Positions 1-64,000 of a stretch of 64,000 nucleotides of DNA are shown piece after piece; within the stretch, counting starts at the first letter, position 1, and each line of letters starts with the position of its first letter. Position numbers and translations under genes: made by a program. The stretch is taken from positions 1,192,588 to 1,256,587 of the forward strand of contig NZ_OBEJ01000001.1 of NCBI RefSeq assembly GCF_900215575.1, read 5' to 3'. The notes beneath the pieces are model-generated. The model was not told the origin of the DNA. It saw nothing but the letters and a program-made list of their open reading frames with translations, and did not search any database. This DNA is from Natronoarchaeum philippinense (GTDB taxonomy: Archaea; Halobacteriota; Halobacteria; Halobacteriales; Natronoarchaeaceae).

Positions 1-15
1 GTCGAATCTGACGAG

Positions 16-609
16 TTACCGATACCCATCGACGAGCTGCTCGGCGTACTTTGCGATTACGTCGACCTCTAGGTGAACCGGATCGCCGGGCTCCTTCTCA
101 GAGAGCGTCGTCAGCTCGTAGGTCGTCGGGATGATGGCGACGGTGATGGCGTCGCCGTCGCGAGCCGCCACGGTGAGGCTGATGCCGTCGAGCGTGATCG
201 ACCCCTTCTCGACGACGTACTGTTCGAACGCCTCTGGGAGCGCGAACTCGAACTCCCAGTCGTCGCCGACGCGGCGCACGTCCCGGACCTCGGCGGTGGC
301 GTCGACGTGGCCCTGCACGACGTGGCCGTCGAAGCGGCCGTCGGCCGGCATCGCGCGTTCGAGGTTGACCCGGTCGCCCTCGTCGAGGTCGCCGAGGTAG
401 GTCTTTGCGACCGTCTCAGCCGCGAGGAACGTCTCGAACCAGCCGTCTGCAGACTCCTCGACGGTGAGACAGGCGCCGCTGACGCTGACGCTCTGGCCGT
501 GAGAGAGGTCGGCCGTCACCTCGTCGCCGCCGATGCGCAGTCGGACGCCCTCGTCGGTCTCGGTCCGGTCGAGGATTTCGCCGGTCTCCTCGACGATGCC
601 GGTGAACAT
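16..609 (-). CDS. ribE: Riboflavin synthase, alpha-type (lumazine-binding protein)
   Basis: 197 residues, the usual length. Riboflavin synthase dismutates two 6,7-dimethyl-8-ribityllumazine molecules to riboflavin in the cytoplasm. Two tandem lumazine-binding repeats are visible. Repeat 1 starts MFTGIVEETGEI and carries the VSVSGACLTV segment near residues 40-50; repeat 2 starts near residue 90 with FDGHVVQGHVD and continues into GSITLDGISLTV. The start at 609 gives the canonical MFTGIVE N-terminus; the open frame runs further upstream, but that part is the antisense of the neighbouring amidohydrolase gene. It is divergent from that gene. No other riboflavin genes are adjacent. Identification is secure. 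Confidence 0.96.
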   Translation of the reverse strand: MFTGIVEETGEILDRTETDEGVRLRIGGDEVTADLSHGQSVSVSGACLTVEESADGWFETFLAAETVAKTYLGDLDEGDRVNLERAMPADGRFDGHVVQGHVDATAEVRDVRRVGDDWEFEFALPEAFEQYVVEKGSITLDGISLTVAARDGDAITVAIIPTTYELTTLSEKEPGDPVHLEVDVIAKYAEQLVDGYR

Positions 610-696
610 GGGGCGTCGTTGGCGCCAGCGCGCCGAAAGGATTCCGCTTGCGGCGGCGTCCCAACCGTTTTGCCGACGGCGCGCGCCGACTCCTAC

Positions 697-2313
697 ATGA
701 CCGAAGCCGCCGACCTGCTCCTGACCGGAGCGACCGTCCACACGCTCGAAACGCCCGATCGAACGGCCGACGCCGTCGCCGTTCGGGACGGCGAGATCGT
801 CCGCGTCGGCAGCGAGTACGAGGTTCGATTTCTGGAAGGCATCGAGACGGAAGTGGTCGACCTCGACGGCGGCGTCGTGCTGCCAGGGTTCGTCGACGCT
901 CACACGCACGTCCAGTTGCTCGGCCAGTACGAGTTGCACGCCGACCTCTGGGGGATCGAGCGCCGCGAGGACTGTCTCGACGCGCTCGCCGAGCATGCCG
1001 ACGAAATCGGTGAATCCGACGCCGAAGACGAGTGGGTGATCGGCTTCCGATACGACGAGAGCGCGTGGGACGACGACCGGCCGCTGACCCGCGACGATCT
1101 CGACGCCGTCGCTGAAGATCGCCCGGTTGCGGTCTTCCGGATCGACGTTCACAGCGCGTCGCTCAACTCGGCGGCCATAGAGCGGCTTCGGGACGACCTC
1201 CCCGAGAGCGACGTTCGCACCGAAAACGGCGAGTCGACCGGCGTGATCGTCGAGGATGCGCTCGACGCGCTCTGGGAGCGAGTCGCACCGGGCCGAGAGG
1301 ACGCCCGCGAGTTGCTGGTCGCCGCCCAAGAGCGTGCCCACAGGCTTGGCGTCACCGGCGTCCACGACATGGTTCGCAACACCGAACTACCGTGGGCCTA
1401 CCGCGCGCTCGACCGGGAGGATCGCCTGCGCCTGCGCGTCCGACTCAACTACTGGTCGGATCATCTCGACGCCGTCGCGGAGACCGGCCTCGCGCCGGGT
1501 GCGGGCAGCGAGTTCGTCCGGACGGGGTCGATCAAGAGCTACACCGACGGGTCGATCGGCAGCCACACCGCCCGATTGCGGGAGCCATACGCCGATCTCG
1601 ACGGGGGCGGCGCGGACGGCGGGGACGTAGACGGCGCCGGCAGGGACGGCGACGACGCCGAGGACGTTCGAGGGCAGTGGGTGGTCGAGCCCGACGAACT
1701 GCGCGAGACCGTCGAGAATGCCGCCGAAGCGGGCTTTCCGGTCGCGGCGCACGCGATCGGCGACGCCGCCATCGACGCCGCGCTCGACGCGTTCGAGGAC
1801 GCCGACGCCGCGACCGACGACCCGAACCGCCGCTACCGAATCGAGCACGCCGAGCTGGCCGACGACGAGCAGCTCGATCGGATGGCAGACGCGGGAATCG
1901 TCGCCTCGGCCCAGCCGAACTTCCTGCAGTGGGCCGACGAGGGCGGGCTGTACGACCGCCGCCTCGGCGTCGAGCGCCGGCAGCGGGCCGACCGGTTCGG
2001 GCGCTGGCTCGACGCCGGCGTCCCGCTGGCGTTCGGGAGCGACTGCATGCCGATGGACCCGCTGTACGGCGTCGATCTCGCGGTGAACGCGCCGACCGAC
2101 GCCCAGCGAATTTCGGTGACTGAAGCGCTACGAGCCTACACCTACGGCGGCGCATTCGCGGCGGGCGACGAGGACAGACTGGGGACGATCGAAGTCGGCA
2201 AGACGGCCGATCTGGTCGCGCTGGAACGCTCACCGTGGGAGCACTCCGAGGCGATCGACGAGATCGGCGTCGCGCTGACCGTCGTCGACGGCGACGTGGT
2301 CTACGGCGGGTAG
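697..2313 (+). CDS. Amidohydrolase, YtcJ/AepA-like metal-dependent hydrolase
   Basis: 538 residues. Metal-dependent hydrolase of the amidohydrolase superfamily; the substrate cannot be deduced. N-terminal composite beta-sandwich segment (LLLTGATVHTLE), then the metal-binding HxH in GFVDAHTHVQ near residue 67. Further along are KSYTDGSIGSHTARLREPY, AAHAIGDAAIDAALDAF, RIEHAEL and the late metal ligand in FGSDCMPMDPLYG. This spread is typical of the YtcJ family rather than urease-like members. A Gly/Asp-rich insert (about residues 305-325) interrupts the barrel, a common haloarchaeal acidic loop. The start ATG at 697 precedes the first conserved strand by about 5 residues. It is divergent from ribE, and cotranscription with the next small gene is possible. 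Confidence 0.85.
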   Translation: MTEAADLLLTGATVHTLETPDRTADAVAVRDGEIVRVGSEYEVRFLEGIETEVVDLDGGVVLPGFVDAHTHVQLLGQYELHADLWGIERREDCLDALAEHADEIGESDAEDEWVIGFRYDESAWDDDRPLTRDDLDAVAEDRPVAVFRIDVHSASLNSAAIERLRDDLPESDVRTENGESTGVIVEDALDALWERVAPGREDARELLVAAQERAHRLGVTGVHDMVRNTELPWAYRALDREDRLRLRVRLNYWSDHLDAVAETGLAPGAGSEFVRTGSIKSYTDGSIGSHTARLREPYADLDGGGADGGDVDGAGRDGDDAEDVRGQWVVEPDELRETVENAAEAGFPVAAHAIGDAAIDAALDAFEDADAATDDPNRRYRIEHAELADDEQLDRMADAGIVASAQPNFLQWADEGGLYDRRLGVERRQRADRFGRWLDAGVPLAFGSDCMPMDPLYGVDLAVNAPTDAQRISVTEALRAYTYGGAFAAGDEDRLGTIEVGKTADLVALERSPWEHSEAIDEIGVALTVVDGDVVYGG

Positions 2314-2331
2314 CGCTCAGCCCCAGCGTCG

Positions 2332-2340
2332 TTTTTTATA
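2332..2340 (+). promoter_or_regulatory. TATA-like box for the 65-aa membrane protein
   Basis: TTTTTTATA is centred about 25 bases before the ATG at 2362, the spacing expected for a leaderless haloarchaeal transcript. The T-tract could also help terminate the amidohydrolase transcript. Confidence 0.45.
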
Positions 2341-2361
2341 CAGCCCGCTCCGAGAGGAAGT

Positions 2362-2559
2362 ATGCCCTCCGGAGTGGTCGATGTCACAGTAACGGGCGGA
2401 CTGGTACTCCTGTGCGCCGCAGGCATCAAGCACGTCGTCGACAGGCTGTACGAGCGAGTGGCGTGGAGGAACGTCTACGCCCGAGCGGCCATCACCGCGG
2501 TCCTCGCCGGTGTCGGCGGCGTCGTCGCGGCCTACACGATCTTGGGCACAGTACAGTAG
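2362..2559 (+). CDS. Small haloarchaeal membrane protein, unknown function
   Basis: 65 residues. Two hydrophobic stretches, about residues 8-21 (VTGGLVLLCAAGIKHV) and 42-60 (ITAVLAGVGGVVAAYTI), separated by a basic/aromatic loop, suggest a two-pass membrane protein. No family was recognised. Support for a real gene comes from the TATA-like element at leaderless spacing, G/C-rich third positions, and its place between two clear plus-strand genes. Function unknown. Confidence 0.55.
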   Translation: MPSGVVDVTVTGGLVLLCAAGIKHVVDRLYERVAWRNVYARAAITAVLAGVGGVVAAYTILGTVQ

Positions 2560-2648
2560 TTCGTCGGCCCCGAGCGTCGTAATCGGGATCATCGCCAAGT
2601 ATCCTCCGTGAATAGCTCGATCGTTAGCTCCGAGTGGCGCCACAGAGA

Positions 2649-2673
2649 TATTGAAAACAAAATCTTTTCAATA
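2649..2673. promoter_or_regulatory. Perfect inverted repeat upstream of nadA (candidate operator)
   Basis: A 9-base arm, TATTGAAAA, is followed by a 7-base spacer and its exact complement TTTTCAATA. It lies 48 bases before the nadA ATG at 2722 in an AT-rich island. The size suits an operator for a dimeric regulator of the nadABC operon; the regulator is not in this window. Confidence 0.5.
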
Positions 2674-2721
2674 CTGCTCTCTGAAGTTGCTAGCAATCAC
2701 TGGTGTCCCAACGTGGCACGA

Positions 2722-3852
2722 ATGGAAACAGCAGACATCGAAACCGACCTCAGCCTCTTCAAGTACGACAACCTCGAACAGTTACCCGAACAGTACCGGG
2801 GACTGGACGAGTCCGAGCGTTCGGAGCGCATCGACGCCGCGCTCGACGCGCTCGGCGACGACGTCGTCATTCTCGGGCACAACTACCAGCGCCGGGAGAT
2901 CGTCGAGCACGCCGACTACATCGGCGACTCCTACCAACTCTCGAAGGAGGCCGCCGCGGCCGACGCCGAGTACGTGATCTTCGGCGGCGTGACGTTCATG
3001 GCCGAGAGCGCCGACATCATCACCGACGACGATCAGACGGTTATTCTCCCGAGCATGGAGGCGTCCTGCCCGATGGCCGGGATGGCCGAGGCGCTGCAGG
3101 TCGACGCCGCGTGGGCCGAGATCACCGAGGCTGCGCCAGACGAGGAGATCATCCCGATTACCTACATGAACTCCTACGCCGACCTCAAGGCCTTTACCGC
3201 CGAGCACGGCGGTGCAGTCTGTACCTCCTCGAACGCCCACCTCGTGTTCGAGTGGGCCCTAGAGAAGGGCGACAAAGTCCTCTTCCTGCCCGACAAGCAC
3301 CTTGGCGAGAACACCGCCCATCGGCTCGGCCTCGAAGACGAGACGGCCGACTGGGACCCGTGGGACCCCGAGGGCAAAGACGCCGAAGAAGTCGCCGAAA
3401 GCGACATCATCCTCTGGGACGGCTACTGTCAGGTCCACGAGCGCTTCCGTGATCATCACATCGAGAGCATCCGCGAGGACCACGACGACGTGAACGTCGT
3501 CGTCCACCCAGAATGCCGCCGCGAAGTCGTGGAAGCCGCCGACGTGGTCGGCTCGACCAGCACGATCTGCGAAGTCGTCGAGGAGGCCGACCCCGGCGAC
3601 ACGTGGGCGATCGGCACGGAGATCCACCTGACGAACCACCTCGATCGCTGGCACCCCGAGGTCGAGGTGGTGCCGCTGTGCGGTGACGCCTGCATGGACT
3701 GCAACGCGATGCGCCAGATCGACCCCAACTACCTGACGTGGGTCCTCGAAGAGCTCGTCGCGGGCCGCGAGCGCAACGTGATCGAAGTCGCGCCCCGCGA
3801 GAAGGAACTCGCCGAGGTGGCGATGAACCGCATGCTGGAGCTACAGGGCTGA
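2722..3852 (+). CDS. nadA: Quinolinate synthase A
   Basis: 376 residues. NadA condenses iminoaspartate with dihydroxyacetone phosphate to quinolinate using a [4Fe-4S] cluster. Family motifs are LGHNYQR near residue 55, GDSYQLSKEAA, FGGVTFMAESA, PSMEASCPMAG and HPECRREVV. The cluster cysteines are in MEASCP, HPEC and the C-terminal CGDACMDC. The start at 2722 (METADIETDLSLF) is preferred. A GTG at 2608 would add 38 residues and place the inverted repeat inside the gene, and those residues do not look conserved. First gene of nadA-nadB-nadC; nadB starts 3 bases after the stop. Confidence 0.97.
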   Translation: METADIETDLSLFKYDNLEQLPEQYRGLDESERSERIDAALDALGDDVVILGHNYQRREIVEHADYIGDSYQLSKEAAAADAEYVIFGGVTFMAESADIITDDDQTVILPSMEASCPMAGMAEALQVDAAWAEITEAAPDEEIIPITYMNSYADLKAFTAEHGGAVCTSSNAHLVFEWALEKGDKVLFLPDKHLGENTAHRLGLEDETADWDPWDPEGKDAEEVAESDIILWDGYCQVHERFRDHHIESIREDHDDVNVVVHPECRREVVEAADVVGSTSTICEVVEEADPGDTWAIGTEIHLTNHLDRWHPEVEVVPLCGDACMDCNAMRQIDPNYLTWVLEELVAGRERNVIEVAPREKELAEVAMNRMLELQG

Positions 3853-3855
3853 CCG

Positions 3856-5526
3856 ATGAGCGAGGACCACCTCACCGCGGACGTGCTCGTCGTCGGCTCC
3901 GGCATCGCCGGCTGTGCGGCCGCGCTCGCCGCCGCGCGCGAGGTAAGCGAGGGCCGACGGCCCTCGGAAAAGCGAGCGGCCGACGGCCGCGAGCACGCCG
4001 ACGTACTCGTCGTGACCAAAGCCGAACGCCCCGAGGACGCCAGCACCGACTGGGCCCAAGGTGGCATCGCCACGACGCGGAACGACGCCGAGCAGTTCAA
4101 GCGGGACGTGATCGACGCCAGCGCCGGCACCGCCGATCCGGACGCCGTCGACGTGCTCGTCGAGGACGCCGACACGGCCGTCGAGGACGTGCTGCTCGAC
4201 ACGCTCGATGTCGGCTTCGATACGAGCGACGACGCTAACGGGGTAGCCGACGAGACCGGTGAGACTGGCGAGGAGTTCGATTACGCTCGTGAAGCCGCCC
4301 ACTCCGCCGAGCGGATCCTCCACGTCGACGCCTCGACGGGGACCCACATCCTCCGGCCGTTCCTCCAGTATCTCGACGACCACGAGCGCGTGACGATTCT
4401 CGAGGACACGGCCGCGCTCGACCTTCTCACCCACGAGGGGCGCGTCCACGGCGCTCAACTCGACCGGACGCCGTCGGGCGAGCGCGCACCGACGGGCTAT
4501 CCCGTGTTCGCGGGCGCGACGGTGCTTGCGACCGGCGGCATCGGCTCGCTGTATCCGCGGTCGACGAATCCGGCGGGTTCGACCGGCGACGGCGTCGCCA
4601 TGGCCGCGCTGGCCGGCGCCGACGTGGAGGACATGGAGTACGTCCAGTTCCATCCGACCGCGTTCGATCCGGACGCCGACGCCGAGCGCGGCGACGCCGC
4701 CGACGGGGACGCCGACGGCGAGACGACGTTCCTGCTCAGCGAGGCGGTCCGCGGCGAGGGCGCCCTGCTCAGAAACGCCGAAGGCGAGCGGTTCATGCCC
4801 GAGTACCACGAGGACGCCGAACTCGCACCTAGGGACGTTGTCGCCCGCGCGGTCGACCGGGAGCGCGAAGCGACCGGCGAGGTCGTGCTAGACGTCGAGC
4901 CGGTCGACTTCGAACGCGAATTTCCCGACCTCGCCGCGGAGTGCGAGGCCCGCGGCGTCGACTGGACCGAGGGCATCCCCGTCGCGCCCTGCGAGCATTT
5001 CCTCTGTGGCGGCGTCGCCGTCGACGACCGCGGCCGAACGAGTCTGGATCGACTGTTCGCGGTCGGCGAGTGCGCGCGCACCGGCGTCCACGGCGCCAAC
5101 CGACTGGCCAGCACCAGCCTGCTCGAAGGGTTGGTCTGGGGGCTCCGGGCCGGCGAAGCGTCGGTCGGCGCCGAACCCGAGCCGATCGAAGCGCCGGACC
5201 TGCTCGACAGCGATCCCGCGCTCCCCGACCGGTTCGCCGCCGAGAAGTTCACGCGCCTGCGCCGGGTGATGGACGAGCGCGTCGGCCTCCGCCGCGATTC
5301 GGACGGACTCCGACGCGCGGCCGCCGTGCTCCGGCGACTCAAGGGCGAGGTCGACGCGTACGTCCGGACCCGTACCGCCAGAGATCTCTACGAGCTTCGC
5401 AACGCCAGCGTCACCGCCCTGCTGATCGCCCGGGCCGCCGCCGAGAACCCCGAATCGGTCGGCTGTCACTACCTCGACGACGCCGACGCGCCGGAAGCCA
5501 CCACACGGGCGGGTGCGGGCGACTGA
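3856..5526 (+). CDS. nadB: L-aspartate oxidase
   Basis: 556 residues. FAD flavoprotein oxidising L-aspartate to iminoaspartate, the NadA substrate. Features: dinucleotide-binding GSGIAGCAAALAA near residues 13-25, STDWAQGGIA, ATGGIGSLYPRSTNPAGSTGDG, DMEYVQFHPT, FLCGGVAVDDRGRTS, and the FAD-closing GVHGANRLASTSLLEG. The C-terminal helical domain is complete. Unusual: about 18 extra residues (EVSEGRRPSEKRAADGRE, residues about 29-46) sit between the first Rossmann helix and the second strand, encoded by two GC-rich hairpins described separately. It ends 1 base before the nadC ATG. Confidence 0.96.
   Translation: MSEDHLTADVLVVGSGIAGCAAALAAAREVSEGRRPSEKRAADGREHADVLVVTKAERPEDASTDWAQGGIATTRNDAEQFKRDVIDASAGTADPDAVDVLVEDADTAVEDVLLDTLDVGFDTSDDANGVADETGETGEEFDYAREAAHSAERILHVDASTGTHILRPFLQYLDDHERVTILEDTAALDLLTHEGRVHGAQLDRTPSGERAPTGYPVFAGATVLATGGIGSLYPRSTNPAGSTGDGVAMAALAGADVEDMEYVQFHPTAFDPDADAERGDAADGDADGETTFLLSEAVRGEGALLRNAEGERFMPEYHEDAELAPRDVVARAVDREREATGEVVLDVEPVDFEREFPDLAAECEARGVDWTEGIPVAPCEHFLCGGVAVDDRGRTSLDRLFAVGECARTGVHGANRLASTSLLEGLVWGLRAGEASVGAEPEPIEAPDLLDSDPALPDRFAAEKFTRLRRVMDERVGLRRDSDGLRRAAAVLRRLKGEVDAYVRTRTARDLYELRNASVTALLIARAAAENPESVGCHYLDDADAPEATTRAGAGD
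3948..3990. repeat. Two palindromic hairpins inserted in frame in nadB
   Basis: Hairpin 1 (3948-3966) is CGAGGGCC-GAC-GGCCCTCG; hairpin 2 (3976-3990) is GCGGCC-GAC-GGCCGC. Both have the same GAC loop, and they are separated by 9 bases. They encode most of the extra residues interrupting the NadB Rossmann fold. The shared loop and perfect stems suggest a short palindromic element rather than ordinary coding drift. Confidence 0.6.
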
Positions 5527-5527
5527 G

Positions 5528-6346
5528 ATGCCCGTCACCGATCGCCGAGTCGAGCGCTGGCTGCGCGAGGACGTGGGCCATCACGACGTGACCAACGACG
5601 TGCCGGGCGAGACGGCGGGGCGGCTCGTCGCCAAAGAGCGCGGCGTCCTCGCCGGGATCGAGGCCGCGACGGCCGTCTTCGAGTACCTCGGCGTCGGCGT
5701 CATCGACGCCGCGGCAGACGGCGACCGGATCGAGCCGGGAGACGCCGTGCTTCGGGTCGAGGGCGACGCCAGAGACGTGCTACGCGCCGAGCGCGTCGCC
5801 GTGAATCTCGCGGGCCACGCCTCCGGCGTCGCCACGACGACGCGCGCCGCGGTCGATCGCGCGCGAGAGGTCAGCGAGACGGTCGAGATCGCGGCCACCA
5901 GAAAGACCACGCCGGGACTGCGCGGCGTCGAGAAGCGCGCGGTCGTCGCCGGCGGCGGCGACACCCACCGGCTCGATCTGTCCCACATGGTGATGATCAA
6001 AGACAACCACGTCGCCGAGATGGGGCTGGAGGACGCCGTCGAACACTTCCGCGAGAAGGCGTCGTTCGCTACGAAGCTCGATGTCGAAGTCGAGGAGCCG
6101 GCAGACGCGCCGCGGGCCGCCGACGCCGGGGCCGACATCGTCCTGCTCGACAACATGACGCCCGACGAGACGAGCGAAGCCGTCGAGTTGCTCCGAGCCG
6201 CCGATGCTGACGCCCTCGCGGAGGCGTCGGGCGGCATCACCGTCGAAACGGTCCCCGAGTACGCGGCGACCGGCGTCGACGTGATCTCGATGGGAGCGCT
6301 GACCCACAGCGCGCCGACGCTGGATCTGTCCTTCCGGACCGGGTGA
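5528..6346 (+). CDS. nadC: Nicotinate-nucleotide pyrophosphorylase (carboxylating)
   Basis: 272 residues. Quinolinate phosphoribosyltransferase, converting quinolinate and PRPP to nicotinate mononucleotide; third step of the de novo NAD branch encoded here. Motifs: LREDVGHHDVTND at the N-terminus, AERVAVNLAGHASGVAT, the active-site run ATRKTTPGLRGVEKRAV, HRLDLSHMVMIKDNH, DIVLLDNMTPDE, and EASGGIT near the end. ATG 5528 (MPVTDRR) matches family starts; an upstream in-frame ATG at 5513 would overlap nadB. Completes the nadABC operon. Confidence 0.97.
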   Translation: MPVTDRRVERWLREDVGHHDVTNDVPGETAGRLVAKERGVLAGIEAATAVFEYLGVGVIDAAADGDRIEPGDAVLRVEGDARDVLRAERVAVNLAGHASGVATTTRAAVDRAREVSETVEIAATRKTTPGLRGVEKRAVVAGGGDTHRLDLSHMVMIKDNHVAEMGLEDAVEHFREKASFATKLDVEVEEPADAPRAADAGADIVLLDNMTPDETSEAVELLRAADADALAEASGGITVETVPEYAATGVDVISMGALTHSAPTLDLSFRTG

Positions 6347-6357
6347 GTCAGGGGCGG

Positions 6358-6363
6358 TTTTTT
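6358..6363 (+). terminator. T-tract after nadC, possible terminator
   Basis: Six T residues follow a G-rich stretch 12 bases after the nadC stop codon. Archaeal termination commonly uses such T-tracts. No strong hairpin is needed or seen. Confidence 0.35.
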
Positions 6364-6432
6364 GCCTCGGCGAGGACAACGGACGCCCAAGCGCGCCGTA
6401 CACGACAGCGTGCCGAGCGTGCCCCCAAACTC

Positions 6433-7398
6433 ATGCGAGAGACGGCTTCCAGACCCGACCCCGGCGTCGTCGCGCCCCTCGAAGAGACGCTGTTGGCGCG
6501 ATTCGATCGTCCGCGCGTCGACGACCCCGTCAGGCTCGCCGTGCTGGCCGACGCCCACCTTGCGACGCGAGCCGAGGGGTCGTGGAAAGTGCTCCATCGC
6601 ACCGAGGCAGCGCTCGAACGCGCGATCGACGATCTCGGGGAGCGATCGCTCGACGGCGTGCTGGTGGCCGGCGACCTCACCAAAGACGGCGAGGCGCGGA
6701 ACTTCGACCGCTACGAGTCGCTGATCGAACGGGTCGACGCGCCGACGGCGACCGTACCGGGGAACCACGACGTGCCAAAGGCCGGTCTCGACCACTCGGT
6801 GATGTCGGTCGAGGCGTTCGCCGACCGCTTTTGCGAGCACGGGCTTCCGGCTCGTCGGTCGTTCGGCGGCGTCGACGTACTCCTACTGAACACTGCGACA
6901 CACCCCCACGGACGACTGCGCACGAGCGCCGGCGGTGTGGTCGCAGCGTCTCAGCGCGAGTGGCTCGACGACGCGCTCGCCAGCGCCGAGACGCCGATCG
7001 TCCTGCAACATCACCCCGTGATGGCGCTCCCCGAGCACGAGCGGTTCTCTAGGAGCCATTTCACGCTGCGGGACGCCGACGCGACACTCGACATACTCGC
7101 GGCCCACGAGGTGCCGCTCGTTCTCTCGGGCCATCATCACCTGCCGGCCGTCAACCGCGAGCGCGGCGTCCGGGAGATGATCGCGCCGGCGCTTTGCTCG
7201 TTCCCCAGAGGCTACCTGCTCGTCGAGGTCGAGCCCGTCGGAACGACGGTGCGATTCGTCCCCGTCGAGACCCGAGACGCCGCGTTCGACGTGCGCGTCC
7301 ACGGAGCGGCCGGGAATCAGGTCGGGCGCGCAGTGATGGAGTGGGCAGAACACCGGCTCGCGCGCGCACCGCTCGTCGACGAGCGGACGGAGGAGTAA
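6433..7398 (+). CDS. Metallophosphoesterase, calcineurin-like
   Basis: 321 residues. Binuclear-metal phosphoesterase fold, cytoplasmic (no signal peptide). The ligand blocks appear in order: DAH near residue 38, GDLTKD, GNHD, HHPVM, and the closing GHHH. The C-terminal portion (LVEVEPVGTTVRFVPVETRD) resembles the beta-sheet end of class III phosphodiesterases. The substrate is unknown; cyclic-nucleotide, nucleotide or phospholipid diesters are all possible. The start at 6433 leaves an 86-base gap after nadC containing a T-tract, so it may be a separate transcript. It ends 2 bases before the GTG start of the secreted protein gene, suggesting coupling to that gene. Confidence 0.85.
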   Translation: MRETASRPDPGVVAPLEETLLARFDRPRVDDPVRLAVLADAHLATRAEGSWKVLHRTEAALERAIDDLGERSLDGVLVAGDLTKDGEARNFDRYESLIERVDAPTATVPGNHDVPKAGLDHSVMSVEAFADRFCEHGLPARRSFGGVDVLLLNTATHPHGRLRTSAGGVVAASQREWLDDALASAETPIVLQHHPVMALPEHERFSRSHFTLRDADATLDILAAHEVPLVLSGHHHLPAVNRERGVREMIAPALCSFPRGYLLVEVEPVGTTVRFVPVETRDAAFDVRVHGAAGNQVGRAVMEWAEHRLARAPLVDERTEE

Positions 7399-7400
7399 CC

Positions 7401-8294
7401 GTGCCGCGCGAGGACGCCGATACCACTGGAGACGCCGATTTCGGCGGGGCGTCACGCCGAACGCTACTGCGCTCGCTCGGCGCCGTGAGCGTGGTCGGTG
7501 CCGTCGCCGCCGGGCGCTGGATCGGCCCGTGGGATCGCCCGTTCACGCTGGCACGGCCGCCTGCCTCGACGCTGTCGAGTGCGGACGGAGCCGGCCCCGC
7601 AGACGACAGCGCAAACGATCAGCCGTTCGATGCCGACGACGCGCTGGCCACCGAGCGCGTCCCGACGCCGACGACCGCACTCCGTCGGCTCGTCGCGGGC
7701 AGCGTCGCGGCGGCCGAACTCGACCCGCTCACTGCGCTACTGGCCGAAAAAGCCGGCCTAGGAACCGTCGTGCTGCAGGCGTCCGGCGGCATCCCTGCGG
7801 GCGAAGATCCGTGGACTGTCGAGAGCGTGCTCGCGGCCGGGGGCGACGGCATCGACTCGGCGGCTGCGCTGGGAGGTGAAACGGTCGTGCTTGGTGCCCC
7901 GCTTCGGGCAGTCGACTCGCTATACCCGATGGCGGCAATCGAGGAGGCAACAGCCGAACCGCCCACGCTGCGCTGGATCGAACGCGGCAGCGCAACGGGC
8001 GCGGCGACCGTGGCGGGTGCGCCGGAAGCGACGCCGGTAGTGGGGACGGCCGCCCGGAACGCCGAGCGCGCCGGGCTTTCGATCGTCGCCAGCGCCGGAA
8101 AACTTCCTCGGCCCGTGATCGTCGCAGGAAACCCCCTACCAGCCGCCGAGCGCGAACGGTTCGTCGCCGCCGCGTTCGACGCCGCCGACGATCGGCAGGG
8201 CTGGTTCGGCACCGTTCGGCGCCGTGACGCCGCAGCGCTCGATGCCGTCGCCGAGCGGGCCGCAGACGCCGGTATCCACCTCGACGCACTGTGA
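7401..8294 (+). CDS. Tat-type exported protein, unknown, weakly PhnD-like
   Basis: 297 residues starting at GTG 7401, 2 bases after the metallophosphoesterase stop. The N-terminus has a twin-arginine-like SRRTLLRSLGAVSVVGAVAAG segment (residues about 19-38), then a low-complexity linker. The body is Ala-rich alpha/beta with TVVLQASGGIPAGED, LGGETVVLGAPLRAV and RPVIVAGNPLPAAERERF. The last part is reminiscent of the C-terminal lobe of phosphonate/phosphate-type periplasmic binding proteins, but I do not regard this as a firm assignment. No lipobox cysteine is visible. Probably exported and membrane-tethered or soluble; function unknown. Confidence 0.6.
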   Translation: MPREDADTTGDADFGGASRRTLLRSLGAVSVVGAVAAGRWIGPWDRPFTLARPPASTLSSADGAGPADDSANDQPFDADDALATERVPTPTTALRRLVAGSVAAAELDPLTALLAEKAGLGTVVLQASGGIPAGEDPWTVESVLAAGGDGIDSAAALGGETVVLGAPLRAVDSLYPMAAIEEATAEPPTLRWIERGSATGAATVAGAPEATPVVGTAARNAERAGLSIVASAGKLPRPVIVAGNPLPAAERERFVAAAFDAADDRQGWFGTVRRRDAAALDAVAERAADAGIHLDAL

Positions 8295-8336
8295 GCTGGG
8301 AGCGAGGGAAACAGAGCCACAGCGTGCGGCCGGCCA

Positions 8337-8343
8337 TTTATAT
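8337..8343 (+). promoter_or_regulatory. TATA box for the pilin-like gene
   Basis: TTTATAT is centred 27 bases before the ATG at 8367, ideal for a leaderless haloarchaeal transcript and supporting that start. Confidence 0.6.
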
Positions 8344-8366
8344 CGGATGGGGCGGCGAGCGCCCGT

Positions 8367-8816
8367 ATGCGAACGCACGAAGCGTTCATCTCGGACGACA
8401 GGGCCATCGAAGGACTGCCGATCAGACTGGTGATCGCACTGGTCGTCGGCGTCGCCAGCCTGAGCATCATGATGTCGATGCTCGGCGGTATCGGAACCTT
8501 AGGAGCGACCGAGTTGGACGCACAGCCCAACGAGGAAGTGATCGACGCCGCCGAGCAGTCCCTCTCGGTGACCGTCGTCGACGAGAGCGGCGAACCGGTC
8601 GAAGGGGCGACGATCGTCGTCGACGGCGACTCCGCTCAACTCGACGAAATCGCCACTGGAACATCGGGTGCCGACGGCTCAGCGTCGGTACGGATCGATC
8701 CCGAGCTCCGCCAGAATCAGGATCGCGGGACGCTCAAGATCGACATCAAGCCGCCGAGCGGCACGGACTTTCAGGACGAGCGGCAGAACACGGAGGTGCT
8801 GGTAGTCGACCGCTAG
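8367..8816 (+). CDS. Type IV pilin-like / DUF7382-type surface protein
   Basis: 149 residues. The N-terminus has a charged leader (MRTHEAFISDDRAIEGLP), then one long hydrophobic helix (IRLVIALVVGVASLSIMMSML), the layout of archaeal pilin-like class III signal anchors. After an acidic linker comes an Ig-like carboxypeptidase-regulatory type domain, about residues 68-120 (LSVTVVDESGEPVEGATIVVDG, then GTSGADGSASVRI). I associate this arrangement with a haloarchaeal DUF7382-like family, from memory. Likely exposed on the outer face of the membrane. A single-gene transcript with its own TATA box. Confidence 0.65.
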   Translation: MRTHEAFISDDRAIEGLPIRLVIALVVGVASLSIMMSMLGGIGTLGATELDAQPNEEVIDAAEQSLSVTVVDESGEPVEGATIVVDGDSAQLDEIATGTSGADGSASVRIDPELRQNQDRGTLKIDIKPPSGTDFQDERQNTEVLVVDR

Positions 8817-8840
8817 CTCGTTCCCGGCCGAGCGGGGCTT

Positions 8841-9578
8841 TCAGCGGTCGTCCCAGTCGATCCAGTCGCGTTGCCAGCCGTGTCGGGACTGGGCCTCGCG
8901 ACGGGCGTGCTCGCGGTCCTCGCGGGCGGTACGGTTGCGCTCGACGGCGTCGATCTGCTCGCCCTCGACCAGCAGCGGCGCGAACGCGACGCCGCCGAGT
9001 TCTTCGGCCCCGCCGTCGGCGTCGAACGCGGTCAGCGTCTGCTCGCTCGCGCCGCGGGGCATCACGAGCCGACCGTCTTCGGCCAGTTGCTCGCGCAGCG
9101 CATCGGGAGGCTGGATCGCAGCCGCTTCGAGCAGAATGCGATCGTAGGGTGCGTACTCGGCCAGCCCGTCGGCGCCGTCGCGGCGGTCGACCAGCACCTC
9201 GCCGTAGCCGGCCTTTGCGAGGTTGTGCCGCGCCTCCAGCACGAGCGAGCGCGTGATGTCGATCGCGTGGACGTTGCGCGCACCCGCGATTTCGGCGGCG
9301 ACCGCGGCGGTGTAGCCGACGCCGGCACCGACGATCAGCACCGAATGATCCGGTTCGACGTCGAGGGCTTCGAGCAGTCGAGCGGCGTCGCTCGGCGCGA
9401 GGACGCGCGTTCCGAGACGTTGGTGGCTGGTGTCGGCGTACGCGCCGCGGTCGTCCTCGACGAACTCGTGGCGGGGGACCTCCCGCATCGCAATGCTGAG
9501 CCGATCGCTGCGCACGACCCGCTTTGCCTCGTGTTCGAGGCTGTCGACCATGTCGTCGCGCAGCACCGCCAGTTCCAT
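8841..9578 (-). CDS. Protein-L-isoaspartate O-methyltransferase paralogue 1
   Basis: 245 residues. SAM-dependent methyltransferase of the PCMT family, which repairs isoaspartyl residues in damaged proteins. Seen: VPRHEFVEDD, the SAM motif VLIVGAGVGYTAAVAAEI near residue 80, the acidic post-motif AIDITRSLVLEARHNL, and DGRLVMPRG. It departs from classic Pcm: the glycine loop is IVGAGVGYT rather than IGTGxGY, and there is a charged C-terminal extension rich in Arg/Asp/Trp. ATG 9578 (MELAVLRDDMV) chosen; upstream codons look non-conserved. It forms a same-strand pair with the canonical paralogue 129 bases upstream. Confidence 0.82.
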   Translation of the reverse strand: MELAVLRDDMVDSLEHEAKRVVRSDRLSIAMREVPRHEFVEDDRGAYADTSHQRLGTRVLAPSDAARLLEALDVEPDHSVLIVGAGVGYTAAVAAEIAGARNVHAIDITRSLVLEARHNLAKAGYGEVLVDRRDGADGLAEYAPYDRILLEAAAIQPPDALREQLAEDGRLVMPRGASEQTLTAFDADGGAEELGGVAFAPLLVEGEQIDAVERNRTAREDREHARREAQSRHGWQRDWIDWDDR

Positions 9579-9707
9579 GTGTCGATTGTGGGTCCGGACG
9601 GTTATCAATCGCGCGCCTGAAAGCGCTGGCCGGGCCGGCGATCGCAAGCAGCGACAGGTCACGGCTCGCCGGGACGATGCCGAGCGGACGAAGAGAAATG
9701 AGACGAG

Positions 9708-10364
9708 TCAGCCGCGCAGCCGAACGAACCGGACGCTGCCGCGGTCTTGGATATCGAACTCGCCGTCCGAGCGCTTCCGGTAGCGACAGAGCGTCTGCCG
9801 GCGCGTGCCGATCGGCGCCAGCGCGACGCCGCCCTCGCGCAGTTGCGCGCCGACCGCATCGGGGAGCTCCGGCGCCGCGCAGGTCAGATACGCCGCGTCG
9901 TAGGGAGCGTGCTCGGCCCATCCATCGCGGCCGTCGTCGACCCGAATCGAAACGTCGCCATAGCCGAGTTCGGCGAGCGTCTCGCGGGCGCGTTCTGCGA
10001 GGGCGGCGCTGTACTCGACGCTGTAGACGTGCTCGGCGCCGACGAGTTCGGCGGTGACGGCGGCGTGGTAGCCACAGCCAGTCCCGATTTCGAGTACGTC
10101 GTCGCCCGGCCCAACGTCGAGCAGCTCCGCCATGATGCCGACCATGTGTGGCGCGCTGATCGTCTGGTCGTCGCCGATCGGTAGCGGCCGATCGGCGTAA
10201 GCGCTCTCGCGTCGGTTGTCAGGGACAAATAGGTGGCGCGGCACCGCACGGAGCGCGTCGAGCGTCGCAGCGTCGGAGATCTGTCCGCTCTCTGCGAGTC
10301 GATCGACCAGTTGCTCGCGTCGGCGCTCGTAGGCAGCGTCCTCGGAATTATCGGTGCCGAACAT
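9708..10364 (-). CDS. pcm: Protein-L-isoaspartate O-methyltransferase
   Basis: 218 residues, the usual length. Repairs L-isoaspartate in proteins using SAM. Motifs: VPRHLFVPD, the substrate-binding loop DDQTISAPHMVGIMAELL, the SAM-binding VLEIGTGCGYHAAVTAE near residue 91, VYSVEY, GDVSIRVDDGRDGW, and YDAAYLTCAAPELP. All positions expected for an active Pcm are present. Lies between its divergent paralogue and the zinc-finger gene, all on the minus strand. Confidence 0.93.
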   Translation of the reverse strand: MFGTDNSEDAAYERRREQLVDRLAESGQISDAATLDALRAVPRHLFVPDNRRESAYADRPLPIGDDQTISAPHMVGIMAELLDVGPGDDVLEIGTGCGYHAAVTAELVGAEHVYSVEYSAALAERARETLAELGYGDVSIRVDDGRDGWAEHAPYDAAYLTCAAPELPDAVGAQLREGGVALAPIGTRRQTLCRYRKRSDGEFDIQDRGSVRFVRLRG

Positions 10365-10397
10365 GGTGCTCGTGGGGCGACAACCCCGATAGCTACC

Positions 10398-11048
10398 TCA
10401 CCAAGCCGACCACGCGGTCGACGTCTCGTCGCGGACGTACAGCCGCTTGACGTCCTTGGCGATGGCCGAATCGCCAGAGTGGTCGAGCTTGTCGTGGTTG
10501 TAGCCGACGGCGTCGTCGCGGACGTAGATCCCCTCGACGGTGAACTCCTCGCCGCCGAGTTCGTCGACCTCGTCGACGGTGAACTCGTAGTCGCCGGGGA
10601 CCTGCAGCGTGACGCTCCGGGTCTCCTCGCGGCGGCCGTCCTTGGGGTGGATCGTCGCGTTGACGCCGACGTTGCCCACCGCGCGCGTCCAGATCGTGTC
10701 GACATCTTCGGCCGTGGCTTCCTCGACGCGCCCGCCGGTGTCGAGTTCGAGGCTGGTGATCCGGACGGTCATGATCGCTTCCTCGGTGTCGAGGACGAAC
10801 TCCTCGCCCACCGCGAGCGTCTCGTCGGCCGGCGGCTCGGCCTGTGCGGTAAAGGAATCGCCTTCCTGCGAGACGACCACACTTCGCTGAATCGTGGTGT
10901 CCTGTTCGATCGTCGTCTTGTGGACGTGATCGCACTCGGTACATCGAACCGTCGCCTGACCGCCGGGCTTGAGAACCTCGTGGACCGTCTCTACGTCCGG
11001 CGAACACGAGGGGCACGTGGCGGCCACGCGCTCTGCTGTCTCTGTCAT
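10398..11048 (-). CDS. HVO_0476-type zinc-finger protein
   Basis: 216 residues. The N-terminus carries two cysteine pairs, CPSCSPD and CTECDHVH, forming a likely zinc ribbon, followed by an all-beta acidic domain (TVRITSLELDTGG, VEGIYVRDDAVGYNHDKLDHSGDS). I recognise this as the conserved haloarchaeal family named after Haloferax HVO_0476; its role is unestablished. The start at 11048 gives MTETAERVAATCPSC and has a TATA-like box 26 bases upstream. The gene ends 33 bases from pcm, suggesting possible cotranscription. Confidence 0.8.
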   Translation of the reverse strand: MTETAERVAATCPSCSPDVETVHEVLKPGGQATVRCTECDHVHKTTIEQDTTIQRSVVVSQEGDSFTAQAEPPADETLAVGEEFVLDTEEAIMTVRITSLELDTGGRVEEATAEDVDTIWTRAVGNVGVNATIHPKDGRREETRSVTLQVPGDYEFTVDEVDELGGEEFTVEGIYVRDDAVGYNHDKLDHSGDSAIAKDVKRLYVRDETSTAWSAW

Positions 11049-11071
11049 GTTCGTCGTATAGCGGACGGGAG

Positions 11072-11077
11072 CGTATA
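11072..11077 (-). promoter_or_regulatory. TATA box of the zinc-finger gene
   Basis: On the minus strand, TTATAC is centred about 26 bases before ATG 11048, supporting that start over longer in-frame alternatives. Confidence 0.5.
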
Positions 11078-11104
11078 AGGAGTGGGAGTGCGGTCGAAGC
11101 GACG

Positions 11105-12664
11105 CTACTCCAGATATCCGAGTTCGCGCAATCGATCCTTGACTTCGTCTTCTTTCTCGTCGTCGCCGGTCACGCCGCCCTCGGTGACGGCGTCCGCGCC
11201 GATAAAGTCGTATCGGTCGGGGGTGCATTCAGCAGGGTCACTGCCCTCCGCAAACACGTCGAGCACGTCGCCAGTCATCGAGGCCGGCAGGCGATAGCCG
11301 AGCGCGTGCAGGACCGTCGGCGCCACGTCAGTCAGCGTCGCACCCTCGGTCGAGCCGTCGCGGAACGACGGTCCCCGAGCGAGGAAGATGCCCTCGCGGG
11401 CGTGCCCGCTGGTACCGACATCGAACAGCACGTCGTCGGCGTCGAATCGCGAAGAGGCGTGGACTTCCGGCGTTTCGATCACCATACAGAGATCCGGCGT
11501 GTGCGGGCCGCCCCTGTCGAGTCGCACGAACCGGGCGTCGAGTCCTTCGCGCTCTGTGGCGTCCCGCAGCGCGGATTCGGCGTCGTCACAGATCCGATCG
11601 ACTACGTCCGGGTCGTCGGCCAGCGCGTACACCATCGTCGTCTTCTGGCCGACATCAGCGAGCGCACGCGTCTCGGACCAATCGATCCGGCCGGTGCTCA
11701 GGGCGTTGTCGAGTCCGAGCGAATCCCCGGTGGGGATGTCGGTCAACGCGCTTTCCGGAATCACCTTCCGAGCGAGCGTTAGCAACCCGGCGCGGCCGAG
11801 CACGTCGCTAGCGAGATCACGGGCAGAGCCGAGTGCGGCCTTGGTCGCGTCACCCGAGTCAGTCAGCGAGACGAGGCCGGCGCGCTCGAGAACGACGTTT
11901 GCCGCGAACTGCTGTCGAACTTTCTCGAAGCCGTGGTCGCTCATGACGACGAGATCCTCGTCCTCGTGAGCATCGAGCAACTCGCCGAGGCGCTCGTCGA
12001 CGCGCTCGTACACCTCGAAGACGGGGTTGTCTGTCGTCGCGGGAGGGACGGACTGCTCGCCCCAGTAGTGGTGGGCAACCCGATCGGTCGCCCGGATCAA
12101 CCCGACCGCGAGATCGGGGTCGTCTTCGGCGATGAAGTGCTCGAAGGCGTCGAACCGCTTGTCGGCCAGTTCGAGACTCAAGTCGACGTAGGCGCGCGAG
12201 CCCGGCGGCTCGTCGTTGCGGAGCTTGTAGCCGTCGACGAGATCGTCGAGGTCGTCCCAACGCTCGGGCGGGTGAGCGTACTCGTCTTTGTACTCGGGCG
12301 CGGCGGCGATGATGGTGCCGTCGATTGCCTGCCAAGGGTAGGAGCCGGGGATGTTGAACACGACCGACGAGCCGCCTTGGTCGTCAACAACGTCCCAAAG
12401 CTTGCCGGGGACGAACTCGTCGTGGCTCAGGTCGTTCTCCAAGGTGTCCCGGTTGAAGTGCGTGAACCCGTACATATCGAGTTCGGTCGGATCGCGGCCG
12501 GTGGCGAACGCGGGCCAGGCCGGGACAGTGATTTCGGGAACCGTGCTTTCGAGATCTCCGTGAACGCTCTCGTCGAGCAGTCGTTGGAAGTTCGGCAAAC
12601 GGCCGGACTCCGCCCACGGCTCGATGAGAGAGAACGTCGCGCCGTCGAGTCCGAGAACGATCAT
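11105..12664 (-). CDS. Alkaline-phosphatase superfamily phosphodiesterase (AlkP-1)
   Basis: 519 residues. Type I phosphodiesterase/nucleotide-pyrophosphatase fold. Visible: N-terminal metal Asp in VLGLDGATFS, nucleophile region VPAWPAFATGRDPTELDMYGF near residues 45-65, the metal motif VVMSDHGFEK near residue 240, and the late H in VGTSGHAREG. No signal peptide, so cytoplasmic. It ends RLRELGYLE, a tail shared with neighbouring family members. In the glycan locus it could act on phosphodiester-linked glycan intermediates, but the substrate is inferred only from context. Confidence 0.85.
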   Translation of the reverse strand: MIVLGLDGATFSLIEPWAESGRLPNFQRLLDESVHGDLESTVPEITVPAWPAFATGRDPTELDMYGFTHFNRDTLENDLSHDEFVPGKLWDVVDDQGGSSVVFNIPGSYPWQAIDGTIIAAAPEYKDEYAHPPERWDDLDDLVDGYKLRNDEPPGSRAYVDLSLELADKRFDAFEHFIAEDDPDLAVGLIRATDRVAHHYWGEQSVPPATTDNPVFEVYERVDERLGELLDAHEDEDLVVMSDHGFEKVRQQFAANVVLERAGLVSLTDSGDATKAALGSARDLASDVLGRAGLLTLARKVIPESALTDIPTGDSLGLDNALSTGRIDWSETRALADVGQKTTMVYALADDPDVVDRICDDAESALRDATEREGLDARFVRLDRGGPHTPDLCMVIETPEVHASSRFDADDVLFDVGTSGHAREGIFLARGPSFRDGSTEGATLTDVAPTVLHALGYRLPASMTGDVLDVFAEGSDPAECTPDRYDFIGADAVTEGGVTGDDEKEDEVKDRLRELGYLE

Positions 12665-12687
12665 GTGCGGGGTGACGAGGGGTATCG

Positions 12688-12693
12688 TCTAAA
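12688..12693 (-). promoter_or_regulatory. TATA-like box of AlkP-1
   Basis: On the minus strand, TTTAGA is centred about 26 bases before ATG 12664, consistent with leaderless transcription. Confidence 0.4.
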
Positions 12694-12736
12694 GGAATGC
12701 GGTCCGACCGTCCCAGCACGCCGCCGCGAAGCCGTG

Positions 12737-14338
12737 CTATTCCAGATAGCCCAAGTCCGACAGCCTTCGCGCGACCTCGTCGTCCTCGGTCGCGGTCTGC
12801 TCGGTGGCGGCGTACTCGTCGTAGGACGCCGTTTCGGGGGCGTCAACCGCGGGTAAGGCGTCGCCGTCCATCACTTCCGCCGGAGCGATGTCGAGGGCTG
12901 CCAGAACGGTCGGCGCAACGTCGAACAAGTGCGCACCGGAGAGATCCGCTTCGGCGTCGACGCCGTCGCCCGACAGCGCGACGACGCCGTCGCGTTTGTG
13001 GTTGTACGGCTCCGGATCGCCGAAGGGGTCGCCGACGACCGCGGATAGCGAGTGCTGGAAGTCAGTCGGGACGGCGATAACGTCGACCGCGTCCTCGGCG
13101 TAGGGGCCGTGGATGTACGCCTCGCGCGGGACGACTTCCTCGAACACCGGCGTCCCGTCCGGCGCGGTGACGGTCTCTAAGAGCGCGATCAGCTCGTCGC
13201 GGACGCGCTCGTACTCGTCGGGATCGACGACGCCGTCGGGGTCGCGCCCCGCGACGTTCAGCCGGACGCCGAGTTCCGAGGGCGACCGCAGGTACGCCTG
13301 CGAGGCGGTGAAATCGACGGCCTCGCTGGCCGCGAACACGGCGCCGACGGGGACGTGCTTGCCAACGAACTCGGCGAGGCCGAGCCGTTCGAGCACGGCT
13401 TTCCCGCGCTGGTAGGTCAGGCCGACGCCAGCGGCGGCGCCGGCGAGGCGTTCGAGCACCGGCGCGCCGCCGTCGGCCTCATCGCTCTCGGTCAGGCGTT
13501 CGTCCTTGATCTGGAACCACGACGGGACGCCGCGACCGTCGGTCGTCGTGTCGAGCCAGCCCTCGTCGCGCAGATGGCGGTTGAGTCGGACCTCGCTGCC
13601 GTCGTACTCGCCCATCCCGTGATCGCTGGCGACGACGACGGCGTCGGGATCGCAGGCGTCGAGGATCGCGCCGACCTGTTCGTCGACGGCGCGGTACACC
13701 TGCCGGACTTTCTCTTGGTCACCGGGGAAATCGTGAAACACCGCGTCGGTCTTCTGGAACTGCACGAAGCCGAAGTCGGGGTCGAACCGATCGGACAAGT
13801 GGCGGAACGCTTCCCCCCGCAAGCGAGTGAGTTCGAGGTACTCTTCGAACTTTTCGTCGCCGGCACGCTCGTCGGTCTCGTTGCGGGCGTACACCCGATA
13901 CTCGCCGATCGCGTCGCGCACGTCGTTGAGGACGCCGTCGGGATGGCATGTTGGGTCTTCCGAGGCGAGATAGCCCGGAATCACCGCGCCGTCGATCTCA
14001 GGGGGCGGGCTCGTCACGGGCGCGTTGACGACGACGCTCGTCAGGCCCGCCTCGTCGGCGTACTCCCAGAGCGTGCGCTGGCGAACGTCGGTGGCGTTGA
14101 CGATGTCCCAGTCGTACCCCTCGAAGCGCAGGAAGTCGAACACGCCGTGCTTGCCGGGGTTTGCACCGGTGTACAGCGACGGCCAGGCGCTGGCGGTCCA
14201 CGGCGGGATCTGCGATTCCAGTTCGGCGGCCGCACCGGCCTCGAACAGCGATTCGAGGTGCGGTAGCTCGTCGTCCTCGAAGAGCGGTCGGAGTACCGGG
14301 AAACAGGCCGCGTCGAGTCCGACCAAGAGCGTCTGCAT
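12737..14338 (-). CDS. Alkaline-phosphatase superfamily phosphodiesterase (AlkP-2)
   Basis: 533 residues, paralogue of the adjacent AlkP-1. N-terminal LLVGLDAACFPVL, nucleophile region IPPWTASAWPSLYTGANPGKHGVFDF, the metal motif VVVASDHGMGEYD near residue 230, and a C-terminal metal region near HLFDVAPTVLAALD, then the tail VARRLSDLGYLE. Cytoplasmic by lack of a signal. Similar paralogues at 11105 and 15493 suggest a set acting on related glycan-phosphate substrates. Divergent from the glycosyltransferase at 14434, each with its own TATA-like box in the 95-base gap. Confidence 0.85.
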   Translation of the reverse strand: MQTLLVGLDAACFPVLRPLFEDDELPHLESLFEAGAAAELESQIPPWTASAWPSLYTGANPGKHGVFDFLRFEGYDWDIVNATDVRQRTLWEYADEAGLTSVVVNAPVTSPPPEIDGAVIPGYLASEDPTCHPDGVLNDVRDAIGEYRVYARNETDERAGDEKFEEYLELTRLRGEAFRHLSDRFDPDFGFVQFQKTDAVFHDFPGDQEKVRQVYRAVDEQVGAILDACDPDAVVVASDHGMGEYDGSEVRLNRHLRDEGWLDTTTDGRGVPSWFQIKDERLTESDEADGGAPVLERLAGAAAGVGLTYQRGKAVLERLGLAEFVGKHVPVGAVFAASEAVDFTASQAYLRSPSELGVRLNVAGRDPDGVVDPDEYERVRDELIALLETVTAPDGTPVFEEVVPREAYIHGPYAEDAVDVIAVPTDFQHSLSAVVGDPFGDPEPYNHKRDGVVALSGDGVDAEADLSGAHLFDVAPTVLAALDIAPAEVMDGDALPAVDAPETASYDEYAATEQTATEDDEVARRLSDLGYLE

Positions 14339-14362
14339 ACGTCGATCCAGCAGAGCCCGCGA

Positions 14363-14368
14363 TTTAAA
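14363..14368 (-). promoter_or_regulatory. TATA box of AlkP-2
   Basis: TTTAAA is centred about 27 bases before the minus-strand ATG at 14338. It is one of two divergent promoters in this gap. Confidence 0.55.
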
Positions 14369-14402
14369 GTTGCTTCTCCGCGGGACGGACGCCGAACCGG
14401 GG

Positions 14403-14408
14403 TTTTAA
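14403..14408 (+). promoter_or_regulatory. TATA-like box of the GT at 14434
   Basis: TTTTAA is centred 28 bases before the plus-strand ATG at 14434, pairing with the divergent box at 14363-14368. Confidence 0.5.
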
Positions 14409-14433
14409 CCGCACGGGACGCACCCGGTTCAGC

Positions 14434-15468
14434 ATGAACCCCGACACCGCCGACGTGGCGATGCTCCATCAGGACCCGCATCCTGCCCATCGCGGGTTCG
14501 CGGAGGCGGTCGGCGCGGACCTGATCGACTACCACCGTCTGGACCTCGGCCCGCTCGACGGCACGGTTGCAGAAGACGCCGTCTCCGGACTGACCTACCC
14601 GGAGTATGACGTGTATCTGGTCGAGGGATCGCGGCCGCTGTACGCCGCGCTGACGCGACGGTTCGCCCGTAGCGGGAAACTCGTCTATCTCGCCGCCGAC
14701 CACGGCCTGTACGAACTGGGCAGCAGCGACTTCGAGGGCGACTCCACGCTCAAATCGCTGGCCGGTCGGTTCGGTCGGCCGGCCGCCCGCGCGCTCGGCC
14801 GCCGCGGCATCGACGGCGTCGTCGCCGTCTCGGACTTCGTCGCCGAGTTTACCCGGCCGTTCGTCGGTCCGGAAACGCCGATCGAGATCGCGCATCCGTT
14901 CGTCCAGCCCGAAACCTACGACGCGCTCGGCGGCGTCGAGCCGAATCTGGACGCCAACGTCGCCGTGACGGTCGCCCGCCCGTGGCGTTACAAGGGCGTC
15001 GACCTGCTCGTCGAGACTTGGCCGGCAGTCCGAGAGGAACATCCTGACGCCGAGTTGCACGTCGTCGGGAAGGGCCACCCGGAGTCGTACGCCGAAACTC
15101 CCGGCGTCCGCGTCAGAGGATTCGTCGAGAATCTCGCCGACGCCTTCGCCCCGGCGTCGCTGTTCGTCCAGCCCTCGCGGGTCGACGCGTTCCCGGTCAG
15201 CACGCTCGAAGCCATGCGGGCTGGCGTGCCGCCACTGGTCACGCAGACGGCCGGAACCCGGTCTGAAGCCCGCCAAATCGACGACTCGCTCGTCGTCGGG
15301 GCGACCCCGGGCGCGCTGGCCGAAGGGGTCTGCGAGTACTTCGGACGCGGCGCCGATGAGCGCCGCGAGTTCGCCGATCGAGCCCGTGAGCGCGGCGCGC
15401 GCTTCGACGCCGACACGCGGACGGCCGCGTTCCGCGAGGCGTTCCGAGCGGTCCTCAAAGCACTTTAG
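14434..15468 (+). CDS. Glycosyltransferase, GT4-like (GT-B fold)
   Basis: 344 residues. The N-terminal domain has a strand/helix pattern (VAMLHQDPHPAHRGF, YDVYLVEGSRPLYAAL, VVAVSDFVAEF). The nucleotide-sugar-binding C-terminal domain has VARPWRYKGVDLLVETWPAV, AELHVVGKGHPES, VRGFVENLADAFAPASLFVQPSRVDAFPVSTLEAMRAG. This last stretch, with the acidic region before STLEAM, is the donor-binding signature of family GT4. Sugar specificity is unknown. It is followed 24 bases later by AlkP-3, so the two are probably functionally linked in glycan assembly. Confidence 0.85.
   Translation: MNPDTADVAMLHQDPHPAHRGFAEAVGADLIDYHRLDLGPLDGTVAEDAVSGLTYPEYDVYLVEGSRPLYAALTRRFARSGKLVYLAADHGLYELGSSDFEGDSTLKSLAGRFGRPAARALGRRGIDGVVAVSDFVAEFTRPFVGPETPIEIAHPFVQPETYDALGGVEPNLDANVAVTVARPWRYKGVDLLVETWPAVREEHPDAELHVVGKGHPESYAETPGVRVRGFVENLADAFAPASLFVQPSRVDAFPVSTLEAMRAGVPPLVTQTAGTRSEARQIDDSLVVGATPGALAEGVCEYFGRGADERREFADRARERGARFDADTRTAAFREAFRAVLKAL
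15463..15468 (+). promoter_or_regulatory. TATA-like box of AlkP-3, overlapping the GT stop
   Basis: CTTTAG ends on the stop codon of the upstream glycosyltransferase and is centred 27 bases before ATG 15493, so AlkP-3 may have its own promoter despite the tight spacing. Confidence 0.35.
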
Positions 15469-15492
15469 CCGCGCGGGGCCGAGTCGGTAACC

Positions 15493-17076
15493 ATGACAGT
15501 GTACGTCGTCGGCCTCGACGGGGCCGACTGGTCTCTCCTGCGGCCGTGGATCGAGGAGGGACGCCTGCCGGCGTTCGCCCGCGTGGTCGAGGAGGGCGTC
15601 TCCGGCGACCTAGAGAGCACGCTCCCGCCGGTGACGTTTCCGGCCTGGAAATGCTACTCGACTGGTAAGACGCCGGGCAAGCTCGGCGTCTACGAGTGGT
15701 TCGCCTACGACCGGGCGACGAACGAGATCGGCGCGAACGATGCCAGCGACTTCCGGTCGCTGGAGTACTGGGACGTGCTCGCCGACGAGGGGCGTCGCGC
15801 CGGCGTCGTCAACATGCCGACGACGCACCCGGCGAGCGCCCGACAGCGGGACGGTGCAGACGGCGGCGAGAGCGAAGACGACGGCGAGGTGTTCCTCGTC
15901 GCCGGGAGTCCCGCCAGCGAGCGCAAGGAGCTCACGAAGCCGACCGAACTGAAGGCCGAGCTGCTCGACGCCGTGCCGGAGTACCGCGTCAAGCCCGACC
16001 TCGTGCTCGACGAAGCGACGCCGGGCGAACTGGTCGCCGAAGCGACGGCGCTGTTCGAGCAGCGCTTCGACGCCGCGACGTGGTTGGCCGACGAGAAAGA
16101 CTGCGAGGTCGTCCACACGACGCTGTTTGCGACCGACACGCTCCAGCACCGCCTCTGGGACCGCCCGGAGAAGCTCCGGGACGCCTACGAACGGATCGAC
16201 GAACTGCTGGGCGACCTGCTCGATCGGGACGACGCCGAAGCGGTCGTCCTCATGAGCGACCACGGCTTCCAGAAGATCGACGAGATTTTTCTCGTCAACC
16301 AGTGGCTGCTCGACCGAGGAGACCTAGCGATCGAAGCGTCTGAGACGCGCGACGTGCTGTCGAACGTCGGTCTCACCGAAGAACGACTCAAGCGCGTCGT
16401 CGACAGGCTGGGACTGGTCAACCTCGCCCAGTCGCTCGTCCCGGAGTCCGTCCAGCGGCTGTTCCCCAGCGAGAGCGGCCGAGTAGCGATACAGGACGCC
16501 GACATCGACTGGGATCGGACCAAGGCCGTCTCGCTCGGTCGCGGGCCGATCTACCTGAACCGCGACGCGTTCGGGAGCGACGACGAGGCCGACCGGTACG
16601 CCGAGGAGATCGCCGCCGACCTCGAAGCGCTGGAGACGCCCGCCGGCGAGCCGGTGGCGGCCGCCGTCCACGATCCTACCGACGTATACACCGGGGAGAT
16701 GCCAGACGGCCCGGACCTGCTCGTTGAGTACGGCCCCGGTGTCGACGCCCCGGAAGCCATCGGCGGCGACGTGTTCGGGGAGACGACCGAGTGGCTGGCG
16801 ACACACCGGCGCTCGGGCGTGTTCGCGGCGTGGGGCGAGGAGATCGCCGAGGGTGACGCCGACCTGCAACTGTACGACCTCGCGCCGACGCTACTCCACT
16901 ATCTCGACACGCCGGTTCCCGAGGATGCCGACGGCGACGTGCGCGTGGACGTGCTGACCGGCGGGCCCGCAGAGCGAGACGTTCTGGACGGGCCGCCGTC
17001 GAGTGTCGACGAGGGGGGTCGCGGCGCCGGGCGCGAAGTAGAGGAGACACTGCGGGAGCTGGGCTATATGGAGTGA
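15493..17076 (+). CDS. Alkaline-phosphatase superfamily phosphodiesterase (AlkP-3)
   Basis: 527 residues. Third member of this paralogous set. N-terminal VVGLDGADWSLLRPW, nucleophile region LPPVTFPAWKCYSTGKTPGKLGVYEWF, VVNMPTTHP, metal motif AVVLMSDHGFQKID near residue 250, and the C-terminal metal region ending LYDLAPTLLHYLDTPVP, then tail VEETLRELGYME. A Gly/Asp/Glu-rich insert (about residues 115-132) follows the VVNMPTTHP motif. Cytoplasmic. Adjacent to a GT4 enzyme, so a role in glycan-phosphate chemistry is the natural inference; no substrate evidence. Confidence 0.85.
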   Translation: MTVYVVGLDGADWSLLRPWIEEGRLPAFARVVEEGVSGDLESTLPPVTFPAWKCYSTGKTPGKLGVYEWFAYDRATNEIGANDASDFRSLEYWDVLADEGRRAGVVNMPTTHPASARQRDGADGGESEDDGEVFLVAGSPASERKELTKPTELKAELLDAVPEYRVKPDLVLDEATPGELVAEATALFEQRFDAATWLADEKDCEVVHTTLFATDTLQHRLWDRPEKLRDAYERIDELLGDLLDRDDAEAVVLMSDHGFQKIDEIFLVNQWLLDRGDLAIEASETRDVLSNVGLTEERLKRVVDRLGLVNLAQSLVPESVQRLFPSESGRVAIQDADIDWDRTKAVSLGRGPIYLNRDAFGSDDEADRYAEEIAADLEALETPAGEPVAAAVHDPTDVYTGEMPDGPDLLVEYGPGVDAPEAIGGDVFGETTEWLATHRRSGVFAAWGEEIAEGDADLQLYDLAPTLLHYLDTPVPEDADGDVRVDVLTGGPAERDVLDGPPSSVDEGGRGAGREVEETLRELGYME

Positions 17077-17219
17077 AGCGACCCCACCGGTAGGTTTTAC
17101 TCGCTTCGATGGGCCTATCTGAGCAAATGGGTTCGGAACGATATCTCGGGTACAGCGGATGTTTCACCGGCGTCGTCCAAGCGTACCAAGAGACCGCAAG
17201 CCGTCCGGTGAGCGCATAG

Positions 17220-18332
17220 ATGCATCTCATCGGCTACTTTCCGGGATCGGATTTTGCCTCAGATTCCCAGTACGGTCGACAGGTACACGTCTACAAGTTC
17301 ATCCAGACGGCATTGACGATGGACGAGGTCACGTGCGAGTTCTTCGTCGGCGACGACGGCGGGCAGTTCCCCGGAGACAACGTGCGCTCGGTTATGACGA
17401 CTGGCTCATTTCCGGCGCGGCTCTATCACGAACTGCGGCGCACGCTCGCGCTCGTACGAACGATCCGGGCTACCGACGAGACGACCGTGCTATACACCCG
17501 TGAATCGCCGCATTTCGCGCCCATTGTGGCCGCCGAACTCACCGCCGCAAAACTCGTCGTGGAGTCGAACGGCGTCCCGAGAAACGTCCGCGAGAACGTC
17601 GACTCGGACCTTCAGTATCTAACGCTGACGGGCGTCCGGCGGGCGAAGTGGCGCCGTGCCGATCACGTGATCGCGGTTTCCGAGAGCGTCGCTGACTATC
17701 TCCGGGAGAATCACGGTGTCGAAGCGATCACTGTCGTCGAAAACGGCGTCGACACCGACCTGTTCGATTGCCGTACCGAAGTGGCCTCGTCGCCACCGTA
17801 CACGATCTGTTACGTAGGGGGACTCCAGCCGTGGCAGAACATCGAACTCATGCTGCAGACGATCTCGAGGATGGACATCGACGCGGAACTGCTCATCGTC
17901 GGCGGAGACGAAGATCGACAGACGTACCTCCAGTCGATCGCCGCGGACGAAGGGATCTCTGATCGAGTGACGTTCGTCGGACGCGTTCCGCACGAAGATG
18001 TCCCGGAGTACATCAACAGGTCGGATCTCTGTTTCGGACCGTTCGCCGAGGAGCGCCCGGCGTCGCCGTTGAAAATGTACGAGTATCTCGCATGCGGGCG
18101 GGAAGTCGCACTTGTCAACGATGATGGACTTGAATTTCTCGACGACTATCCGGGGGTTCATCGGTTCGGGTTCGACGATCCGGATGTGCTGGCAGCACAG
18201 ATCGACGACGTTCTCTCAGCGGTCGCAACCAACGACGCAGGGACCGAAAAGGTTCAACGAGACCGATCGTGGCGAGCCGTAACGGAAACCGTGATATCGG
18301 TGTGTCAGACAGTCAGCACAGACGCGAATTAG
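17220..18332 (+). CDS. Glycosyltransferase, GT4 family
   Basis: 370 residues. GT-B glycosyltransferase: N-terminal MHLIGYFPGSDFASDSQYGRQ, then LVVESNGVPRNV, HVIAVSESVADYLRENHG and VVENGVDTDLFD. The donor-binding half has ICYVGGLQPWQNIELMLQTI, AELLIVGGDEDRQTY, VTFVGRVPHEDVPEYINRSDLCFGPF and SPLKMYEYLACGREV. Composition is slightly less GC-rich than the flanking housekeeping genes, as common in cell-surface glycan loci. The preceding 143 bases hold nothing recognisable apart from a weak AT patch. The acceptor is unknown. Confidence 0.87.
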   Translation: MHLIGYFPGSDFASDSQYGRQVHVYKFIQTALTMDEVTCEFFVGDDGGQFPGDNVRSVMTTGSFPARLYHELRRTLALVRTIRATDETTVLYTRESPHFAPIVAAELTAAKLVVESNGVPRNVRENVDSDLQYLTLTGVRRAKWRRADHVIAVSESVADYLRENHGVEAITVVENGVDTDLFDCRTEVASSPPYTICYVGGLQPWQNIELMLQTISRMDIDAELLIVGGDEDRQTYLQSIAADEGISDRVTFVGRVPHEDVPEYINRSDLCFGPFAEERPASPLKMYEYLACGREVALVNDDGLEFLDDYPGVHRFGFDDPDVLAAQIDDVLSAVATNDAGTEKVQRDRSWRAVTETVISVCQTVSTDAN

Positions 18333-18577
18333 AGGTACCCCATCTGACGGAGATTCGCTTCGACATCACTGCTGATCTCGTCGTCAGTTTGCGTCGTGAT
18401 CTGAGAGAGTGACGCCTCGTGGTATAGGAGTGACTTTTTGAGTTCATCATCGTCTGCAGATGGTCCGTCGAACTCGTCGTCATCGGGGTACCACACCACC
18501 TTCTTTTCGGAGGATTTCCACATGGCGTACTGTCGTGCCGGTGGCAGGGCGTTAACGTCGAATAAACAGAATATCAC
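18329..18577 (-). pseudogene. Probable C-terminal remnant of a sulfatase-family gene
   Basis: 82-residue reading frame. Its second half (YAMWKSSEKKVVWYPDDDE, then an acidic linker and SDVEANLRQMGYL) looks like the end of a sulfatase: a substrate-facing basic/aromatic strand followed by the LxxLGY tail. It aligns loosely with the end of the sulfatase at 21925. There is no phosphatase/sulfatase catalytic domain; 50 bases upstream the flippase gene ends. Most likely a leftover of a deleted or recombined sulfatase, though a small independent protein cannot be excluded. It overlaps the GT stop by 4 bases on the opposite strand. Confidence 0.5.
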
Positions 18578-18627
18578 GATCGCAGTCAGACACAGTAGGA
18601 TGAATACGTTCCTGTGAGAACGACACT

Positions 18628-20076
18628 TTACGAGATGTCATGCCGTACATCCTGCAGAAGTGATCGGACGGTAGTGCGGAATAGATTACTGATAGCCCCC
18701 AACGTGACGAAGTAGACACCGGCCCCGATAGCCAGAAGCGCCAGCAGAGGCACCCACGAATCGACGACAATCTGCTGATGGGCGAGTTCGACGACGCCGA
18801 ACATCACAACGCCTGCGCCAAACTGTTCAAACAGCGGTCGGGGGAGGAGAGTCGCAGATGTTTCGCTCCGAACGACGAAGAAAAAGACGCCGTAGCGGAA
18901 GACTTCCGCGAGGATGGTCGCCACGACGACGCCGATCGGTCCGTACTCCAGCGTCGCCGGGACGCCCACGGCGACGTTGATCACGAGTGCGACAGCGGAC
19001 CCGCGGAGGACGATATTAGGCATTTCCAGACCGTTGAGAACGTCGCCAAGCAGTGCCGACTGCGTTCGAACGATGGTGAACAGTGCGAGACCCACTAACA
19101 ACTCCGTCGCAGCGATGTATTCTGCGCTGTAGGCGGTGACGATCAGCGGCTCCGGAATTGCGAGAGCACCGAAGAACATCGGAACGGCGATGATACTGCC
19201 AAAGGCCGCAGTGTTCGTTACGTCCGCATCGATGCCTTGGCCTTTGCTATCGCGGTTGCTAACCTTGGCCAACAGGCCCGACGATGCAATGACAGTCACG
19301 AACGTACCGGGAATCGTGAGCCGATAGGCGACCTGATAGTAGCCGACAACCGAAGGAGTGAGCAAAAACCCGAGTAGCAACGGATCGAGCTCGTCGTACG
19401 CTCGGCCGACGAGACGACTCCCGATACTGTAGCGGGCGAACTTCCACACCGACGTGAGCGTCTCCCAACCGGGGGCCGACGGCGACGTGCGCAGATAGTA
19501 TAACGTGATCGGAACGCACAGCAGTGTCGCTATCGAGAGTCCAAACACCATCCCGGCGGCTCCGAACCCGAGCAAAACCAGCGCCAACTGGAGAGGGAAG
19601 GTAAACACCGACCGTAGCGTGTCGATCCAGACAGGCGCACTCACTTTTCCACGCCCCGCCACCAGCTCTTGGGTGGGCGCAAACGTCAGTATCGACCCGA
19701 ATAGGATGACGAACAGTGCAGCGGAATGGGAAACTCCAGTGTACGACTCGATTGGATCCGCTAACAGGAATACCACAATCGCGGCGGTGCTGAAAATGGC
19801 CACGTTGAAGACCAGTTGTGCACCGAAGATCTCTGAGCGATTCGCGTTCAGTTCTGCGAATCGCTTTTTCGTTGCGACGGCGATGCCCATGATCGGACGG
19901 TTCGCCAGCATGACGAGCGAGAGCAAGAGGTAGAACCCACCGAAAGAACGAGGACCGAGAGCACGTGCGAAGAGAATCGTTCCGACGAAGCCGAGCACGG
20001 CTTGCAGCAACTTGCCCCCAAAGCCCTTGAGAACTTCGAGGCCGAGCTTCATATCGCCGGGGCCGGAATCAGCCAT
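18628..20076 (-). CDS. Flippase, polysaccharide/oligosaccharide exporter (Wzx-like)
   Basis: 482 residues. Multi-pass membrane protein with about 12-14 hydrophobic helices. The MATE/Wzx-type start is LEVLKGFGGKLLQAVLGFVGTILFARALGPRSFGGFYLLLS. Other clear segments are VIASSGLLAKVS, SIIAVPMFFGALAIPEPLIVTAYS and TIVRTQSALLGDVLNGLEMPN. Proteins of this family flip lipid-linked glycans across the cytoplasmic membrane, fitting the glycosyltransferases around it. Shares the strand with the FkbM methyltransferase, 17 bases downstream of it. Confidence 0.88.
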   Translation of the reverse strand: MADSGPGDMKLGLEVLKGFGGKLLQAVLGFVGTILFARALGPRSFGGFYLLLSLVMLANRPIMGIAVATKKRFAELNANRSEIFGAQLVFNVAIFSTAAIVVFLLADPIESYTGVSHSAALFVILFGSILTFAPTQELVAGRGKVSAPVWIDTLRSVFTFPLQLALVLLGFGAAGMVFGLSIATLLCVPITLYYLRTSPSAPGWETLTSVWKFARYSIGSRLVGRAYDELDPLLLGFLLTPSVVGYYQVAYRLTIPGTFVTVIASSGLLAKVSNRDSKGQGIDADVTNTAAFGSIIAVPMFFGALAIPEPLIVTAYSAEYIAATELLVGLALFTIVRTQSALLGDVLNGLEMPNIVLRGSAVALVINVAVGVPATLEYGPIGVVVATILAEVFRYGVFFFVVRSETSATLLPRPLFEQFGAGVVMFGVVELAHQQIVVDSWVPLLALLAIGAGVYFVTLGAISNLFRTTVRSLLQDVRHDIS

Positions 20077-20093
20077 CCTGTATCAACCTCCGA

Positions 20094-20906
20094 TCATTCG
20101 CGGAGCGCTCGTACGAACGAGTGTCCGCCTTCACGCGTCCCCAACCGCTCGACGGTAAACCCGAGTGACCGAAGCGCGTCGAACACGTCCTCCTCGTCGA
20201 TGTGCTGGGGATGAACCTCGCAGTAGACTACTCGGGCATCCGCGAGTGCGGTCGATAGCCCTTCGATGACCTGTAGTTCGGCACCTTCGACGTCGATTTT
20301 CACCACGTCAGGGGATGGGAGGTCGTCGCGGTCGATCAAACTGTCGCCCGGTATCACATCGACGGTCCACGAAGTTACCTCTGCCTCTGTTTCCAGAATC
20401 GAGAACTCACCGGATCCGATATCGGAAGAGGTCTCTTCGGGCAGAACGAGTTGCGATGTCCCGCGGTGATCGCTGAGAGCTAGCTGGTACGTCGTCGCGG
20501 AGACGCCGTTGCGGTCCAAGTTATCCTCGAGCCTGCGGGCCGTCTCGGGATGCGGTTCGAACGCGACGACGTTTCCGGCCACCTGCCCTGCGAAGCAACT
20601 ATGTGTTCCAACGTTGGCTCCGATATCGTAGAACGTGTCGTCGGAAGAGAGCTGAGAAATCATATCCGAAATAATCGGCTCTTCGCCGGTAAAAGACTGG
20701 AACCGTCGAAACTCACGGAACGTTTCGGGAACGAACTCCGCCTCGACGCCGTCGATCGATCGGCGCTGGCGGGCGGACGCAAACGAGTAGCGAAGGCGGT
20801 TGAGCCACCAGCCAAGGTCGACGGAGGACGGGAGCAGATGCGGCACAGACACGTGTCCGCCGAGACAGCAAATAAATCCCCTGTTTCGGGGCGGTGTACA
20901 TCCCAC
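20094..20906 (-). CDS. FkbM-family SAM-dependent methyltransferase
   Basis: 270 residues from GTG 20906; an internal GTG at 20852 (VSVPHLLPSS) is an alternative. A TATA-like ATATAA centred near 20931 sits about 25 bases upstream of the longer start. SAM-binding DTFYDIGANVGTHSCFAGQV near residue 92, then VVAFEPHPETARRLEDNL, VDVIPGDSLIDR, and PDVVKIDVEGAELQVIEGLS, all standard FkbM motifs. FkbM enzymes O-methylate sugars or other small molecules. With the adjacent flippase and glycosyltransferases it probably methylates a glycan residue. Confidence 0.85.
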   Translation of the reverse strand: MGCTPPRNRGFICCLGGHVSVPHLLPSSVDLGWWLNRLRYSFASARQRRSIDGVEAEFVPETFREFRRFQSFTGEEPIISDMISQLSSDDTFYDIGANVGTHSCFAGQVAGNVVAFEPHPETARRLEDNLDRNGVSATTYQLALSDHRGTSQLVLPEETSSDIGSGEFSILETEAEVTSWTVDVIPGDSLIDRDDLPSPDVVKIDVEGAELQVIEGLSTALADARVVYCEVHPQHIDEEDVFDALRSLGFTVERLGTREGGHSFVRALRE

Positions 20907-21006
20907 GGGACGAAACGACAGGGGTGGTTATATGTGCAGGAGGCAACGTAGAATCGAACGAGAAGCCGCGTCACGGCAGATAGCAGACGGGCTGCGAACA
21001 CCATAG

Positions 21007-21924
21007 ATGACAGTATCCGAGTGGATCACAGACACGGCAGGTCGAATACGGAACGACCCAATTAGAGGCACAGCCGACAGCGTATACGAACTATATCTCG
21101 GCGGACTTCGCCGGGCGAACACGTTATATACAGGCGGAGAGAGCGTCTACAACCGCGACTGGGATGTACTCATCCTTCTCGATGCTTGCCGCGTCGATTT
21201 GCTCGAAGAAGTCGCAGCCGACTATCCGTTTCTCGGCGAGGCAGATACGCTGACCTCCGCCGGAAGCTCTTCGATCGAGTGGATGGAGCAGACGTTCGAC
21301 GAGGAGTACGCCGAGGAGATGCAGACGACAGCCTACGTCACTGGAAACCCGTTCAGCAAGCGCGTCCTCGGCAACGGTGACGTACTCGCACTCGACGAAG
21401 TCTGGCGCTACGGCTGGGACGATGAGGCGGGGACGATCCCGGCGCGGAACGTCACCGATCGAGCGATCGCTGCCGGACGAGAGTACGACTACGAACGGCT
21501 GATCGTCCACTACATGCAGCCACACTTTCCCTCGGTTCCTGATCCACTCACCGACGGAATGAACACCGAGACGCTCGGTGACGGCGAAGGGTGGGACTCG
21601 CCGTGGCACCGACTCCGGCGAGGCGAGATCGACCGTGATCGGCTCTGGGAGTCGTATCGAAGCAATCTCAGATACGTTCTCGAAGACGTGGATGTGTTGT
21701 TGCGAAATCTCGACGCCGAGCGCGTCGTTATCAGCGCGGATCACGGCAACGCCGCGGGCGAGTGGGGCGTGTACGGCCATCCGAAAGTGCCGCTCACGCC
21801 GATCAGGGAAGTCCCGTGGTACGAGACGACGGCAACCGATACCGGGGAGCGCGATCCGGAGATAGAACCCGACACCGAGCGCGGAGATATAGAGGGAAAA
21901 CTCGGGGCACTGGGCTACCTGTAG
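21007..21924 (+). CDS. Alkaline-phosphatase superfamily protein, sulfatase-like, short form (AlkP-4)
   Basis: 305 residues, shorter than its neighbours. N-terminal metal-type Asp in WDVLILLDACRVDLLEEV near residue 58, a Ser/Thr-rich nucleophile region (LTSAGSSSIEW), YERLIVHYMQPHFP, and the metal motif RVVISADHGNAAGEWGVYGHP. The tail KLGALGYL matches the endings of the other superfamily members here. This short type recurs in haloarchaeal glycan loci, but the substrate is unknown. Divergent from the FkbM gene; convergent with the sulfatase, whose stop codon abuts its own. Confidence 0.75.
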   Translation: MTVSEWITDTAGRIRNDPIRGTADSVYELYLGGLRRANTLYTGGESVYNRDWDVLILLDACRVDLLEEVAADYPFLGEADTLTSAGSSSIEWMEQTFDEEYAEEMQTTAYVTGNPFSKRVLGNGDVLALDEVWRYGWDDEAGTIPARNVTDRAIAAGREYDYERLIVHYMQPHFPSVPDPLTDGMNTETLGDGEGWDSPWHRLRRGEIDRDRLWESYRSNLRYVLEDVDVLLRNLDAERVVISADHGNAAGEWGVYGHPKVPLTPIREVPWYETTATDTGERDPEIEPDTERGDIEGKLGALGYL

Positions 21925-23295
21925 CTACTCCATGTAGCCGAGATCCTTGAGGTGTTCTTCGACGATTTCGGCGTCTTCCTCGATCCCAGCCAAGCCGCCC
22001 TCACGCAGCCGCTGCATCCGCTCTTGGTGGTCGTCGAGAGCACTGGACAGTTCGTCGTACTCCGGCGGCTGGTCTGCACTGCGATCGTCTTCGGCGCGTT
22101 CCTCGGGCGTCTCACTGATGTCGAAACAGAACTCACCGTCCTCGGCGTGACGGAGCAGCTTCCAGCCGTCCGACCGCCGCGCGTAGCAGCGCCCGTAGTC
22201 GACCTGCCGGCCGACATCGCCGAACGCGTACTCCCGCGCGTCGACATCGCCGTCGACGAGTTCGAGCGCCGATTCACCGGTCCAGTCCGCAAACGGTTCG
22301 ACGCCAGCCGCGTCGGCGATCGTCGGCGCCACGTCGAGGAGTCGGATCTGTCTGTCGACGGTATCGGCGTCGCGGCCGGGCACGTGCAGCGCGAATGGAA
22401 CGTGGACCACGCCTTCCCAGAACTCGGGAGGATGGCCCGCGTGTCCGTGTTCGCCGATAAGTTCGCCGTGGTCGGCCGTGAACAGGACGATCGTCTCGTC
22501 GAAGAGGTTCCGCTCACGGAGCGCGCCAAGCAGCGCGTCGAACTGGTCGTCGGCGTAAGCGCATTCAGCGTCGTACAGTCCTCGGATCAGTTCCCACTCG
22601 CGGTCGGACAGTTCCTCGGGGTGGTGTGTGCCCTTCCGAGCGAGGCCGCGACAGCGCGCGAGCGACAGCGGTTCGTCGAGGAACTGGCGCTGGTACTCCT
22701 CGGGCGCCTCGTAGGGGTGGTGAACGTCCATGTAGTGGAGCCAAGTGAACCACTCGCCGGACTGATCGTCGATCCAGTCGAGCGCGCGCTCGTTGAGCGA
22801 CGCGGCGCGCTCGTACTCGCTTTCCTGTCCGGTCGCACTCGCAAACAGCGCGTCGGCGCGGTTGTACACCGTCTCGATCGTCCTGAACAGCGGACCGTCC
22901 TTGTCGAGATTCGACTGGACGAACTGCTTGAGCCGGCCGGCTTCGGCCGTCCCGCTGGCGTCGTACATCTCTTCGAACCCGCGATCGTAGTGGTACGAGC
23001 CGCTGGCGAAGTGGTTGTCAGTGTACCCGGCGGTTGCGTAATCCGTACCCTGAAGCTGCTCGGCCAGCGTCCGGATGCCGTCGTCGGAACCGGCTTCGGG
23101 GATACCGAGGCCTTCGATGCTCGCAAAGTGCCTGCTCGCGTGGATCGAGGGAAACGAGGCGGGCGTCGAGGGGCCGTTGGCGACGCAGTCGGTGAACTCG
23201 ATGGCGCCGTCGGCGAACGACCGCGCGGCGGGCATCACGCGGTCGGTCACCCGATCGGCCCGCAGCGAGTCCACGGTCACGAGAACGACGTTCAT
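21925..23295 (-). CDS. Sulfatase / AlkP superfamily (AlkP-5)
   Basis: 456 residues. Sulfatase-fold protein starting MNVVLVTVDSLRADRV (metal Asp). The nucleophile segment is NGPSTPASFPSIHASRHF rather than a strict C/S-x-P-x-R. Also seen are HYMDVHHPYEAPEEY and the metal motif IVLFTADHGELIGEHGHAGHPPEFWEGVVHVPFALHVPG. Ends EEHLKDLGYME. The absent classical formylglycine motif leaves the reaction open: sulfatase, phosphodiesterase or phosphotransferase. No signal peptide. Followed on the same strand by two glycosyltransferases. Confidence 0.85.
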   Translation of the reverse strand: MNVVLVTVDSLRADRVTDRVMPAARSFADGAIEFTDCVANGPSTPASFPSIHASRHFASIEGLGIPEAGSDDGIRTLAEQLQGTDYATAGYTDNHFASGSYHYDRGFEEMYDASGTAEAGRLKQFVQSNLDKDGPLFRTIETVYNRADALFASATGQESEYERAASLNERALDWIDDQSGEWFTWLHYMDVHHPYEAPEEYQRQFLDEPLSLARCRGLARKGTHHPEELSDREWELIRGLYDAECAYADDQFDALLGALRERNLFDETIVLFTADHGELIGEHGHAGHPPEFWEGVVHVPFALHVPGRDADTVDRQIRLLDVAPTIADAAGVEPFADWTGESALELVDGDVDAREYAFGDVGRQVDYGRCYARRSDGWKLLRHAEDGEFCFDISETPEERAEDDRSADQPPEYDELSSALDDHQERMQRLREGGLAGIEEDAEIVEEHLKDLGYME

Positions 23296-23317
23296 ACTGG
23301 GTCACTGGCCCGGCGGC

Positions 23318-23325
23318 GTAAAAAC
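23318..23325 (-). promoter_or_regulatory. TATA-like box of the sulfatase gene
   Basis: On the minus strand, GTTTTTAC is centred about 26 bases before ATG 23295. It lies just upstream of the stop codon of the glycosyltransferase transcribed toward it. Confidence 0.4.
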
Positions 23326-23326
23326 G

Positions 23327-24385
23327 CTACTCGTGCGGACGGCCCGCCGTCTCGAAGACGGCCAGCAGACGGTCGGCGACCTCGTCCCAAGTCGGCAAGG
23401 GATCGCTCGGCGCGTCGTGGCCGGTAGCACGCTCGACGGCGTCGGCAACAGCTGGCGGTGCGATCCCGGACGCCGCGACGCAGTCCTCGCGGTCGATCCA
23501 GTCGACGAGGGCACCCGCCGGCCGGACGACACAGGGCGTCCCCGCGGCGAGCGCTTCGGCGACTGTCATCCCGTAGGCCTCGAACGAGGACAGCGCGAGC
23601 AGCGCGTCGGCACCGGCGTACAGCCCCGGGAGGCGGTCGTCGTCGACGTAGCCGAGAAACGTCACGCGGTCGGCGACGCCGGCCGAGTCCGCGACGCGGC
23701 GGAGTTCGTCGCCGTACTCGCCCGAGCCGGCGACCAGCAGCTCGTAGTCCGGGAGTTCGTTCAGCGCTCGGATCGCGTGCTGGACGCCTTTGTACTCCTC
23801 CAGACGGCCCACACAGAGCAGATAGGGGCGGTCGCGGTCCGACGGCTCGGCGTCGGCGAAGCGCTCCACGTCGACGCCGTTGGGGATCACGGTCGGTTCG
23901 ACGCCGAAGTCCCCGCGAAGTCGGTCGCGCTCCCAGTCGCTGACCGCGACGACGCGGTCGGCCCGGTCGAGCGCGTGGCCGCCGAGCGGCCGATACGCCG
24001 AAAGCAGCCTGTCGCGGACGCCGCTGGCGCTGGTGCCGTGGTAGTGGGGCGTGACGACCAGTCGGGCGTCGCCGGCGCCCAGCGCGGCGAACAAGAGGGG
24101 AAGGGAGTGGTAGTTGTGCGCGTGGACGACATCCGGGTCAGCGCGTCGAACGGCCGGCAAGATGGTCGGTGCGACGTGGAAGGCACCACCCGGCGCAACA
24201 CCGCGGAACCGGCGCACGGAGACGCCGTCGATCGTCTGGCGCGACGGCACGTCGTCGCCGGCATCGGCCGTGTAGACGGTTACGTCGTGGCCCCAGTCGG
24301 CGAAGCGTCGGCTGATCTCCGCGACGTGAGTCTCGACGCCGCCGGTGTGTGGCGGATACCGAGGAGCGACCTGCAGAATCTCCAT
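23327..24385 (-). CDS. Glycosyltransferase, GT4 family
   Basis: 352 residues. Classic GT4 layout: MEILQVAPRYPPHTGGVETHV, then DVVHAHNYHSLPLLFAALG, VVAVSDWERDRLRGDFG, VIPNGVDVERFA, LLCVGRLEEYKGVQHAIRAL, YELLVAGSGEYGDEL and VTFLGYVDDDRLPGLYAGADALLALSSFEAYGMTVAEALAAGTP. The E-x7-E type donor motif is in FEAYGMTVAEA. Cytoplasmic, transferring an unknown sugar. Its start is 1 base from the GT2 stop, so the two are cotranscribed and probably sequential. Confidence 0.92.
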   Translation of the reverse strand: MEILQVAPRYPPHTGGVETHVAEISRRFADWGHDVTVYTADAGDDVPSRQTIDGVSVRRFRGVAPGGAFHVAPTILPAVRRADPDVVHAHNYHSLPLLFAALGAGDARLVVTPHYHGTSASGVRDRLLSAYRPLGGHALDRADRVVAVSDWERDRLRGDFGVEPTVIPNGVDVERFADAEPSDRDRPYLLCVGRLEEYKGVQHAIRALNELPDYELLVAGSGEYGDELRRVADSAGVADRVTFLGYVDDDRLPGLYAGADALLALSSFEAYGMTVAEALAAGTPCVVRPAGALVDWIDREDCVAASGIAPPAVADAVERATGHDAPSDPLPTWDEVADRLLAVFETAGRPHE

Positions 24386-24386
24386 C

Positions 24387-25529
24387 TTACTCGAAGGCTT
24401 CGCGGAGTTCCTCGTCGACTTCCCAGGTGCCGTCGCCCTCGCCGCGGAGGAGTTCGACGCCGGCGCGCAGCAGCGACACCTGCGCGTCGAAGACGGCGTA
24501 GATCGCCTGCAGGGGGCCGAGGAGGTCCTTCTGCCCCAGCCAGACGAACGTGAGGAGGGCGGCGGGGACTGCCAGTCCGGCGGGCCCGGCGACGGAGATC
24601 GCGGCCGCAGAGACCGCGAGGACGCCGAGCGCGACCAGCCACGGCGAGACGATCATGAACCACCAATTGAACGGGAGTACGAGCCGGCCGTAGTTGCCGT
24701 ACCGGCCGACGGCGTCGCGGTGCTGGGCGAGCAGGCGGATCAGTCCCATCCCGCGACGATCCTTCTGGAGCCGGCGCTTGCCGAACTGCGAGTGGGAGGC
24801 TTCCATGTACCGGATCGCGGGGTCGAACACGACTCTATCGCCCGCGCGCCGGATCTTCAGCGCGAGTTCGGTGTCGTCGGCCAGCGAGTTCGGGTCGATC
24901 GGCTGGATGGCGTCGTTCTCGAACGCCGAGAAGGGGCCGTGGAAGATCAGCGTCGAGTCGAGATGCGACTCCAAGGTCTGAATGTGGGCCTGCACGCCTC
25001 GATACCCGGCCTCGACCTCGCTGCCGCCGAGCACCTCGGCGTTCCGCCCGGTGACGGCCCCGATGTCGGGGTCGGCCAGATTCGCGGCGGCTTCGCGCAG
25101 CGCGTCCTCCCCGACGTAGGAGTCACAGTCGGTCTTGACGACCATCTCGTTGCTCGCGGCGGCGTAGGCGTCGTTGAGCGCGGGTGCCAGCCCTCGACGT
25201 TCGGTCTCGCGGATGAGATTCAGCTCAGGGAACTCCCTATCAGCGAAGTACTCCTCGATCAACTCGGGCGTCTCGTCGTCGCTGGAGTCGACGACGACGA
25301 GTTCGATCTTCTCCATCGGATACTCCAGCGCACAGATGTCGTCGAGTTTCTGCTCGACGATGCCCGATTCGTTGTACGTCGGGAGGACGATGCTGACGGT
25401 CGGCTCGGCCTCGCGCTTCTCGGCCGGAGAGCCGGACGGCCGAACCCACGCATAGAGCGCAAGAAACGCGAGATACGGTAGTGCGGTCACGGCGACGAGC
25501 GCGGCCGCGACAGCGACGAAGAGGTTCAT
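24387..25529 (-). CDS. Membrane glycosyltransferase, GT2 family
   Basis: 380 residues. N-terminal transmembrane helix (residues about 3-28), then a GT-A domain: VSIVLPTYNESGIVEQKLDDI, IELVVVDSSDDETPEL, the DxD-like VVKTDCDSYVG and the acceptor-region LADDTELALKIRRAG. There is a QFGKRRLQKDRRG segment in place of the synthase QxxRW, then two or three C-terminal transmembrane helices (about residues 285-345). Architecture as in processive or dolichol-phosphate-linked GT2 enzymes. First gene of a two-gene unit with the GT4 enzyme. Confidence 0.88.
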   Translation of the reverse strand: MNLFVAVAAALVAVTALPYLAFLALYAWVRPSGSPAEKREAEPTVSIVLPTYNESGIVEQKLDDICALEYPMEKIELVVVDSSDDETPELIEEYFADREFPELNLIRETERRGLAPALNDAYAAASNEMVVKTDCDSYVGEDALREAAANLADPDIGAVTGRNAEVLGGSEVEAGYRGVQAHIQTLESHLDSTLIFHGPFSAFENDAIQPIDPNSLADDTELALKIRRAGDRVVFDPAIRYMEASHSQFGKRRLQKDRRGMGLIRLLAQHRDAVGRYGNYGRLVLPFNWWFMIVSPWLVALGVLAVSAAAISVAGPAGLAVPAALLTFVWLGQKDLLGPLQAIYAVFDAQVSLLRAGVELLRGEGDGTWEVDEELREAFE

Positions 25530-25550
25530 GCGACCGGCTACGGAACCGAG

Positions 25551-25556
25551 TTATAA
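25551..25556 (-). promoter_or_regulatory. TATA box of the GT2-GT4 unit
   Basis: TTATAA is centred about 24 bases before the minus-strand ATG at 25529, suitable for a leaderless transcript. Confidence 0.5.
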
Positions 25557-25634
25557 CATACTGTTGGTCGGTCGGAAACGACAGCAGCAGCGGACCGAGC
25601 GAATCCGCCGGCAAGCATTCCCATTCCGCCAGCA

Positions 25635-25641
25635 CTTATAC
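25635..25641 (+). promoter_or_regulatory. TATA box of phoU
   Basis: CTTATAC is centred 27 bases before ATG 25665, suitable for leaderless transcription. Confidence 0.5.
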
Positions 25642-25664
25642 CCCACGAGGAGCACCGTTCGAGT

Positions 25665-26342
25665 ATGGCCCGAAACGACTACCAACAACAGCTCGCAGAG
25701 CTCGAAGAGGACGTGCTCTACATGAGCGAGCTCGTGCTCGAACGGCTCCGGATGGGGCTCGACGCGCTCGAACAGAAGGATCACGAGACCGCACGCGAGG
25801 TCATCGAGGGCGACCACGAGATCAACCAGCTGTACCTCGATCTCGAACAGGACTGCATCGACCTGCTGGCGCTCCAGCAACCGGTCGCCAGCGACCTGCG
25901 CTTTATCGCCTCGTCGTTCAAGATCATCACCGACCTCGAACGCGTCGGCGATCTGGCGACGAACCTCGCGGAGTACTCGTTGGACGCCCACGAGGACGTG
26001 TTCCCGGAGGTCGACGTACAGGCGATCGGCTCGCTCACCCACGACATGATCGAGGACGCGATGGACGCCTACGCCGACCGCGACACCGACGCCTGTCGGG
26101 CGATTTCGGCGCGCGACGACGACCTCGACGAGCTGTGCGAACAGGCCAGCCAGATCGTCGTGCGGGACCTGATCGAGCGCGAACTCGACTCGCCGGACGA
26201 CCAGCAGATCGAAGAACTACTCAACGACGTCTCGCGGCTGCTGCTGACGATCCGCGACCTCGAACGCATCGGCGACCACGCCGTCAACATCTCCGCGCGG
26301 ACGGTGTACATGGTCGAAAGCGACGACGAACTGATCTACTGA
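25665..26342 (+). CDS. phoU: Phosphate-signalling regulator PhoU
   Basis: 225 residues. Two three-helix PhoU repeats, each with its metal-binding signature: DLERVGDLATN near residue 90 and DLERIGDHAVN near residue 200. PhoU modulates Pst phosphate uptake and phosphate signalling in the cytoplasm. Unlike many loci, no pstSCAB genes are adjacent; the neighbours are a glycosyltransferase (divergent) and an unknown gene (convergent). Start supported by the TATA box. Since haloarchaea have several PhoU copies, I cannot say which transporter it serves. Confidence 0.93.
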   Translation: MARNDYQQQLAELEEDVLYMSELVLERLRMGLDALEQKDHETAREVIEGDHEINQLYLDLEQDCIDLLALQQPVASDLRFIASSFKIITDLERVGDLATNLAEYSLDAHEDVFPEVDVQAIGSLTHDMIEDAMDAYADRDTDACRAISARDDDLDELCEQASQIVVRDLIERELDSPDDQQIEELLNDVSRLLLTIRDLERIGDHAVNISARTVYMVESDDELIY

Positions 26343-26348
26343 CTCTCC

Positions 26349-26900
26349 TCAGGGACCGTCGTAGCGCCACGTCTCGCCGCCCCAGCGCGGATCGACCACG
26401 CCGGGCAGGTCGCCGAGGCGCTCGGCGATCATCTCCCACCACGGCTCCGGTTCGTCGTAGCCCGCGGCGTGGGAGGGGTACACGTCGCGCTTGAACGCCT
26501 CGGCGTCGAGTTCCCCGGCTTCCCGGAGTCGGTCGAAGGCCGCACGGACGGCGTCACGGCGCCAGTCGCGCATCATGCCGCTGACGCCCGGCATCTCCAT
26601 GTCCTTGAGCAACTCGTCGACGCGCTCGTCGACCGGTCGGTCGTCGCCGTCCTCGCCGACGAAGGCGGCTCGCGGTCGAAACCACACCGTTAGCGGCGGC
26701 TCTTCGCGGATCTGCTTGCGGCGCAACTCGCCGGCGCGACAGAGCGCGTCGAGCTTGCTCGTCGCCTCGTACTCCGTCACCGCGATGGCGTCGGCAATCT
26801 CGGCCGCAGTGTGTGGTTCTGCACCCTCAAACTCCGCGAGCAGCGACTGGTCGGGGACCTCTTCGACGAACTGTCCCCAGCTACGGTCGTCCTCGCTCAT
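26349..26900 (-). CDS. Conserved haloarchaeal protein with an HTH-like N-terminus
   Basis: 183 residues. Residues about 28-62 (AAEIADAIAVTEYEATSKLDALCRAGEL) look like a winged-helix module, followed by a two-strand wing (RRKQIREEPPLTVWFRPRAAF). The second half is a charged alpha region (MRDWRRDAVRAAFDRLREAGELD) ending in a Trp-rich segment (EPEPWWEMIAERLGDLPGVVDPRWGGETW). A DNA-binding role is plausible but unproven, and the family is not one I can name. It converges with phoU, 6 bases apart. Confidence 0.65.
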   Translation of the reverse strand: MSEDDRSWGQFVEEVPDQSLLAEFEGAEPHTAAEIADAIAVTEYEATSKLDALCRAGELRRKQIREEPPLTVWFRPRAAFVGEDGDDRPVDERVDELLKDMEMPGVSGMMRDWRRDAVRAAFDRLREAGELDAEAFKRDVYPSHAAGYDEPEPWWEMIAERLGDLPGVVDPRWGGETWRYDGP

Positions 26901-27074
26901 CGGTCACCACCGTAGAGTCGGCCATTATTTTTTCCATCAATCCACGCCCCGATAACTTTTTCGGGGACGCGGGTGGGCGTCGTCTATTCGAGCGCGCTCT
27001 CCGGGAACCGAGAGGAGGCACTAGCAGCGCGGCCGGAGCACAACGTAGAAGGCGCCGACGCGTCGAGTGGTGGC

Positions 27075-28037
27075 ATGGTCGGGAAAGTCGATCAGGAGAC
27101 GCTGGCGCGGGTGCTCGCGGGGACCGGCGCGTCGAGCACGGTGCTCGGCGTCGGCCCCGGCTACGGCGAGGACGCCGCGGCGATCGAGTTGGGCGAGCAG
27201 ACGCTCGTGATCAGCGCCGACCCGATCTCGTTGGCGGCCGAGCGCATCGGCACGCTCGGTGTCAACGTCGCGTGCAACGACGTTGCGGCGAGCGGCGGCG
27301 ACCCCGAGTGGCTGACGAGCGTCCTCTTGCTCCCCGGCGACGCCGACGACGCGATGATCGACGCCATCGTCGCCGACCTCGATCGGGAGGCTCGCTCGCT
27401 CGGCGCGACGATCGTCGGCGGCCACACCGAATACGTCGATCAACTGGAGCGCCCGCTGCTCTCGCTGACGGCGATCGGGACGACCGACCGGTTCGTCCCC
27501 ACGGGCGGGGCCGATCCGGGCGACCGCGTCGTCCTGACGAAAGGCGCCGGCATCGAGGCGACGGCGATTCTGGCGACGGATTTCGCCGCCGAACTCGACG
27601 TGCCGGACGACGCCGTCAGCGCCGCGGCGACGTTCTTCGAGGAGATCAGCGTCGTCCCCGAGTCGCGCATTCTCGGCGCCCACGCCACCGCGATGCACGA
27701 CCCGACGGAGGGCGGCGTCCTCGGGGGGTTGGTCGAGATGGCCCACGCGGCCGCGGTCGGGATCGAGGTCGAGCGGTCCGCGATCCCGGTCCGGGCGGCG
27801 ACCGAACAGCTCTGTGCAGCGGCCGGCGTCGATCCGCTCCGGACGTTCGGCTCGGGCGCGCTGTTGGCGACGCTGCCCGAGGCACAGGTCGACGAGACGA
27901 TGGCCGCGCTGGACGACGCCGACATCGAAGCGGCGGAGATCGGTCGCGTCGTCGAGCGGGAGCAACCGGGCATCGAACTCGACGGCGAGCGCTTCGAGAA
28001 CGCGCCGCGCGACGAGCTGTACGCGCTCTGGGAGTAA
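27075..28037 (+). CDS. AIR-synthase-family protein (HypE/PurM-like fold)
   Basis: 320 residues from ATG 27075 (MVGKVDQETL); the reading frame extends upstream to 26973, but those residues look non-conserved. ATP-binding PurM fold: GPGYGEDAAAIELGEQTLVISADPISL, LGVNVACNDVAASGGDPEWLTSVLLLP, GATIVGGHTEYV, GDRVVLTKGAGIEATAILATDF, MHDPTEGGVLGGLVEMA and TFGSGALLATLP. This is closest to HypE, but the usual C-terminal cysteine of hydrogenase-maturing HypE is absent (ends ELYALWE) and no hydrogenase genes lie nearby. It probably activates another carboxylate or amide with ATP. Confidence 0.82.
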   Translation: MVGKVDQETLARVLAGTGASSTVLGVGPGYGEDAAAIELGEQTLVISADPISLAAERIGTLGVNVACNDVAASGGDPEWLTSVLLLPGDADDAMIDAIVADLDREARSLGATIVGGHTEYVDQLERPLLSLTAIGTTDRFVPTGGADPGDRVVLTKGAGIEATAILATDFAAELDVPDDAVSAAATFFEEISVVPESRILGAHATAMHDPTEGGVLGGLVEMAHAAAVGIEVERSAIPVRAATEQLCAAAGVDPLRTFGSGALLATLPEAQVDETMAALDDADIEAAEIGRVVEREQPGIELDGERFENAPRDELYALWE

Positions 28038-28091
28038 CCCGAAGCAGGTGGCGCGAACGGACTTCTCGACGGCGGTCGGCGTCTGACTTGC

Positions 28092-28304
28092 ATGACCGTC
28101 GTCAAGATCATCAAAGTGCTCGGTACGTCAGGCGAATCGTTCGACCACGCGGCCCAAGAGGCCGTCCACGAAGCGTCCCAGACCGTCGAAGACATCCACG
28201 GCATCGAAGTCGAAGACCAGACCGCTACCGTTGAGGACGGTGAAATCGTCGAGTACAAATCGACCGTCGAGGTGGCGTTCCCGGTCAAGCACGGCGAGGA
28301 GTGA
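28092..28304 (+). CDS. Dodecin, flavin-storage protein
   Basis: 70 residues, exactly dodecin-sized. MTVVKIIKVLGTSGESFDHAAQEAVHEASQTVEDIHGIEVEDQ follows the beta-alpha-beta-beta pattern. The strand EYKSTVEVAFPV is the typical dodecin ending. Dodecin forms a hollow dodecamer that binds riboflavin or lumichrome in halophiles and sequesters excess flavin. The aromatic flavin-stacking Trp common in Halobacterium dodecin is not evident here (EDIHGIEVED), so ligand preference may differ. Confidence 0.85.
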   Translation: MTVVKIIKVLGTSGESFDHAAQEAVHEASQTVEDIHGIEVEDQTATVEDGEIVEYKSTVEVAFPVKHGEE

Positions 28305-28427
28305 GTAGCGCTCGGCGCCTCATCCTCGATATTCCCACGACCGAGTGTGCATCGTCGTCCGCGACCGAATCGCCCGACTGCACCGACGCCAACGTATGTG
28401 GCGACCGACGTGGAAACCTCCGACGAG

Positions 28428-28607
28428 ATGTCTCTGACCGAGTCCATCGGCGTCGCCGAGGGGGAACGAACCGGGAGCGAGCAACGCGGTCGACGCTGGC
28501 TGACCGCGGCCGCCGCGATCGGCGGGACTGTCGTGTTGTACCTGTTCTCGCTGTACGCGCCGCCAGTGATTCGTCGAGCGCTGGGGAAAGAGTCGGCCGA
28601 GGAGTAG
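28428..28607 (+). CDS. Small single-pass membrane protein, unknown
   Basis: 59 residues starting MSLTESIGVAEG. One transmembrane helix (about residues 25-44, LTAAAAIGGTVVLYLFSLYA), then a short basic C-terminus (PPVIRRALGKESAEE). No family recognised. An in-frame GTG-type extension to 28347 is possible but reads like non-coding DNA. Placed between dodecin and the cmk-cbf5 block on the opposite strand. Confidence 0.5.
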   Translation: MSLTESIGVAEGERTGSEQRGRRWLTAAAAIGGTVVLYLFSLYAPPVIRRALGKESAEE

Positions 28608-28626
28608 CAAGCGACCGAGGCGGAGC

Positions 28627-29559
28627 CTACGTCAGCACGCGTTCGAGCGCCACCGCGACACCGGCATCGGCCTCGGGATCGCCGACGATCCGGCCGAGAC
28701 AGATCGCGGCGTCGTCGGGCGTGAAACACGCCACCAACGGGGCGTCGTCGGACTCCGCATCGGCGCCCCAGCCGGCCACGGGGGCGGCGTCATCTTCGAC
28801 CGAGAGCACGCCGGGCGCGTAGACGGGCGCTCCCTCGGCGACTTCGCGGGCGGCGCTTTCCGCGATCGTCACGTGGGGTAGGTGGGCGAGCGCGCGCTCG
28901 GCCGGGTCGACGACCTCGCGAAGCGACGCCTCGTCGCCCTCGTCGAGAAACGCCAGCGCGTCGACCAGATCGTGCATCGTGTGCAGATCGCGGTCGTCGA
29001 AGGGATCGGTCGCGGTCCGGCGCAGATCACCCATGTGCGCGCCGGTGCCCAGCGCCAGCCCGAGGTCGTGACAGAGCTTTCGGATGTACGTCCCGCTCTC
29101 ACAGCGAATGCGAATGAGTGCCTGCCGATCGCGCACCTCCAGCAGGTCCAGCCCGTAGATCTCGCGCGTGCGAAGGCGCCGGGTCACCGCGCTCTTTCGC
29201 GGCGGCTTCTGGTAGAGTTCGCCCTCGAAGGAATCGATCACGGCTTCGGCGTCGCTCGGCGGGTCGTCGTGGAGTTCCAGCACCGCGACGTACTCCTTGG
29301 CGCCCTCCAGAAACACCTGCGCGAGGCGCGTGGCGTCGCCGAGCAACACCGGTAGACAGCCCGTCACCTTCGGATCGAGCGTCCCGGCGTGTGCGGCGGC
29401 CCACTCGCCGGCGTAGTCGGCGGCGGCGACGTGCTCGCCGGTGGCGTCGCGCAGCCAGCCAGACACCTGATGGGCCGACGGGCCGGGCGGCTTGTCGAGG
29501 TTGACGACGCCGAAGGCGAGCAGTTCCGCGGGCGTTCGATCCTCGGGCGGGCCGCGCAT
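28627..29559 (-). CDS. cbf5: tRNA/rRNA pseudouridine synthase Cbf5 (H/ACA RNP subunit)
   Basis: 310 residues. TruB-family pseudouridine synthase, catalytic subunit of archaeal H/ACA guide RNPs, and able to make tRNA psi55. Motifs: VVNLDKPPGPSAHQVSGWL, the catalytic-Asp loop HAGTLDPKVTGCLPVLLGDATRL near residue 58, LRTREIYGLDLLEV, and RCESGTYIRKLCHDLG. The C-terminal PUA domain is about residues 215-310. Start at 29559 (MRGPPEDRTPAELL). It begins 1 base after the cmk stop, so the two are cotranscribed, the usual archaeal arrangement. Confidence 0.94.
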   Translation of the reverse strand: MRGPPEDRTPAELLAFGVVNLDKPPGPSAHQVSGWLRDATGEHVAAADYAGEWAAAHAGTLDPKVTGCLPVLLGDATRLAQVFLEGAKEYVAVLELHDDPPSDAEAVIDSFEGELYQKPPRKSAVTRRLRTREIYGLDLLEVRDRQALIRIRCESGTYIRKLCHDLGLALGTGAHMGDLRRTATDPFDDRDLHTMHDLVDALAFLDEGDEASLREVVDPAERALAHLPHVTIAESAAREVAEGAPVYAPGVLSVEDDAAPVAGWGADAESDDAPLVACFTPDDAAICLGRIVGDPEADAGVAVALERVLT

Positions 29560-29560
29560 G

Positions 29561-30139
29561 TTAGAAGTCGTAGTCGACGCCGGTGATCGGCGTCTTGCCC
29601 TCGTCTTGGTCGGGGTCGTACCGCTCGACGGCATCGACGACCAGCGACGGGACGGCGTCCTCGCCCCAGCGCGCGGTGTTGACCGTCAGGTCGTAGATCG
29701 AGAGATCCGCGATGTCGATGCTGTAGTACTCCAGATAGCGCTGGCGCTCGCTTGCGGCTCGCTCTTCGGTCTCGTCGAGGGCCTGCGCGACGGGCTTGTC
29801 CTCGCGCTCGGCGATCCGACGCGCGCGAACCTCGATCGGCGCGTCCAGCCAGATGCGCACGTCTGCCTCGTCGGCGGCGAGCCAACCGGCGAGTCGGGAT
29901 TCGAGCACGACATCGTCGCGCTCGCGGGCGACTTTCTGGAGGCGCTGATCGAGGTCGCGGTCGATCTGGTCGTCCTGTTCGGCGAGTTCGTTGAACTCCG
30001 CGAGCGTGTGGCCGCGCTCGTCGGCCAGTTGACGGAAAATGTCGCCGCCGCTGACGTGCTCGACGTCGAACGCGTCGGCCAGCGTGGCGGCCGTCGTGCT
30101 CTTGCCGGCGCCGGGAGGGCCGGAGACGGTCAGTAACAT
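29561..30139 (-). CDS. cmk: Cytidylate kinase, archaeal type
   Basis: 192 residues from ATG 30139 ([15 protein letters not shown]); a GTG two codons upstream is possible. Phosphorylates CMP/dCMP. P-loop GPPGAGKST near residues 7-15, [37 protein letters not shown] and the arginine-rich lid RARRIAERE. Length matches archaeal Cmk, shorter than the bacterial form. Pairs with cbf5 downstream; the DUF106 insertase lies just upstream, as in the standard archaeal order. Confidence 0.95.
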
Positions 30140-30160
30140 ACACACACTGAGCGACTGGCG

Positions 30161-30166
30161 CTAAAA
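30161..30166 (-). promoter_or_regulatory. TATA-like box of cmk-cbf5
   Basis: On the minus strand, TTTTAG is centred about 24 bases before ATG 30139, supporting that start. Confidence 0.45.
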
Positions 30167-30218
30167 GAGGTTTTGAACTCGGGCGATGCGAGGACGCCGA
30201 ACGGCGACGACCGCCAGA

Positions 30219-31124
30219 TCAGGTCGGCGTCGTCTGGATGTTGAGCGGCTTGGCGAACAGCTGGCGGAAGCCCATCGTCGACAGGAAGTACCAGACGATC
30301 CACGCCGGCATCGGACCGAGGATCCCCTCGTTCCACTCGATCTCGCCGACGAAGGGCAGGATGGCGGTCTGCTCGGCCGCCGGAATCTGGCCCGTGTTGG
30401 TCATCCAGTAGAGCCACAGGAAGATGGGGATCGTCAGCACCATGATCCACACCATCGGGCGGAACTGCTCTTTGAACATGCCGAGCTGGTCGCCCATGGC
30501 TTCCATCTGCTCTTCTTGGATGCGTTCGAGCGCCTCGTCGTCGCCGCGCTCCTTGGCGGCCTTGCGGCGCTCTTGGATGGCCTCCATCTGCTCTTGGTAC
30601 TCGGACATCTTCTCGGAGTCCATGAGGTTCGCCTGCAACAGCATCGAGTACACCGAGGTCAGCATCGCCACGATCATCACGACGGCGTAGAACGGCAACA
30701 CGGCGTCGATCGGCCCCAGAACGGTGTTGAACGTGTTCCCGATGGCGTCCCGGACGGGGTTGAAGTAGTACCCGACCATCATCGCCAGCGTGGCGACGCC
30801 GGCGAGCTTGTCCCACTGGGACCACGAACTCTCCTCGCTGTCGGGCGAGTCGGGCGATTCGGGCATTTCGACGGAGCCGTCGTCGCCGACGACCTGATCG
30901 ACGCCGTCGGGGTCGGCCAACTGGAAGCCGTCTCCCTCGGTGCTCCGGAGGATGCCACGTTCGATCAGCCGCCCCCACTGGCCGCTGGTCACCTCGCCCT
31001 CGACGTCTTGCCACTCGACCTCGCCGCCGTTTTGCTCGGCGACGCGTTTTACTGACGCGAGCGCGTCGGCAAAGCTCTCATCTTCCTCGATGAGAGACTG
31101 TACTTTCTCCGCGGTGCGTGCCAT
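30219..31124 (-). CDS. DUF106/EMC3-type membrane insertase (Oxa1 superfamily)
   Basis: 301 residues. An N-terminal soluble domain (about 1-90) with a long acidic linker, then about four transmembrane helices (near 105-122, 142-165, 226-250, 272-292). Between helices 2 and 3 lies a highly charged coiled coil (SEYQEQMEAIQERRKAAKERGDDEALER). This architecture fits the archaeal DUF106/Ylp1 family, related to EMC3 and YidC/Oxa1 and thought to insert membrane proteins. Its place next to cmk and cbf5 is the conserved archaeal context; here it is separated from adk and secY by about 18.6 kb. Confidence 0.88.
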   Translation of the reverse strand: MARTAEKVQSLIEEDESFADALASVKRVAEQNGGEVEWQDVEGEVTSGQWGRLIERGILRSTEGDGFQLADPDGVDQVVGDDGSVEMPESPDSPDSEESSWSQWDKLAGVATLAMMVGYYFNPVRDAIGNTFNTVLGPIDAVLPFYAVVMIVAMLTSVYSMLLQANLMDSEKMSEYQEQMEAIQERRKAAKERGDDEALERIQEEQMEAMGDQLGMFKEQFRPMVWIMVLTIPIFLWLYWMTNTGQIPAAEQTAILPFVGEIEWNEGILGPMPAWIVWYFLSTMGFRQLFAKPLNIQTTPT

Positions 31125-31261
31125 TTGACGGTTGCTAAGCGGTCCCCCGTAATCAACCTTTTACTCTCGTTCCCCGACGGCTGCCAAGCAGACCGGGGCG
31201 ACCGGGGCGTCCGTATCACAAGGGTAGGCATGGAGAGAACGACCCAGAACGGCCAGAAAGC

Positions 31262-32107
31262 TCAGTAATGGCCCATAACTCCCCGACGTCTTGCGACGTT
31301 CGAACAATACCGAAACACTCCGTACCCTCCCAGCGAGTACACGACCGCGACACCAGTGAGAAGGCCGAGTTCCGCGGCTGGAAACTCCCAGAGTCGAACC
31401 CCGCTGCGCATGGCTCGCTGTAACAGTTCCGATCCCTTCACCAACGGCAGGAGATTCATCACAAACACGTCAGCTCTTGGCGCCGCGACGAGTCCCATCA
31501 GCGCGAACTGCATGAGCTGTGAGATGCTACTGATACGCTTGTACACGAGGGTTAGACCCGCAAAGCCGAACCCGAGACCGACCACAGATAGAAGCGCCAG
31601 AGTCGTGAGCGGAACGATCGTAACGAGATCTAAAGCGAGGCTGCGCCCGCTCGTGAGAAGCATCAGCGCGAGCATCATCCCACCAATACAAAGACTCATG
31701 AGCATATTCACGAGCATCTTTCCTGCGATGATTACACCGAATCCGTACGAAGAGATGTACAACTGTTCGAGGGTGCCCCAGCGTGATTCCTGGGTGATTT
31801 CCCGGGATAGGCTGGAGTAGGCACTCTGGGCCATCGTCCAGAGGAACCAGCCGACGATAACCGCGTCGAGCGTTGATCCCAGTGCACCTGCCCCTCCATT
31901 GAGACTGCCAGCAGCGGCCTGACCGCCAAAGAAGATGACCGCGAAGAACAGGTACATCGAGACGATCTGGGCCAAGAAATTCATTCGGTAGCGCACCACA
32001 AGCAGAACTCGTATTCGGAGAAGCATCAGTAGCAATTGAGCCATACCAGTTCTCTCGCTTGCGGGATCGGTTTGTGGAGGTGGCCCCTCAGTCGCTGCAT
32101 CGCCCAT
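31262..32107 (-). CDS. ABC-2 type transporter permease
   Basis: 281 residues. N-terminal amphipathic region, then about six hydrophobic segments (near residues 48-66, 80-98, 120-150, 158-185, 195-215, 250-270). It includes the ABC-2 motif region SREITQESRWGTLEQLYIS, typical of drug/peptide/lipid exporter permeases. Pairs with the ATPase whose stop codon is 3 bases upstream. In context it probably exports, or protects against, a product of the adjacent accessory genes. The substrate is not evident. Confidence 0.85.
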   Translation of the reverse strand: MGDAATEGPPPQTDPASERTGMAQLLLMLLRIRVLLVVRYRMNFLAQIVSMYLFFAVIFFGGQAAAGSLNGGAGALGSTLDAVIVGWFLWTMAQSAYSSLSREITQESRWGTLEQLYISSYGFGVIIAGKMLVNMLMSLCIGGMMLALMLLTSGRSLALDLVTIVPLTTLALLSVVGLGFGFAGLTLVYKRISSISQLMQFALMGLVAAPRADVFVMNLLPLVKGSELLQRAMRSGVRLWEFPAAELGLLTGVAVVYSLGGYGVFRYCSNVARRRGVMGHY

Positions 32108-32110
32108 CAG

Positions 32111-33175
32111 TTATCGGACCTCCTGAGCCGGTGTTTCCTGCCCCAGTTTGTTTTCTTTGATCACGTGCAGAAAGGCATCTTCCAGAGACGAATCGGACGA
32201 TTCGAGCGATTCGATTGTGAGTCCCTCCGAGCGAAGTGTATCCACGAGCGAATAAAATTCGTCATGGGCGACACTGACTGTAAACGTCGTTGCATCCGGT
32301 TGTTTCTCGAACGCTCTGGCATCGACTGTCGAGGCGAGTCTGTGTCGAGTGTCGTGGTCCAAGCACTCGTCGACTGCGATTTCGTAGATCTGCGTGCTGA
32401 ACAGTTCCAGCAGGTTGTCGATCGTATCGTTCGCGACGATTCGACCGTCGTTCATGATGATCGCTCTGTCACAGACTGCCTGAACGACATCCATGTCGTG
32501 GCTGGACAACACCACCGTAGTGTGATCGTCCTCAGCGAGTTCACAGAGCGTCTCACGAAGTGTTCGAGTGCTCTCGACGTCCAGACCGAGCGTCGGCTCG
32601 TCGAGAAAGACGATATCGGTGTCTTGCACAGCGGTACAAGCCAGAGAGACCTTCTGCTTTTCACCACGTGATAATTCTCGGACAACGGTGTCTGCTTCGT
32701 CGGTCAAGCCGAATCGCTCAAGCAATTCGTTTATCCGGTCGTCGCGGAGCGCGTCGGCCCTTCTTCCGAGGACGGAAAAAAACTCCAAATTTTCCCGAAC
32801 CGTGAGCCGCCAGTAGACGTTTCGAGCCCCCTCTAGCATCGCACTAACTCGCTTATGGGGCGCCGATACGTCAGCGTGGACATCGGTACCGGCGATACAA
32901 ATCCGGCCGCTGGTCGGAACGATCAACGAGAGTATCGACTTGATCAGTGTCGTCTTCCCGGCACCGTTTGGTCCGAGGAATCCAACCGTCGAACCTCGTT
33001 CTATGTCGAAGTTGACACCGTCTACAGCCCGGATTTCTTCGCCGTCACGGCGGTAGGTCTTGACGAGATCAGTCACCGAAACAACGGATGCAGTCGATGG
33101 ATCGGATGGAGAGTTGCACGTTGGTTGCGGAGACGCCACGTTTAGAGAGGAGAGGCTAAATTTATGACCCCACAT
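32111..33175 (-). CDS. ABC transporter ATP-binding protein
   Basis: 354 residues. Walker A GPNGAGKT near residue 73, Q-loop region, signature LSRGEKQK, Walker B DIVFLDEPTLGLD, H-loop VVLSSHD. The C-terminal 80 residues resemble the regulatory tail of CcmA/NatA/DrrA-type exporters. The start at 33175 (MWGHKFSLS) is backed by a strong TATA box 24 bases upstream, although the first 30 residues are not part of the fold; a start nearer SVTDLVKTY is possible. Forms an exporter with the permease gene. Confidence 0.88.
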   Translation of the reverse strand: MWGHKFSLSSLNVASPQPTCNSPSDPSTASVVSVTDLVKTYRRDGEEIRAVDGVNFDIERGSTVGFLGPNGAGKTTLIKSILSLIVPTSGRICIAGTDVHADVSAPHKRVSAMLEGARNVYWRLTVRENLEFFSVLGRRADALRDDRINELLERFGLTDEADTVVRELSRGEKQKVSLACTAVQDTDIVFLDEPTLGLDVESTRTLRETLCELAEDDHTTVVLSSHDMDVVQAVCDRAIIMNDGRIVANDTIDNLLELFSTQIYEIAVDECLDHDTRHRLASTVDARAFEKQPDATTFTVSVAHDEFYSLVDTLRSEGLTIESLESSDSSLEDAFLHVIKENKLGQETPAQEVR

Positions 33176-33195
33176 TACTCAGTTCGTTCAACTTG

Positions 33196-33203
33196 TATAT
33201 AAA
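33196..33203 (-). promoter_or_regulatory. TATA box of the ABC exporter unit
   Basis: On the minus strand, TTTATATA is centred about 24 bases before ATG 33175. It lies within an AT-rich intergenic region of about 180 bases shared with the divergent methyltransferase. Confidence 0.6.
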
Positions 33204-33358
33204 CACATAAATTTATCCATATATTATGGAGTAATAAGAATCGAGAATCGGCGTCCGATCCAGTTACCAAGGAATCCAACGATCAATATCACGTCACCGC
33301 ACAATATTTTGAAGAATAATACGAAATAATTACGTAGAGAATTCTCAAAGATACTCGC

Positions 33359-34216
33359 ATGGGCGACACCGACTTTCACGCCGGGAAGGTACAACAGATG
33401 TACGACAACCGGCGGAAGTTGTATGAGATTGGATGGGAGAAAGGAGATCATCAAAGCATTCACTGTGGGCTGTACGACGAAACCGAGCACGGGACCAACG
33501 ATCCGTTCGAAAACATGATACGTCGACTGTCGAACACCGCAGAGGTTGATGCCGGAACACGTGTCCTAGACATCGGCTGCGGCGGGGGAGACGATGCGGT
33601 CTGGAACGCGCGCCACAGAGATGCCACGGTCGTTGGGGTCGACATTGACGACGAGTTTCTCGAAGCCGCAGCGGACAACGCAGCCTCTGCTGGTGTCACA
33701 GATCAGGTGTCGTTTCGTAACGACGACTTTCACGAGCTAGCAAGCGTCAACGATCGGACGTACGATGTCGTGTGGGGACTCGAGGCGATCGGCCACTCTG
33801 CCAACAAGTCACGAGTTTTCGAGCGGTGCCGGCAAGTGCTTGATGACGGAGGTCGACTGGCGATCGGTGACCTATTTGCACGCTCTGACACGCCTGTCGA
33901 CGATGCTGGACGGCGCATCGACATCCTCGAAAACTCGATGTGCGTTCGAATCGATACGGTCGAGAAGATCGAGACGGCTCTCGCGGACGCAGGGTTCGAG
34001 AACATCGAGATACTAGACATCACGGAGGCGGTCAAGCCGGGTCTGAAAAAGTCGTATTTGTCGAGCCTGTTCATGTATCCGCTCAGTAGCCTACTGCGCC
34101 GCCTCGGACGTGCCACAGATTCCGTAGTCGGATTTTATCGTGGATCGTATCACATGTACAAACTTCTTAGCAAGGGGGCACTCGGATACTACTTCGTCAC
34201 GGCCGACCGAGCCTGA
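33359..34216 (+). CDS. Class I SAM-dependent methyltransferase
   Basis: 285 residues. Small-molecule type methyltransferase: N-terminal helix, IHCGLYDETEHGTND, SAM motif VLDIGCGGGDDAVWNA near residues 70-85, acidic VVGVDIDDEFLEAA, SFRNDDFHEL, YDVVWGLEAIGHSANKSRVFERCRQVLDDGGRLAIGDLF. The pattern (LYDE, WGLEAIGH) resembles tocopherol/sterol/polyketide O- or C-methyltransferases. The C-terminal region is basic and aromatic (YLSSLFMYPLSSLLRRLG) and may contact the membrane. Divergent from the ABC exporter, convergent with the HTTM-type gene; a tailoring role is inferred from context. Confidence 0.82.
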   Translation: MGDTDFHAGKVQQMYDNRRKLYEIGWEKGDHQSIHCGLYDETEHGTNDPFENMIRRLSNTAEVDAGTRVLDIGCGGGDDAVWNARHRDATVVGVDIDDEFLEAAADNAASAGVTDQVSFRNDDFHELASVNDRTYDVVWGLEAIGHSANKSRVFERCRQVLDDGGRLAIGDLFARSDTPVDDAGRRIDILENSMCVRIDTVEKIETALADAGFENIEILDITEAVKPGLKKSYLSSLFMYPLSSLLRRLGRATDSVVGFYRGSYHMYKLLSKGALGYYFVTADRA

Positions 34217-34256
34217 CCGATCGGCAGGGGCGGGCAAAGTTCCCACAATAGCGAGG

Positions 34257-35078
34257 TCAGAACAACCAACTGCGGACGATGTCGTTAGCGTAGAAGACGG
34301 CGGGATACGTCGCGGGGAACGCGATCAAAAACCCGTTTAGCCGCATGAAGAGTGCTGTCGCAAGGTGGAATACGAATCCGGCCACAAAAAAGCCAAGCGT
34401 CCAGACTGGGTCAACGATGAGAACGAGCGGAAAGAGCGATTCGAACGCGATAACAGACACCGAAAGCAGTTGTGACAGTCGCGGATGGTCGTTTGCCAGA
34501 TTATAGATGCCACCGTGTCCCCACACTCTCGTCGAGAAGACGACGACGATCGCCGAACCATCGCGCCACTCAGTAGAGACGAGTTTGGAGAGTCCTGCGA
34601 TGAGATATGAAAGAATCGACTGAACTGCAATAAACAGGAGCCCTGCGAGCTGAAGAGTGCTCCCCGGAGAGGCGGCACTCGCGACGAGTAGCCCAACTGC
34701 AACGACCGTGGCGATATGATAGTCACCACTCAGCCCACCTTGATGACGTAGCGCAATAGCGATGTCGAGAACGACGACGGGTGCGAGCAAGAACGGTGAA
34801 ACGTTGCCAGTGACAGCTAGTCCGCCGAGAGCAAGCCCAACTAACAACCGAGCGACCAGCATCCACTGAAAGTAGGGATTACGAAGAAGGGGAGCGAGAC
34901 GATCAGCAACCCGGTTGCGCTGGAGGTGTAGCTTGGTAACTTCCCAGCTCAACATGCCTCCATCAGTAAATCGTTCGCGCGATCGCAAGTGCTCCAGAGA
35001 GGTCAACACGATGTGCATCGACAGAGCGATTGCCGTGATCTGGAGAATTACCGCCGGATCGACTGTGGATTCGATCAT
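34257..35078 (-). CDS. HTTM-type polytopic membrane protein (gamma-carboxylase-like / SdpB-like)
   Basis: 273 residues with about 6-7 hydrophobic segments. HTTM-like signatures: YLIAGLSKLVSTEWRDG near residue 165, followed by the paired helix region SVIAFESLFPLVLIVDPVWTLGFFVAGFVFHLATALFMRLNGF. HTTM proteins are related to vitamin-K-dependent carboxylase membrane domains and include bacterial SdpB, needed to mature the SdpC toxin. It overlaps the upstream partner gene by 4 bases, as expected for an obligate pair. Family assignment is by motif reading only. Confidence 0.7.
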   Translation of the reverse strand: MIESTVDPAVILQITAIALSMHIVLTSLEHLRSRERFTDGGMLSWEVTKLHLQRNRVADRLAPLLRNPYFQWMLVARLLVGLALGGLAVTGNVSPFLLAPVVVLDIAIALRHQGGLSGDYHIATVVAVGLLVASAASPGSTLQLAGLLFIAVQSILSYLIAGLSKLVSTEWRDGSAIVVVFSTRVWGHGGIYNLANDHPRLSQLLSVSVIAFESLFPLVLIVDPVWTLGFFVAGFVFHLATALFMRLNGFLIAFPATYPAVFYANDIVRSWLF

Positions 35079-35659
35079 TGTTCTAACGCGTGAAACTTCG
35101 ATACGAAAACCGGTTCGTAGCCGTCCATCTGTCTCGACCCTCGCATAATAGCGAACTGCCGCGCCTCACTCACATCGAGGTGCGACAGCTCGGAGATGAA
35201 TTTCAAGATAGTGAGATAGTGAACGCTGAGATGGATCGGTTTGTCGTCAATTGACCGTAGCTCGTTCTCGCTGTCGTCCGCGCCGATCTGCTCGGGTTCG
35301 GAGGGCGCATCTTCGTCAACCGGTCCGGAGGTCAACGGCCCCACGACGTCGAAGAGGATTTTCGTCTGGTAGTAGGAGGGATTCCAAAGCCAGCCGAGCC
35401 TGTCCGGTGGTTCGCTGAATCCATCCACTTCTTGCCACTTCGTTAGTTTGCCGTCGACGCAGCGATCACGGTAGACGAGGTAGTAATCGACGCGACCCGG
35501 GTGCGGTGCAAAGAAATTGTACTTCGGTACCAAGCCTAGAAATGGCCCCAGTATGCGCTGCAGTCGCTCCGATCCGCCTTGGACGGAGTTTACGCAGGTC
35601 ACAGCAGTGAATATTGTTAATAAAGCGACAGTGGCGCCAGCTGCAATACTTTCTAACAT
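35075..35659 (-). CDS. Single-pass protein with FFAPHP motif, partner of the HTTM protein (SdpA/DUF5819-like)
   Basis: 194 residues. N-terminal transmembrane helix (about 6-27), then VPKYNFFAPHPGRVDYYLVYRDR near residues 44-66 and an acidic beta-rich domain (WQEVDGFSEPPDRLGWLWNPSYYQTK). A membrane anchor followed by an aromatic 'FxPxP' stretch before a beta domain is what I remember of SdpA and DUF5819 proteins that accompany HTTM genes in bacteria. It overlaps the HTTM gene by 4 bases. Function inferred from this pairing, not established. Confidence 0.6.
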   Translation of the reverse strand: MLESIAAGATVALLTIFTAVTCVNSVQGGSERLQRILGPFLGLVPKYNFFAPHPGRVDYYLVYRDRCVDGKLTKWQEVDGFSEPPDRLGWLWNPSYYQTKILFDVVGPLTSGPVDEDAPSEPEQIGADDSENELRSIDDKPIHLSVHYLTILKFISELSHLDVSEARQFAIMRGSRQMDGYEPVFVSKFHALEQ

Positions 35660-35768
35660 ATATAGTAGACATAATTTTATTTGTAGTACTAATAACTTTC
35701 TAACTTTCGGTGCTTATCCAAGCAAGAATAAATGAACGTAGTCGGTTTTCCAGTCCCAGTGACCGTCG

Positions 35769-36485
35769 TTAAGAGGACTGAATGCGTGCCTCGATGAGCG
35801 CGTCGGCGGACGCTTCTGCATCGTCGAGTTCGGAATCGATTTCTCGGATCTTTTCTCCCATGGCTTCGGGAGCGGACGCATCGCCTGCAGTCATCACAGC
35901 CGTTGTAACCGCCAGCACGACGAGGTGATACGGCGCCGAAGGAGTCGGCGAAAGCTTCGCGCTGTCGGCGGCGTCCAGAGCGCGCTCGGCATCCAGAGCA
36001 ACCTCGGTCTGCGAGGACGGCATCACAGCGACGAGGTACTCGTAGGATTCCGCATCATCGGTGCGATGTTCGCCGATCTCGAAATCGTCGGCGTTCGGTT
36101 CGCTGCCTTCGTAGGGGACGACAGTTGCACCCGTCGAACCGTCGTGGGTCGAGAGGTCGCTGAACAGGGTTTCACCTTGGTATAGCAGGTCGAACGAGAG
36201 GTCGTCGTCGTCGGCGTCGACCTCTGCGAGAGTGTCGGCCTCAGTGTCGTCGATAGCCGCTTCAAGCTCAGCGTACAGGTCGGAGTTCTCGGCTTCGGCC
36301 GCAAACTCGATATCCTGCATCAGATCGCCGTCTTCGCTCCAGATCACGACGGCCTTGTTCTCGAGGGGCTCTAGTTCCTCCGGCAACTGGTCCGTGATCT
36401 CAATCGTGGAGGGAGAGATTCGGTTCGAAGGCTGGTCAGCATCGAGGCTGTTTCTCTCAACAGCATACATTTCTTTTGACGCCAT
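35769..36485 (-). CDS. Acidic orphan protein with a hydrophobic C-terminal segment
   Basis: 238 residues, very rich in Asp/Glu. No signal peptide at the N-terminus (MASKEMYAVERNSLDADQPS). The body has beta-like strands (NKAVVIWSEDGDLMQDIEFA, FDLLYQGETLFSDL, SYEYLVAVMPSS). Near residues 188-206 is a hydrophobic stretch (SAPYHLVVLAVTTAVMTAG) followed by a charged helix. I recognise no family. It is the first gene upstream of the FFAPHP/HTTM pair with a strong promoter, so it could be their substrate or a dedicated partner. It contains no cysteine. Confidence 0.6.
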   Translation of the reverse strand: MASKEMYAVERNSLDADQPSNRISPSTIEITDQLPEELEPLENKAVVIWSEDGDLMQDIEFAAEAENSDLYAELEAAIDDTEADTLAEVDADDDDLSFDLLYQGETLFSDLSTHDGSTGATVVPYEGSEPNADDFEIGEHRTDDAESYEYLVAVMPSSQTEVALDAERALDAADSAKLSPTPSAPYHLVVLAVTTAVMTAGDASAPEAMGEKIREIDSELDDAEASADALIEARIQSS

Positions 36486-36510
36486 GCGAGATAAAATATC
36501 TACCAGTAGG

Positions 36511-36524
36511 ATAAATAAGTTTCG
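36511..36524 (-). promoter_or_regulatory. BRE/TATA promoter of the acidic orphan gene
   Basis: Minus-strand CGAAACTTATTTAT combines a BRE-like CGAAAC with a TATA-like TTATTTAT, placed about 27 bases before ATG 36485. It is one of the clearest promoters in the window. Confidence 0.6.
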
Positions 36525-36671
36525 TCAGCATCAATATAAATACAGCACTGATAACACACGTCTCTCAGAAATCACAGCAGTTGTGCAGTTGGTTCTGTAG
36601 AAGGCTGTTCGATGGTTACCAAATAGTCCCCGGAATTATCGCTCAGTTTCGGGAGGTGGGTAGCGGCACGA

Positions 36672-37694
36672 TTACCGATCCCGCCACCGGAGCACGGTCG
36701 CGGCCCACGTGTAGCCGGTTCCCGCGGCGAGAAAACAGACGAGGTCGCCCGGCTGGACCCGACCGCGGGCGAGTCCTTCCTCGAGTGCGAGCACCTGATC
36801 GACGCTCTGGACGTGCCCGTACTCGTCGAGGTAGTAGCCGTCGGCGTCCGGATCGAGGCCGAGCTCTGCGAGCAACTGCTCGTGGAACGACCGTTTCATG
36901 TGGGTCAGCGCGACGAAGTCGATGTCGGTGCGGTCGAGCCCCGATCGTTCCAGCGCACGGTCGGCGACATCGAGATAGTTCGGAAGCGAGACCGGCGCCA
37001 AGCGCTCTTTCATTCCCTTCGGATCGGGCACGTCGAGCGCGTGAGCGCCGGTCGAGATCGTTTCTTTGCTCAGTGGGTTCCGCGTCCCGCCGCCGGGCAT
37101 CACCACGTCCCGGGAGAACGACCCGTCGGTGACCGCCGCGCTCTCCCGGACGTGTGCGAGGGCGCGGTCGCCGCCGCCGCGTTCGAGGACCATCGCCGAG
37201 GCGCCGCTGCCGAAATTGAACATAAAGGAGGAGTCTTCGTTGCCGTAGTCGACGAGATCCTCCTCGCGGCTGGCCGCGACCAGCAGCGCCGTGTCGATGT
37301 CTCCCGTGAGCAACTGTGCGCGGGCCTGCCGGATTGCGATCGGGGCGCCGGCACAGAGCGTGTAGCTCTCGGTTGCGTACGCAGCCTCGGCGCCGAGTCG
37401 CTCCGCGATGTCGGCCGCCGCGCTCCAGACGACGTAGTCTTTGAACTCACTGCCGTGATACAGCACCAGATCGAGATCGGCGGCGTCGAGATCGGCGGTG
37501 GCGAGGGCCTCCTCGGCGGCGGCGACGCACATGTCGCTTGGGTGCTCGGCGTCGGGTGGACAGACGCGCTTCTCTCGGACGCCCATCTTCTCGACGACGA
37601 CGTCCTCCGGAATGCCGCTGCGATCGGCGATCTCCGCGCCCGTCAGCCGCTCGTCGGGGAGGTATCGACCGTAGCCGGTGAGCGAAACGGTCAC
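36672..37694 (-). CDS. 3-oxoacyl-ACP/CoA synthase III family protein
   Basis: 340 residues from GTG 37694. KAS-III/thiolase fold: MTVSLTGYGRYLPDERLTGAEIA, EKMGVREKRV, and the catalytic-Cys segment SYTLCAGAPIAIRQARAQLL near residue 113. The His region is FVALTHMKRSFHEQLL and the closing element is FLAAGTGYTWAAT. The canonical catalytic Asn is not clear, so it may catalyse a related acyl transfer or condensation rather than fatty-acid initiation. The start codon overlaps the liv permease stop (GTGA), so it is the last gene of the branched-chain-type transporter operon. Confidence 0.85.
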   Translation of the reverse strand: MTVSLTGYGRYLPDERLTGAEIADRSGIPEDVVVEKMGVREKRVCPPDAEHPSDMCVAAAEEALATADLDAADLDLVLYHGSEFKDYVVWSAAADIAERLGAEAAYATESYTLCAGAPIAIRQARAQLLTGDIDTALLVAASREEDLVDYGNEDSSFMFNFGSGASAMVLERGGGDRALAHVRESAAVTDGSFSRDVVMPGGGTRNPLSKETISTGAHALDVPDPKGMKERLAPVSLPNYLDVADRALERSGLDRTDIDFVALTHMKRSFHEQLLAELGLDPDADGYYLDEYGHVQSVDQVLALEEGLARGRVQPGDLVCFLAAGTGYTWAATVLRWRDR

Positions 37695-39004
37695 CGCTGC
37701 CACCCCCGGATGCGAGAGCGCAGGCGCTCGGGCAGGCGCTCGGCGACCGTTCCGCCCAGCCGATCCCGAAGCGTGCCGAGGATTCCCCGCGGGACGTAGA
37801 GGACGAATAGGATGAACACGATACCGAGATACAGGTCGGCCCGCCCGTCGACGAAGATGCGGATCACGTCGGCGACAGTGACGCCACCGACGCCCGACGA
37901 CAGCGTCGATTCGGGTAACGCTCGGCGGAGATAGCGCGCGACGCCGTAGTACTCCGTCGAGAGCACGCCTTCGGTGGACGCTTTGAATAGGTAGCCGTAC
38001 AGCGGCCCAGCGAGCGTGCCGAACCCGCCGATGATCGACGCGAGCAGGGCGTCGGCCGTGACGAACAGATCGAACGTGTTCTCCGGTGAGACGGACCGGC
38101 GGTAGCCGGCAAACAGCGCGCCGGCGATCGCCGCGAAGAAGCCGCTGATGGCGAAGGCGACGAGCTTGATCCGGAACACGTCGTAGCCGACCGCGCGGGC
38201 GCGCTCTTCGTTCTCCCGAATGGCGATCATCACCCGACCGAACGGGGAGTGGACGATTCGCTGCAACACGAAGTACGAGACGAGCACGACGACGCCGATG
38301 GCGTAGTACGACACCCACGTCGCGTCGACGGCGATCCCCGGCCCGAACTCACCGAGGCTCGTGCCGACGATGCGCCCGATTTCGACCTGCAGCGCGTCGA
38401 CGCCCGGGACGCCGATCGAGAACCCTTCGCCGCCGCCGATCAGGGCGCCGTCGCGGGGGTTGGAACCGACGTAGTCCCAGTTTCTGATGAACACGTGGGC
38501 GACCTCGGCGAACCCGAGCGTGATCATCGCAAAGTAGACGCCCGACAGCCGGAACGAGACCGACCCGACGAGCAGTGCGACGCCGACCGCGAACAGGCCC
38601 GCGATCAGCAACAGCAGCAAGAACGGCGTCCCGGCGCCGAGCAGCGGTATCTTTCCCGTCGCCGCCAAGACGACGAAGTACGCGCCGGCGCCGTAGAACA
38701 GTCCGTGCCCGAAGGAGAGATACCCCGTGTAGCCGCTGATGAAGTCGAAGCTTACGGCGAACAGACCGATGTACAGCACCGCGACCATCGTGTCGATTCG
38801 CGGCAAGAGCACGGCGAGCTCGGCGCCGACCGGCGTCCGAGTGAGGATCGCGTAGACGAACGGGTACAGCGCGAATGCGGCGACGACGGCGATGTGGACG
38901 GCGTGGTCGCCGAGCATCCCTCGCACGGAGCCGAACCGCGAACCAGTCGACGTGTCGCCGGCGTCAGCGGACGCGTCGCTGGAGTTCGCCGCCGTGTCGC
39001 TCAC
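37691..39004 (-). CDS. livM: Branched-chain amino acid-type ABC permease (LivM-like)
   Basis: 437 residues from GTG 39004. An ATG at 39106 lies inside livH and gives an implausible N-terminus. An ATT at 39046 overlapping the livH stop (reading SDPTEPADAS) is another option. Multi-helix permease with LivM motifs: SFDFISGYTGYLSFGHGLFYGAGAY, SFRLSGVYFAMITLGFAEV, VMIAIRENEERARAVGYDVFRIKLVAFAISGFFAAIAGALFAG, and ADALLASIIGGFGTLAGPLYG. A Ser/Asp-rich leader precedes the first helix. Works with livH, livG, livF and the lipoprotein. Confidence 0.9.
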   Translation of the reverse strand: MSDTAANSSDASADAGDTSTGSRFGSVRGMLGDHAVHIAVVAAFALYPFVYAILTRTPVGAELAVLLPRIDTMVAVLYIGLFAVSFDFISGYTGYLSFGHGLFYGAGAYFVVLAATGKIPLLGAGTPFLLLLLIAGLFAVGVALLVGSVSFRLSGVYFAMITLGFAEVAHVFIRNWDYVGSNPRDGALIGGGEGFSIGVPGVDALQVEIGRIVGTSLGEFGPGIAVDATWVSYYAIGVVVLVSYFVLQRIVHSPFGRVMIAIRENEERARAVGYDVFRIKLVAFAISGFFAAIAGALFAGYRRSVSPENTFDLFVTADALLASIIGGFGTLAGPLYGYLFKASTEGVLSTEYYGVARYLRRALPESTLSSGVGGVTVADVIRIFVDGRADLYLGIVFILFVLYVPRGILGTLRDRLGGTVAERLPERLRSRIRGWQR

Positions 39005-39041
39005 CGCCGACGCCGAGGCGTCGGCCGGTTCGGTAGGGTCG

Positions 39042-40052
39042 CTAATGGCCCCCCACCTCCTCGACGCCGAACAGTCCTTGGGGCCTGACGATGAGGACGC
39101 CCACAAGCACGAGGAACGTCACCATCTCCGGAAGCCCGGGGAAGGGAATGTGGTTCTGGAACAACCACGTCATCAGCGCGTCGGTGAACCCGACGACGCC
39201 GGCCGCGACGACGGTGCCGCGGAAGGAGCCGAGGCCGCCGATAATCACGACGACGAACGACACGAGCAGCGTCTCGACGCTCAGTGGGACACTGGCGCCG
39301 AATCGCGGATCCCACATCAGCACGGCCCCGGCGACGCCGGCCAGCCCGGCACCGACGCCGAAGACGACCGTGAACGCTTGCCGGATGTCGACGCCGAGCG
39401 CGCGGGTCATCTCGGGATCCTCGCTTCCAGCACGGATGTACAGGCCGTAGCGCGTCCGGGTGAGAAATGCCCAGATTCCGGCGACTGCGAACGTTCCGAG
39501 CACCACCTCGAACAGATACAGGCCCCGCATCGAGATGCCGGCGACGGAGTACCAGTTCGAGAGGAAGCCGGGCGCGGTGCCGATCGCCGCCTGCCACTTC
39601 GCCTGTGGCTGGAGCCCGTTCAGCTCGACGGCGATGCGCGCGAACTCGTCGAGCACCAGCACGAGCCCGAACGTCAGGAGGATCTGGAACAGCGGCTCGC
39701 GGTCGTAGATCGGCCGAATCAGCGATATTTCGACGGCGCCGCCGAGCAGCGTCAGCAGGGCAAACGTCGCGGCGATGGCGACGAAAAACAGCGCGAACCG
39801 GGCCGGGCCGCCGGTGCCGGACGACACCAGCACGACCATCGCCGCACCGCCGAGGTAGGCGCCGATCATCGTCAGCGAGCCGTGGGCGAAGTTCAGCACG
39901 CCCATCAGCCCGAAGATCAGCGAGAGGCCGCTGGCGATGATGACGTACAGCGCCGACTTCGACAGGCCGTCCAGAATCAGGCGCACGAGCGTTCTCGGCT
40001 GCAGCAGCTCGACGAGGATGTCGAGCATGCCGAGGACGACGAGGTCGGTCAT
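39042..40052 (-). CDS. livH: Branched-chain amino acid-type ABC permease (LivH-like)
   Basis: 336 residues, about eight membrane helices. LivH motifs: SALYVIIASGLSLIFGLMGVLNFAHGSLTMIGAYLG near residues 32-66, TRYGLYIRAGSEDPEMTRALGVDIRQAFTVVFGVGAGLAGVAG, and VVVIIGGLGSFRGTVVAAGVVG. Its start overlaps livF's stop by 4 bases. Substrates of this transporter class include branched-chain amino acids but also other carboxylates and amides. The neighbouring acyl-CoA genes suggest a carbon source metabolised through CoA thioesters. Confidence 0.92.
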   Translation of the reverse strand: MTDLVVLGMLDILVELLQPRTLVRLILDGLSKSALYVIIASGLSLIFGLMGVLNFAHGSLTMIGAYLGGAAMVVLVSSGTGGPARFALFFVAIAATFALLTLLGGAVEISLIRPIYDREPLFQILLTFGLVLVLDEFARIAVELNGLQPQAKWQAAIGTAPGFLSNWYSVAGISMRGLYLFEVVLGTFAVAGIWAFLTRTRYGLYIRAGSEDPEMTRALGVDIRQAFTVVFGVGAGLAGVAGAVLMWDPRFGASVPLSVETLLVSFVVVIIGGLGSFRGTVVAAGVVGFTDALMTWLFQNHIPFPGLPEMVTFLVLVGVLIVRPQGLFGVEEVGGH

Positions 40053-40759
40053 GCGCTGAGATACCTCCGGATGGTTTCGTCGTCCTGCGATACGGCGTCT
40101 GAGTCGCCGGATTCGACCACAGTGCCGTGGTCGAGCAGGTAGAACCGGTCGGTCAGATCCATCGCCATCGGGAAGTTCTGCTCGACGAGCAGCAGCGTCA
40201 CATCCTCGGCGAGCGAGCTGAGCGCGTCGACGACCTCCTCGACGATCAGCGGGGCGAGCCCCTCGCTTGGCTCGTCGACCAGCAGCAGGTCGTTGTCGCC
40301 GACGAGCGCGCGGGCGATGGCGACCATCTGCTGTTGCCCGCCGCTCAGATCGCCGGCGTCGCGGGTGCGGTGGTCTCGCAGTTCCGGGAAGGCGTCGAGC
40401 GCCTCCTCGACCCGCGCCGCGACATCGGCGTCAGGACGCGTCGCCGCTCGCAGGTTCTCCTCAACGGAGAGATGGCTGAACATCCGGCGTCCCTCGGGGA
40501 CCCAACCGACGCCCCGGCGGGCGATTTCGTGGGTCTCGGTGCCGGTGATGTCCTCGCCGTGCAGGCGGACGGACCCCTCCCGGGGCGGGGTTAGCCCGAG
40601 GATCGAGCGCAGTGTCGTCGTCTTCCCGACGCCGTTGCGCCCCACGAGCGCGACGTTCTCGCCCTGCTCGACGGCGAGGTCGACGCCGCGAAGGACGTGG
40701 CTCTCGCCGTAGTAGCTGTGTACGCCGTCGAGTTCGAGCGCGGGCGGCGCGTCGCTCAC
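40049..40759 (-). CDS. livF: Liv-type ABC ATPase (LivF-like)
   Basis: 236 residues, standard LivF length. Walker A GRNGVGKTT near residue 39, GVGWVPEGRRMFSHLSVEENL (the LivF-typical 'PEGR.F' region), signature DLSGGQQQMVAIARAL, Walker B LLLVDEPSEGLAP, H-loop LLVEQNF. Overlaps livG and livH by 4 bases on either side, indicating translational coupling in a single operon. Confidence 0.94.
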   Translation of the reverse strand: MSDAPPALELDGVHSYYGESHVLRGVDLAVEQGENVALVGRNGVGKTTTLRSILGLTPPREGSVRLHGEDITGTETHEIARRGVGWVPEGRRMFSHLSVEENLRAATRPDADVAARVEEALDAFPELRDHRTRDAGDLSGGQQQMVAIARALVGDNDLLLVDEPSEGLAPLIVEEVVDALSSLAEDVTLLLVEQNFPMAMDLTDRFYLLDHGTVVESGDSDAVSQDDETIRRYLSA

Positions 40760-41574
40760 GCCGCCTCACCTCCGGGATCGGCGTCACCGCTCGTGTCCGT
40801 CGAAGTGTCGCCGGTCGCATCGGCTTCGTAGCCGCCGAGATAGGCCTCCTGAACGGCCGAGTCCTCCCGCACAGCGTTCGGCGGGCCGTCCGCGATCAGC
40901 TCGCCTTGATGGAGGACGGCGACCCGATCGCTCACGTCCATCACGACGTCCATGTTGTGTTCGACCAGCAGGACGGCGTGATCTTCGGCGACGCTCCGGA
41001 TAAGCTCGACAAGCCGGTCGATGGCGTCGCTGGAGACGCCCGCAGTCGGCTCGTCGAGCAGCAACACGTCCGGATCGCCGGCCAACGCGATGGCGACCTC
41101 CAAGTGACGCTTTTGCCCGTGCGAGAGCGCTTCGGCGGGAGTGTCAGCCTCGTCAGCGAGGCCGACCCGATCGAGGATCGCACGGGCTTCGCGCTCGTAG
41201 CGCTCGAAGGCGTCGGCGTTGCGCCAGAGCTTCCACGAGTCGACGCCGCCGTGGGCTTGGGCGGCCACCCGGACGTTCTCCAGCGTCGTCGCCGTCGGGA
41301 ACAGATTCGAGATCTGGTAGGAGCGGTGGACGCCTCGCAGCGCCGTCTCGTGGGGGTCGTCGTCGGTCACGTCCGTCCAACCGCCGTCCTCGCGGAACTC
41401 GACGCTTCCCGCCGTCGGCGCGAGCGTGCCGGTGAGCAGGTTGAAAAACGTCGTCTTGCCGGCGCCGTTCGGGCCGATGAGCGAGCAGAGTTCGTTCTCG
41501 CCGAGTTCGAACTCGACGCCGTCGACGGCTGTCAACCCACCGAACCGCTTGGTGAGATCGCTCGTACGGATCAT
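40756..41574 (-). CDS. livG: Liv-type ABC ATPase (LivG-like)
   Basis: 272 residues from ATG 41574 (MIRTSDLTKRFGGLTAVDGV). Walker A GPNGAGKTTFFNLL, VHRSYQISNLFPTATTLENV (LivG-typical), signature ALSHGQKRHLEVAIAL, Walker B VLLLDEPTAGVS, H-loop VLLVEHNMDVVM. The C-terminus is an acidic Asp/Thr tail. Overlaps the solute-binding gene by 4 bases. The longer reading frame to 42963 is the shadow of that gene. Confidence 0.94.
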   Translation of the reverse strand: MIRTSDLTKRFGGLTAVDGVEFELGENELCSLIGPNGAGKTTFFNLLTGTLAPTAGSVEFREDGGWTDVTDDDPHETALRGVHRSYQISNLFPTATTLENVRVAAQAHGGVDSWKLWRNADAFERYEREARAILDRVGLADEADTPAEALSHGQKRHLEVAIALAGDPDVLLLDEPTAGVSSDAIDRLVELIRSVAEDHAVLLVEHNMDVVMDVSDRVAVLHQGELIADGPPNAVREDSAVQEAYLGGYEADATGDTSTDTSGDADPGGEAA

Positions 41575-42926
41575 CCTGAGAGGTTGCAGTCCATCCCCCC
41601 GGCGTCCTGTGAGAGCGTCGATTCCTCGCCGCCGACGGTTGCAATCGGCTCGCTCGGCATCACCGCGGCGTCCCAGTTGCTCGCCCACTCGTCGCTCGTC
41701 GGCACTGGGTTCGCGATCGTCATCGACGATCTGGCTTGGTTGTTGTACTCCTGATAGGTGTAGCCGCCCTCTCCTTTCGGCGTGTCTTGGACGGTCATAC
41801 CGGTGAGCGCGTCGACGACATCGTCGGCGCTGGTCGATCCTGATTCCTCGACGGCCTGTACCAGCGAGGACGCCGCGGTGAACGTCCCGGACGTGAACAG
41901 GTCGGGGACGGTCCCGTACGTGTTCGTGTAGTCCTCGACGAACGTGTTGTTGATCTCGTTGTCGTACTGGTTCCAGTGGTACCGCGTCGTGAACGGCCCG
42001 AGTTCGGCGTCTCGGAGATCTTGGGCGGTGAAGTCTTCGCCGAAGGTCCGCTGGGCGACGCCGCCGATCGCTCTGTTGGAGATCATCGTCGCGAAGCCGC
42101 CGAACATCCGGAGGTCGTAGTCGCCCGCGAGGCCGGTCGAAAGGAACGCCGGCAGCGTCGAGACGGTGAAGCCGCCGATGACGGCGTCGGCGTTCGCCTC
42201 GACGGCGTTGTCGTACAGCCCCTGGAACTCGGAGTAGCCCCGCGGGACGAACTGCTCGCCGACGATTTCGATCCCTTCGCTCTCGAGGACGGTCCGGTAG
42301 TTCCGCGCGACGGCGCGACCGAAGCTGTAGTCGGCGGCCATGATGTACACCCGCTGAACGTCGGTCTGGTTGGCGACGTACTGGCCGCCGCTGCGCGCGT
42401 CCATCGCGGTGTTCTCGTTGGCTCGGAACACCCGATCGTGGCAGTACTCGCTGGAGGAGGTGATGTCGGCAGCCGCCGCCGGCCCGGCGATAAAGGGCGT
42501 GTCGGTGTTGGCCACGACCGAGCCGATCACCTGTCGCGCCGAGCCCGACGACGCCGTTCCGAAGAGCACGTCGACGTCGCGGTTCTGAACCAGATCCGTT
42601 GCGACCGACTGGGCCTGATCGGCGTCGAACTCGGTGTCCTCGATCAGGAGTTCGTAGTCGTACTCGTCGCCTTCGACTGTTTCCTCGCCCGCGGAGTCGA
42701 TGTCGAGCGGATCGGCGTCGTGCTTGTACGCCAGCCCCGAGAGGAACCCCCAGAGGCTCTGTTGGCCGTAGTACTCTAGGTCGCCGGTCAGCGGCTGCAT
42801 GACGCCGATACGGAGCGAGTCGCTCCCACCACCGCCGGGGCCGTCTTCGCTCAGGCAGCCGGCGAGGCCGGCCATCCCGAGCGCGCCAGTGCTCTTCAGG
42901 ACCGATCGTCTGGAAATGCGTGTCAT
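41571..42926 (-). CDS. Liv-type solute-binding lipoprotein (LivJ-like)
   Basis: 451 residues. Twin-arginine signal ISRRSVLKSTGALGMAGLAGC with lipobox LAGC (Cys24), so exported folded and lipid-anchored, as usual in haloarchaea. The periplasmic-binding fold starts LRIGVMQPLTGDLEYYGQQSLWG, and includes IEDTEFDADQAQSVATDLVQ, VDVLFGTASSGSARQVIG, VQRVYIMAADYSFGRAVARNYR and ADAVIGGFTVSTLPAFL. First gene of the operon solute-binding-livG-livF-livH-livM-ketoacyl synthase. A shared 15-base motif lies 41 bases upstream. Confidence 0.93.
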   Translation of the reverse strand: MTRISRRSVLKSTGALGMAGLAGCLSEDGPGGGGSDSLRIGVMQPLTGDLEYYGQQSLWGFLSGLAYKHDADPLDIDSAGEETVEGDEYDYELLIEDTEFDADQAQSVATDLVQNRDVDVLFGTASSGSARQVIGSVVANTDTPFIAGPAAAADITSSSEYCHDRVFRANENTAMDARSGGQYVANQTDVQRVYIMAADYSFGRAVARNYRTVLESEGIEIVGEQFVPRGYSEFQGLYDNAVEANADAVIGGFTVSTLPAFLSTGLAGDYDLRMFGGFATMISNRAIGGVAQRTFGEDFTAQDLRDAELGPFTTRYHWNQYDNEINNTFVEDYTNTYGTVPDLFTSGTFTAASSLVQAVEESGSTSADDVVDALTGMTVQDTPKGEGGYTYQEYNNQARSSMTIANPVPTSDEWASNWDAAVMPSEPIATVGGEESTLSQDAGGMDCNLSG

Positions 42927-42967
42927 TGTATCTCAATATGTCGAGCGAACACCGCAAAGACACCAGT

Positions 42968-42982
42968 GTTGATATACAAACC
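42968..42982 (-). promoter_or_regulatory. Regulon motif copy a, upstream of the liv operon
   Basis: Read toward the gene it is GGTTTGTATATCAAC, identical to copy b at 43886-43900, and lies 41 bases before the solute-binding-protein ATG. It is an imperfect 14-base palindrome with GTT...AAC ends. Confidence 0.65.
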
Positions 42983-42999
42983 TCGCTAGTCGTTCCCGA

Positions 43000-43848
43000 T
43001 CACGCGTAGGTCAGCGTCATGCCGCCGTCAAAGAGCAGATCGCCGCCGTTGAGGTGCCGTGCGAGCTCTGAGAAGCCAAACAGGAACAGGTTTCCGACCT
43101 CGACGGGCGCCAGCATCTCGGTCTGGCGGGACTGGCCGAGCATCACGTCCTCGACCACCTCGCGCTCGGAGATACCGCGCTGCTCGGCGGTGTCGGGGAT
43201 CTGCCCGGTCACCAGCGGCGTCTTGACGTAGCCGGTGCTGACCGAAAAGGAGCGCACGTCGCCGTCGCCTTCGGCGGCGATCGACTGGGTCAGCCCGCGC
43301 AGTCCGAACTTGGCGACGTTGTACGCGACCTTGTCGCTGGTGACGTAGTGGCCGTGGACCGACGCCATGTTGCCGACGCAGCCGCCGCCCGCCTCGCGCA
43401 TGTGGGGAAGACAGCGCTTTGCGAGGTACGTCGGCGCGCGCACCATCACGTCCTGGATCTCGTCGTAGGCGTCCATCGGGAACTCCTCGATGGGGTCGAC
43501 GTGCTGGAGGCCCGCCACGTTCGCCAGAAATCGGAGGTCGCCGAGTTCGGTGGCGGCGTCGACGAGCGCATCCATCTCGGCGTCGTTTCGGAGATCAGTA
43601 GGGACCGTCTCGATCGCGCCTTCGGCGTCCATCGCGGCCGCGCGCTGGGCGGTTCCGTCGAGGCCGTCCTCGTCGATGTCGGTCGCCGCCACGGTCAGCC
43701 CGTTCGCGGCCGCCGAAAGCGCCACCGCGCGGCCGATGCCCGAGGCCGCCCCGGTGACGAGACAGACGCTCTCGGGGGCGAATCGATCGTCGTCGATCGT
43801 GTGGATGTCCTCGCGCTCGACCTCGGGCGGCGTGATATCCTCTCCCAT
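43000..43848 (-). CDS. Short-chain dehydrogenase/reductase, 3-hydroxybutyrate dehydrogenase-like
   Basis: 282 residues from ATG 43848 (MGEDITPPEVERED). Rossmann SDR with TGAASGIGRAVALSAA near residue 34, LANVAGLQHVDPIEEFP, MASVHGHYVTSDKVAYNVAKFGL holding the catalytic Ser, Tyr and Lys, and FLFGFSELARHLNGGDLLFDGGMTLTYA at the end. The layout (QHVDPIEEFP, GGxLFDGG) recalls D-3-hydroxybutyrate dehydrogenases, so NAD-dependent oxidation of a 3-hydroxyacid or 3-hydroxyacyl-CoA is likely. The N-terminal 28-residue acidic extension is unusual. A copy of the regulon motif sits 37 bases upstream. Confidence 0.88.
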   Translation of the reverse strand: MGEDITPPEVEREDIHTIDDDRFAPESVCLVTGAASGIGRAVALSAAANGLTVAATDIDEDGLDGTAQRAAAMDAEGAIETVPTDLRNDAEMDALVDAATELGDLRFLANVAGLQHVDPIEEFPMDAYDEIQDVMVRAPTYLAKRCLPHMREAGGGCVGNMASVHGHYVTSDKVAYNVAKFGLRGLTQSIAAEGDGDVRSFSVSTGYVKTPLVTGQIPDTAEQRGISEREVVEDVMLGQSRQTEMLAPVEVGNLFLFGFSELARHLNGGDLLFDGGMTLTYA

Positions 43849-43885
43849 GAAAGAACGTACACCGGGACCGACCAACAAGTCACGA

Positions 43886-43900
43886 GTTGATATACAAACC
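43886..43900 (-). promoter_or_regulatory. Regulon motif copy b, upstream of the SDR gene
   Basis: GGTTTGTATATCAAC on the minus strand, exactly 37 bases before ATG 43848 and identical to copy a. No strong TATA box is seen between it and the start codon, so transcription may depend on a bound factor. Confidence 0.65.
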
Positions 43901-43929
43901 GGGCGGCGGACGAGAGCCGGGTTAGGAAC

Positions 43930-44310
43930 TTACTCGAACAGCGGGGCAGGACCTTCGGGCGTGTCGATGGCACCGACGAACCGTACGGTGTCGCCGATCG
44001 ACGCGTCGCCGTCGAGGCGGGCGGTCACGCGCGCGTCGCCGAGGGCGACCAGCGCGACGCGATAGGGCGCCTCGAACCCCTCGGGCGCGACCTCGATGCG
44101 GGTCGCCGTGTAGACGGTCCCCTGCTCGGGGAGTTCGACCGGTTCGAGGTCGCGCGAGCCACAGCGCGCGCAGGCCGCCTTCGGCGCGGCCGTGACGTGC
44201 TCGCACTCGAGACACGCTTGACCGAGCAGACGGTCGTCCGCCAGCGCGGCCGTCCAGCCGTCGGCGTCGAGTCGGCCATCGGACAGGTACGCAGACAGGT
44301 CGCCCGTCAT
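43930..44310 (-). CDS. Zn-ribbon/OB-fold acyl-CoA-associated protein (DUF35 type)
   Basis: 126 residues. Rubredoxin-like zinc ribbon with CLECEHVTAAPKAACARCGS (four cysteines, residues about 33-52). It is followed by an OB fold (EQGTVYTATRIEVAPEGFEAPYRVALVALGDARVTARL). Such proteins assemble with thiolase-like enzymes and channel acyl-CoA. Its start overlaps the thiolase stop by 4 bases, the standard pairing, so the two likely form one complex. Confidence 0.9.
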   Translation of the reverse strand: MTGDLSAYLSDGRLDADGWTAALADDRLLGQACLECEHVTAAPKAACARCGSRDLEPVELPEQGTVYTATRIEVAPEGFEAPYRVALVALGDARVTARLDGDASIGDTVRFVGAIDTPEGPAPLFE

Positions 44311-45476
44311 CGCGCCGCCTCCAGAACAGTCACGAGAGTCGTCGCGGCGTCGCCGCCGAGGTTGTGCGCCAGTCCGACATCGGCGGCCTCGACCTGCCGA
44401 TCCCCGGCGTCGCCCCGGAGCTGTTCGGTCAGTTCGACGAGTTGGGCGACGCCGGTCGCGCCGATCGGGTGGCCCTTGGCCTTCAGTCCGCCGCTGGGGT
44501 TGACCGGAATCTCGCCGCCCAGCGAGGTGCGACCCGCCGCCGCGGCGGGGCCGCCTTGGCCGTCTTCGATCAGACCGAGCGCTTCGGTCGCAAGCACCTC
44601 CGCGCCGGTAAAGCAGTCGTGAAGTTCCACGACATCAACGTCGTCTGGCCCGACGCCGGCGGCCTCGTAGGCCTGTCCGGCGGCGTCACGCGCCGACTGG
44701 GTCACCGAGGGATGGGCCTTGTCCGCGATCGGGACGATGTCGGTCGCGTGACCGACGCCCGAAACCGACACCGGTTCGGCGTCGAGTTCCGACGCGACCT
44801 CGGCGCTGGTCACGACGACTGCAGCCGCGCCGTCGGAGAACGGACAGCAGTCGTGGAGGTGGAACGGGTCGGCGACGACGGGGCCGTCCAGCACCTCCTC
44901 GACGGTCGTCTCCTTGCCGAAGTGCGCGCGGGGGTTAAGACTTCCGTGGCGATGGTTTTTGACTGCGACCTCGGCGAGTTGCTCCTCGGTCGTCCCGTGC
45001 TCGTGCATGTGGCGCTTGGTCAGCAGGGCGAACACGCCGGGGAACGTCAGTCCGGTCGGGCGCTCGTAGGTGCCGTGGGCGGCGCTGGCGAAGATCCGCG
45101 TCATCGCGCCGGTTCCCTTGCCGGTCTCGGGCGAGCAGCGCTCGACGCCGCCGACGAGCACCACGTCGTGCTGGCCGGCCTCGACGGCGCGAACGGCGTG
45201 TTTGAACGCGTTCGAGGAGGTCGCGCAGGCGTCCTCGAAGCGCTGGCAGGGCACGCCCGCGAGACCGAGGTGGGAGGCGAGCGTCGGCGCGAGGTGGCTC
45301 TCGCCTTCGATCTGGCCGCTCATCGCGTTGCCCAGATACAGTGCGTCGACCGCGTCGGCGTCGACGCCGGCGTCGTCCAGCGCCGGCAGCGCCGCGTCGG
45401 CGAACAGGTCAGGGAGCGTCGACTCGTGGACGCCAAAGCGGGTCATCCCGGCGCCCACGATGTGTGCATCGTGCAT
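44307..45476 (-). CDS. Thiolase-family acetyl-CoA acyltransferase (SCP-x type)
   Basis: 389 residues. Thiolase fold: MHDAHIVGAGMTRFGVHESTL, the nucleophile-region Cys in FEDACATSSNAFKHAVRAVEAG near residue 85, DPFHLHDCCPFSDGAAAVVV, VELHDCFTGAEVLATEALGL, and NPSGGLKAKGHPIGATGVAQLVEL. The C-terminal motif is HNLGGDAATTLV rather than the CxG of classical thiolases, as in SCP-x and archaeal acetyl-CoA acetyltransferase subunits that need the DUF35 partner. Likely cleaves or condenses 3-ketoacyl-CoA. Overlaps the OB-fold gene; regulon motif copy c is 37 bases upstream. Confidence 0.9.
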   Translation of the reverse strand: MHDAHIVGAGMTRFGVHESTLPDLFADAALPALDDAGVDADAVDALYLGNAMSGQIEGESHLAPTLASHLGLAGVPCQRFEDACATSSNAFKHAVRAVEAGQHDVVLVGGVERCSPETGKGTGAMTRIFASAAHGTYERPTGLTFPGVFALLTKRHMHEHGTTEEQLAEVAVKNHRHGSLNPRAHFGKETTVEEVLDGPVVADPFHLHDCCPFSDGAAAVVVTSAEVASELDAEPVSVSGVGHATDIVPIADKAHPSVTQSARDAAGQAYEAAGVGPDDVDVVELHDCFTGAEVLATEALGLIEDGQGGPAAAAGRTSLGGEIPVNPSGGLKAKGHPIGATGVAQLVELTEQLRGDAGDRQVEAADVGLAHNLGGDAATTLVTVLEAAR

Positions 45477-45513
45477 GCAAGTACAGTGTCGCCGGAAGGC
45501 GAAAAGCGGGCAG

Positions 45514-45528
45514 GTTGAAATGCGAACC
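45514..45528 (-). promoter_or_regulatory. Regulon motif copy c, upstream of the thiolase gene
   Basis: GGTTCGCATTTCAAC on the minus strand, exactly 37 bases before ATG 45476. It matches copies a/b at 12 of 15 positions and abuts the stop codon of the HTH regulator gene. Confidence 0.6.
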
Positions 45529-46229
45529 TACTCCAGTTGCTCGATCGCCGCGACGAACTGCCGGAGCAGTTTGCGCTCGCCACGGCGGAGGTTCTTCGAG
45601 ACCGCGGTGTCGGAAACGTCGAACTCGTCGGCCAGCGACTGCAGGGTCGCCCCGCGCGGGTCCTCGAAGTAGCCCTGCTCGGCGGCCGTCGTGAGCGTAT
45701 CGCGCTCGACCGACGACAGATCTCGGCAGCCCTCCAGCAGCGCCAGCGCCGGCTCGGCGTTCTCCAACAGGTCGAACAGCTCCTCGGAGCCCAGCGATTC
45801 GCGCGACTCGACGGTGAACTCGTTGTTCCGTTCGAGATCCGAGAGCGTGTCGTCGGCCACGCGCTCCTCGTCGAAGCCGACCTCCCAGCGCTCGCTGCCG
45901 TCCTCGATGTGGAACGGGCCGGTGATGTACCCGCCGTGGTCGCGGATCACCTGCATCGCGTCGGTCTGGTCGATGACGGTCCGGATCACGGCGTCGTCGT
46001 CCCGCTTGGAGAACAGCGAACACTCGCGCATGTTGTCGTGGTTCTGCAGCGCGGTGAGCCCCTGTTCGAGTTCCGTTCGGCTCTCGCCGTCGACCGCCAG
46101 TCGCGTCTCCAACTGCTCGGAGACGCCGTCGAACTGCCAGTGGATCGCGGTAAAGGATACCTCGTAGTCGTCCGTCGTGTCGATAAACGGACAGTCGTAC
46201 TGCTCCATATCCATGGCAACGTCGATCAT
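45528..46229 (-). CDS. Bat-type HTH_10 transcriptional regulator
   Basis: 233 residues. The C-terminal helix-turn-helix of the bacterio-opsin-activator type is at about residues 170-225 (LSSVERDTLTTAAEQGYFEDPRGATLQSLADEFDVSDTAVSKNLRRGERKLL). The N-terminal domain is a haloarchaeal Bat-associated sensor-like module (ECSLFSKRDDDAVIRTVIDQ, GYITGPFHIEDGSERWEVGF). These are one-component regulators; the ligand is unknown. Its position in the middle of the acyl-CoA genes sharing the 15-base motif makes it the first candidate to control them. A BRE/TATA promoter supports the start; a second Met five codons in is possible. Confidence 0.85.
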   Translation of the reverse strand: MIDVAMDMEQYDCPFIDTTDDYEVSFTAIHWQFDGVSEQLETRLAVDGESRTELEQGLTALQNHDNMRECSLFSKRDDDAVIRTVIDQTDAMQVIRDHGGYITGPFHIEDGSERWEVGFDEERVADDTLSDLERNNEFTVESRESLGSEELFDLLENAEPALALLEGCRDLSSVERDTLTTAAEQGYFEDPRGATLQSLADEFDVSDTAVSKNLRRGERKLLRQFVAAIEQLE

Positions 46230-46252
46230 GGAGACCTGTACATCCCATATAC

Positions 46253-46266
46253 ATAATTATCTTTCG
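46253..46266 (-). promoter_or_regulatory. BRE/TATA promoter of the HTH regulator
   Basis: Minus-strand CGAAAGATAATTAT has a BRE-like CGAAAG and TATA-like ATAATTAT centred 27 bases before ATG 46229. Confidence 0.55.
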
Positions 46267-46289
46267 AGCAAGTAGGACAGGGTGAGGCG

Positions 46290-48008
46290 TCAGTTGCCGT
46301 CCGTCCCAAATCGCCGCGCGATCGCCGACCGGTCGATCTTCGAGGGACCGCTGGTCGGCATCTCGTCGACGAACGCTAGTTCTCGGGGATGTTTGAAGCC
46401 GGCCAGTCGCCCGTCGAGGAACTCTCTGAGAGCATCGAGCGTCAGCGACTCGTCGCCCTGAACGACCGCCTTTCCGACCGTACCCCACTGTTCGTCGGGG
46501 ACGCCGATCACGACCGCCTCGTCGACGCCCGGATGGTCGGTGAGCGCGGTCTCGATCTCGGGCGGGTAGACGTTTTCGCCGCCGCTGACGAACATGTTCT
46601 TCTTGCGCCCCTCGATGCTGTAGTAGCCGTCCTCGTCGACCCGAGCGAGATCGCCGGTCGAAACCCAACCGTACGCGGAATCGGCGTCGCTCGGGGACGC
46701 CGCTGCGTCGGCGTTCTCGGCATCGCTCCCGGACGCCGCCACGCCGTCGGCTTCGGCGTCGCTCCGAGGGGTACCGAACGTCGCCCGCGTCTCGCCCTCG
46801 TCGCGCCAGTATCGGTCGGCGGCGTGAGGGCCGGCCAGTTCGAGTTCGCCGATCTCGCCGCGCTCGACGGGGTCGCCGGACTCGTCGACGATCCGTACGT
46901 CGGCGTGTAACACCGGCTTTCCGATGGTGTCTGCCTTCTCGTCTGGCCACCCCTCCGGCATGGCGAAGTTGTTCGGCCCGCACTCGGTGAGGCCGTACCC
47001 CTGCGAGAGGTCGACCCCGCGCTCGCGCCACGCCCGGATCGTCGCGTCGCGGCAGGGGCCGCCGCCGCTCTTGACGAACCGCAGCGCCGAGAGGTCCGTC
47101 TGTTCCCAGCGGTCGGTTTCGGCCATCATGCGCAGGACGGCCGGGACGGCGACCAGCACGCTCGCGCGCTCGTCCTCGATGGTCCGAAGGACGCGCTCGG
47201 GATCGACCTCTCGACCGATCACGACGGTCCCACCGATGTGGAACAGGGGGATCGTGAGCACGTTCCAACCGCCGGTGTGGAACATCGGGAACACCATCGG
47301 CGTCACGTCGTCGGGGCGGAGCCCCCACGCGGTGATCGTGTTGAACGAGTTCCAGCAGATCGAGCCGTGGGTCAGCACCGTCTCCTTTGGCGTCCCCGTC
47401 GAGCCACCGGTGTGGAGGAAGAGTGCGGGGTCGGAGAGCGCGACATCGGCGCCGTCGACCGGCGAGCCATCGGCCGGCAGCGCGTCGGCGTACGTCGGCG
47501 CGGCGTCGAGCGCGCTCGTCGTCGCTTCGGCGTCCGTCTCGGCGGGCAACCGTATCGTCGGGCACAGCGGGTCGTCACCGGACGCTTCAGCGGGGCTGTC
47601 GTCGACTGCGTCGGCATCTCCATCCAGCGCCGTCGCAACGTCCTCGGCGAAGGGAGCCTCGACGGCCAGCACCGAAGGATCGACCCGATCGAGCAGTTCG
47701 CCTAGCTCCGGCGGCGCGAGCCGATGGGACAGCGGCGCCAGCACGGCGCCGAGCTTGCCGGCCGCGAAGAAGAGATCGACGAGCTCGATCCGGTTGCGCG
47801 AGACGACCGCGATCCGGTCGCCCTTCTCGACGCCACGCTCCGCGAGCAGTCGCGCGGCCCGGTTCGCGCGCTCGTCGAGATCGGCGTAGGTGTAGCTCTC
47901 GCCGGTCGTCACGTCTTTCAGTCCGACGGTATCGGGCGTGAGCGTCGCCCGGCGCTCGCTCCACGCGCCGACCCAGTCGTACGGTCGGTCGCCGTGATCG
48001 TGGATCAT
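46290..48008 (-). CDS. Acyl-CoA synthetase / AMP-binding ligase
   Basis: 572 residues. Activates a carboxylic acid to acyl-AMP and then acyl-CoA. Motifs: YTYADLDERANRAARLL, AMP-binding P-loop LFLHTGGSTGTPKETVLTHGS near residue 200, MFHTGGWNVLTIPLF, LSQGYGLTECGPNNFAMP, WVSTGDLARVDEDGYYSIEGRKKNMFVSGGENVYPPEIE, and catalytic Lys in GPSKIDRSAI. A Ser/Asp/Ala-rich insert of about 35 residues (near 405-440) separates strands before the YGWVSTGDL motif. Overlaps the alpha/beta hydrolase by 4 bases. The substrate is likely a fatty, branched or aromatic acid. Confidence 0.92.
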   Translation of the reverse strand: MIHDHGDRPYDWVGAWSERRATLTPDTVGLKDVTTGESYTYADLDERANRAARLLAERGVEKGDRIAVVSRNRIELVDLFFAAGKLGAVLAPLSHRLAPPELGELLDRVDPSVLAVEAPFAEDVATALDGDADAVDDSPAEASGDDPLCPTIRLPAETDAEATTSALDAAPTYADALPADGSPVDGADVALSDPALFLHTGGSTGTPKETVLTHGSICWNSFNTITAWGLRPDDVTPMVFPMFHTGGWNVLTIPLFHIGGTVVIGREVDPERVLRTIEDERASVLVAVPAVLRMMAETDRWEQTDLSALRFVKSGGGPCRDATIRAWRERGVDLSQGYGLTECGPNNFAMPEGWPDEKADTIGKPVLHADVRIVDESGDPVERGEIGELELAGPHAADRYWRDEGETRATFGTPRSDAEADGVAASGSDAENADAAASPSDADSAYGWVSTGDLARVDEDGYYSIEGRKKNMFVSGGENVYPPEIETALTDHPGVDEAVVIGVPDEQWGTVGKAVVQGDESLTLDALREFLDGRLAGFKHPRELAFVDEMPTSGPSKIDRSAIARRFGTDGN

Positions 48009-48841
48009 CGGTCGCCGTCCCCGCCGTGGCGTCCCGCAGCCTGTTCGCCGAGAAAGTCCAGCAGCGTCTCGTTGACGGCGTCGGCCTGCTCGATGAAGAA
48101 GAGATGCGGGCCGCCATCGAACAGTTCGAGGCGGGCGTCCGACAGCCCGTCAGCGAGCAGTTCGGCGTTCTCGACCGGGAGGACCCGGTCCGCAGTGCCG
48201 TGAGCGACCAGCGCCGGGGCGTCGATTTCGCCGAGCCGATCGGCGGCGTCGAACGCGCCGACTGCGGCGAGTTGAGACTCCCGGGCCGCATCGTCGGCGT
48301 CCTGTGTCAAGCGCCAGTCGACGATCCGTTCGATCAGGTCGTCGTTTCGCTCCGGGAACTCGTCGGTCATCGCGGGCGCCATCCGATGACGGATTACTTC
48401 CCGCTCGTCGTGCCCCTCCGGTTCGGCGACCATCCGCGCCTGTACCTCGGGCGATGCCGCAGGCGCCTCCTCGCCGCCGAGGCTCGAACACAGCAGCGCG
48501 ATCGACGCCGCGCGGTCGTACTCGATCGCGTACTGCTGGACGATCATCCCGCCCATGCTCGCGCCGATCAGGTGGGCCCGCTCGACCCCGCGGTCGGCCA
48601 GCACGGCCTCGACATCGGCGGCCATCTCGGCGATCGAGTACGGACCCGCGGGCGCGTCGGACTCGCCAGTCCCGCGGTTGTCGACGACGATAGTCTCGTA
48701 GTGCTCCGCGAGCGCTTCGCGCTGCCACCGCCACATCCAGCGACCGTAGCCCAGCCCTTCGATCAGGACGACTGTCTCCGCGTTCGACGGCCCATCGACC
48801 TCGTAGTAGATATCGACGCCGTCGTTGGTAGCAACTGGCAT
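48005..48841 (-). CDS. Alpha/beta hydrolase
   Basis: 278 residues. Alpha/beta-hydrolase with VVLIEGLGYGRWMWRWQREAL (oxyanion region), nucleophile elbow IGASMGGMIVQQYA (Ser near residue 96), catalytic Asp in HGTADRVLPVENAE, and His in GGPHLFFIEQADAV. It resembles 3-oxoadipate enol-lactonase-like hydrolases, though that family is broad; a thioesterase or esterase role is equally possible. Upstream partner of the acyl-CoA ligase with a 4-base overlap. Divergent from the MaoC gene. Confidence 0.88.
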   Translation of the reverse strand: MPVATNDGVDIYYEVDGPSNAETVVLIEGLGYGRWMWRWQREALAEHYETIVVDNRGTGESDAPAGPYSIAEMAADVEAVLADRGVERAHLIGASMGGMIVQQYAIEYDRAASIALLCSSLGGEEAPAASPEVQARMVAEPEGHDEREVIRHRMAPAMTDEFPERNDDLIERIVDWRLTQDADDAARESQLAAVGAFDAADRLGEIDAPALVAHGTADRVLPVENAELLADGLSDARLELFDGGPHLFFIEQADAVNETLLDFLGEQAAGRHGGDGDR

Positions 48842-48876
48842 ACAGGAACGTGAGCGCGGACGCTATTCAAACGCGA

Positions 48877-48891
48877 AGTTTGCATGTCAAC
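48877..48891 (+). promoter_or_regulatory. Regulon motif copy d, upstream of the MaoC gene
   Basis: AGTTTGCATGTCAAC on the plus strand, exactly 37 bases before ATG 48929, the same spacing and orientation relative to the gene as copies b and c. Confidence 0.6.
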
Positions 48892-48928
48892 CCGGCATTT
48901 CACCCGGATTCCGTCCGTCCAACGAGGT

Positions 48929-49324
48929 ATGCCAGTAGCGACCCCCGGCGACACGGCCACGGCGCGGCTCCCGGTGACCGAGGAACGCATCGAGGCGTTC
49001 GCCTCGGTGACCGGCGACGACAACCCGCTACATCTCGATCCCGAGTACGCCAGCGAGTCGCTGTTCGACGGCCCGGTCGCCCACGGGATGCTCCCGGCCG
49101 GGGCGATCTCCAGCGCGCTCGCGGAGCTGCCCGGCGACATCGTGTACGTCTCTCAGGACCTCTCCTTTGATCGGCCCGTACGACCGGGCGAGACGATCGA
49201 GGCGACGGTCACCGTCGCGGAGGGCCTCGACGGCGACATGCTCCGGGTCGAGACGACCGCGGCGGCCGACGGCGAGCCGGCAGTCACGGGGACGGCGACG
49301 GTGCTGTCGGAACCTCACGAGTAG
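48929..49324 (+). CDS. MaoC-like (R)-hydratase / acyl dehydratase
   Basis: 131 residues from ATG 48929. Hotdog fold: VTEERIEAFASVTGDDNPLHLDPEYA with the catalytic Asp/His in GDDNPLHLD near residues 31-39, then FDGPVAHGMLPAGAISSALAELPG and VSQDLSFDRPVRPGETIEATVTV. Enoyl-CoA hydratase of the MaoC/PhaJ type making (R)-3-hydroxyacyl-CoA, which fits the adjacent ligase, thiolase and dehydrogenase. An in-frame ATG at 48884 would place the start inside the regulon motif and is not preferred. Confidence 0.93.
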   Translation: MPVATPGDTATARLPVTEERIEAFASVTGDDNPLHLDPEYASESLFDGPVAHGMLPAGAISSALAELPGDIVYVSQDLSFDRPVRPGETIEATVTVAEGLDGDMLRVETTAAADGEPAVTGTATVLSEPHE

Positions 49325-49474
49325 CGAGGCGAGCACGACCTGCGTCCGGGTCGCAGCGGGCGGCTCGGCGGCCGCAGTCACTCCGAGTCGAACGGCCACT
49401 CCCCATCGGTAGAGTGGATCAGAAGGTGCAGCTTGGGGGGAATTGATTAGTGGGTTCCAGCCATAATTCTAGCC

Positions 49475-49711
49475 GTGAACCGCCGAATGATCGGGAGCGC
49501 GTTTCGCAGGGTTCGACCGATCCTCGTGACTTTTGCACTGCTCGCCGTCACCACTGGAACCGCTATCGCCGCCCGTGACGGGCTGACCGCGCTGGGCTAC
49601 GAGGAGTTGACGACTGGTCTATCTGGGCAAGCACTGTTCGCGGCGTCGTTCGCGACCGGCTTCGTCGTGCTGTTTGCTCTCCTGACGTTCTGGTACGCTC
49701 GCCGCGACTGA
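49475..49711 (+). CDS. Small two-pass membrane protein, unknown
   Basis: 78 residues from GTG 49475. A basic N-terminus (MNRRMIGSAFRRVR) precedes two hydrophobic helices, about residues 15-34 (ILVTFALLAVTTGTAIAA) and 50-73 (ALFAASFATGFVVLFALLTFWYA). No named family recognised. It sits in a gap between MaoC and adk; the 150 bases before it hold nothing else that I recognise. Confidence 0.55.
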   Translation: MNRRMIGSAFRRVRPILVTFALLAVTTGTAIAARDGLTALGYEELTTGLSGQALFAASFATGFVVLFALLTFWYARRD

Positions 49712-49766
49712 AGTCTTCATGCGCGGCGCGCGATCGCAGGTCTAAGAAGAACGGAATCGAGGTCGA

Positions 49767-50414
49767 TCAGGCTCGCTCGGCGACGGCATCGCGCACGTCT
49801 TCCCAGACGGCGTCGGGCGCGCGCTCGCCGTCGATGCTGACGAAGGCCTCGGATCCCTCGTAGTGCTCGATGACGGGCACCGTGTTTTCCTCGAACACCG
49901 ACAGGCGCTCGCGGACGGTCTCCTCGGTGTCGTCGTCGCGCTGGACCAGTTCGCCGCCACACTCGTCGCAGACGCCCTCTTCCTCGGGCTGGTCGTACTC
50001 GACGTGGTAGTTCGTCCCACAGTCATCACAGACGCGACGGCCGGTCAGCCGGTCGACCAGTTCCTCCGTCCCGACATCGAGCGAGAGCACGACGTCGAGG
50101 TCGGTGATCTCGGAGAGATACTCCGCCTGCGAGAGATTACGGGGGTAGCCGTCGAGTACGTAGCCGTCGGCGTCGGCCAGCGCGGTTTTGACGATCTCGT
50201 TGACGACCTCGTCGGGGACGAGTTCGCCAGCCTCCATGTACGCGCGGGGCGTGTCGTACTCGGTGTCGAGATGTCCGATATCCATGTCCTTGTTCGCGCG
50301 CAGGGCGTCGCCGGTCGTGACGTGCTCGATGTCGAACTCGTCGACGATCCGCGAACTCTGTGTGCCCTTGCCCGCACCCGGTGCTCCCAGTATCAGTACG
50401 TTCGGACTGGCCAT
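49767..50414 (-). CDS. adk: Adenylate kinase
   Basis: 215 residues, long-form bacterial-type Adk. P-loop [10 protein letters not shown] near residues 9-18, [14 protein letters not shown], and [15 protein letters not shown]. The LID domain has a four-cysteine zinc site: CDDCGTNYH at about 129-137 and CDECGGEL at about 152-159. Converts ATP + AMP to 2 ADP. In archaea adk normally follows secY; here two small plus-strand genes separate them. A TATA-like box supports the start. Confidence 0.95.
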
Positions 50415-50435
50415 ACTCGTCTCTCAGCCTCCCGG

Positions 50436-50442
50436 GTTAAAG
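50436..50442 (-). promoter_or_regulatory. TATA-like box of adk
   Basis: On the minus strand, CTTTAAC is centred 25 bases before ATG 50414, suggesting adk has its own promoter here rather than depending on secY. Confidence 0.45.
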
Positions 50443-50493
50443 GTTTGAAGAAAATCGTCCGGGTTTTTGTCGACCACCCGCAAACGATCGGCC

Positions 50494-50904
50494 ATGACGC
50501 GATTCGACGCCGCCGATCCCGACGACCGCCGAGCGCTGTTCGTCGATGCCATCGCGGCACACGAGCACCGCGAGAGCCCGTTTCTGACCGTCGAGGCAGA
50601 GCCGATTCCGGCCGACGAACCGGACGACGACGCCGAGAGCGCCGCCCCACCGTGGGTTCAGTACGGCGACGGCACGCTCAATCTCGACTGTACCGACGAG
50701 GAACTCGACCGACTGAAGTCGCTGCTCGACGAGTTTTCGGCGATCACGATCGACGACCTCCACAGACCCGAACAGGCCGAGGGAACGAACGTCCGGCTGA
50801 CCGCCCGGACCGATCCCGAGCGCGTCGCGCAGTTTCTCGATCGCACGTTTCTGGCAGTCTACGAACGGCCCGACGACTACCGCGTCTGGGCCGCCGAAGT
50901 GTAA
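50494..50904 (+). CDS. Conserved haloarchaeal protein, unknown
   Basis: 136 residues from ATG 50494 (MTRFDAADPDDRRALFVDAI). Acidic, no membrane segments. A central beta-alpha region (WVQYGDGTLNLDCTDEELDRLKSLLDEFSAITIDDLHRPE) and C-terminal DPERVAQFLDRTFLAVYERPDDYRVWAAEV suggest a compact alpha/beta fold. No family named. It is transcribed away from adk and lies 63 bases before a small membrane protein gene. Confidence 0.6.
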   Translation: MTRFDAADPDDRRALFVDAIAAHEHRESPFLTVEAEPIPADEPDDDAESAAPPWVQYGDGTLNLDCTDEELDRLKSLLDEFSAITIDDLHRPEQAEGTNVRLTARTDPERVAQFLDRTFLAVYERPDDYRVWAAEV

Positions 50905-50967
50905 GCGCGCGACCGCGACCCCCGAACGGTTTTCGCCGGGGGCGACGTAGCTCGATCGGAAGCGCAC

Positions 50968-51123
50968 ATGAACGAAAACGCCAGCCCCGAATCTGTCAGT
51001 GGCGGTCGACGCGGATGGAAAGAAATTCTGCGCAACGTCGTGATCGTCGTCGTCGCCATCGGCGTCGCGTGGACGCTCAAGTCGTGGCTGTACGACGCCG
51101 ACGAGACAGCGCGCGATCGGTAG
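50968..51123 (+). CDS. 51-residue single-pass membrane protein
   Basis: 51 residues, ATG 50968 to TAG 51121-51123. Reads MNENASPESVSGGRRGWKEI, then a hydrophobic helix (residues about 22-40, VVIVVVAIGVAWTLKSWLY) and the charged tail DADETARDR. Hydrophilic-basic-TM-acidic order fits a small membrane protein, and similar short genes are common near secY in halophiles. Convergent with secY, 123 bases apart. Its shortness makes this call tentative. Confidence 0.55.
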   Translation: MNENASPESVSGGRRGWKEILRNVVIVVVAIGVAWTLKSWLYDADETARDR

Positions 51124-51246
51124 CGCTACGGCGTCGATCCGCGCTGTGACGGTCGGAGCGACGGCGTCCCGTAGGATGGCAGCCACCCGAGACACGACGC
51201 TATCCGACGTGGCATCACGGACAAAAAATCGAACGACGGTTCAGCG

Positions 51247-52707
51247 CTACTTGCCGAACATGTCCCGCATCATCGGGTGCATCTCCATGAGCTGCTCCTC
51301 GGCGATCTCCTCGTACAGTTTGTACGTAATGGAGACCGTCAGCAGCAGGCCCGTACCGGAGACCGTCCCGATAGTGCCGAGCATGTTCGCCATCACGGCC
51401 AGCAGGCCGACCAGTGCGCCGCCGATGACGGTCACTTGCGGGATGTACCGCTCCATGACCTTCTCTAAGACGCCGGTGTTCTGGCGGAACCCGGGGATCT
51501 GCATCCCGGAGTTTTGGATCTGCTTCGCCGTCGATTCCGGGCCCATGTCGGTCGTCTCGACCCAGAAGATGGCGAAGATCGCGCCACCGAAGATCATGAT
51601 CGAGAGGTCGATCCCGACCCGGAGCATTATCTGCCAGATCTCGTAGTTGGCGGCCGAGCCGCCGGCCCACCACATCCACTGATCGGGGCTGTAGATCGGC
51701 GACATGTAGTAGAAGAACCCGCTGACCGGGCTCCCCTGCTGATAGACGCCGAGCCACGCTGGCATCCCCGCCCACGTCTGGTTGATGATCTGCCCGAGGA
51801 ACTGCAGGTTCGCCTGCAGCGCGCGGACGAGGATCATCGGCAGGACGCTCGCGTAGATGAGCTTCACGGGGAAGCGTCCCCGTGCACCCTTCACGCGACT
51901 GTGCGAGAGGGGGATCTCGACGCGGACGCTCTCGGCGTACACGACGACTGCGAAGATCAGGACCGTCGTGAACAGCGCGAGGATCTGGCCCTCGCCGAAG
52001 ATCAGGTACTGAAGCCCGCTCCCGCCGACGAGCGATCCATCGGGACCGGCCCGGCCGAGCGCGATGTCGAACCAAGTCGGTAGGAATCCGCCGGCGCGAG
52101 GGCTAAACAGCCCCGCGACGAGCTTCTGGCTGACGCCGGCGATGATGAACAGCCCGACGCCGCTCCCGACCCCCCACTTGGAGACGATCTCGTCCATGTA
52201 GAGGATCAGGATACCGCCGACGACGATCTGGGCGAACACCAGCAGTTCGAGGCCGAGCGTGGAGATGCCGAGCTGGCCTGCGAGACTCGGATCGACGGTC
52301 AGGAAGCCAGCCCAGACGGTCGGGATGGCCATCATGACGGTCATCACGACCACCAGTAGCTTCTGGAGGCCCTGGTAGAGCACCTGATCACGCGGGTCGT
52401 TCGTGTCCAGCCCGAGCAGATCGGTTCCGCCCAGCAGCTGCAAGACGATGCTGGCGGTGACGATCGGCGCGATACCGACCTGCAGGAGCGTCCCCTGCCC
52501 GACCGCCAAGATCGATTGGAACTGCTGGAACAGCGCGCTTCCCGAGCCGCGGGGCACGCCGACCAAGTAGATGTTGGTCAGCAGGAAGTACAGCATCAGG
52601 ATGCCGCCGGTCCACAGGAGCTTGCGCTTGAACGGCACGTGGCTCTTCGGCTGACGGACGACGGGCATCCGCGTCAGGACCGGTTCAGCGACCTCCTTCC
52701 ATCCCAT
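51247..52707 (-). CDS. secY: Preprotein translocase subunit SecY
   Basis: 486 residues. Central channel of the Sec translocon (with SecE and Sec61-beta). About ten transmembrane helices; MGWKEVAEPVLTRMPVVRQPKSHVPFKRKLLWTGGILMLYFLL at the start, then GTLLQVGIAPIVTASIVLQLLGG (plug/TM2 region), IPLSHSRVKGARGRFPVKLIYASVLPMILVRAL, and QIQNSGMQIPGFRQNTGVLEKVMERYIPQVTVIGG. Last gene of the spc-type ribosomal operon, 3 bases after rpl15. Confidence 0.97.
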   Translation of the reverse strand: MGWKEVAEPVLTRMPVVRQPKSHVPFKRKLLWTGGILMLYFLLTNIYLVGVPRGSGSALFQQFQSILAVGQGTLLQVGIAPIVTASIVLQLLGGTDLLGLDTNDPRDQVLYQGLQKLLVVVMTVMMAIPTVWAGFLTVDPSLAGQLGISTLGLELLVFAQIVVGGILILYMDEIVSKWGVGSGVGLFIIAGVSQKLVAGLFSPRAGGFLPTWFDIALGRAGPDGSLVGGSGLQYLIFGEGQILALFTTVLIFAVVVYAESVRVEIPLSHSRVKGARGRFPVKLIYASVLPMILVRALQANLQFLGQIINQTWAGMPAWLGVYQQGSPVSGFFYYMSPIYSPDQWMWWAGGSAANYEIWQIMLRVGIDLSIMIFGGAIFAIFWVETTDMGPESTAKQIQNSGMQIPGFRQNTGVLEKVMERYIPQVTVIGGALVGLLAVMANMLGTIGTVSGTGLLLTVSITYKLYEEIAEEQLMEMHPMMRDMFGK

Positions 52708-52710
52708 GTC

Positions 52711-53208
52711 TTACTCCCCGTCGTCGTCTCCTTGGGATACGTCTTGTGGTTCGTCCTCGGCTTCTTCCGCGCGGTCGCTCAGGGAGGCTTCGCCGCCCTC
52801 CTCCTCGATGAGCGCGCGAGCGCTCGCGGAGAAGGCGTCGGCGACGACCTCAAGCTGGTTGCGGACCTGTCCGCCACCGAGCACCTTGACGACATCGGCC
52901 TCGTGGCCGTCCTCGACGACATCGCGCGCGTCGAGGCTGTAGCCGCCGTCGGTCTCCTCGGCGACGCCCTCCGCGGCGTACACCGCGGCGTCCTCGTCGA
53001 GCTTCTGGACGTCGATCGTCAGAACCTCGTCCTGAACGGACTCGGGGCGGGTGAAGCCGTGCTTGCCGAGCGGTTCGTAGTTGTGGAACTCGTGTTTGTC
53101 GCGCCCGGCTGCGCCTCGGCCGCCGCGATGGCCGGCTCCGCGACGGTTCTTGTGGGAACCGCCGCCGTGCGTGCGCGAGCCGCGCTTTCGTCGTTTCTTG
53201 CTGGTCAT
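52711..53208 (-). CDS. rpl15: Ribosomal protein L15 (uL15)
   Basis: 165 residues. The N-terminal basic Gly/Arg-rich extension (KKRRKRGSRTHGGGSHKNRRGAGHRGGRG) that threads into 23S rRNA is followed by the globular domain (NYEPLGKHGFTRPESV, KVLGGGQVRNQLEVVADAFSASA). An acidic haloarchaeal tail ends the protein. Between rpl30 and secY with 3-base gaps. Confidence 0.96.
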   Translation of the reverse strand: MTSKKRRKRGSRTHGGGSHKNRRGAGHRGGRGAAGRDKHEFHNYEPLGKHGFTRPESVQDEVLTIDVQKLDEDAAVYAAEGVAEETDGGYSLDARDVVEDGHEADVVKVLGGGQVRNQLEVVADAFSASARALIEEEGGEASLSDRAEEAEDEPQDVSQGDDDGE

Positions 53209-53211
53209 GAT

Positions 53212-53679
53212 CTATCGCATTGCAGTGAGGAGGTCGTCGATCTCCTCGGAGGTGTGTTTACCGAGCTGCCCGCCCTCCTTGGTCGGGTGCTTGAGGCCCT
53301 CGTGACCGCTGCGCGGCGGGTGAAGTCGCAGGACCGGCGAGAGGCCTTCGTCCTGCAGCTTCGTCTCCTCGTCGAGCAGGGCGGCCGCGAGATCGCTGAT
53401 GTCGTCGTAGTCGGTGTTGTCAGCGACCCACTCGTCGTCGATGTCGGCGTCGCCCTCGAGGGGCTCGGCGCGCTTTGCCAGCAGCGTCTCGACGACGTCT
53501 TGGCTGGGCTCGCCGTGGGCCACGTGGTCGTTGACCTTGTGGACCATCCCGGTGTACGCGTCGGTCTCGGGGACGAGGGTGCAGTGGTTGATCCGCGAGA
53601 GGTTCAGCATCGAGAGCGTATCCTCGACGCCGCCCTCCATGTTCACTTCGCTCCGGAGCTGAACGACTGCTTTCGTCAT
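53212..53679 (-). CDS. rpl30: Ribosomal protein L30 (uL30)
   Basis: 155 residues, the long archaeal L30/L7e form. [59 protein letters not shown] is diagnostic; the C-terminal [27 protein letters not shown] segment is archaeal. Overlaps rps5 by 4 bases, translationally coupled. Confidence 0.96.
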
Positions 53680-54320
53680 TCGATCACCTCGCGCTTCTCG
53701 AAGGCGCGCTCGGGGACGCGGGCCTCGGCCGTGTTGCGCAGGGCGTTGAACGTCGCCTTGGCGAAGTTGACCGTCGTTCGCGTGTTACCGGAGGAGCGCG
53801 TCCAAGCGTCCTCGATGCCCGCAAGCTCGAGCACGTTTCGAACCGTTTCACCGCCGGCGAGACCGAGGCCTCGCGGTGCGGGGCGCAGTTCGACCTCGAC
53901 GGAGCCGGCCTTGCCGGTCGAGCGTAGCGCGACCGTGTGGGGACGGCCACAGCCACACTCCCAGGAGCCACAGCCCCGAGAGACGTTGATCATGTTCAGC
54001 TTGGCGATGTCGATCGCCTTCTGGATCGCGGCGCCGACCTGATCGTCGCGGCCTTCAGCGTAGCCGACGAAGCCGTCGCGGTTGCCGATGGCGACGACAC
54101 AGCGGAACTTGACTCGGCGACCCGAGTCGGTCATCCGCTGGACCATGTTGATGTCAAGCACCTCGTCTTCCAGCCCCGGCAGGAGCTGGTCGACGACCTC
54201 CGGCTCCTTCAGGGGAAGACCGGAGTTGAGGGCGTCCTCCATCGTGTCGATCTCGCCCTCCTGTACCTTGCGACCGAGCCGTGTGACAGGCTCCCAGCCG
54301 CCGTTGTAGTTGTTGCTCAT
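53676..54320 (-). CDS. rps5: Ribosomal protein S5 (uS5)
   Basis: 214 residues. Contains the S5 RNA-binding domain ([41 protein letters not shown]), the archaeal insertion [20 protein letters not shown] with four cysteine/histidine-type metal ligands, and the C-terminal domain [27 protein letters not shown]. Overlaps rpl18 and rpl30 by 4 bases each. Confidence 0.96.
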
Positions 54321-54865
54321 TCTAGGATCTCCTCCCGCACTTCGTCGAAGTGCTCGGGCAGTTCAGTAGCGTCGAACTCGCCGCTGTACAGCGGCTCGTC
54401 GAGCTGTTCGGCGTACTCGGCGATGTGCTCGCCGCGGTTACGCGACCAGTCCGCCAGCACGCTCTCGTTGTGGGGGATTTCGACGCCCGCGTCGATCGCC
54501 CCTTCCTGTACTGCGAAGACTTTGCTCCCTTCTGTCGCCGTGTTGAGGCCGATGTCCAGCACCGCTTCCTCCAGACCGGCGTCGAGCGCGCGTTTGCCAG
54601 CGAGAAGTCCAGTCAAGTACGCGGCGGGGAGATTGCCCGTGGGGGCCTCCCAGCCGTACTCGGCCAGATCGCTGGAGTTCGCGCTCACCTTGGTCTCGTC
54701 GCCCTTCGGTCCGGGGACGATCAGCTGCGCCGTCACGTGCTTGTTGCTCTTCCGAGCGACAAGCCGCGGTTTACCGGATTTGAGGAGGCGCAACCTCTGG
54801 TGGTAGTCGGTCCGGACCTCGCGGCGGCGCCGCATCGGCACCTTGTATCGTGGTCCACTCGCCAT
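54317..54865 (-). CDS. rpl18: Ribosomal protein L18 (uL18)
   Basis: 182 residues, archaeal L5e-like L18 that binds 5S r[52 protein letters not shown] and [31 protein letters not shown] are typical. A single-base stop/start overlap links it to rpl19e. Confidence 0.96.
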
Positions 54866-55335
54866 TACTGATCACCTTCGACGTCGACTTCGACGTCGTA
54901 GTTCGTCTCGATGTAGTTCACCAGCCGCTTGCGGTCACGGAACTCCCCGCCGCGAGACTTGTTGTACAGTTCGCGGTACTGGCCGGGGTCGATGGCCCCG
55001 GAGTCGCGGAGTTCGCGGAGCAGCTGACGCTGGGCACGCACTTTCGCTCGCCACTCGTCTTTGGAGTCCTGTCGCGCACCGGCCTTGCCCTGGCGCTTGC
55101 CGGGGCCTTTCTGGTGGCCGTACGAGCGCTTTTCGGCGCGCTCGCGAGCGCGACCGCGCGAGTTGCTCTTCTTTTCCTCGGCGCGGATCGTTCCCTCGTC
55201 GACGAGTTCTCGGATGTCCTCGCGGGTGATCGCGTCGACGATCTCGCCCTGCGCGTCGGGGTCGAACCAAACGCGGTTCTTACCGACGTCGAGGACGTCA
55301 GCCGCGAGTCGCTTCTGGGAACTCAGATCTGTCAT
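54865..55335 (-). CDS. rpl19e: Ribosomal protein L19e (eL19)
   Basis: 156 residues, archaeal/eukaryotic-type protein. [45 protein letters not shown] at the N-terminus and a long basic helix ([29 protein letters not shown]). Confirms an archaeal genome. Overlaps rpl32e by 4 bases. Confidence 0.96.
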
Positions 55336-56039
55336 TGGTCGACCTCCACTTCGACGTAGGTCGGGTTCAGGACCCGAATCTCTGCTTCTTCTGCCTGTTC
55401 TTCGATGCGTTCGCGCTTGCGCGCGCCGACGGTGGAGGCGATTCGGACCGCCTCGCTGTCGGGGTCGACGCCGTCGAGGTCGTCCGTGTTGTGGACACGG
55501 ACTTCCTCGAAGCCGCTGGGGTGGCGTCCGCGAACGGCCTCGGGCGTCCGGTAGCCGGCCTCGACCATGTCGCCTTTGCCCTTGTGACCGCGGCGCATCT
55601 TCGAGAGATCGCCGCGGGGCTTGCGCCAGGACTCGGGAATTCGCTTTTTCTTGTGGTAGTCCTGCTGTCGGAACGCCGGCTTGCCGACGCGGCGGCGCTG
55701 GTCGAGCAGGCGCTGCTCGTCGTCCGAGAGGTCGGGCGTCTTCGACGCCAGCCCGCGGGGCTGGAGTTCCGTCTCGACGTCTTCCTCTTCGGCGTCCTCT
55801 TCTGCGGCCTCGTCTTCGATCTCGGCTTCGGTCTCGGCGTCCTCGTCGACTTCGAGGTCGCCCACGTCGGCCTTGATACGGGCCGCGAGCGCGTTCCCGA
55901 TGCCGTCGGCGTCCGAGAGGTCGTCTTGGCTGGCGCCTTTGACGTCCTCGACCGACTCGAAGCCGGCCTCGCGGAGCGCCTCGGCCTTGCTCTCGCCGAC
56001 GCCGCTGATGTCTTCTAGAGTTTCAGGTTCGTCTGCCAT
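55332..56039 (-). CDS. rpl32e: Ribosomal protein L32e (eL32) with an N-terminal helix-hairpin-helix extension
   Basis: 235 residues, about 100 longer than the L32e core. Residues about 1-60 form a helix-hairpin-helix-like domain ([48 protein letters not shown]). An acidic linker follows, then the L32e core ([50 protein letters not shown]). The fusion is, as far as I recall, typical of haloarchaea. Lies 3 bases downstream of rpl6. Confidence 0.95.
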
Positions 56040-56042
56040 CTA

Positions 56043-56576
56043 TCAGGCACCTCCTTTGCTGGGCTTCTCGGTGATGTAGACGCCGTCTTGGAAGACGCGA
56101 ACGTCCTTGCCCGTAACTTTCGTCAGCTGCTCGATGTCGGCGGCGGTCTGACCGACCGCTTCCTTGTCGGGGCCCGAGAGCGTGATCATCTCCTCGTCGA
56201 CCTCGACGTCGGTGTCGCCGTGGACCTGCGTCCGACGGGCGGCCTTCTCGCCGAGGAAGTTCTCGATCACGACCTCGCCACCCTCGGCGCGAACCTGCAT
56301 CGGGAAGTGAGAGTAGAAAACCTCCATGGTGTACTCCCAGCCTTCCGAGACGCCGTGGATCATGTTCTCGACGTGGCTCTCGAACGTGCCGACCGTCGCG
56401 GTGGTCTTTGCGTCCTCGGCCTCGGATTCGACGACGACCGCACCGTCGTCGACCGAGACGGACACGTCGGGATACCAGAGGCGCCGGGTGACGCTTCCGT
56501 TCGGTCCTTCGACGGTCAGGTCGAGGTGGTCGACCTCGGCGCTGACCTCGTCAGGTAGTTCGACTGTTACCTTCAT
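56043..56576 (-). CDS. rpl6: Ribosomal protein L6 (uL6)
   Basis: 177 residues from ATG 56576 (MKVTVELPDEVSAEVDHLDL). Two L6 repeats: DLTVEGPNGSVTRRLWYPDVSVSV with TFESHVENMIHGVSEGWEYTMEVFYSHFP, and VIENFLGEKAARRTQVHGDTDVEVDEEMITLSGPDKEAVGQTAADIEQ. The frame continues upstream over rps8, but only the short start gives the L6 N-terminus. Gap of 2 bases to rps8. Confidence 0.96.
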   Translation of the reverse strand: MKVTVELPDEVSAEVDHLDLTVEGPNGSVTRRLWYPDVSVSVDDGAVVVESEAEDAKTTATVGTFESHVENMIHGVSEGWEYTMEVFYSHFPMQVRAEGGEVVIENFLGEKAARRTQVHGDTDVEVDEEMITLSGPDKEAVGQTAADIEQLTKVTGKDVRVFQDGVYITEKPSKGGA

Positions 56577-56578
56577 TG

Positions 56579-56971
56579 TCAGTACACGTACGCGATGACC
56601 TGGCCACCGATGCCCTGTTCGCGGGCCTCGTAGTGGCTCATGATGCCGTGGCTGGTCGTGACGACGAGCGTCCCGTAGTCGCGGGCGGGGAGGAATCGCT
56701 TCTCCCACTTCTCGAACTCGTCGGCGCCGGCGGAGTAACGGGGCTTGACGGGCCCGCACTCGTTGATGGCACCCTTCAATTCGACCTCGAACTGACCGGA
56801 CTTGCCGTCGTCGACGAACTCGAAGCCGTCGACGTACCCGCGGTCGTAGAAGACCTCGAGTACCTGTCCGATCTCGTTGGAGGCGGGCGATACCTCGTGG
56901 GTGAGATGCCCCACGCTCTCGGCGTTGCTGATGCCCGAAAGCGCGTTGCTGAGGGGATCGTTTGCTGTCAT
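56579..56971 (-). CDS. rps8: Ribosomal protein S8 (uS8)
   Basis: 130 residues, standard length, from ATG 56971 (MTANDPLSNALSGISNAESVG). Binds central-domain 16S rRNA and often autoregulates spc operons. The C-terminus GTLVVTTSHGIMSHYEAREQGIGGQVIAYVY carries the invariant STSxGI-type loop as TTSHGI. Confidence 0.97.
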   Translation of the reverse strand: MTANDPLSNALSGISNAESVGHLTHEVSPASNEIGQVLEVFYDRGYVDGFEFVDDGKSGQFEVELKGAINECGPVKPRYSAGADEFEKWEKRFLPARDYGTLVVTTSHGIMSHYEAREQGIGGQVIAYVY

Positions 56972-56973
56972 GG

Positions 56974-57156
56974 TTATCGATACTTCTTGAATCCCATCGA
57001 TCGGGCGATCTCGCGGAAGCACTGTCGGCACAGCCAGATGTCGTACTTACCGACGAGACCTTGCTTGCGGCCACAGCGCTGGCACTCTTCGAGCTGGCCG
57101 GTGCGCTTGGTGGCGTGCTCGCCCGTCTGTTCGTTGCCGTTCTCGCTTTCGCTCAT
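56974..57156 (-). CDS. rps14: Ribosomal protein S14, zinc-binding type (uS14)
   Basis: 60 residues. Zinc site CQRCGRKQ ... [18 protein letters not shown] (two CxxC pairs), the archaeal/C+ form. The acidic N-terminal leader ([14 protein letters not shown]) is a halophile addition. Overlaps rpl5 by 4 bases. Confidence 0.96.
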
Positions 57157-57677
57157 TTGGATACCTCCGCGTCGAAGGTCGACTCGACGTAGCGGATCGC
57201 GTCCTCGGGGTCGAGTCGGTGGTTCGAGGGGATCGAGCGGCTGGCCTTGTCGCGCTTTGCGACGCGGTAGCCGGGACGCACAAGGTTGACGGTGACGTCC
57301 AGTCCGAAGATCCCGATGCTCGGATCGTACTCCTGGCTCGGGAAGTCGGTGTGTTCCTCGACCCCGAAGCTGAAGTTGCCGGTGTCGTCGAACTGCGACG
57401 CGCGCAGTTCGGCCAGCGGCAGCGCGGTCTCGAGGAACTCCTCGGCGTCGTCGGCGCGAAGGGTGACCTTCGCACCGATCGGGTCGCCCTGACGGATGCC
57501 GAAGTCGGGCTTGGTGGACTTGGCCAGCGTGCGAACGCTGTCCTGTCCGGTGACCTCTTCGAGGATCTCCTCGCCGTTGGCGAGTTCGCGGCCGCCCTGA
57601 CCGACGCCCATGTGGACGACGACCTTCTCGACGCGCGGCTCGCGCATCTCGTGGAACTCCGCTTCAGCTTCGCTCAT
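57153..57677 (-). CDS. rpl5: Ribosomal protein L5 (uL5)
   Basis: 174 residues. Binds 5S rRNA and P-site t[41 protein letters not shown] and [27 protein letters not shown] are diagnostic, followed by [29 protein letters not shown]. Overlaps rps4e and rps14 by 4 bases each. Confidence 0.97.
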
Positions 57678-58414
57678 TCGTCATCCTCCTCCGTGTCGTC
57701 GGCGTCGTCGAGGCCGCCCTCGACGAAGTTCTCGTCGATGACGACGACGTAGGGCTCGACGGTCTCGAAGTCGCCGCTGCCGTCGACGCCCTCGACGAGG
57801 ACGCCGTTGTCGCCGCTGCCGGGCGTGACCTGAATCTCGTCGATCCGGCCGATTTCGCCGGCGTGCTGGCCGCGGACGGCCGTGACGAGCGCACCCTCCT
57901 CGTAGGGGAAGTGCGCGACGACCTCGGTGGTCTCGTTGTCGACGACGATCGAGTCGCCGCCGCCGTACTGGCTCCCGTCCTCGACGAGCAGGTTCTGCCC
58001 GTCGTGGAGGTTGAGCTGGGTGTCCCCGCCGGGGACCTGCTGCTTGTCCTCGATCTTGCCGAGCTTGCTACCCGCGGCGTCGGCGTCGATCTCGGAGAGA
58101 GCGAGTCGGCCGCCCTCGTCGGGGAAGACGCGGTAGTACTCCTCGCGCTCGGTGAAGGCCAAGATGTCGAACATCCCGATCGGGCGGCTCTCGTCGGAGA
58201 CGGCGACGCCGTTGACGAGGACCGCATCGTTGTTCAGCGCGTAGCGCGCTTCCTTCTTCGAGTCGGCGTAGCCGAGCACGTCCCGCAGCAGGACGACGAG
58301 AGGAACGCCCTCGCGTCCGTGCGGGCCGGAACCGGCCTTCACGGTGAAGGTCTCGGTCTTGCGCTCGACTGGCCAGGAGTCCGGTGCTGACAGTCGTTTC
58401 TGGTGTTTCGTCAT
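57674..58414 (-). CDS. rps4e: Ribosomal protein S4e (eS4)
   Basis: 246 residues. [61 protein letters not shown], with an S4-type RNA-binding module (residues about 43-85) and a KOW-like beta domain ([37 protein letters not shown]). An acidic C-terminal tail is a halophile feature. Overlaps rpl24 and rpl5. Confidence 0.96.
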
Positions 58415-58767
58415 TCGCTATCACCTCGGAGACGGTCCTCGCGCCGGTCGTCCTCGAGGTCGAGGTCGGTGATCCGCAGGTTGCTGGCGTCCAGCGGCCG
58501 CGGAACCTCCTCGCCGTCGGCCTTCTCGAGGGTAACGTCCTCGACGTGGACGACGCCGTCTTTCAGGTTGACCTCGACGACTTCGGCCTCCTCGCCGGCG
58601 TAGTCGCCGCGCATGACCTCGACCGTGTCGCCCGCGTTGACGCGGGCGCGACGACGGTCGAACTCCTCGCGGAGGTCGCCGGACAGTGTGGCGTGGACCT
58701 GCTTGTGTCGCTCGTGCAGGGGCGCGTTGTCCGTCTGATTTCGCTGTTTGCGTGGTTGTCGTGTCAT
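58411..58767 (-). CDS. rpl24: Ribosomal protein L24 (uL24)
   Basis: 118 residues. [74 protein letters not shown] holds the KOW motif ([13 protein letters not shown]). Assembly-initiator protein. One base after the rpl14 stop; overlaps rps4e by 4 bases. Confidence 0.96.
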
Positions 58768-58768
58768 G

Positions 58769-59167
58769 CTATACGATCATCGTAGCGGTGCTTGCGATAC
58801 TTCCGAACCGCTCTGCGACCTCCCGCGCGATGGGACCCTTGATCTCGGTCCCGCGGGGCTCCTCGTTCTCGTCGATGATGACGGCCGCGTTGTCCTCGAA
58901 CTTGAGGCGCGTGCCGTCGGGTCGACGGATCGACTTGCGCTGGCGGACGACCACTGCCTCGAGCACCTGGCGACGCATCTCGGGCGTCCCCTTGGTGACC
59001 GACACGGTGATCTTGTCGCCCAGACCCGCCTTGGGGTGGCGGCTCTTGGTGCCGGAGTATCCCGACACGCTGATGACCTTCAGCTCACGGGCGCCGGTGT
59101 TGTCGGCACACGTGATCAGCGAGCCCTTCTCGAGGCCCTGGGTCACGTCAGCATTGAGCGCTTCCAT
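58769..59167 (-). CDS. rpl14: Ribosomal protein L14 (uL14)
   Basis: 132 residues from ATG 59167 ([37 protein letters not shown]). [69 protein letters not shown] is canonical L14. The longer frame upstream is antisense to rps17/rnp1 and not used. One-base overlap with rps17. Confidence 0.97.
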
Positions 59168-59514
59168 CAGTCGCCACCTCCGGTGGCGGCGTCCTCGCCG
59201 TCGACCTGCTCGACGACGACGTGGCTCTTGGTCTTCGAGAGCGGTCGCGTCTCTGCGATGCGGACCGTGTCGCCGACCGAAAGGCCGAGACACTCCGGCG
59301 CGTGGGCCGGCACTCGGCTGCGTCGCTTCATCAGTCGGTCGTACTTCGGAACGTTCACGTCGTACTCCCGCTCGACGATCACGGTCTTCGTCATGTCTGT
59401 GGAGGCCACCTCGCCTTCGAGCGTCTGACCGCGCACGGATAGCGATCCGTGGAACGGGCAGTTCTCGTCGGAGCAGGTGGACTCCGGCTCTGGTACGTTT
59501 AATCCGATTGCCAT
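59167..59514 (-). CDS. rps17: Ribosomal protein S17 (uS17)
   Basis: 115 residues. [53 protein letters not shown]-fold S17 with an archaeal cysteine pair (CSDENC) in the N-terminal extension. Its first 16 bases overlap the end of rnp1 in another frame, an unusually long overlap for this operon. Confidence 0.96.
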
Positions 59515-59963
59515 GGTGAATTACCTCGTGTTTCGGTGCGTTCTGCGGGTCGTGAGAGCAGTCGTGAGCCATCCACCGTAACGTAGGTCGCGCCATCGCC
59601 GGAGGCGGCGGCGGCGTCGGTTTCCCGATCGCCGGCCGATCGGCCGGCAAGCGCAGGTTCCTCCTGCGCGGTCGCCGTCTGCCCTGCCTCCAGTTCTGAC
59701 GCGATCCCCGGGCCCTTCTCGGCCCCGGCGGCTTCATCTGTGGCGTGCGCGTCGGCACGCGTCTCGAGCACGAACTCGAACGTCGATCCCTGCTTTGGCA
59801 CCTGTCGCACCCGGGACGCACCGCTGTCTACGTGGAGGGTGTGAGCCGTCTCGACGACGACTCGTCCCTCGATCCCGACGAGATCGGGGTTCGAAGCCTC
59901 GACGACCTGCACGTGCAAGCCGTTGAGCTCGTGTCGCGGTAGCGTCTCGGGTGTCAGTGGCAT
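59499..59963 (-). CDS. rnp1: Ribonuclease P protein component 1 (Rpp29/Pop4)
   Basis: 154 residues from ATG 59963 ([48 protein letters not shown]). Archaeal RNase P subunit. The Rpp29 core is split by an Ala/Gly/Glu-rich insert (about residues 70-125); the closing strand [20 protein letters not shown] completes the fold. The insert is encoded by DNA holding adjacent hairpins, listed separately. Rnp1 between rpl29 and rps17 is the usual archaeal context. Confidence 0.93.
59631..59669. repeat. Two adjacent perfect hairpins in the rnp1 insert
   Basis: 59631-59648 is the 18-base palindrome GCCGGCCGATCGGCCGGC; 59651-59669 is GCGCAGG-TTCCT-CCTGCGC. A shorter stem, GGGCC-CTTCTC-GGCCC, follows at 59710-59725. 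All lie in the low-complexity insert of rnp1, not in its conserved core. Confidence 0.55.
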
Positions 59964-59964
59964 G

Positions 59965-60183
59965 TTACTCCTCGTCGTCTGCGAGATCGCCTTCCTCGCG
60001 CTGGATCGTCTTGATCCGCGCGACGGCCTTGCGAAGCTCGCTGATACGACCCGGATCCTCCGGGGCGCCACCCGCCGCCTGCACGGCCTTGGCGTTGAGC
60101 AGTTCGGTCTCGAACTCCTCAAGTTCGGCCTCGCGTTCGGCGGGGGTCATGTCGCGGATCTCCTCGGGGTGAAGCACCGCCAT
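59965..60183 (-). CDS. rpl29: Ribosomal protein L29 (uL29)
   Basis: 72 residues, two-helix coiled hairpin: LHPEEIRDMTPAEREAELEEFETELLNAKAVQAAGGAPEDPGRISELRKAVARIKTIQRE. A one-base overlap joins it to rps3, and 1 base separates it from rnp1. Confidence 0.95.
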   Translation of the reverse strand: MAVLHPEEIRDMTPAEREAELEEFETELLNAKAVQAAGGAPEDPGRISELRKAVARIKTIQREEGDLADDEE

Positions 60184-61130
60184 CAGGCGTCACCTCCCTC
60201 TTCGGAGTCCTCGTCGTCGGCCTCTTCTTCCATCTCCTCGAGCATCTCGTCAGCCTGCTCTTCGACATCGGCTTCGAGCTCGTCGAGCTCCTCGGCGATC
60301 TCCTCGTCCTCGTCGCCGGGGACTTCGACATCCTCGAAGTCCTCGTCGGCGGCCTCGCTGGCCTCCTCGACGACTTCCTCGTCGAGAACTTCTTCGGCCG
60401 AATCAGCGTCGGCGTCAGCCTCACTGGCCTCGGCGTCGGCTTCGAGCTCTTCGAGTTCCTCTTCGTCGGGCTCTTCGAGGAGTTCCTCGACGCCCTCGTC
60501 GGTCTCGACTTCGGCTTCGAGCTCGGACACGTCGGCGTCCTCCTCGATGTCGAAGTCGTCGGGCAGCTCGGCGCCCGGCGGGATGATCTTCACGTCCACG
60601 CCGATGGTACCGAGCTTCATGACGGCGACGCCCTGACCGTGGTCGACGATCGACTCGGCGGGTTCGCCGTTGTGCTTGATGTACCCGTCGTTGAACTTCT
60701 CGACGCGCGAACGCGCGCCGGTGACCTTCCCGGACAGGACGATCTCGGCGCCCAGCGCGCCGGCGTCCATGATGCGTTCGAGCGTGGTGTGGCCCGCCTT
60801 GCGGAAGTACCAGCCACGTTCGAGCGCGTTGGCCAGACGGTCGGCGACGATCCGGGCGTTCAGGTCCGGCTCGTCGACCTCCTGCACGTCGATCTGGGGG
60901 TCCTCGAGGTCGAACCGCTCTTCGAGGGCGGTAGTGATCTTGCGGATGTTCTCGCCGCCCTTACCGATCACCATACCGGGCTTTTCGGCCTTGAGGACGA
61001 TCTGGGTGCCCATCGGCGTCTTGGCGACGTCCATGCCGCCGTAGCCGGCGCGACCCAGTTCCTCGGCGAAGAACTCGTCGATCTGGGACTTTTGCATCCC
61101 GTCGTCGATGAACTGTTGCTCGTCTGCCAT
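60183..61130 (-). CDS. rps3: Ribosomal protein S3 (uS3) with a long acidic C-terminal tail
   Basis: 315 residues. KH domain ([92 protein letters not shown]) and the S3 C-terminal domain. From about residue 195 to the end it is nearly all Asp/Glu with few other residues, about 120 residues long, an extreme halophile extension. One-base overlap with rpl22. Confidence 0.96.
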
Positions 61131-61591
61131 TATTCGTCAGCCTCCTTGAGGATGAGTTCGACGTCCACTTCCGGCGTGTTCCAGGCGGTCGCTCGGCCCA
61201 TCGCGCGGGGCTTGCGGCCCTGCACCTCGCCGACCTTGTGGGCGGCGACGTGCTCGATGACCATCTCCTCGCCGTCGAACCCCTGATGATCGGCGTTGTT
61301 GACGGCGTTCTCGATCAGGTCGAGGAACTCGCCGCTTGCCTTCTCGGGGTAGCGACCGGCGTCCCAGCCGTCGACGCCGGACTTGTGGCCGACGCCGCTG
61401 TTGTGCTGGCGGAACGGGACGGGCTGGTCCTCCGCGATGACCGCTTCGAGGTACTCGGTGGCCTCGGCGGCGGTCTTGCCCTTGATCTCCCGGGCGATCG
61501 CCTTGCTGTGCTTGTGGCTCATGTGACGCTCCCGGAGCATGGCTTTCGCCGTCGAATCCGGGTCCACGTCGACGCTGTAGTTGATTCCCAT
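61130..61591 (-). CDS. rpl22: Ribosomal protein L22 (uL22)
   Basis: 153 residues. [52 protein letters not shown]; the exit-tunnel loop region [31 protein letters not shown] closes the protein. Three bases after rps19. Confidence 0.96.
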
Positions 61592-61594
61592 GGT

Positions 61595-62020
61595 TTACTT
61601 GAGCGGTACGAACTTCGACGAGCGCGTCGCGCCGATGCCGGCCTGTCCGTGTTCGACCGACGTTCGGGTGAGCTGGAACTCGCCGAGGTAGTGGCCGATC
61701 ATCTCGGGCTCTACCTGAACCCGCTCGAAGCTCTGGCCGGTGTAGACCGCGAAGGTCAGACCGACGAACTCCGGCAGCACCGGCATGTCGCGCAGGTGCG
61801 TTCGGATCGGGTCGTTGGCGGTCTCCTCTTCGCCCTTCTCGCTGGCCTTGTCGAGCAGCTTCTCGTGCTCGACGCCGAGCCCGCGCTCGATAGTTCGCCG
61901 CTGGCGTGCGGGGAGCAGTTCCGCGACCTCCTCGATGTCCATCTCCTGCAGCTCGTCGAGTGTGTGACCGCGGTAGGTGAACTCACCTTCGCGGCCGGTT
62001 CGGTATTCGGATTCGCTCAT
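61595..62020 (-). CDS. rps19: Ribosomal protein S19 (uS19)
   Basis: 141 residues. [39 protein letters not shown] is the archaeal/eukaryotic S15e-like N-terminus; [61 protein letters not shown] is the S19 core. Overlaps rpl2 by 4 bases. Confidence 0.97.
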
Positions 62021-62739
62021 TCGTTACCACCTCGTCCAGTTCGCTTGGACGCGATGTCGCCGACTTTGCGGCCCGGGGGCGTGTCCCGCGAGACGCTCTT
62101 GGGTTTGCCGGGGTGCTGGCGGCCGCCGCCACCGAACGGGTGGTCGACGGCGTTCATCGCCACACCACGGACGCGCGGGTACTTCGACCCGCGAGCTTTC
62201 ATCTTGTGGTACTTGTTGCCGGCCTTGACGAACGGCTTTTCCGTCCGTCCGCCACCGGCGACGACGCCGATGGTTGCTCGGCAGTCAGGGTCGAGGCGCT
62301 TGACCTCGCCCGAGGGGAGCTGGACGACCGCGGCGTCGCGGTCGTGGGTGATCAGGTCCGCGCTCACGCCGGAGGAACGGGCGTACTTACCGCCGTCGCC
62401 CGGGCTCGCCTCGACGTTACAGACCGGAACACCCTCCGGGATCTCGGCCAGCGGCAGGGTGTTGCCGGGCTTGATCTCCGCGGAGATGCCGACCTGAATT
62501 CGGTCGCCGATGCCGACGCCTTCGGGCGCCAGCACCATGCGCTGGTCGCCGTCGTCGAACTCGACGACCGCCACGGGCGCAGAGCGCGCGGGGTCGTGCG
62601 TGATGTCGATGACGTCGCCAGCGACGAGGTCGCTGTCCTCTGCGGTCTTGTGCTGTTTGTCGGACTTGTAGCGGTGCGAGGGAGCTCGGAACGTCGAGCC
62701 GCCGCGTCCGCGTCGTTGTCCCTGAATTCGTCGTCCCAT
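62017..62739 (-). CDS. rpl2: Ribosomal protein L2 (uL2)
   Basis: 240 residues. [24 protein letters not shown], the OB/SH3 domains, and the peptidyl-transferase-proximal C-terminus [47 protein letters not shown] with the conserved His of the HPFGGG loop. Two bases after rpl23. Confidence 0.97.
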
Positions 62740-62741
62740 TT

Positions 62742-62996
62742 TTAGAACACCCCGATTCTGGAGGCGACCTCGTCGGCCGCGTCGTCCTCACTGAGTTCGA
62801 CGGTGGCCTTCTTGGTGCCGTCCATCGTGACTTGCGTGTTGACGCCGACGGCGTCGACGTCGAAGCGCTCGGAGACGGCCTCCTTGATCTCGGGCTTGGT
62901 GGCGTCGACATCGACGATGAACTGGAGCTTGTTCTCGAAGTCCATGTCGTTCATCGCCTTCTCGGTGACCAGCGGGTGAACGATGATATCGCTCAT
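62742..62996 (-). CDS. rpl23: Ribosomal protein L23 (uL23)
   Basis: 84 residues. MSDIIVHPLVTEKAMNDMDFENKLQFIVDVDATKPEIKEAVSERFDVDAVGVNTQVTMDGTKKATVELSEDDAADEVASRIGVF, complete archaeal L23 that lines the exit tunnel and docks SRP/SecY. Overlaps rpl4 by 4 bases. Confidence 0.97.
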   Translation of the reverse strand: MSDIIVHPLVTEKAMNDMDFENKLQFIVDVDATKPEIKEAVSERFDVDAVGVNTQVTMDGTKKATVELSEDDAADEVASRIGVF

Positions 62997-63745
62997 CGGT
63001 CGGCCACCTCCTCGAGTGCGCTCTCGGTGAACACCGTCAGTCGACCGCCCTGCGCACCGGGCGCGAGGTCTTCCGCGTTGACCTCGGCGGCCGTTGCGAC
63101 GTCGGCGCCGGCGAGGTTGCGTGCGGCCTTCGAGGGGCCGGTCTCGCTCGACGTGACAAAGAGGATCGACTTCGGCGTCTTGTACTTCCGTCCGCGGGTC
63201 GTACCGCGACCGGCGCGGACCGATCGGTTCTCGTCGGCGCGTTCGATGTCCTCGTGAACGCCGAGGGATTCGAGCAGCGCGACGACCTCTTGGGTCTTCA
63301 CGAGATCCTCGAACTCGTCGTCGACGACGAGCGGCAGTTCGAGGTCCTCGTCGAACTCGTGACCGCGCTCGGCCACCAGATCGGCGTCCGTCGTGGCGGC
63401 GATCGCCGAGCGGACTGCCTTCTTGCGCTCTTTCGTGTTGAGGTCGAGGCCCTGATCCTTCTCCTCTTTCGGGGGGTGGGCCTTGCGACCACCGACTGTC
63501 TGGGGGACGCGGCGGGCCTGCCCGTTCTCCTGGGGCACGTGGGCCATGCCGCGGCCGCTACCCGGCGACTCGGCCGGGGTTCGGAGGCCGGCGTACTCGT
63601 CTGCGCCGTAGTCTTGCTTTCGGTTGGCCTGTGCGGCGAGCACCGCGCGCTCGATCAGGTCCTGCCGAACGGTGGTCTCGAAGACCTCCGGCAGATCGAC
63701 CGTGCCCGCGTCCTCGCCGTCCAGGTCGCGTACTGTTGCCTGCAT
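62993..63745 (-). CDS. rpl4: Ribosomal protein L4 (uL4)
   Basis: 250 residues. MQATVRDLDGEDAGTVDLPEVFETTVRQDLIERAVLAAQANRKQDYGADEYAGLRTPAESPGSGRGMAHVPQ, then the extended loop RVPQTVGGRKAHPPK reaching the exit tunnel. Three bases after rpl3's stop and overlapping rpl23 by 4. Confidence 0.96.
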   Translation of the reverse strand: MQATVRDLDGEDAGTVDLPEVFETTVRQDLIERAVLAAQANRKQDYGADEYAGLRTPAESPGSGRGMAHVPQENGQARRVPQTVGGRKAHPPKEEKDQGLDLNTKERKKAVRSAIAATTDADLVAERGHEFDEDLELPLVVDDEFEDLVKTQEVVALLESLGVHEDIERADENRSVRAGRGTTRGRKYKTPKSILFVTSSETGPSKAARNLAGADVATAAEVNAEDLAPGAQGGRLTVFTESALEEVADR

Positions 63746-63748
63746 AAG

Positions 63749-64000
63749 TTATCCCTGGTTCGACTCCGTTGCTACGTAGCGCACCTCGGGGTCGAGGCGC
63801 GGTTGGTCGTTCGGTCGCACCGCCGTCCGAAGTCGGAGCAGGCGCTCCTCGGGGCCCGGTGCCGAGCCCTTGATGAGCGCGTAGTTGCCTTCGACTTCGC
63901 CGTAGTTGACGAAGCCGCCCTCGGGCGTGACGCCGTCCTCGCTGGCGTCGCCGAGGTCGATGAGGCGCTTGTTGAGCTCCGTCCGCTGGTGGTAGCCGGT
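63749..64000 (-). CDS. rpl3: Ribosomal protein L3 (uL3), C-terminal part, cut by the window edge
   Basis: The last 83 codons and the TAA stop are inside the window; the start lies beyond 64000. The visible protein begins TGYHQRTELNKRLIDLGDA, continues VTPEGGFVNYGEVEGNYALIKGSAPGPEERLLRLRTAV, and ends DPEVRYVATESNQG. These are the C-terminal strands of archaeal L3. It heads the S10-type operon seen here. Confidence 0.95.
   Translation of the reverse strand, partial: TGYHQRTELNKRLIDLGDASEDGVTPEGGFVNYGEVEGNYALIKGSAPGPEERLLRLRTAVRPNDQPRLDPEVRYVATESNQG

Follow-up and report, generated by a model that had tools for sequence, protein, structure and literature searches.

The insert in nadB of the 64-kb window (that is, of the entire 64,000-nt stretch of DNA analysed) very probably represents one copy from a haloarchaeal family of palindromic mobile elements, non-autonomous and protein-coding, with a length of approximately 51 nt (range 48–57 nt). 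The mobility of this element would follow from comparative genomics. A small palindromic mobile element that stays open in frame was also the proposal of the sequence-only reading of this DNA, and it is upheld by dispersed copies, empty sites in orthologues, lengths that are multiples of three, a single orientation and nearly a single frame, and covariation of the stems. The two outcomes set against that proposal at the time, namely a NadB segment shared by vertical descent and the lack of any second DNA copy, are both contradicted by the results below.

The nadB insert and filled or empty sites

The host gene, nadB (L-aspartate oxidase), occupies positions 3856–5526 on the forward strand, where the ORF list and Pfam define an ORF that is open throughout and encodes 556 aa, with matches to FAD_binding_2 and Succ_DH_flav_C. 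Alignment to the empty site of a same-genus orthologue, as well as alignment of NadB proteins, places an in-frame insert of 51 nt (17 codons, in codon phase) at 3943–3993 on the same strand, the gap alignment also permitting 3944–3994. The insert corresponds to residues V30–E46 and to a net difference of 51 nt from the same-genus orthologue, whose NadB is 88% identical. Approximately 18 extra residues had been claimed for NadB from the sequence; the extra segment is real, but it comprises 17 residues, as the 18-residue string took in one flanking Glu.

With respect to its anatomy, the insert contains hairpin 1 (3948–3966, forward strand; CGAGGGCC-GAC-GGCCCTCG), a linker (3967–3975, forward strand; GAAAAGCGA) and hairpin 2 (3976–3990, forward strand; GCGGCC-GAC-GGCCGC). 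The hairpins are assigned from the sequence together with covariation of stem 1 across 72 copies and of stem 2, and the linker, for which the family consensus is CTCGGA-N(2–5)-CGAGCGG, from an alignment of copies and an exact-pattern scan. Both hairpins are perfect and each has a GAC loop, in agreement with the initial description. Directly 5′ of the insert lies GCGCGAG (3936–3942, forward strand), which is also present in the empty site and matches the left end of the element, GCGAG. Within the window, hairpin 1 is a single copy besides its own reverse-strand match (chance expectation 0.02). Folding of the insert region as single-stranded DNA gave z = −2.35, and an Rfam search of this region returned no match above the gathering score.

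In the protein, the insert follows the first Rossmann helix and precedes the next strand. The AlphaFold model of NadB (mean pLDDT 76) has values below 50 for residues 30–42, which sit between a helix (17–27) and a strand (50–53), and this prediction is consistent with the insert forming a disordered loop. When NadB orthologues were aligned, as had been suggested earlier, a gap was found at this position in all 25 other rows, the 88% identical same-genus orthologue included. Since the other relatives are empty too, gain of the insertion is the simpler reading for nadB.

Filled and empty sites were compared between the genome of the window (G000) and a same-genus genome (G001), with nine copies paired via their flanks and those in nadB and an RNase P p29-type gene via orthologues and synteny. 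All 11 copies compared were absent from the other species. The p29-type gene has its empty site in the window (59822–59828, reverse strand), and its same-genus orthologue, which matches Pfam RNase_P-MRP_p29, carries another copy. Net lengths could be measured between anchors for 10 of the 11 (51 nt in six cases, 57 nt in two, and 48 and 54 nt in one each), the surroundings of the copy at C5:3363 having diverged too far for a measurement and the copy at C1:181016 aligning poorly near the junction; all ten are multiples of three. A constant target-site duplication was not seen in the filled/empty pairs inspected. Outgroups indicate gain over loss only for nadB and, in part, for the glycyl-tRNA synthetase gene (GlyRS).

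In GlyRS, the element occupies the identical site in genomes of three families (f4, f7 and f17) that have empty relatives. On a tree of the DNA flanking the site, the pattern of presence and absence needs six changes, at least four of which are forced by supported branches. Shuffled labels required 7.3 changes on average, and because 69 of 500 shuffles were as low as the observed value, presence is hardly clustered on this tree, whose rows are not a random sample, as filled rows were partly picked for being filled. The element is 93–98% identical between Haloarcula-type rows and f17 or f7 (L141) genomes, compared with 75–79% for the flanks, and in two Natrialba rows it is only 83–91% identical to the others, close to the values for their flanks. 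These observations favour a shared subtype that was gained or transferred more than once; local recombination or loss is a less favoured account of them.

These same data bear on whether the insertions could be old, vertically inherited and frequently lost with precision, possibly aided by recombination between species. Sites in GlyRS, TrpA, SerB-like, NadC and PIN-type genes are indeed filled in several genera or families, as such a history would have it. Nonetheless, we regard this explanation as improbable given that the nadB site lacks the insert in 25 of 26 rows, that filled and empty GlyRS genes intermix in Haloarcula-type genomes, and that between families the DNA of the element is more alike than the DNA around it.

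Dispersal, host genes and reading frame

The genome of the window would not on its own reveal a family, because there a BLAST-like search with a 60-mer yielded mostly chance GC-rich matches and a simple linker pattern gave 13 matches as compared with 14 for its reversed control. Across the order, 22 of 293 genomes contain DNA similar to a 60-nt query (E ≤ 1e-4). A covariance model built from eleven copies (R1) had matches in at least 253 of the 293 genomes at E ≤ 0.001, in 8 of the 9 genomes of the family at E ≤ 0.01, and at no fewer than 41 places at E ≤ 0.01 in one genome, G008; the copy counts are lower bounds, as limited first-look candidates were scored per genome, and some of the weaker matches, from about E = 1e-3 upwards, are false positives. 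Three R1 matches (G001 C1:116833, G001 C3:33320 and G000 C7:46204) were rejected by eye as false positives of this kind. The search for further DNA copies proposed with the initial reading has in this way located related DNA at many other places.

The linker pattern GCCTCGGA-N(2–5)-CGAGCGG has 470 matches in 195 genomes, as counted from a hand-copied table, and the consensus of the aligned copies runs AGCGAGG...GCGAGC. It might be asked whether GC-rich coding sequence forms such palindromes by itself, by chance or by local templated mutation, and the GC-richness of the genome and the many weak matches to the query are in keeping with that idea. We give it almost no credence: unrelated genes share a single linker and anatomy, the reversed pattern has only about 20 matches against 470 (controls counted by eye), and the copies appear as discrete 48–57 nt indels relative to orthologues.

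A strict pattern scanned over 84,980 species detected 103 stretches. Among the 80 listed, all are archaeal, 77 having haloarchaeal names, two coming from the uncultured archaeon A07HN63 and one being labelled only Euryarchaeota. Two exact patterns had no match in viral contigs, and a PDB search with the peptide consensus likewise had none.

Pfam matches identify a broad range of host proteins: NadB, NadC, an enoyl-CoA hydratase-type protein, GlyRS (anticodon-binding and class II core domains), AhpC/TSA, a HAD phosphatase, TrpA, a KsgA-type methylase, an Elp3-type protein, an FAD oxidoreductase, RNase P p29, a pyridine-nucleotide disulphide oxidoreductase, an ABC transporter, a metallo-beta-lactamase with rhodanese, an OGG/HhH-GPD glycosylase, MoeA, an AsnC-type regulator, a PhaC-type hydrolase and an FAD-linked oxidase. 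The domain match spans the insert in several of these hosts and lies beside it in others, such as the PhaC-type protein.

In terms of orientation, G008 holds about 27 clear genic copies, called by script and by eye in frames with clear codon-position GC bias, and all are sense and in frame 0; about seven more are intergenic-looking. For the 80 listed strict-form copies, automatic assignment gave 63 in sense frame 0, two in another sense frame (L292 and L306), five antisense and ten without a frame. On reading, many of the antisense or unassigned copies are in fact sense copies, and two apparent exceptions to frame 0 remain. The five antisense assignments were set aside as mostly narrow-margin effects of GC-rich antisense frames; reread in sense, the copies concerned look like insertions in trpA (L278 and L284), in GlyRS (L304), in an amidase-like gene (L280) and in one gene without a name (L299). 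The peptide read in frame 0 resembles SEAQRASDxASGDEPRA or SEGRRPSEKRAADGRE and lengthens the host protein by 16–19 residues. Similar peptides encoded elsewhere bear out the earlier impression of SEGRRPSE-like strings in other halophile proteins.

Several individual loci depart from the simple form. A 118-bp stretch that is 99% identical between two contigs of one genome (G081:C294 and G081:C2; L086 and L087) contains the double hairpin and may be a larger repeat that carries it. Longer, similar and intergenic-looking repeats at G001:C7:617147-617216 and G001:C4:39711-39780 (L162 and L163), with a GCGGTTCGGAACGAAGTGAGAACCGC stem and a GCGAACGGCGAAGCCGTGAGC hairpin near TGCAAAGGGC, are possibly a related larger repeat class. 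The genome of the window itself has a copy with a different first stem, GCGGTTCGGAGCGAAGCGAGAACCGC (G000:C1:181016-181069; L166), which looks as if hairpin modules can be exchanged. Several hairpins of the element type stand in a row near a contig end at G001:C2:135398-135460 (L159), an arrangement that suggests tandem accumulation. In the trpA-like copy L284, the insert seems to hold additional repeat-like sequence (ARRERSEGLDEANGEAVSG), which gives the impression of one insertion nested within another.

DNA foldback, insertion point and candidate movers

Over 72 copies, 96.6% of stem cells are paired, and two-sided stem changes number 77, compared with 14.6 ± 3.2 in shuffles and with few when the partners were slid. 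Such compensation frequently replaces residues in the peptide. Among 71 strict-form copies in genes, the loop codon shows all four letters at its second position and A at the wobble position in 65, A having a frequency of 6.4% in flanking codons. Moreover, translation runs through stem 2 in either of two frames, yielding KRAADGRE or ASGDEPRA. Judged from these sequences, the DNA foldback, and not the encoded peptide, is what is conserved. Some of the covariation in the stems may stem from the spread of a few subfamilies and not from many independent compensations.

A conserved functional peptide, for instance a hydrophilic surface tag that is adaptive in high salt and has spread for its usefulness to proteins, might account for the fact that nearly all genic copies are in the one frame that gives a hydrophilic peptide, and for the many copies in housekeeping genes. 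This account is very improbable, as the stems covary in DNA despite residue change, the wobble base of the loop codon is nearly fixed while its second position varies, and stem 2 is used in two frames; similar hairpins are also found outside genes.

Regarding the insertion point, the insert begins directly after a pre-existing GCGAG in nadB, in a gene that we take to be GatD-like, in an OGG-like gene and in Haloarcula-type GlyRS, and it does so in the ABC gene as well if its gap is shifted. In four genes of the window, 1.7% of codon boundaries coincide with the end of a GCGAG, and the resulting P for five of eleven is 6e-7, a value for a motif picked after looking, with one ambiguous placement and with GlyRS as a twelfth event. 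A target preference for GCGAG is at this stage suggestive only.

We envision that copies would spread through a process acting on folded DNA, probably single-stranded hairpins, with joining often beside a GCGAG that was already in place and matches the left end of the element. Selection would then remove insertions that break the frame and those read in less hydrophilic frames, such that the survivors would be tolerated, probably disordered loops in essential proteins.

The element could be a miniature of the REP/RAYT or IS200/IS605 (Y1) type, related to the PATEs of Haloquadratum and served by TnpA in trans, a proposal that concerns the mover rather than mobility. Short hairpins, the lack of a consistent target duplication and a possible short target motif do resemble this class; Y1_Tnp matches are present in G000 and G001; and PATEs are known in a haloarchaeon (PMC3119063). 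We nevertheless consider the proposal unlikely. G008, with its 41 or more model matches and 89% completeness, has no match to PF01797 (Y1_Tnp), and no element copy flanks the two Y1 loci of G000 and G001 by one simple pattern. A word search of the paper on GTAG/CGTC REPs (PMC3733652) also found no haloarchaea. The only Y1 transposase match in the genome of the window (G000:C3:105054-105413; L371) has one in-frame TGA. On these observations, a Y1 transposase is not the evident mover of the element.

A more far-reaching proposition is that coding palindromes of about 51 nt are currently active and horizontally shared throughout the order, prefer GCGAG, depend on their hairpins without a Y1 transposase and keep adding disordered loops to essential archaeal proteins; we would judge the chances of this being correct to be even.

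Comparison with known systems

Most knowledge of coding palindromic elements comes from Rickettsia and Wolbachia, intracellular bacteria in which activity is hard to test. The present family is very short, differs between sister species and resides in widely conserved genes; it is present in most of the genomes sampled from an order that has culturable members. It makes element movement, the gain of protein loops by insertion and the upkeep of hairpins inside coding sequence testable. For annotation and phylogeny, inserts of 16–19 residues should not be taken as lineage-specific protein features. Searches of the open-access literature returned Rickettsia elements, PARCELs, REPs and Haloquadratum PATEs, but no description of a haloarchaeal in-frame palindromic family and nothing on the encoded-peptide strings; an earlier account may exist in subscription papers.

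Several known classes share individual features with the element. A classical MITE has terminal inverted repeats and a target-site duplication, whereas no constant duplication was seen with the element in the filled/empty pairs inspected. PARCELs are tandem palindromes coding for amphipathic repeats and were absent from Archaea in the PARCEL study, whereas the element occurs mostly as single dispersed archaeal copies. Like REP/BIME sequences and REPINs with their RAYT transposases, it is a short multicopy hairpin. However, REP super-families are marked by GTAG or CGTC tags and lie mostly between genes (PMC3733652), and the consensus of the element is without such an end tag, its copies having been seen mostly within genes and not beside the Y1 genes found. 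The PATEs of Haloquadratum walsbyi and other transposase-free mobile repeats bear palindromes and make no target duplication (PMC3119063). PATEs share these properties and a haloarchaeal host with the element, and would differ by their near-terminal palindromes related to IS605-type ends; in the passages of PMC3119063 consulted, in-frame spread through housekeeping genes is not described.

Coding palindromes offer further parallels. As cited in PMC2996958, protein-coding palindromic repeats are reported in Wolbachia and in Methanocaldococcus jannaschii, so that coding palindromes in host proteins, in one case archaeal, are shared with those repeats. The strict form described here is set apart by its range, being archaeal and nearly always from named haloarchaea among the matches listed from 84,980 species, the known repeats being judged by description. 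Rickettsia palindromic elements are dispersed, occurring both between genes and, as in-frame insertions, within numerous conserved genes that are unrelated to one another (PMC2229807, PMC10969869); they measure 105–146 bp and have terminal inverted repeats (PMC2229807). The earlier comparison in idea with these elements is well founded, as both are foldable palindromic DNA (here two hairpins with the high pairing noted above) inserted in frame in unrelated conserved protein genes. The data do not support placing it within the Rickettsia families themselves: the haloarchaeal element, with its two adjacent hairpins in 48–57 nt, is a third the size and is set apart by description, and its hosts are archaea, not Rickettsia, among the 80 of 103 strict-form matches listed.
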